Shown: one piece after another, positions 1-22,943 of the stretch | How positions within the stretch are numbered: the first letter of the stretch is position 1 | Layout of the letters: each line of letters begins with the position of its first letter | Virus record (IMG/VR): IMGVR_UViG_3300033148_003314 | Span: 1-22,943 of that record | Length of the DNA stretch: 22,943 nucleotides | Direction: 5' to 3' (one strand) | Source: a virus | Program-made: the position numbers and the translations under genes | The notes under the pieces: generated by a model | The model's input: the letters and a program-made list of their open reading frames with translations, nothing else | Told to the model about the DNA's origin: nothing | Database searches by the model: none

Positions 1-27
1 TCCATAATGTTTGAGGACCAATTATGC

Positions 28-47
28 AGGGGTTTGGGTTCACCCCT
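28..47 (-). terminator. Weak hairpin at the 3' end of the transglycosylase-like gene
   Basis: A 6-bp inverted repeat (AGGGGT at 28-33, ACCCCT at 42-47) with an 8-nt loop spans the stop codon of the minus-strand gene that ends at 40. It sits where a terminator would be expected. On the minus strand it is followed by GCATAATTGG, not a run of U, so this is at best a weak or factor-assisted terminator. Confidence 0.25.
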
Positions 48-552
48 TAGGATTTGACATCACTATCGCTTCAGGATAAGGAGACTTCTCAGTAACCCTC
101 TTGTACGCATCGATAGACTTTTTCTGCGTGGACTTACCCAGGGGAGTGTTATAATACTGCTTGTAATACGCATACATGGCCTCAGGGTCACGACCGTCTG
201 GGAGCTTCTCCTTGACGCGCAGGTAGTGAATTCGACAGATAGCCGTTGCATACTCCATGTCGGTTATGAGCCTTTCCGCCGCTGGGATGCCGTTCACATT
301 GAACTTCATCGACAGCATGGAGACGAACCGCGAGTGATGAATAATGTAGTTTCTCCAAATGTCCGTGTACGTCGCAGGCTCGCACTGATAGATGCCTAAA
401 GCTGGGCCTTTGACCTGCTTGATATACTCACCACCGTTGGATTCAACAGCGCACGTAAAGACCAGGAGTTCTTCCGCGTCCTTGGAATATGAGTTAAGTT
501 TTGATAAAGCAGGCGTAATAACGTAATCTCGAAGCTGTTGTGTATTTATCAT
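40..552 (-). CDS. Lytic transglycosylase/lysozyme-like phage protein
   Basis: 170-residue protein probably cleaving peptidoglycan, either as an endolysin or as a virion enzyme used at entry. The segment AVESNGG (residues 35-41) followed by GPALGIYQ (49-56) matches the catalytic-glutamate and G-x-Y/M-Q arrangement of the SLT/goose-lysozyme superfamily. E37 is the likely catalytic acid. The C-terminal stretch YYKQYYNTPLGK (129-140) is typical of a phage lysozyme-like group often found beside head and tail genes. No signal peptide or membrane segment is seen, so an endolysin role would need a separate holin. It is transcribed divergently from the late genes. Its ribosome site (GGAAAG, 9 nt before ATG) is only moderate. 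The fold is an assignment by motif; its role in lysis versus entry is inference. Confidence 0.68.
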   Translation of the reverse strand: MINTQQLRDYVITPALSKLNSYSKDAEELLVFTCAVESNGGEYIKQVKGPALGIYQCEPATYTDIWRNYIIHHSRFVSMLSMKFNVNGIPAAERLITDMEYATAICRIHYLRVKEKLPDGRDPEAMYAYYKQYYNTPLGKSTQKKSIDAYKRVTEKSPYPEAIVMSNPKG

Positions 553-609
553 AAGTAGACGCTTTCCAATAAGTTTGTTATATAATCATAGCAAATGGGA
601 GTATGTACT
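553..609. promoter_or_regulatory. Divergent intergenic region with a candidate -10 box
   Basis: This short AT-rich gap separates the minus-strand transglycosylase-like gene from the plus-strand late module and must serve both. A perfect TATAAT lies at 581-586 on the + strand, and the same tract read on the minus strand gives TATAAC. No convincing -35 hexamer lies 16-18 nt upstream of the + strand box, so host sigma-70 use is uncertain; an activator or phage factor may be needed. GGGAG at 597-601 is the ribosome site for the next gene. Confidence 0.35.
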
Positions 610-1179
610 ATGAAGGTTAATTCATCAGAATTATATAAAGCACAAAAGAGTGGTGGCGTAAAGTATAATGAAGCCAAGCACTGCAAGATGATTATAGAAT
701 GCTTGAACGCATCAGGAACAATGAGTGCGTTTTGCGTAACCGCCGGAATTGGAGATAGGCAGTTTTACAAATGGATGCATAATCACGAAACATTCATGGA
801 TTGCTATAGAATTGCGTGCATGATTGCGCGAGAGAACTGGGAGCGCGAAGGCGAGGCCGGAAAAGGTGATGAGACGTTCGATTTAGAGTTATGGAGAACT
901 CAGGGCGCCGCACGATACGGGGTCGGGAAGACAAACCGCGTGCGCGTCCACATTGATGCGGACTCAACACCATACTCTCAGTATAAGCAGCTAATGATGC
1001 AAGCTAGTATGGGCGATTTTACCGCCTCCGAGCTTAAGCAGCTCATGGAATCGATTAATATTGGAATTCGTGCTTATGAATCATTCGAACTTCAACGTGA
1101 GGTTGATGCGATGAAGAAAGATTTATCTAAAATGAGCGGTGAGAATGTCAACAATATCGTCTCAATTAAGAAAACTTAG
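610..1179 (+). CDS. Putative terminase small subunit
   Basis: 189-residue protein, likely the DNA-recognition subunit of the packaging motor. Residues about 24-80 look like a helix-turn-helix of the small-terminase type: AGIGDRQFYKWMHNH (45-59) is the turn and recognition helix, followed by a helix rich in Arg and Glu. The C-terminal half is helical and charged (QLMESINIGIRAYESF region), suited to oligomerisation. I chose ATG 610 over the in-frame ATG 595 because GGGAG at 597-601 sits 8 nt before 610, while 595 has no ribosome site. Position at the head of the portal-scaffold-capsid series supports the call. No large terminase subunit is visible here, which is the main caveat; a DNA-binding regulator is the alternative. 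Confidence 0.6.
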   Translation: MKVNSSELYKAQKSGGVKYNEAKHCKMIIECLNASGTMSAFCVTAGIGDRQFYKWMHNHETFMDCYRIACMIARENWEREGEAGKGDETFDLELWRTQGAARYGVGKTNRVRVHIDADSTPYSQYKQLMMQASMGDFTASELKQLMESINIGIRAYESFELQREVDAMKKDLSKMSGENVNNIVSIKKT

Positions 1180-1291
1180 GAAAAATATTTATGTACCATG
1201 GCGCATGAAGATTGTTGACCGCGTCATTGAGCCTCACGAGTTCGAGGAAAAGATTATTTACGTTCACATTTGGATAAAGGAGACGTCATGA
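1145..1291 (+). CDS. Small 48-aa hypothetical protein, overlapping both neighbours
   Basis: I do not recognise this protein. An open frame begins at ATG 1145 inside the 3' end of the terminase-like gene and ends at TGA 1289-1291, which overlaps ATG 1288 of the next gene as ATGA. Its N-terminal half is basic (QLRKLRKNIYVPWRMK) and its C-terminal half contains an acidic then aromatic/beta-like stretch (IIYVHIWI). It fills what would otherwise be an empty gap of about 110 bp in a tightly packed operon. The ribosome site is poor: GGTGAG ends only 1 nt before ATG 1145. Translation may therefore depend on coupling to the upstream gene, or start internally at ATG 1205 (28 residues). It could be chance. 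Confidence 0.45.
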   Translation: MSTISSQLRKLRKNIYVPWRMKIVDRVIEPHEFEEKIIYVHIWIKETS

Positions 1292-1578
1292 GCATGTTGT
1301 CCGAAGGGCTTAAGAAGACGGAGCGTAAAATTAGCTCTGCAATTCCACACCAGCATTCCGCAGATAAGCGTGCAAATATGTACGCATCTCGCGAGCAAAT
1401 GCAATTCTATCAAGAGCAGAAAGACGCTTTACACAAAGCCTCAGCCGATGCCAGTACGCAACGGGCTGCCGAGCAGAAAAAGGTGCATGAAAAACAAATT
1501 AGAGCCCTAAGGAACAACTACCAGCGTCGAAGTGGTCTCATGGGCTCTACCGAAACAACGACTGACAAACTGGGGTAA
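1288..1578 (+). CDS. Small basic coiled-coil protein upstream of portal (virion/tail assembly candidate)
   Basis: 96-residue hydrophilic protein, rich in Lys, Gln, Ala and Glu, with a probable helical stretch over residues about 33-80. Its short C-terminal tail, RRSGLMGSTETTTDKLG (80-96), resembles in style the Gly/Ser/Leu tails of small proteins located just before or after the portal gene in T7-like phages (the T7 gp6.7/gp7.3 position). The likeness is positional and compositional, not a family match. ATG 1288 is preferred over an upstream in-frame TTG at 1270 because AAAGGAG (1276-1282) lies 5 nt ahead. It overlaps the preceding 48-codon ORF by ATGA and stops 2 nt before the portal gene. 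Role in tail or connector assembly is inference. Confidence 0.6.
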   Translation: MSMLSEGLKKTERKISSAIPHQHSADKRANMYASREQMQFYQEQKDALHKASADASTQRAAEQKKVHEKQIRALRNNYQRRSGLMGSTETTTDKLG

Positions 1579-1580
1579 TC

Positions 1581-3149
1581 ATGCTTACAGAACGCGAGTC
1601 AGCAGCATTTATTAAGCGCCAATCTGTAGCGGTTACTAACGCGCTTTTGTGGGCAGGCCTTCATGAAGCGTGCTATTTCTATGCCATACCCAACCGAAAC
1701 AAGTTCTGGCAGAGCGCGGAGAATCAAGGCCAGCAGCACGGAGCTCGCGTTTACGATACGACTGCCATTGAAGCAACGAAGACGTTTGTGTCAAAACTAC
1801 ATACAGCCATGACGCCGCCCCAAACCCAGTGGGGCTACATGCAAGTGGATAAGAACTGGGCAAAAAACAATCCGGAGTCCCTTAATGAGGCGCAATCGAT
1901 TCTCGATGATTACATGCGTAATCTATTTGATTATATTCATCAGTCTAATTTTGATGTCGTCATTAATGAGTGTTATTTTGATTCAGCAGTTGGTACGGCT
2001 TGTCTAGTTGTTAACTCCTACACCGAAAAGCAGCCACTACTATTCACCTCGATACCCATGGATAAACTTGCTATTGAAGAAGCCATGACGGGCAGGATTG
2101 AATCGTGGTATCGAAGTTGGGAAGCGGTGAAGATAAACGAGATTATTGTTCGCTGGCCTAAGGCTGTTATTCCAGACCATCTCCTTGAAAGCGCGGAATC
2201 TGACTCATGCGCTACCGTCGCCAAGATTAACGAAGGGGTTATGTTTATTCCTTCTAATTTAGACAAACCTTATCTGTATGTGGTCATGGCAAACAATGAA
2301 GAGCTCTACAGTGAGGCTTTCAAAGTAAATCCAGGGATTGTTTGGCGCTTCCAGAAGACAAACAGTGATATCTTTGGACGTGGCCCTATCATGGACGCAC
2401 TCCCATCAATTATATCGCTGAACGAACTAGCAAGGGTTGAGCTGGCAGCAGCTAACCTCAATACCTTCAAGCCTTACATGGCATTCAGTGATGCGGTCTT
2501 TAATCCTCACACGTTTGTTATGCAACCGATGTCGATTATTCCGATTGCCCCGATAAGCCTCCAAGGGCAGCCCCCATTAATCCCCATTCCTGATTCATCG
2601 GCCCCTCAGTTTTCTCAGTTAACCATTGCTGATTTAAGAATGCAGGTAAAAGAACTGCTATTTGCTCAATCACCACTGCAATCCGACTCAGTACAACCGC
2701 TGTCGGCAACTGAATCCATGATTGCCCAGCAGGAGTTGGCGGCAAAAATTGGCCCGTTATTCTCACGGCTCCAGCAAGAGTTTTTGTTTCCACTGCTTGA
2801 GCGTTGCGCATACATCCTCGAAACAACGGGAATTCTGCCTCGACCTAAAATTAAAAACGCTAAACTAAGCTTTCAGTATAAATCACCGCTGGCTTTAGCT
2901 AAGAACCAAGAGCAAATTGCTAGGATTGCCCAGTACATTCAGATTATCCAGGGAACTTTGGGCGCTGAAGAAGCCAAGCTCTACATAAACTCCAGCAAGT
3001 ACCCATGGATGCTAGCAAATCTCATGCAGTTAGACCCCGACTTCTTAAACACACCAGAAGATGTCGCGAGAGTAGCGCAGGAAATGCAAAACCAGATGGA
3101 AGCGCAGCAAGCGCAGGAACAACAACAACCACAACAAGCAGGGGGTTAA
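1581..3149 (+). CDS. Portal (head-tail connector) protein
   Basis: 522 residues, close to the T7 gp8 length of 536. The protein forms the dodecameric ring at one capsid vertex through which DNA enters and leaves. Visible family features are an N-terminal helical region with the segment TTAIEATKTFVSKLHTAM, the motif FGRGPIMDALP near residues 263-274 (the GRG-P-x-M-D-A-L-P signature of podoviral connectors), and SATESMIAQQE near residue 374 leading into a long helix that ends in LQQEFLFPLLERC. The last 20 or so residues are a Gln-rich low-complexity tail. TGGGGT at 1571-1576 supplies the ribosome site and overlaps the upstream stop. Upstream and downstream genes abut within 2 nt, consistent with one head-assembly operon. 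Confidence 0.93.
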   Translation: MLTERESAAFIKRQSVAVTNALLWAGLHEACYFYAIPNRNKFWQSAENQGQQHGARVYDTTAIEATKTFVSKLHTAMTPPQTQWGYMQVDKNWAKNNPESLNEAQSILDDYMRNLFDYIHQSNFDVVINECYFDSAVGTACLVVNSYTEKQPLLFTSIPMDKLAIEEAMTGRIESWYRSWEAVKINEIIVRWPKAVIPDHLLESAESDSCATVAKINEGVMFIPSNLDKPYLYVVMANNEELYSEAFKVNPGIVWRFQKTNSDIFGRGPIMDALPSIISLNELARVELAAANLNTFKPYMAFSDAVFNPHTFVMQPMSIIPIAPISLQGQPPLIPIPDSSAPQFSQLTIADLRMQVKELLFAQSPLQSDSVQPLSATESMIAQQELAAKIGPLFSRLQQEFLFPLLERCAYILETTGILPRPKIKNAKLSFQYKSPLALAKNQEQIARIAQYIQIIQGTLGAEEAKLYINSSKYPWMLANLMQLDPDFLNTPEDVARVAQEMQNQMEAQQAQEQQQPQQAGG

Positions 3150-3150
3150 A

Positions 3151-3474
3151 TTGGAGAAGGTTTTAGGTCAAGAAGAATATTTCCAGGGGTATCAGGACAA
3201 CATCGATAAACTCAGGGAGGGAGCCCCAGAAGTTGAATTCGACCGCATGTGTTTCGAGGTATTCAATAGCGCAGCGGGCAAAGCGTTATTGGAATTCCTC
3301 CAAGACAAGGTAGTATTGGCATCTGTTCCTCACGGCATGAGTGAAACTTACGCAACTTCTTGTGTGTATTACGAGGGGTATCGGGAGGGATATAGACAGA
3401 TAATTCATGCAGTCAAGAGCTATCCGGAGCGTCGTGAATCAGAGGAAAAAGCAAAATTACGGGGTGATAAATGA
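3151..3474 (+). CDS. Bbp19-like phage protein (TTG start)
   Basis: 107-residue protein whose core, residues about 33-90, resembles the Bbp19 family: a CFEVFNSAAGKALLEFL segment followed by a short linker and YYEGYREGYRQIIHAV. These correspond to the family pattern F-x-x-V-F-x-(S/T)-x-x-G-x-x-V/L-L-x-x-L then x-x-x-E-G-x-R-x-x-x-x-x-I. Bbp19-like genes commonly sit between portal and scaffold in podoviral head operons; their function is not established. The start must be TTG 3151, since the first in-frame ATG lies inside the conserved region. GGGGG at 3141-3145 serves as ribosome site 5 nt ahead. The stop overlaps the scaffold start by ATGA. The family call is from memory of motifs, so moderate confidence. 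Confidence 0.62.
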   Translation: MEKVLGQEEYFQGYQDNIDKLREGAPEVEFDRMCFEVFNSAAGKALLEFLQDKVVLASVPHGMSETYATSCVYYEGYREGYRQIIHAVKSYPERRESEEKAKLRGDK

Positions 3475-4163
3475 GCCTGATTTCGAATGAATCGGTTGAG
3501 GAGGTCGTTGATGATAACCCAGAGTCACAGGAGGCTTCAGAGCCATCTTGGTGGTGGGATAAATCTAACCCCGGAACTGGAGACCGGCCCGACTGGCTCC
3601 CTGAAAAATACAAAAGCGCTGAGGACACAGCTAAAGCATTCAAGGAACTTGAAAAGCGGCTCGGCAGTGCACCGGAACAGTACGACTGGAGTAAAGGCAA
3701 AAGTTGGGTAGATGAGCAGTACGAGCCCTTTCAGAAAATGGCGGAATTTGCTAAGTCAAACCACGTGCCCCAATCAGTGATGGATAGTATGCTGGAGTCA
3801 GTTGGAACGTACCTTGATGAATTCAACACGGACTATGCAGCGGAAAAGCAGGCACTCGGAGAGAATGCCGAGACCAGACTGAACACCGTTGATAACTGGG
3901 CGAAAGCTAATTTCAGTGAAGAAACCTACACATCGTTAATCGCAAATTTAAGAACTGCGGGCGACGTTAAAGCAATTGAAGAGATGAGGTCTAAAATGGT
4001 AGATGGTATGACAACAATCCCCACGGGCAATGAGACCGCCCCAACGGTTATGACCGTCAAGGAAATTCAAACCGAGATGTTGAAGAATTACGACCGGTAT
4101 AAAACCGACGAAGGCTACCGAGCAGAAATCAAAGGAAAGATTGCCCGAGCCATCGAAGCTTGA
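3471..4163 (+). CDS. Capsid scaffolding protein
   Basis: 230-residue acidic, hydrophilic protein likely acting as the internal scaffold for procapsid assembly (T7 gp9 role; gp9 is 307 residues). Characteristic features are an acidic disordered N-terminus (residues 1-25), then RPDWLPEKYKSAEDTAKAF (39-57), the W-L-x-E-K-Y/F-K-S-x-E-x-x-A-K-A-x-x-E-L-E-x-K/R-L motif shared by many phage scaffold proteins. A predicted helical region follows and a short basic helix closes the C-terminus (GKIARAIEA), where scaffold proteins usually contact the capsid protein. GGGGTGA at 3461-3467 is the ribosome site. The gene lies directly before the capsid gene, separated by a 162-bp structured leader. Confidence 0.88.
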   Translation: MSLISNESVEEVVDDNPESQEASEPSWWWDKSNPGTGDRPDWLPEKYKSAEDTAKAFKELEKRLGSAPEQYDWSKGKSWVDEQYEPFQKMAEFAKSNHVPQSVMDSMLESVGTYLDEFNTDYAAEKQALGENAETRLNTVDNWAKANFSEETYTSLIANLRTAGDVKAIEEMRSKMVDGMTTIPTGNETAPTVMTVKEIQTEMLKNYDRYKTDEGYRAEIKGKIARAIEA

Positions 4164-4325
4164 CATGGAGCGCGGTCTGGTGAACAATTAGGTATGAGTT
4201 CTACCAATCTCATTGAGGGTTGGCTATTGGGACACCTTATTTTGCTAGACCCCTAACGGGATACTCTAGGCCAGTAAGCCCTGCTAGAGAATACGGTTTT
4301 TTTACGTAACTACCAGGGGCAAACT
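4164..4325 (+). promoter_or_regulatory. Structured leader upstream of the capsid gene, with competing hairpins
   Basis: This non-coding gap of 162 bp precedes the most highly expressed late gene. Three foldable elements are visible. One: CCAA/TTGG plus CTC/GAG around 4203-4222. Two: CTAGA (4245-4249) with TCTAG (4265-4269), enclosing CCC/GGG. Three: CTCTAG (4264-4269) plus CAG (4272-4274) pairing with CTG-CTAGAG (4281-4289), with a 2-nt bulge. Elements two and three share TCTAG, so they exclude each other. Seven T residues follow at 4297-4303, 7 nt after the third stem. It may be an attenuator, a weak terminator, an RNase processing site or an mRNA-stabilising leader. AGGGG at 4315-4319 is the capsid ribosome site. 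No clear promoter hexamers are seen. Confidence 0.4.
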
Positions 4326-5156
4326 ATGTCACAGTCATTAAGTAATGTGGAGCAAATCGATTTTGACAGTCTTGTTAAAATTGAATACCAAGCAAACGGC
4401 CATCTCTTCCGAGATACCATCCGAACTAAAACTGACATCATCGGTGCTACCGTTGAATTCCGTAAGGTTGACCAAGTTATCGCGGTTCCAACAGCGTATC
4501 TTGCAGCCGTCACCATCCAAGACCCTGGTTACAGCAAAGTATCTGCTGCCATGCAGAAATACACAGCACCAACCGCGGTCGATGAAGTTCAAGAAATCAC
4601 GGTAAACTTTGACACCAAAATGGAAAATGCGATGGTTGTTGCTAAAGCCTTAGGCCGACGCTCTGACCAAATTTGTATTGATGCTTTGGCTGCTGACCCA
4701 GGCGAAACAATTGCTGATGGCGGAACCAACTTTAACTACAACAAGTTCACACAGATTCTTGAGTTCTTTGATGATAATGCTGTGCCTATGGCTGAGCGTT
4801 TTGTTGCGATGTCGGGCTCTAACTTCCGAAGCTTGATGAATGATGACCAGTTTATTTCATCTCGTTATACGACAAACTTTGCAGTTCAAAAAGGTGAAGC
4901 GTCTGACTTCTTGAATTTCAACATCATTCGCGTGCCAACGATGACTGAAGGTGGATTGCCACAGGTAGGTAATATCAACCAAGTGCTGGCGTTTCATAAA
5001 ATGTCTACAGGTATGGGTATTGGTAAAAACTTCCGCACCGAAATTAACTACATTGCTCAAAACACATCGTGGTTAATTAATGGCATATTCTCAGCTGGGG
5101 CCGTAGTTATAGATAACAAGGGGGTAATGGCTGTGGACTGTGATACATCTGTATAA
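4326..5156 (+). CDS. Major capsid protein
   Basis: 276-residue shell protein, expected to adopt the HK97 fold and form the icosahedral head. It resembles a widespread phage capsid group (Phage_capsid_2-like) more than T7 gp10, which is 345 residues. Shared features are the N-terminal region with FRDTIRTKTDIIGATVEF, the central EVQEITVNFDTK stretch followed by AKALGRRSDQICIDAL (a helix with the recurring G-R-R-x-D-Q motif), the FVAMSGSNFRSLMND segment, and a C-terminal TSWLINGIFSAGAVVIDNKG strand region where a W-L-V/I-N-G motif is typical. There is no sign of a frameshifted second form. It follows the scaffold gene and a structured leader, and is followed by a hairpin terminator and an antisense nuclease gene. 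Confidence 0.9.
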   Translation: MSQSLSNVEQIDFDSLVKIEYQANGHLFRDTIRTKTDIIGATVEFRKVDQVIAVPTAYLAAVTIQDPGYSKVSAAMQKYTAPTAVDEVQEITVNFDTKMENAMVVAKALGRRSDQICIDALAADPGETIADGGTNFNYNKFTQILEFFDDNAVPMAERFVAMSGSNFRSLMNDDQFISSRYTTNFAVQKGEASDFLNFNIIRVPTMTEGGLPQVGNINQVLAFHKMSTGMGIGKNFRTEINYIAQNTSWLINGIFSAGAVVIDNKGVMAVDCDTSV

Positions 5157-5186
5157 ATCATCAGTCTGAGTAAATTTTGCTCCAGA

Positions 5187-5765
5187 TTATACCTGCTCTT
5201 GCTTATGTTTGAGCAGGTATTTAATAGCTACATTCATGAGCTCGGTATTATCTTTAAAAAAACCGAGTCCTGAATTGCAATCAGAGCAAAGAAACTCCCT
5301 ATGTTTCCCAGTAGTATGGCAATGGTCTAAATAAAGGGAGCGAGCAGATTTAAATGGTCTTTGAGGTAGGCGACAGATGGCGCATAGATTGGATTGGCTT
5401 TGTAGCAATGCATCTTGCTCTTCAAATGTAAGGCCGAATTTTTTGAGGTAGCCATATTTCTTAGTGTAGCCCTCCCTTGATTTCCTATACGCCCGCTCTT
5501 TTTCGGGGTTGTAGCCCTTTTTTTTGACATCCCTTGCGCATTGCCCGCATCGGTAGGCGCTCTCACCGGTGCGGGTTTTGTCTCGACGGGCTTGCTTCGA
5601 AGTTAAAAGACCATGCTTTTTGCATCTTTTAACAGCCCAAGCAGGGAGGACTTCTTTATGCTGAGTAACTTCGTAGAGAAGCCGCTCAGTCATGTGGGGA
5701 TAGCAATAAGAAGAGTTTTCGTATCGGTCGTTAGGGCAGAAGGGGGCTTTGCATATATTTTTCAT
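5187..5765 (-). CDS. HNH nuclease, endonuclease VII type (free-standing, homing-like)
   Basis: 192-residue probable DNA endonuclease. Residues 128-170 carry the beta-beta-alpha-metal fold of T4 endonuclease VII: zinc ligands C128 and C131 (CAIC), active-site YLDHCH (145-150) with D147, H148 and H150, and LCSDCNSGLGFF (159-170) with C160, C163 and N164. An extra N-terminal Cys cluster (C5, C10, C21, H24) and RCGQC (72-76) may form further zinc fingers for DNA binding; the middle (80-110) is very Lys/Arg-rich. A GGAGAG ribosome site lies just before ATG. It is transcribed against the surrounding late operon, between capsid and accessory capsid genes, which is the usual setting of free-standing homing endonucleases. 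A Holliday-junction resolvase role is less likely from this position but cannot be excluded. Confidence 0.88.
   Translation of the reverse strand: MKNICKAPFCPNDRYENSSYCYPHMTERLLYEVTQHKEVLPAWAVKRCKKHGLLTSKQARRDKTRTGESAYRCGQCARDVKKKGYNPEKERAYRKSREGYTKKYGYLKKFGLTFEEQDALLQSQSNLCAICRLPQRPFKSARSLYLDHCHTTGKHREFLCSDCNSGLGFFKDNTELMNVAIKYLLKHKQEQV
5189..5222 (+). terminator. Hairpin terminator after the capsid gene
   Basis: A perfect 10-bp stem, ATACCTGCTC (5189-5198) with GAGCAGGTAT (5211-5220), has a 12-nt loop and is followed by TTTAAT on the + strand. It lies 33 nt after the capsid stop, where T7-like phages carry a late terminator after the capsid gene. It also encodes the last codons of the convergent nuclease gene, so it may limit transcription from both sides. 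The U-tract is short, so termination would be partial, allowing downstream tail genes to be expressed at lower level. Confidence 0.5.
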
Positions 5766-5835
5766 CTATACTCTCCAGTATAACTCATGATAAGTTAAGC
5801 AAAGCCAAGCTAGTGAGTTTCTAGCGATTCGGGGG

Positions 5836-5861
5836 CTACCCTAGGCATTGCTGGGGCATAG
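5836..5861 (+). promoter_or_regulatory. Bulged hairpin upstream of the gene at 5893
   Basis: CTACCC-TAG (5836-5844) pairs with CTGGGG (5851-5856) and TAG (5859-5861), giving a 9-bp stem with one T-G wobble, a 6-nt loop and a 2-nt bulge. Its size, loop and bulge resemble the hairpin at 4264-4289 before the capsid gene. It may be an RNA-processing or stabilising element. No matching promoter hexamers are evident. The gap 5766-5892 holds this hairpin, the upstream region of the minus-strand nuclease, and AGGAG (5881-5885) for the next gene. Confidence 0.3.
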
Positions 5862-5892
5862 TAACACAAATGTATTAATTAGGAGAATTACC

Positions 5893-6723
5893 ATGGCTTT
5901 TGATTTTAATAGATTCACACGAACCACCCTTGCTTTTAACTCGGGTGCAGTTACATTGGATACTGGTTCTATCAGTAACGGTCCGGCTCACTACACGTAC
6001 TCAACCAGCGATTCGTTGGCGACGGTGGCGGCAGCTAATTACTTCAACCCTGAGTCAGTAATTTATGACCTTCAGGTGAATGACTTGATTGTTTGCGTAT
6101 GTAGTGACGGTAACGAATACTTGCGGGTGGCGACGGTTGATACCACAACAACCCCCAAAACCATTACCACAGAGATATTCATTGACGCCACAATTCAGCA
6201 CGCTCAAGTTGATGTTACCTTGGCTCAGCTTATTGGGTCGAACACCGCGAGTGTCTTATTAGTGGCTGCTCCTGCTACCGGACAAAAGTTGCTCTTGCAA
6301 CGCGCAAGCCTAGCAATTAACTATGGCGGCACACCGCTTGCTAGTGGTGGTGCGGTGCACATCCAATACGCAGACACCGCGGGGGGAGGCGGAACAAAAG
6401 CATCCGGAACTCAAGCAGCGGCTGCACTTATCGGAGCCACAGCCGACACAAGCTTTGGCTACACTCCCGTAGATACAACGCTTGTTGATTCAGCCACACT
6501 GAACCAAGGCTTGTACTTAGCAGCAGCTACCGCAGATTTCACTGGCGGTACAGCGTCTACATACAAAGTAGATATTTGGTACTCAGCGGTCGTACAAAGT
6601 AGATATTTGGTACTCAGCGGTCGTGGTCTAACGCTTAACATGCTCGCGCCCTTCGGGGCGCTTGCTTCTCTTGCTTTACCACCCAATACCCTTCAAACTA
6701 ACTCCAAAGGGGGTATACAATGA
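5893..6723 (+). CDS. Probable capsid accessory (decoration/minor head) protein with duplicated, frameshifted C-terminus
   Basis: 276-residue Ala/Thr/Gly-rich, beta-rich protein of unrecognised family. Position just after the capsid gene and composition suggest a virion surface or decoration protein; this is inference. ATG 5893 is chosen because AGGAG (5881-5885) lies 7 nt ahead; an in-frame TTG at 5848 lies inside a hairpin and has no ribosome site. The original C-terminus probably read YKVDIWYSAVVV followed by TAA. A perfect 31-bp tandem duplication (6562-6624) shifts the frame after residue 234 or so, adding about 42 residues that start QSRYLVLSGRG and are read partly from a terminator-like hairpin. 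The new stop overlaps the next start as ATGA. Whether the extended protein still assembles is unknown. Confidence 0.72.
   Translation: MAFDFNRFTRTTLAFNSGAVTLDTGSISNGPAHYTYSTSDSLATVAAANYFNPESVIYDLQVNDLIVCVCSDGNEYLRVATVDTTTTPKTITTEIFIDATIQHAQVDVTLAQLIGSNTASVLLVAAPATGQKLLLQRASLAINYGGTPLASGGAVHIQYADTAGGGGTKASGTQAAAALIGATADTSFGYTPVDTTLVDSATLNQGLYLAAATADFTGGTASTYKVDIWYSAVVQSRYLVLSGRGLTLNMLAPFGALASLALPPNTLQTNSKGGIQ
6562..6624 (+). repeat. Perfect 31-bp tandem duplication inside a coding region
   Basis: Bases 6563-6593 and 6594-6624 are identical 31-mers, and the match extends one base further on the left (T at 6562 and 6593). 31 is not a multiple of three, so the second copy is read in another frame: the first gives YKVDIWYSAVV, the second gives SRYLVLSGR. 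With one copy the gene would end at TAA 6629-6631 after AVVV. The absence of any divergence between copies points to a recent event or an assembly artefact. Confidence 0.95.
6646..6677 (+). terminator. UUCG-tetraloop hairpin, formerly intergenic terminator
   Basis: GCGCCC (6646-6651) pairs with GGGCGC (6656-6661) across a TTCG loop closed by C-G, the exceptionally stable cUUCGg tetraloop. A T-rich stretch (6662-6677, interrupted by G and C) follows. It lies 15 nt beyond the inferred original TAA at 6629-6631, the expected place for an intrinsic terminator after the head genes. At present it is within the frameshifted coding region, so translating ribosomes could weaken it. Confidence 0.55.
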
Positions 6724-7316
6724 GTTTAACTCGAGTACAGATTATAAGCGCAGCGCTCATGCAGCTAGGCCACAAGCCAATCTCATCTTTATCCGGTGGG
6801 GACCAGCTCGTTGTCGCTGCTGACCAAATATACGACGTAAAGATAACTTCAGTGCTCAGTAGGAGTAATTGGAGATTCGCCACTCAGATTCAACAACTTC
6901 CCGTTCTTGCTGAGACACCACCCTCTCAATGGGAAACAACGTACGGCCTCCCAGCAGGATTCCTAAAAACAATCCGCCTGTACCCTAATATTTATGATTG
7001 GGATATTTACGCTAACCAGAAGATTTACTCGCTTTATACGGGCGACCTGTACATGGAGTATATATTCCTTCCTGACGTCTCGATGTTTCCGGCGCATTTT
7101 GTAGATTATTTTACTTACGAAATATCGACCGAACTTGCATTATCAAATGCCCAGAAAGCAGAATACTACCCGTTACTTAATTCCGCGCGAATTCAGCAGC
7201 AAGGCCTTGCTATGGCAATTGAGGCGCAAAATCGCCCCAACTTCCACCAGGCCGATATTCCAGTGCTCAATCAAAGAAATGTTTCGGCGTACACTGGGTA
7301 TGGCTTCACTCAATAA
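6720..7316 (+). CDS. Tail tubular protein A-like (gatekeeper, T7 gp11-like)
   Basis: 198 residues, matching the T7 gp11 length of 196. The protein forms the ring joining the portal to the tail nozzle. The N-terminus TRVQIISAALMQLGHKPISSL (residues 4-24) has the family pattern of an A-x-N/A-x-x-L-x-x-I/L-G-x-x-P-I/V-x-S-L helix. RSNWRFATQIQQLPV follows at about 48-62, equivalent to the conserved W-x-x-A/N-x-x-x-x-x-L region, and YGLPAGFLKTIRL (75-87) matches the L-P-x-D/G-F-L-x-x-x-x-L/V segment. The C-terminal half carries helices such as FTYEISTELALSNAQKAEYY. AAAGGGGG lies 6-13 nt before ATG 6720. The start now overlaps the shifted stop of the preceding gene (ATGA). The next gene is the nozzle partner, as in T7. 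Confidence 0.88.
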   Translation: MSLTRVQIISAALMQLGHKPISSLSGGDQLVVAADQIYDVKITSVLSRSNWRFATQIQQLPVLAETPPSQWETTYGLPAGFLKTIRLYPNIYDWDIYANQKIYSLYTGDLYMEYIFLPDVSMFPAHFVDYFTYEISTELALSNAQKAEYYPLLNSARIQQQGLAMAIEAQNRPNFHQADIPVLNQRNVSAYTGYGFTQ

Positions 7317-7325
7317 GGAAGGTAT

Positions 7326-9842
7326 ATGGCAGAGTCGATTTGGTCCCAAGATGTCTTTTCCAAGGGCGAGCTGTCCCCGCTCATGTATGCCCGGATTACC
7401 GTGGACGCGTATTACAACGGCATGAAAAGAGCGACCAATTGCATTACCTACCCCCAGGGAGGGATTGGTAAGAGATTCGGCACCCTCTTTAATGCTGAGA
7501 TACCCGGCATCACCTCATACACGGAATCTTATTTTGATTCATTCCAATACAACGCGGACGCGACATACGTCGTAATCGTTGTGCCGGATGAAGTCCAGAT
7601 ATACCTCGAAGGGATTCTCGTGTACACCGTGACGGGCACAGGCATCACCGCACCCATGATGGCGCTTATTGATAGCACCACGATTGAAACTAACTTTAGG
7701 CTCACGTCAAGCGCTTTCGTCCCTAAAGATTTAATCAGGAGCGCTGATGCCCCCAATGTGATAGCGGGCGTTAGCACGACTGAAATTACACTAACAACCC
7801 CCGTGGTTGACGGCCTTATTCTGCCCGTTCAGTTCACGACTTCAGGCACGCTTCCGGTAACAGAGCCCCAAATACTTGTCCAGCAGGCTTATTTCCTCAA
7901 GACCACCTCGACGACGACGGCGATAATTTATCAAACCTCGGCAGACGCTAAAGCTAATAGAAATGCATTTACCATAAGCAGTGCGGGAACTGGAACCAAT
8001 AACGCAGTGACCCTGAATTCTTGGGCACTTAGCAATGTTGTGTTTTCTAAATACCCCGTTTTTGACTTCAGAGACCCAGGTTCGTACGACAGTGTAACAT
8101 TTACCCCTGCCGCGACCACCGGATACAACATAGCGATAACCGCAGCGAGCGGTGCGCCCTTCCTTGCTGGTGACGTGGGCGGTGCGTTTGAGGGGAATGG
8201 CGGGATATGCCGGATTGTTGCATTCACAAGCACGACCGTCATTCAGGTTGATATTCTTCAGCCCTTCGTGAGTGTAATAGCAATTCCAGGGACAGAGGCG
8301 TTCTTAGCTGAGCCTGCCTGGAGTAACGCGCGTGGCTGGCCGTCCAAATGCTCATCCTTCCAAAACAGAGCTATTTTTGCGAACACGCGCTCCCTACCTA
8401 ATGCTTTATTTTTGTCGGTGACAAATGATTACTCCAGCTTTGACGGGCTTGAAGGTGACGATGATAGTGCTATCTTCTGGTACCCATCTTCAGATAACGT
8501 TAATGTTATACGGTTTATCGTTCCCTATCGTAGCTTGACGGTCCATACCAATACCGGGATTTATTCGACCCCACTTACGTTCGAGCAGGCCGTAACGCCC
8601 AGTACTTTTTCGATGACGCTCCAAGACTCCACACCTGCAACGGTAGTTCAGCCTAGAGCGCTAGACAATCAAGTTATCGTAATTTCAGGCAATGATGTCC
8701 ACGCCATGCTTTGGGATGGGTTCAACAACGCCTACACGTCCAACATTGCCTCCATTGCAAATGAGCAACTTATTCGCTCGCCTATAGATGAAGCGGCCTA
8801 CACTGATTTAAATCGTGCGGGCTCTAGGTACATGTTCATCATCAACGCGAATGGCGGCATGGTAATTTACCAAACGCTCGTTTCAGAAAACGTTACAGGA
8901 TTTACTCCCTGCACCCTGCAGCAAACTTATGGTCAAGCTTACTTCAGATGGGCAGCATCCTCATCTAATGGGCGAGCCTGGTTCATGACTGAGCGAGAGA
9001 TTGCTGATGCTGGAGTAGGTGATTTGGTAGCAGGGTTCACAACGGATACCCTGGTGATGACAACGCCTTCAACGTTTGCTCTAGGGGTCATTACAGCTTT
9101 TAAAATAGCAGCGACGACTTCTTTACCGACTTCAATACCTCAGTTGGTTGCGGGCACTTATTACTGGGCAGTCGCAAGCGACACCACCAGTATTGTAGTT
9201 TACACAACCTATGCAGATGCGGTTTTAGGGGAGGGGTCGGTAACATTTACTAACGCGGGCGTTGGGTGTACGGTTACACCATGGCCGTTAGTAACTAAAT
9301 TTTATCTTGAGGAGCTGAGTTTTGACGTATTTACAGACTGCACATACACGTACAGCGGAGTGGCTGAAGACACGTTTACGGGCCTTTCGAGATTTAATGC
9401 GCAGATGGTTAAAGCAGATGGCGATGGTTTTGGGTTTACGGAAGAAGGGAGCGACGGAGAAGTAGTCCTTAACGCCCACGGGCAACCGGTAGAGGTGAGT
9501 AAGGTGGCCATAGGGTTCCCAATAGCTACAGTTATGGAGCCGTTGCCTGTGACGGTTCCTAGCGCCCAGGGCTACAAATCGAGCTCTTTAACCCTGCCAA
9601 CCCATATACGCGCAGCCAATCTTATGTTTAATGATACAATTGGTGGGAAGGTTAACGGGACGCCAATTCAACTCGACACGTTTCTCGAAACAATTCCTGG
9701 TGTGCCCCCTGTTAAAAGGTCCGGAATAATGGAGATGACTCCCATGCTCGGGTGGAATGAAGGTAATACTGAGATTGTAATTACCCATGACGACCCTTTT
9801 GATATTAAACTAATCGGTATCTTCTACCGTATCGAGACATAA
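7326..9842 (+). CDS. Tail tubular protein B-like (tail nozzle, T7 gp12-like)
   Basis: 838 residues, similar in size to T7 gp12 (794). It is expected to form the hexameric nozzle below the gatekeeper. The N-terminus is diagnostic: FSKGELSPLMYARITVDAYY followed by a short helix, then CITYPQGGIGKRFGT, the F-x-x-G-E-x-S-P...R-x-D-x-x-x-Y-x-x-G-x-x-x-x-x-N-x-x-x-x-P-x-G-G-x-x-R/K-R-x-G pattern of nozzle and related tail proteins. The remaining sequence is beta-rich, with central SVTNDYSSFDG near residue 360 (a common L-F-x-S-x-x-x-D-x-x-x-F motif) and a C-terminal SGIMEMTPMLGWNEG region. AAGGAAGG is the ribosome site. It lies 9 nt after the gatekeeper gene and 2 nt before the first internal protein gene. 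Confidence 0.9.
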   Translation: MAESIWSQDVFSKGELSPLMYARITVDAYYNGMKRATNCITYPQGGIGKRFGTLFNAEIPGITSYTESYFDSFQYNADATYVVIVVPDEVQIYLEGILVYTVTGTGITAPMMALIDSTTIETNFRLTSSAFVPKDLIRSADAPNVIAGVSTTEITLTTPVVDGLILPVQFTTSGTLPVTEPQILVQQAYFLKTTSTTTAIIYQTSADAKANRNAFTISSAGTGTNNAVTLNSWALSNVVFSKYPVFDFRDPGSYDSVTFTPAATTGYNIAITAASGAPFLAGDVGGAFEGNGGICRIVAFTSTTVIQVDILQPFVSVIAIPGTEAFLAEPAWSNARGWPSKCSSFQNRAIFANTRSLPNALFLSVTNDYSSFDGLEGDDDSAIFWYPSSDNVNVIRFIVPYRSLTVHTNTGIYSTPLTFEQAVTPSTFSMTLQDSTPATVVQPRALDNQVIVISGNDVHAMLWDGFNNAYTSNIASIANEQLIRSPIDEAAYTDLNRAGSRYMFIINANGGMVIYQTLVSENVTGFTPCTLQQTYGQAYFRWAASSSNGRAWFMTEREIADAGVGDLVAGFTTDTLVMTTPSTFALGVITAFKIAATTSLPTSIPQLVAGTYYWAVASDTTSIVVYTTYADAVLGEGSVTFTNAGVGCTVTPWPLVTKFYLEELSFDVFTDCTYTYSGVAEDTFTGLSRFNAQMVKADGDGFGFTEEGSDGEVVLNAHGQPVEVSKVAIGFPIATVMEPLPVTVPSAQGYKSSSLTLPTHIRAANLMFNDTIGGKVNGTPIQLDTFLETIPGVPPVKRSGIMEMTPMLGWNEGNTEIVITHDDPFDIKLIGIFYRIET

Positions 9843-9844
9843 TT

Positions 9845-10366
9845 ATGGAACCGTTCTCAATGTTTTTACTTAGCATGCAGGCTGCTGGCGTTGTAACAAG
9901 CCTCTGGAGTTCGCATGGCGCTCAAAAACAAATACAACAAGGCCGAGACATGGAAAAGGCGGGCATCGAAATGAATATGGCCGCTAACAACTACGAGTTC
10001 CAAGAGGCATCCCTTGCATCGATGCAGGCGTTACGTCAAAACCTTGGTACTCAGGCCGTTATGCAGGCTGCTCGCGGAGTAAGTACAGGCACAGAATCTT
10101 CAGTTGGGCAAGCGCAGAAGTCTATCTCATCTCAAGGCGGAGACCAAGAAGCTCGCCGCATGAGAATGCTGGCTCGTGAAGCGGAGCTCAGAGCGTCCAA
10201 TGTTTTGTCTGGCCTGCATACACTGAAGTCGGAGACACAATTGGGGCAGAGGTTAGGCACCGATTTATTTGAAGCGGCCTCAACAGGGGTCCGTCAGTTT
10301 GGGTACGAAGCTGAGAACGCATTATCATCAAAATTTGGCTTCGGAAAAAAAACGGCAGGGGCGTAA
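9845..10366 (+). CDS. Internal virion/ejection protein, T7 gp14-like
   Basis: 173 residues (T7 gp14 has 196). The N-terminus is hydrophobic (MFLLSMQAAGVVTSL, residues 6-20), able to insert into a membrane, and the rest is an Ala/Gln/Glu-rich helical protein. The region YEFQEASLASMQALRQNLGT (50-69) followed by ARGVSTGTESS (79-89) matches the layout of gp14-type proteins, where a long helix is followed by a Q-x-x-x-A-A-R-G-x-x-x-x-x-G-S/T-x-x-x-x motif. In T7, gp14 is ejected first and forms a channel in the host outer membrane. Location directly after the nozzle and before two very large internal proteins supports the call. The ribosome site is weak (GAG about 9 nt upstream), so coupling to the nozzle gene is likely. 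Confidence 0.75.
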   Translation: MEPFSMFLLSMQAAGVVTSLWSSHGAQKQIQQGRDMEKAGIEMNMAANNYEFQEASLASMQALRQNLGTQAVMQAARGVSTGTESSVGQAQKSISSQGGDQEARRMRMLAREAELRASNVLSGLHTLKSETQLGQRLGTDLFEAASTGVRQFGYEAENALSSKFGFGKKTAGA

Positions 10367-10369
10367 TTC

Positions 10370-12934
10370 ATGGTTGATTCAGTCGGTAAAAACCCAACAT
10401 CACAAGGTACGCTTCCCGGCGCACACAAGCCCATTCCAACGCTTGAGCGTGACGTTGAAACGAGGGCTGAATCACAGGTTCCTGGATTTGGGCAGGCATT
10501 TTCTGAGGCTGCGCTGACGCCTACGGCTATCGGAAGCGCAGCATCGACCGCCATTACTCAAGCGGGCGTGGCCATTGCTCAGAAGCAGGGTGCATACTTT
10601 GGCCAGAAAAACCCTAACATGCAGGTGATGCCTTCGCTTACCAAGTCCGATGAAGCATTTGCAAACGCCTACAAAAACGAATCGTCTTCAATTTTAGGGC
10701 TGCAATCTCAAAAATTAATTAACGAAAATCTTGAGCAGGTATCACAAGCCAGTAGGCTAACGCCTGAATTAATAGGCTCATTTACCCAGTCTTCGGCAGC
10801 AGGGATTCAAGATATTGTCCGGAACGCGCCCGATGATGTCCGTGTGTCATTAACGAATCAGTACGCAGGGCAGCTTCAATCCCAGACTCACCAGCTCAAC
10901 ATGCGCATGATTGGTAACCAAAAAGACGCTTCGGTTAAAAGGAATGAGGCATTCAGAGTTGAGCAGACCAGCAACATGCAAGATGAAATACACAACCAGA
11001 CCCCTAGGAGTCTTGAGAATGCCGCGAAAATAAGAGACGCTATCTATACAGGCATTGATGATTCTGAAGCCTCTGGCGAGCTTACAGCAACACAGGCCCA
11101 AGCCGCACGCATAAGTAATAAGCTTAGCTATGAAAGCGGAATTCAGATAAATAATGCTTTCTCGGCAAAAAACCAAGGCCACCTTGAAGAGTTTATGGCG
11201 GGGTTGGGACAAACAAAAATTCAAGGACTTTCGTGGGAACAGTCAGAGACGGTTTATGACAATGTGTCCAAAGCAGTTGTTCACGTGGAGCAAGCGGAAA
11301 AACGAGCTCACGCACTGACGATGGCCGAGGGTAACAACCTCATTCAGACAAAGCGTATGACGCCGGGTAAGCTGGAGTCAATGCGAGATGATTTACCGCC
11401 CACAGATTTTTTAAACCTATCTACAGCCTATGCGGTATCTCATCACGATGATAGCAAGAAAAACGAAGCTGTAAATGAAATTGCATCCAATCCTGGAAGT
11501 GCTCTGGTTTATAACGGACAGACGAACGCCTCGATTAATTCAGCCTTTAACCGACTTAATCAGGACCTCCAACGTAAGGCCGAACAGTCTGGGAACCCTA
11601 TTAGCCAGCAAGAATCTCAGTTTCAAACAGCCGCAACCATGAATCATCCGGTCCCTGAGTATACTGACGGCCTCACAAACGCAGTGATGGGCGGCACGCT
11701 TGAAGAAGCTAAGATGGCCATGGAGCATACAGAAAGACTTCATGGCATGGCTGGGTTTAAAACGGTTGGCATAAGCGACCGTGCCAAAGCGACCAGCCAG
11801 ATGTTCAGAGCTCTCAAGGGTCAATACCCAGGTAACGAAGATGAAGCCCTTAAGCAGGCGAGAGAAATCGTAAGTAATAAGTCAGAGGAAGTTATCGCTT
11901 TAAACAAAACGCGCATCGATGCCGAGCTCGGAAAGCATCGAGGGCCTCAAGGCCTTACGTCGTGGGCTGTTAAAATGGGCGCCTTAGGTGGGGACGACTA
12001 TGAGAACCTTCCAGCCTTTACCGCCAATACTGTTTCCCAGTTCTCTGCCTTCATGCAGTTAACCAACGGCGATGTTGATGTAAGCAAAAAGATGACCCAG
12101 GATTCGATTGGAAAACTCTACGCTCCATCCTATGTTAATGGCTCCAAGCAAATAGCGTACCTGCCGATTGAGACGATGATGCAAATACCACTCGGTGGAG
12201 CATCGCTTATCCAGAGCGACATTATTCGAAACGTTGCTCCTCAGTTCGAGCAAAGCAGGAAGTCGTTTGACGAGGGCAATTCAACGTCTTACTGGCGCGT
12301 AAAAGGAGGTCGCGTCTCTTATCCCGAGTATGCTGAGGCCAAGGCCACAGTAGGCGCTCATCTAAATTTTAAAGGTTATTTGGAAGCCGCCAGAAAAGGT
12401 ACATCACTGAAAGACGAGCTGCGAGGCAAGTCTCATTCCGCCATAACGCGCTTACGAGAATCTTATAAGTCCGACCGTGAAAAAATTAAGCGATATGAGG
12501 CTGCATCACCTATTGAGGTAGAGCTCGTTACAAAGGGCGGAGCTAAAACCTACACACTCGACGTCAGCTCATCCCCAAGTACGCAAGTATCAGGCACAAC
12601 AGGTCAGGTCGTTGGGCGGTACAACGTCGGTATTAAAGACCCTGAGACTGGAGTCGTGAGCGCGATGAGTGGTTATTTTGGCGGAATCAACACCAATCCA
12701 GATGTTCGTCCAAATACGCAGTGGGTGAGAGAGCGGTACCTGTCTGTGAATGGCTTGACCGATGGGGCCTCCTTCCAAGAAAGATGGGAAGCGCATAAAG
12801 CATCTAGGCGCCTTACGATAGGTGAACTAAGGCAAATGGCAAAAGAAGTTAAACGTGAGCCATTCTTTCAGGCCCCATCTACTGTTGAAGGGCTGCGCTC
12901 AAAAGCTGTCAGAATAAAAAAAGGCGGTGAGTGA
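10370..12934 (+). CDS. Internal core/ejection protein, T7 gp15-like
   Basis: 854 residues, comparable with T7 gp15 (747). It probably forms part of the internal core above the portal and is ejected to make the periplasmic DNA tunnel. The N-terminal 100 residues are low in order (Gln, Ser, Thr, Ala-rich) with PGFGQAFSEAAL near 43-54. Most of the protein is helical, rich in Gln, Lys, Asn and Ala, with no Cys-rich or enzymatic motif seen. No transglycosylase signature is visible. AGGGG at 10357-10361 is the ribosome site, 8 nt before ATG. Its stop overlaps the next start as TGATG. The assignment rests on size, composition and order between gp14-like and gp16-like genes; sequence similarity to gp15 itself is not something I can show. 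Confidence 0.68.
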   Translation: MVDSVGKNPTSQGTLPGAHKPIPTLERDVETRAESQVPGFGQAFSEAALTPTAIGSAASTAITQAGVAIAQKQGAYFGQKNPNMQVMPSLTKSDEAFANAYKNESSSILGLQSQKLINENLEQVSQASRLTPELIGSFTQSSAAGIQDIVRNAPDDVRVSLTNQYAGQLQSQTHQLNMRMIGNQKDASVKRNEAFRVEQTSNMQDEIHNQTPRSLENAAKIRDAIYTGIDDSEASGELTATQAQAARISNKLSYESGIQINNAFSAKNQGHLEEFMAGLGQTKIQGLSWEQSETVYDNVSKAVVHVEQAEKRAHALTMAEGNNLIQTKRMTPGKLESMRDDLPPTDFLNLSTAYAVSHHDDSKKNEAVNEIASNPGSALVYNGQTNASINSAFNRLNQDLQRKAEQSGNPISQQESQFQTAATMNHPVPEYTDGLTNAVMGGTLEEAKMAMEHTERLHGMAGFKTVGISDRAKATSQMFRALKGQYPGNEDEALKQAREIVSNKSEEVIALNKTRIDAELGKHRGPQGLTSWAVKMGALGGDDYENLPAFTANTVSQFSAFMQLTNGDVDVSKKMTQDSIGKLYAPSYVNGSKQIAYLPIETMMQIPLGGASLIQSDIIRNVAPQFEQSRKSFDEGNSTSYWRVKGGRVSYPEYAEAKATVGAHLNFKGYLEAARKGTSLKDELRGKSHSAITRLRESYKSDREKIKRYEAASPIEVELVTKGGAKTYTLDVSSSPSTQVSGTTGQVVGRYNVGIKDPETGVVSAMSGYFGGINTNPDVRPNTQWVRERYLSVNGLTDGASFQERWEAHKASRRLTIGELRQMAKEVKREPFFQAPSTVEGLRSKAVRIKKGGE

Positions 12935-15900
12935 TGGCTGAATTAAAAACTGAAGACCAAGCTATACCAGACCTTCCTGTCTTCGCACCCGCTACTGGCA
13001 TTGACGTGCCAACAGTTACGCCGCAGCCGGAGGAGGCGCTAACCTATCCGGACACGGGCGATATCCACACGCCTTTTAAGCTTCCCTTAAGGAAGGATGA
13101 AGACCTGGGAGCGGACCCTATAACCTCAAGCTCACTTACCGGTCCAGACACCGTTTCAGCGCAGTCCGTAGTGGGGCCGTACCACGAAAAACCCGGGGTC
13201 TTAGCCCAAACAGCCCACGCATTTAGAGAAGCAAACACCTTGATGTCTGCTGGTAGTTTGGCCATGGATTTCATAGGGCAAAAGAACCCCCTTCAGGACC
13301 CAGTTCCAACCGACTGGACGGCCATGAATCCCGAGGCGGTTAAAGACCTCCCTGAGAAATACTGGCCTTACATTACAAGCGCTAAATCTCCCAACGACCA
13401 AGAGGCTCGAAGGGCCGCTATTCGCTCTCGAATGGAAGAGGACGAGAAGTACGCATCTGGCTCACTGACCTGGAAGCTCCTTGGTGGTTTTGCTGGCACA
13501 GTAACGGACCCACTTATTTACCTTACAGGGATGGCCGCCGGGTTTAAAGCGGCAACGATTACTGAGCAAGTTATAGGGAGCGCTGTTAAATCTTCAGCAT
13601 CCATCGGTGCCTACTCACTTGCCCATGAAGCGATGGTTCAAGCAGATAAGGCCGGGGGGAATCTAGAGGACCTCGCAACCAGCGCGGTAACAGACACAGT
13701 TTTTGGCGTGGCCCTTGTTGGGCTAGGAGCCGGGGGTAGCTACGCTAAGCAATCAGCTAAGTTATGGGACTCACGAAAGGCATTTTCATTTGCGGCGGAC
13801 GGCGTTCGGATTGACCCCGAAGTAACCGAAGCCGGTGAATTAACAGGCAGGCTCAAAGCAACACTTGCTCCTGGTGTCGTCCCAACCATCCAGAATGCTC
13901 AGCTTACCAAAGCAGCTCAGCTTTATGCAGACACTAACCTTGCAAAGACAGGGGTTTTTGCTTGGCCATTTGGAGTTGGAAAGGGCCTCCAAAAATTTCT
14001 TGGCTCTAAGTATTTGTTGGGCACACCATCGATGGAGGCGGCAACGTCTCCCTATAAATCAGTGGCGGATTTCGTCCGTACAATAGCGAATGTTGGGCCA
14101 ATTACAGAGGGTGAGTACGCTGGAGAAGCGGTGGCTGATTCAGCCTATGATTACTCAACATATTACCGTGACTATGCCAAAGATATTTCAGGGTTTGCAC
14201 GGGGTCAGTTTTACAAAGCCAACGGCATGTCAGAGCGAGATAACGCGACCAACTCTTTCAAGAATTTCAAGCAGAAACATACCCAAGGCCAAAACGTAAC
14301 CGAGAATGAGTTCGGGGAAGAGATTCGAAGCATCATGAACACTGAGGGTTATAAATCCCATCTTCCCGAAGCTCATGCTGTCGCCGATAAGCTCTACGAG
14401 TTTTATGATGGAATGGGGAGAGATTTATTTAAAGCCATGGGCAAAGAGGGCACCTTCCTTGACCCAAGAACAGCGTGGAGATACCTTCCCCAGAACTACA
14501 ACATCGAGGCAATGATTAATAACGAGGGTCATTGGGTTGACTTGACTGTTGGGGAGTACGCCCGCCAGGACAAGATGATTAACGAGGTTCGTTCCCCAGT
14601 TGTGGCTACAGAAGCTCGGATATCCAGCCTGAATGAGCAGCTAAAAGCAGCCGGGCTTTTCGACAAAAAAAGCGAAGTTTACCGGGGTATCGAAAACCAA
14701 CTTAGGGCGGCAAGAGGTTTGCGCATCCGTCAGCACGACGAGATGATTGATACCATACGTAACAATGACAAGTATCACATCCTCCTTGAAGACCGAGTGA
14801 TGTTTGATTCTAAAGAAGCGAAAGAGCTCAGAGGAATACTTGAGCCCATCCAAAAGGCCGAGGAATTCCACAAGAAAGAGCGAGTGGTTTACGATGATGC
14901 CGAGAGAAGGCTTTCTAATTCTGATGCAGAGCGACGTAAGCTGGAAGGCAGGCAAAAGCGCTCACATGAGAGCAAGAACCCTGATGCGTCTCGCATGGAA
15001 GAGCGCCAAGGTCGTATAGATGAACTGTTTGGCGAAAGAAAGGCTTTGATTGGCGAAAGAGATGCTGCGCTAAAAAGGGCGGAGCGTGCCGAGCAAGAAG
15101 TTGATAACGTCAAACAAAGGATTGATGAAGAAGCTTATGACGGGACCATTAACCGCAAGTTCTTTAAGCGAGAAGGTAACGAAATTAAGTTTCACGACCC
15201 CGATGTGAAACCTAAATTTCGTAGATTATTCACCGACCCAAACGATATGACTCTTACGGCAAAGCAGGTGTTTAACTCCATAACAAACCAGAGCCCCCAG
15301 GATTTAATTATGGGTGTGTTTGGGCACATAGACCCATCTGTAAACCCGGGAGCTAGCTTTCTCAAAAGCCGAACCCATCTTATTGATTCAGAGGTTTACA
15401 ATAAAGCTGGATTCCTGGACCCTGACGTGAGCAAGGGGGCAACCGCTTATGCGGCATCGGTTGGCAGGGTCATTGGGTTTAAGCGAGCCTTCCCTGAGTT
15501 TTCAGATGGCATTGGGATGGAGGGTGCTTTGCATGGTTTTGAAGCGGAGCATTTGGAGAGAAAGGCTAACTTAAAAACCAAAGAAGGCACACCCGAGGGA
15601 AATAAGGAGCGCACTACACTCGATAAAGAATACAAACATGCCAAGGGCCTCATGGGCGACACCTACAACACCTACATGGGCACGTACAGCAAGGCACACC
15701 CAGATACCGTTCGAAGGCTCAGCGTTGCCAGGAACTTAGTTGCAGCCGCTAAACTGGGCGCGGTTCCTGTTTATCAGATAGCTGAGCTCGGGGCCATTCT
15801 TATGAAGACGAGTCTAATGCCCTTCCTTTCGCAGGGCTTGAAGCCGTTAGTTAAATCCCTGTTTACCCGAGGCAAAGGAGTTGAGGCTGAGGCGTATAAA

Positions 15901-16974
15901 GCTAATGCCGCGAACGCCTATCTTGCCACCTACACTGTAAGGAATGGCTACGCACAACAAATGATTGAAAGTGACATGATGACTTCTCCTGCTTTAGGAG
16001 GGCGTGTTGCAAACGCTACTGCTACACTCGCCCACCAATCAGGTAACTTTTTCGGAACCAATTTCATAGCCAACATGAACGAAAGGTGGATGGCATCAAG
16101 CTTTCAGTCTGAAGTTATGCAGGCTATGTATTCTCACAAAAACGGAACGCTCACGCACAATCAGCGTGTCAAGATGGCTCGATATGGCCTTGATGTTGAG
16201 AAAGAATCAGCTACGTTTATAAAAAACTTTGAGAGGTCAGAGGGGTGGACAAAAGACGGGGGCCACCAATCACTCTACTGGACATGGGAAGACCGAGGGG
16301 CTTCTGATAGATTTGCTATGTCGATTAGGCGGGCTGTTAACGACACCGTAGTCAATGGCAACGCCTTCACGAGCCCATACTGGACCCAATCCCCGTTTGG
16401 GAGCACGTTGTTTATGTTCCACGGATGGGCATATGGGGCGCTTAACCGCTATAGCATACCTCTTATGCAAAGACCTACAGCAGACAATATGCTTGGACTT
16501 GTGACCATGGTAGGATTAAGTATGTTTGCCGAGCCACTACTCCGCATAATTCATGGCAAAGACATGTATGATGACGACGCCACATGGTATGGTGAAGCGT
16601 ATAAAGGAGTGGAATACTCAGGAATGCTTGGGCCTTACGGGGCATGGTTCCAAGATATTAATAATGCGATGGGCGGAGCTATCATGCCCCACTTGCAGAC
16701 CGAGCGAGCTAAAAAACGCCCTCCTGGTTTGGGGGCTTTGGCTGGACCAATGCTTGGGTATTACGGAGATGCGTTAAGCGTTCTATCTCACGCAGCAATT
16801 GGAGATGTGACGCAAGGTGACGCGGGCAAGGCGTATAGATTAATTCCTGGGTCATCGGCCATTGCTGTCCCACAAAGTTTGGTTTACAAGTATATTGAGA
16901 ATTCAGGCCTACCACAAACTCGCGGCCAGGCAGAGCAATACAACTGGCGGCAAAAACTATTTGGTGAAGAATAA
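12934..16974 (+). CDS. Large internal core/ejection protein, T7 gp16-like
   Basis: 1346 residues, close to T7 gp16 (1318), the largest ejected protein, which spans the host inner membrane and helps pull in DNA. Visible features are a disordered Pro/Thr-rich N-terminus (1-90), Gly-rich hydrophobic segments near 179-209 and 250-270, a strongly charged coiled coil about 622-735 (repeated Glu/Arg/Lys heptads), and further hydrophobic stretches near 934-978 and 1184-1205. Unlike T7 gp16, no N-terminal transglycosylase motif is visible; that activity may come from the separate gene at 40-552. ATG 12934 is preferred to GTG 12931 because AAGG at 12921-12924 lies 9 nt ahead and the start overlaps the upstream stop (TGATG). 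Assignment is by size, order and membrane-active character. Confidence 0.72.
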   Translation: MAELKTEDQAIPDLPVFAPATGIDVPTVTPQPEEALTYPDTGDIHTPFKLPLRKDEDLGADPITSSSLTGPDTVSAQSVVGPYHEKPGVLAQTAHAFREANTLMSAGSLAMDFIGQKNPLQDPVPTDWTAMNPEAVKDLPEKYWPYITSAKSPNDQEARRAAIRSRMEEDEKYASGSLTWKLLGGFAGTVTDPLIYLTGMAAGFKAATITEQVIGSAVKSSASIGAYSLAHEAMVQADKAGGNLEDLATSAVTDTVFGVALVGLGAGGSYAKQSAKLWDSRKAFSFAADGVRIDPEVTEAGELTGRLKATLAPGVVPTIQNAQLTKAAQLYADTNLAKTGVFAWPFGVGKGLQKFLGSKYLLGTPSMEAATSPYKSVADFVRTIANVGPITEGEYAGEAVADSAYDYSTYYRDYAKDISGFARGQFYKANGMSERDNATNSFKNFKQKHTQGQNVTENEFGEEIRSIMNTEGYKSHLPEAHAVADKLYEFYDGMGRDLFKAMGKEGTFLDPRTAWRYLPQNYNIEAMINNEGHWVDLTVGEYARQDKMINEVRSPVVATEARISSLNEQLKAAGLFDKKSEVYRGIENQLRAARGLRIRQHDEMIDTIRNNDKYHILLEDRVMFDSKEAKELRGILEPIQKAEEFHKKERVVYDDAERRLSNSDAERRKLEGRQKRSHESKNPDASRMEERQGRIDELFGERKALIGERDAALKRAERAEQEVDNVKQRIDEEAYDGTINRKFFKREGNEIKFHDPDVKPKFRRLFTDPNDMTLTAKQVFNSITNQSPQDLIMGVFGHIDPSVNPGASFLKSRTHLIDSEVYNKAGFLDPDVSKGATAYAASVGRVIGFKRAFPEFSDGIGMEGALHGFEAEHLERKANLKTKEGTPEGNKERTTLDKEYKHAKGLMGDTYNTYMGTYSKAHPDTVRRLSVARNLVAAAKLGAVPVYQIAELGAILMKTSLMPFLSQGLKPLVKSLFTRGKGVEAEAYKANAANAYLATYTVRNGYAQQMIESDMMTSPALGGRVANATATLAHQSGNFFGTNFIANMNERWMASSFQSEVMQAMYSHKNGTLTHNQRVKMARYGLDVEKESATFIKNFERSEGWTKDGGHQSLYWTWEDRGASDRFAMSIRRAVNDTVVNGNAFTSPYWTQSPFGSTLFMFHGWAYGALNRYSIPLMQRPTADNMLGLVTMVGLSMFAEPLLRIIHGKDMYDDDATWYGEAYKGVEYSGMLGPYGAWFQDINNAMGGAIMPHLQTERAKKRPPGLGALAGPMLGYYGDALSVLSHAAIGDVTQGDAGKAYRLIPGSSAIAVPQSLVYKYIENSGLPQTRGQAEQYNWRQKLFGEE

Positions 16975-16983
16975 GGAAACAGC

Positions 16984-17955
16984 ATGTCAACGAATCAAAT
17001 AATCAATGATATCGAGCCAAGAACCCAGATTATCTCTGGGTCTGCCCAGACAGTGTTCAATGTGGCATGGACCGCGGACGTTGCTGCCAGCGTATTAGTT
17101 TACGCGAGAGCCTCAGGTGTTCCCGCGAATGACGCCACTCAGCTCGTCGCAGACAGCCATTACAACGTGACCTTCATTGGAGCTTCAGAGACCGTTCGAG
17201 TTACCTTCACCGTGGGGAGGCCTCTTGGGGATATCATTACAATCGTCAGAGCCACCGATTCTTCTAGAACAAATTTGTACACAAATACCAATTTCACACC
17301 CAGTATGCTTAATCAAGATTTTGGAACCGAGACGATGGTTCAGCAACAGAATCAAATGTACGGTCGTGACTTCGCCCCCCATTATAATTTCTCGGCTACC
17401 TACACCAACACGTCGGACACTAATATCGATTTAATTCTTCCGATTCTTGAGGCCAACCAAGTTTGGGTTAAAAATCCTTCTAATACGGCAATGGTTGCTG
17501 CGACTTTATCTGGCAGCGGAATTGGAGTAGAGACTGTTACCGGGACCGCCAATGAGGTTTTAGTAAATAACGCAGATGCGGTTAATCCTATCGTTGGCTT
17601 GCCTCCAGCTATTAGTGCTCCTGGAACCTTCACCATCCAAGGCACGGTGGCTTTAGACGCTGTTATAGATGATAATTCGTTTGCCACTGCAACGGATAGG
17701 AACGTCCCAACTTCCGAAAGTATAAAAGCTTATGTGGATTCCGTTGCAGGCGGAGGCTTTACAGTTATATTGACGTGCTTGATAGGAACTACCGCCAATC
17801 TTACAGGCACCTATGCAAATGGTGTCTTAGGTGTGGGTGCGACGCTTACCAATAACAGCACGCAGGTTGCACTTACGATTGACGGCGTTTTAACTCAAGT
17901 CGCCGACAGGATTTTAGTTAAAGACCAAACATCTCAGTTAGCCAACGGCGTATAA
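16984..17955 (+). CDS. Tail fibre, virion-attachment part (gp17 N-terminus-like), truncated by in-frame TAA
   Basis: 323 residues. The first 130 or so resemble the T7 gp17 N-terminal domain that binds the tail: residues 9-25 (DIEPRTQIISGSAQTVF), then VRVTFTVGRPLGDIITIVR and LYTNTNFTPSMLNQDFGTE, the order of strands and the F-x-x-x-x-L-N-x-D/N-F-x-x-x helix start found in this domain. A beta-rich shaft follows (about 160-250). The last 60 residues, ending ILVKDQTSQLANGV, match a common phage fibre module that normally continues as Y-x-L-T-R-A-T-D-Y-D-T-A-A-E. Here TAA stands at that point, and the expected continuation (LTRATDYDTAAEIIPG) is found in the same frame directly after it. AAGGA at 16973-16977 is the ribosome site. 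Confidence 0.82.
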   Translation: MSTNQIINDIEPRTQIISGSAQTVFNVAWTADVAASVLVYARASGVPANDATQLVADSHYNVTFIGASETVRVTFTVGRPLGDIITIVRATDSSRTNLYTNTNFTPSMLNQDFGTETMVQQQNQMYGRDFAPHYNFSATYTNTSDTNIDLILPILEANQVWVKNPSNTAMVAATLSGSGIGVETVTGTANEVLVNNADAVNPIVGLPPAISAPGTFTIQGTVALDAVIDDNSFATATDRNVPTSESIKAYVDSVAGGGFTVILTCLIGTTANLTGTYANGVLGVGATLTNNSTQVALTIDGVLTQVADRILVKDQTSQLANGV

Positions 17956-18006
17956 TTAACGCGAGCAACAGATTACGATACGGCCGCTGAAATAATTCCT
18001 GGGACT

Positions 18007-19500
18007 TTGGTTCCAGTTTCTAGCGGAACGGTTAACAGCGGCAGTACATGGCTCGAAACAGCTACAGTTACAACCGTGGGAACAGACCCAATTGTTTTTT
18101 CTATCTACTCCCAACCCGGGGGTGATGGTGGTGGCTCTAACCCGATTGGTTCAGTCGCATCTTTTGCATTAACAAGCGCACCAACCGGTTACTTGGTTTG
18201 TGATGGTGCAGCAATTAGCCGGGCTACTTATGCAGACCTTTTCTCGGCAATCGGGACAACCTGGGGTGTTGGTGACGGCGCGACAACTTTTAATATTCCT
18301 GATATGCAACGAAAAACTGGCGTGGGTTCGGGTGGAGCAGGCACAGTTACCCTCGGTAACTCGGTCGGTGACACCGGTGGTGCTGAAGATATCACATTAA
18401 CAACAGCCCAAATGCCAGCGCATACGCATAGCACTCGTATCACAGCAAACACAGGAACCGGAGTGGCCTTCCCAACAGGCTCAGGTTTTTTAGTGGAAGG
18501 CGTAGGTGTTACGGGAAGCACCGGCGGTGGTGGCTCCCATAGTAACATCCAGCCATCTGCAATCCTTTTGATATGCATTAAATCAAGTGCTGATTCATCA
18601 ATAGCTAGTGGTGGTAATGTCGGTGACTTCGTTGACTTTGGTGGCACGTCTGTACCGGCTGGTTGCTTAGTTCGTGACGGCGCAGCAGTGAGCCGAACAG
18701 CATACGCGGCTTTATTTACCGTTATCGGAACAACGTACGGCATTGGGGATGGCTCAACAACGTTTAACCTGCCAGATTCACAGCGGCGAGTTTCAGTTGG
18801 TTCTGGGGGCGTAGGCACTGTCGAGCTTGGTAATTCAGTCGGTGACCCGGGTGGAACAGAGGGCGTAACTTTAGTAACCGATGATATCCCTGCTGTTTTC
18901 CCATATACCAACGGTGGGATTACCAATCAGTTAAATTCAAATACTGGTGCGGCAGGTTATGTTCCTGCTACTGGTAGTGCATCTTGGACGGCTCCGTTAG
19001 GAAATGCCCATAACAACATTCAACCTTCTCTTGTCATACTGCCATGCATTCGCTTTGAAGGTGTCGCAGCAACAGTTGCGGTTTCAGCGTCACAAGCACA
19101 GATGGAGGCTGCTTCAAGCTCAGCAGTATTTAGTGCGCCAGCAGTTCAACAATTCCATCCTAGCGCAGCGAAAGCATGGGTTCAGTTTGACGGGGCTGGG
19201 GTTGTTGCAATTAACGCATCGTACAATGTGACGAGCATTACCGACAATGGCACGGGCGATTACACGGTTAACTTCACCACAGCTTTTTCAAGCATTAATT
19301 ACTCAGCTATAGCTACATGCGGAGGTGGTGTAAGCGTTTCGTACACCACAGGCACAGCTGTCTATGTCACAGGCCCGCAAGCCATCCCAACAGCTAGCGC
19401 GTGGAGGTTTGGTACGGGCCAAGGGTCGGTATCCGCTGCGGCTGGGCAGAGGGTTGATGGTGATTACATATCGGTAGTATTCCTTGGAGACCAGGCATGA
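18007..19500 (+). CDS. Tail fibre, receptor-binding part with two tail-collar domains (downstream of the in-frame TAA)
   Basis: 497 codons from TTG 18007, but the frame is open from 17956 and is the same as that of the upstream fibre gene, so this is the distal part of one 838-codon fibre. Two tandem phage tail-collar domains are visible. The first, about 46-192, has GYLVCDGAAISRATYADLFS, GDGATTFNIPD and the histidine motif AHTHS. The second, about 205-350, has CLVRDGAAVSRTAYAALF and GDGSTTFNLPD, with the His motif lost. The C-terminus (about 383-497) carries FHPSAAKAWVQFDGAG and INASYNVTSITDNGTGDYTV, a module common in phage fibres. Independent translation looks unlikely: no ATG or strong ribosome site is near 18007. 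It needs readthrough, or is a pseudogene fragment, or reflects a sequence error. Confidence 0.75.
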   Translation: MVPVSSGTVNSGSTWLETATVTTVGTDPIVFSIYSQPGGDGGGSNPIGSVASFALTSAPTGYLVCDGAAISRATYADLFSAIGTTWGVGDGATTFNIPDMQRKTGVGSGGAGTVTLGNSVGDTGGAEDITLTTAQMPAHTHSTRITANTGTGVAFPTGSGFLVEGVGVTGSTGGGGSHSNIQPSAILLICIKSSADSSIASGGNVGDFVDFGGTSVPAGCLVRDGAAVSRTAYAALFTVIGTTYGIGDGSTTFNLPDSQRRVSVGSGGVGTVELGNSVGDPGGTEGVTLVTDDIPAVFPYTNGGITNQLNSNTGAAGYVPATGSASWTAPLGNAHNNIQPSLVILPCIRFEGVAATVAVSASQAQMEAASSSAVFSAPAVQQFHPSAAKAWVQFDGAGVVAINASYNVTSITDNGTGDYTVNFTTAFSSINYSAIATCGGGVSVSYTTGTAVYVTGPQAIPTASAWRFGTGQGSVSAAAGQRVDGDYISVVFLGDQA

Positions 19501-19946
19501 TTAATACAAGAATAGCTTACAAGAATAGCGATGGCGGCGTATCAATCGTGATACCTACGCCTGAGTTTTGTAAAAATAATGCAAATAGCATGGCTGAGTT
19601 ACTCGCGAGCTCAATTCATGAAGGCGCTATCTTCGAAGAGCTCAAGGTTGATGACATCCCAACCGACCGATATTTTAGGAACGCGTGGCGTTTAAATGGC
19701 GGCATTCACACAGACATGGATTGTGCTCGTGGGATTCACCTCGATTGTTTGCGTAAAGTTCGTAACGAAAAGCTTGAAGAGCTGGATGTTACGTTTCAGC
19801 GGGCGCTAGAGAGTAAAGATGTTGCTGCTCAAGACTCCATTGCAGCTAAGAAACAAGCACTAAGAGATATGCCAAACTCAGTTGATTTAAGCGCTCTTTC
19901 TGAGCAAGAGCTAAAAAACTATTTGCCGGATATACTATCCAGCTAA
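19497..19946 (+). CDS. Phage tail fibre-associated/assembly-like protein
   Basis: 149 residues. The layout is a short N-terminal beta unit (RIAYKNSDGGVSIVIPTPEF), a central DIPTDRYFRNAWRLNGG (residues 53-69), then DMDCARGIHLDCLRKVRNEKL and a helical segment with AAKKQALRDMP (116-126). The D-I/L-P-x-D-R-x-F-R-x-A-W and A-R-x-I-H-x-x-x-L-R-x-x-R motifs recur in small proteins encoded directly after phage tail fibre genes, often called fibre-assembly or hypothetical proteins. Its biochemical role is not established; a chaperone for the preceding fibre is inference. It overlaps the fibre stop by ATGA, so its translation is probably coupled to the distal fibre frame. That argues that the distal fibre is, or recently was, translated. 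Confidence 0.62.
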   Translation: MINTRIAYKNSDGGVSIVIPTPEFCKNNANSMAELLASSIHEGAIFEELKVDDIPTDRYFRNAWRLNGGIHTDMDCARGIHLDCLRKVRNEKLEELDVTFQRALESKDVAAQDSIAAKKQALRDMPNSVDLSALSEQELKNYLPDILSS

Positions 19947-19982
19947 TTTAGGTATACTTGATAAAAACATTGAGGAATTAAT

Positions 19983-20339
19983 ATGGCCACAGCAGCACTT
20001 AAGTTTGCCAAAGACGCGAAGGGTGATATTACATTTGCCCCTCTGCCAACAACAACCATGTACTCGGCTGAGCTTACCACTGGTAGCGCCGACTCAATTA
20101 CATTAGCGTTGTTAGCTGAGTTCTACACCGTGTCTTTTGTATACGAGCCGGGAACGGCATGTTGGGTTGACGTAACAGGAGTTACAGCCGCAGTACCAGC
20201 GGGGGCCACCTTTGCCACCACAACGTCACGACTTAACCCAGCCTCTTACCTCTTACCCGCCGGAACTGTAATAAGCATGATTACCGGCAACGCTACAGCT
20301 CAGGTAAGTATCGCAATATGGCAAGGTGGCAATACATAA
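19983..20339 (+). CDS. Small beta-rich structural protein, unknown family
   Basis: 118 residues, rich in Ala, Thr, Val and Gly, with alternating hydrophobic strands (SITLALLAEFYTVSFVYEPG, residues 38-57, and CWVDVTGVTA) and few charged residues. Nothing enzymatic is visible. It lies within the fibre cassette and has the look of a small virion or fibre-tip protein, but I do not recognise the family. GAGGAATTA lies just before ATG 19983. The preceding 36-bp gap contains TATACT at 19953-19958, without a paired -35 box. The stop TAA overlaps the next start (TAATG), implying coupled translation. Confidence 0.6.
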   Translation: MATAALKFAKDAKGDITFAPLPTTTMYSAELTTGSADSITLALLAEFYTVSFVYEPGTACWVDVTGVTAAVPAGATFATTTSRLNPASYLLPAGTVISMITGNATAQVSIAIWQGGNT

Positions 20340-20524
20340 TGCCTAGCCCAGAGCAGCCGTTCATGTTCGGCGTCAATTATTCATTTGGCGCTGGCAGTGT
20401 TTTCACTGAAATAAGCAATGAAGGCGCTGGCTTTATTCCGCCCCCCAGCGGAAACCAAATGATACTAGAAAACGGTGATTATATGATTACCGAAACCTCG
20501 TTGGATAACATGATTACGGAGTAG
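20339..20524 (+). CDS. Short protein with C-terminal M-I-(L/T)-E repeats
   Basis: 61 residues; unrecognised. The N-terminus is Pro/Gly/Phe-rich. The C-terminus has three short related units: QMILENGDY, YMITETSLD and NMITE, the last residue being the end of the protein. Similar acidic M-I-T-E tails are seen in small proteins near phage tail genes, with unknown function. ATG 20339 is chosen over the in-frame ATG 20318 because AAGGTGG (20323-20329) lies 9 nt upstream and the start overlaps the previous stop as TAATG. It ends 3 nt before the next fibre gene, whose GGAG site lies in its last codons. Confidence 0.5.
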   Translation: MPSPEQPFMFGVNYSFGAGSVFTEISNEGAGFIPPPSGNQMILENGDYMITETSLDNMITE

Positions 20525-20527
20525 ATT

Positions 20528-21385
20528 ATGGCTGATATTAAATGGAGTGCGTTCCCGGATGGCGGCGCGATTGTCGACAGCGATAAGTCGGTCGGGTTGC
20601 GCACAGGCACTAACATGCAATTTGATGCCAATATTTTTGGTGATGATATCACCGTCAATGGCGTCACCGTTGGTAAGGGCTTAGCCTCTCTCGCTAATAA
20701 CACAGCAGTGGGCGTGGATGCGCTTGATGCAAATACAACAGGAAATTTTAATGCGGCCGTAGGAGATGGTGCTCTAGGTGGGAACACGATAGGACTCAAT
20801 AACACAGCAGTGGGGTCTCTGGCTTTACTGACGCAATCTACTGTCTCTAATAATACAGCCGTAGGACAATCAGCCCTGCGCGTCCTTACATCGGGGGGCA
20901 CAAATTGTGCGTTCGGGACACTTGCGGCGACTGCTTCTACCACCCTGAATAACTCGGTGGCTATGGGGTATCGTGCGTTATCCGCTGCTGGCGGGGAGCA
21001 CACTATTGGGATTGGACGAGAGGCAGTCAGTAGTTCTACGGGCGGATATAATGTCACGGTCGGCGGTTTCTCTGGATACACCGGGGCGGCGGGAGCTGTT
21101 GCAATAACTACCGGCTCAAGCTCTACCCTCTTAGGCCATCAAGCAGGTGTTGATTCAGCATCAGCAATTGGGTGCTTATCACTTGGTAGAGACGCTGTTT
21201 CAGAAAAATCCACAGGTGCCACATCAAGCGATAATGGTCCAGGTTTGGCCATTGGAAGTGCAACATTCCCTGTGGGATTCAGAGGGGATGCCTCGCTTTA
21301 CCCAGCCGCTGGTACGTCTGCTGGTTACGTGCGTGTCAAGTGGAACGGGGTGAACTACAAATTATTATTGCTGGCGGATGTTTAA
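20528..21385 (+). CDS. Tail fibre-type protein with trimeric-adhesin-like N-T-A-V-G repeats
   Basis: 285 residues, probably a trimeric fibre or side-fibre protein. After an N-terminal segment (MADIKWSAFPDGGAIVDSD, residues 1-19) that may be an attachment region, residues 56-210 contain imperfect repeats of N-N-T/S-A-V/M-G-x-x-A-L (NNTAVGVDAL, NNTAVGSLAL, NNTAVGQSAL, NNSVAMGYRAL and weaker copies). Such repeats form the left-handed beta-roll of YadA-type heads and also occur in phage fibres. The C-terminus ends GYVRVKWNGVNYKLLLL, a compact beta domain. GGAG lies 7 nt before ATG. Neighbouring genes before and after are also fibre-type. Receptor binding is inference. Confidence 0.72.
   Translation: MADIKWSAFPDGGAIVDSDKSVGLRTGTNMQFDANIFGDDITVNGVTVGKGLASLANNTAVGVDALDANTTGNFNAAVGDGALGGNTIGLNNTAVGSLALLTQSTVSNNTAVGQSALRVLTSGGTNCAFGTLAATASTTLNNSVAMGYRALSAAGGEHTIGIGREAVSSSTGGYNVTVGGFSGYTGAAGAVAITTGSSSTLLGHQAGVDSASAIGCLSLGRDAVSEKSTGATSSDNGPGLAIGSATFPVGFRGDASLYPAAGTSAGYVRVKWNGVNYKLLLLADV
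20696..20814 (+). repeat. In-frame 17-bp direct repeats within a fibre gene
   Basis: The 17-mer AATAACACAGCAGTGGG occurs at 20696-20712 and again, identically, at 20798-20814, 102 bp (34 codons) apart, in the same reading frame. Both encode NNTAVG. A diverged third copy follows further on. Recombination between the two would remove exactly 34 residues without breaking the frame. Confidence 0.8.
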
Positions 21386-21402
21386 TAAATTAAGGAATTA
21401 TT

Positions 21403-22920
21403 ATGGTTGACATAGTATTTGATGGCTCGGTTACAGCTAGCTCATTCATCGGGGGTGGTGGTGGTGGGACTGTATATTCTGAATCCACAGGTCTTTTAAC
21501 CGGCGGCGTTTTATCTACCGGCGCAGCGGCCACAGAATACAGTATTTCCGATGGTACAGGTCAGATTGTTGCTGCCGATGGCACTAAGACCGACGTCAGT
21601 TGGACGGGAAAAATAAACATAACCCCCGTGGCACTTTTAACCGCTAATATTAGCTTTGTTGGCATTACAGCCGCAGGCGCAGTCATAGAAAGTACCGCCG
21701 CATTTACGAATGTACAACAAAGAACAATTATTCAATTAGGTGTCGCTGTACATGTAAACAGAGTAACTGTTGATGCTGTAAACAACGAACAGCATGTATC
21801 CTACAATACCAACAGTCAATTAAATGACCTTTCATCTGCAATCGGGTTTTTCAATGTCTCCGGTAATGTAATTACAGCCAACGGTGCAAACTTAAGTATA
21901 GATAAATCCGTTGGTGATATGTATGGAATAGGCGTTAACTACGGTGTAGATATTGATAATCCTAACGTCTTAACATTAGCATTATTAACAGCAGCTACTT
22001 TTCAATATCGTTTCTCAGACGGAAGCAACGGCACAACTGGAATCTTTATTGACCCCGACAATCTCGATGACGGCTCCGGCGGGTTAACCCCGCTACCGGG
22101 TAATAGGTGGTCAATACAAAGGGTGTATTCATTCACCTCTAACAATCTTAAGTTGCAGCTCGGCCAAACTGAGTACGGTTCAAAAGACGCAGCAATTGCT
22201 GGCATAACCTCAGGCACGTTTGTCACAGAGCCTTCAATTGCCGCGAATGGCTTACTTAGAGGGTTCATTGTAGTAAGGAGCGGCACAACTGATTTAACCC
22301 AGACCAACAGAGTAGCATTTGAAATTTTAACGAACTCAACCCAAGGTGCTTTTACATTACGCAGGGGTTCAGCAGCAGATACAGACGATATCTATCAAGG
22401 CCAAAACAATGCAGGCACTAAAACTTTTTCGGTTGACGGTAATGGCTTGATAACGTCAACAGGTATTAACTTAGGTGATGAGACGCTGGCTAATTATGTT
22501 GAGGGTACTTGGACACCAGCTTTTACCTGCGCAACACCAGGCGACTTAAGCGTGGTCTATACTAGCCGCTCCGGAAGGTACACACGCATAGGTAATACGG
22601 TGTTCGTTCGGCATCAACTCACCTGTGTGCCGACATACACTACGGCTAGTGGTCAGTTAAGGTTTTCATCACTTCCGTTTGCATCGGGTGTGGCTGGTGG
22701 TGATGTATGTGGGTTCGCTATCCAGCTAGCCGCCGGATTCACCTGGGGTGGTATTCCAGGAACGCAACTTCTAGCTGGGGTAGGCGGCACTTCTACCAAT
22801 GCTACGCTCACCGCAATTTTCTCAGGTGGTGGTTCGGAAATGATAGATATAGCCGACATAACAGGCGGTAGCGGAAGCACTATTATTCTTAACTTTTCTG
22901 GTACGTACATTATAGGATGA
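21403..22920 (+). CDS. Tail fibre/receptor-binding protein with Gly-rich hinge
   Basis: 505 residues. A short N-terminal strand (MVDIVFDGSVTASSFI, residues 1-16) is followed by six glycines (17-22) and then a long beta-rich body. The C-terminal 140 residues contain YVEGTWTPAF, a linker, then YTSRSGRYTRIGNTVFVRHQ and LRFSSLPFAS. This pattern (E-G-x-W-T-P ... G-x-Y-T-R-I/V-G-x-x-V-x-V ... I/F-x-x-L-P-F) is a widespread distal module in phage fibres and tailspikes. No hydrolase active site is recognisable. AAGGA lies just before ATG 21403. It is the third large fibre-type gene in the cassette. Direct binding to a host surface sugar or protein is inference. Confidence 0.75.
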   Translation: MVDIVFDGSVTASSFIGGGGGGTVYSESTGLLTGGVLSTGAAATEYSISDGTGQIVAADGTKTDVSWTGKINITPVALLTANISFVGITAAGAVIESTAAFTNVQQRTIIQLGVAVHVNRVTVDAVNNEQHVSYNTNSQLNDLSSAIGFFNVSGNVITANGANLSIDKSVGDMYGIGVNYGVDIDNPNVLTLALLTAATFQYRFSDGSNGTTGIFIDPDNLDDGSGGLTPLPGNRWSIQRVYSFTSNNLKLQLGQTEYGSKDAAIAGITSGTFVTEPSIAANGLLRGFIVVRSGTTDLTQTNRVAFEILTNSTQGAFTLRRGSAADTDDIYQGQNNAGTKTFSVDGNGLITSTGINLGDETLANYVEGTWTPAFTCATPGDLSVVYTSRSGRYTRIGNTVFVRHQLTCVPTYTTASGQLRFSSLPFASGVAGGDVCGFAIQLAAGFTWGGIPGTQLLAGVGGTSTNATLTAIFSGGGSEMIDIADITGGSGSTIILNFSGTYIIG

Positions 22921-22923
22921 ATC

Positions 22924-22943
22924 ATGGCTGATATGTCAGAAGT
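22924..22943 (+). CDS. Start of a further gene, cut by the window end
   Basis: ATG 22924 opens a frame reading MADMSE before the window ends. AGGATG at 22913-22918 provides a ribosome site and overlaps the stop of the preceding fibre gene. The MAD start resembles that of the fibre gene at 20528, but too little is visible to name it. Confidence 0.45.

Follow-up and report, generated by a model that had tools for sequence, protein, structure and literature searches.

A net 39-nucleotide loss inside a conserved module may have truncated the tail fibre gene of an uncultivated T7-like virus

Judging from its homologues, the tail fibre gene of an uncultivated virus with a T7-like structural gene cluster lacks about 39 bases, and a stop codon stands in their place; some version of the segment is present in each of the 188 relatives examined. 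The explanation that we consider probable is an ordinary broken gene, in which a small in-frame deletion created a stop at the junction codon and the fibre would be truncated. The window, i.e. the whole stretch of DNA analysed, is a single record of 22,943 bases (IMG/VR record IMGVR_UViG_3300033148_003314).

The frame from 16984 to 19500 was open except for a single internal stop, the TAA at 17953-17955. Reading the frame thus confirmed the split described in an earlier note on this DNA, and the flanking peptides matched those quoted there. The half before the TAA encoded 323 aa. Downstream of it, 514 codons followed without a second stop, and the other two frames held 20 and 39 stops. The second half consisted of the end of the module, two tail collar domains (PF07484) and a C-terminal domain common to other fibres. 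Reassignment of TAA to a sense codon was rejected, because ten other genes in the window also end with TAA as their normal stop. The features of the region are as follows.

16984..17955, + strand: 5' half of the fibre gene, ending at the TAA and encoding 323 aa (virion-attachment part at the N terminus, linker repeats and the beginning of a beta-rich module); 70% identity to the start of the intact fibre of L028; matches PDB 9efk orf22 residues 3-320; SD-like energy -6.2
17731..17952, + strand: upstream part of the conserved module (YVDSVAGG...KDQTSQLANGV); 80-85% identity to L002-L004
17953..17955, + strand: junction TAA, where close homologues have 14 residues and a net 39 nt are missing, from the homologue alignments and 9efk
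17956..18117, + strand: downstream part of the same module (LTRATDYDT...DPIVFS); 80-85% identity to L002/L003; 9efk residues 335-385
18130..19062, + strand: two phage tail collar domains, 3' of the stop; Pfam PF07484 in two stretches, E=1.9e-40; 72% identity to L004
19063..19500, + strand: fibre C-terminal domain, 3' of the stop; 67% identity to the end of L002 ORF2 and 53% to L028; phrog_11355 tail fibre
19497..19946, + strand: tail assembly chaperone-like gene, neighbour of the fibre also in relatives (L002, L004, L028); weak PF16778; phrog_20196
20528..21385, + strand: tail-spike/virion structural-like gene, possible second receptor-binding protein; phrog_4636, phrog_6002; relatives in L002 and L028
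21403..22920, + strand: second tail-fibre-like gene, possible further receptor-binding protein; phrog_5668, phrog_16641

The genes of the window were ordered as portal, scaffold, capsid, tail tubular A/B, internal virion proteins and fibre, so that the fibre gene follows the large internal virion protein as in T7-type podophages. Its N-terminal attachment domain was related to a known fibre, PDB 9efk orf22 (E=8e-20 over residues 4-323). A Pfam search of the 5' half matched no model, the T7 fibre model included, and the frame that would run intact to the distal receptor-binding end in a T7-type fibre was interrupted at the TAA. An endonuclease VII-like gene on the - strand at 5187-5765 separates the capsid gene from the structural gene that follows.

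In the relatives L002, L003, L004 and many others, 14 residues separated 'NGV' from 'LTRATDYD', where the window has the TAA alone. Aligned as DNA with L002, L003 and L004, the window showed a gap of 39 nt at precisely the position of the stop. The 9efk orf22 protein (18 chains) has the same N-terminal part and module, and both halves of the window gene aligned to it in the same order. It is, however, intact: the first half of the window gene aligned up to residue 320 and the second half from residue 335, leaving the 14 residues 321-334 unmatched at the position of the stop. The collar region of the window gave no match to orf22. Because the flanks lie 14 residues apart in both the relatives and 9efk orf22, a net 39 nt are missing; this equals 13 codons, and the frame was therefore kept. 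The proposal of the earlier note that a single fibre gene carries the stop within one recognisable module was borne out. Its suggested causes, mutation of a Tyr codon to TAA or deletion of 3 bases, turned out to be wrong given the size of the loss.

Across the 188 homologues, a set partly found with patterns that include the hairpin start and hence biased towards loci keeping the hairpin, the missing segment measured 7-15 residues and exactly 14 in 113 of them, compared with zero in the window. None of these homologous loci, from viral and bacterial contigs, had an in-frame stop in the matched module, and in none did the frame end within 10 codons past the module. Among the 26 loci found by upstream patterns only, all had the hairpin and none had a stop. 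The missing hairpin was not found elsewhere in the window, and no phage record matched the window at the DNA level. Exact-pattern scans of viral contigs, from which records very near the window may be excluded, revealed no other contig from this phage, whether carrying the junction or lacking it.

For L003, AlphaFold predicted the intact module with a pLDDT of 94.9. In this prediction, the missing residues 75-88 formed a beta-hairpin of the compact module, taking in the greater part of strand 73-79, the turn and the beginning of strand 88-91. When the window module was read through the stop, the predicted pLDDT was 74.2. Since the value drops without the hairpin, the module of a readthrough product is probably also damaged. 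A Foldseek search of the module against the PDB gave no significant match, whereas a sequence profile does find 9efk.

An ordinary broken gene would arise as follows. The tail fibre of a T7-type podophage would lose about 39 nt (13 codons net) within a conserved beta-rich module, and the loss, beginning inside a conserved Tyr codon of the presumed parent sequence, would make TAA the new junction codon. A single loss that starts within the Tyr codon accounts at once for both the stop and the preserved frame. Translation would end at 323 residues, leaving a stub with the attachment domain and without the collar domains and the C-terminal tip. The lesion may be recent or strain-specific, and the phage may rely on the downstream spike/fibre genes, of which those at 20528-21385 and 21403-22920 could keep it infective. 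Two points count against a deletion: it is seen in a single contig only and may be absent from the real population, and a lytic phage would not be expected to have an essential fibre broken in its dominant allele.

Both halves of the fibre gene show purifying selection in pairwise comparisons. The two parts of the module, before and after the stop, had a pN/pS of 0.14-0.25, the collar region had 0.36 and the C-terminal domain 0.29-0.43, which resembles neighbouring genes; with synonymous sites near saturation, these values reflect mostly the time before the break, and selection before and after it is inseparable. Because both halves are under purifying selection and the 514 codons hold no second stop, the break probably arose recently or is not biological.

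The latter case is the main rival, namely an artefact of assembly, amplification or sequencing, with an intact fibre in the real phage and a 39-nt gap that comes from the library or the assembly. It fits with a record that is a single uncultivated virus fragment for which the viral contig scans yielded no confirming second contig, and with two fibre halves that look functional among otherwise intact structural genes. However, the flanks of the segment in relatives share no long repeat that an assembler would skip over, and a clean loss of 39 nt is not typical of short-read error. We regard such an artefact as unlikely, although it deserves serious consideration.

The collar region at 18130-19287 had a pS of 0.47 to L004, compared with 0.65-0.9 for the flanking parts to any relative, which suggests that a cassette was recently exchanged within the fibre. 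The fibre is a mosaic, with a collar region like that of L004 and a module like that of L002/L003, and imprecise recombination rather than a simple deletion could have made the junction; the fibre would be truncated either way. But both sides of the junction resemble L002 and L003 to a similar degree, with no switch of source exactly there, and we consider this origin improbable.

A functional split or a leaky stop, by which both halves would be made through restart or readthrough as a two-part or regulated fibre, would be consistent with the open and conserved downstream frame and with the two tandem fibre genes found in each of L002 and L004. In these two relatives, the module family, the C-terminal domain and the chaperone neighbour are the same as in the window, and distal parts lie in a separate gene. 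However, their second gene starts with an ATG that follows an AAGGA-like site; this start precedes the module or the collar and lies outside the hairpin, and their first gene has a complete C-terminal domain of its own. As boundary and signals differ from those of the window, a two-gene fibre of this kind was rejected. L028/L030 has one intact fibre of 626 aa, which likewise differs from the break in the window. Within the fibre gene cluster of L003, an HNH-like endonuclease gene lies at 5038-5661 (motif judged by eye), and several tandem copies of the linker 'PGTFTI..VLDSIIDDDTFATATATN.PTSESVKAYVD' occur at 2843-4684; the window fibre has one copy of this spacer repeat of variable number.

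In the window, the part after the stop showed no credible start codon with a ribosome-binding site that would make it a second gene. For the in-frame ATG/GTG/TTG candidates there, the anti-SD energy lay between +1.9 and -5.4 kcal/mol, against about -6 kcal/mol or lower for most annotated gene starts in the window. The candidates ahead of the collar domains reached -2.0 (18007) and +0.8 kcal/mol (18076), and the two best, 18493 (-5.4 kcal/mol) and 18463 (-4.3 kcal/mol), fall within the first collar domain. A separate start for the second half was rejected, in line with the earlier note, which had seen no good start site there. As for readthrough, the RNA 3' of the stop was not unusually stable or structured (fold z -1.3), UAA followed by U is an efficient terminator, and a stop with flanking signals conserved in relatives was absent, none of the 188 homologues having a stop in the matched module. 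The leaky stop envisaged by the earlier note is unlikely to give a normal fibre, because its product would still lack the hairpin and its module is predicted to fold less well (pLDDT from 95 to 74). No support was found for the note's host-range switching. Taken as a whole, a functional split or leaky stop is very unlikely; a controlled switch is disfavoured, and most likely the gene is simply broken or the sequence is in error. That a truncated adaptor-like fibre is stably carried, with the distal part coming from rare readthrough or another supply to give two kinds of virion, is hardly credible.

If the deletion is real, the virus would add one more natural case of a phage with a broken host-recognition fibre, and would suggest that infection can be sustained by its other spike or fibre genes. 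A stop inside a fibre gene should also be compared with relatives before it is called a point mutation or a leaky codon. An ordinary broken gene would resemble stf, the side tail fibre gene of phage lambda, which is disrupted by a frameshift in the laboratory strain (Hendrix and Duda 1992, as cited in PMC10721106 and PMC3945230). In both, one lesion breaks a tail fibre gene in two, and the window likewise has a single lesion relative to intact homologues and no restart. They differ in that the lambda lesion is a frameshift for which the intact parent is known and a phenotype has been shown, whereas that of the window is a net 39-nt loss with an in-frame stop, known from sequence alone. According to the same papers (PMC10721106, PMC3945230), lambda survives because another protein binds the receptor, and laboratory T5 lost its side fibres and is viable (PMC11313276). 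In both of these known cases, the phage outlived the breakage of its fibre gene.
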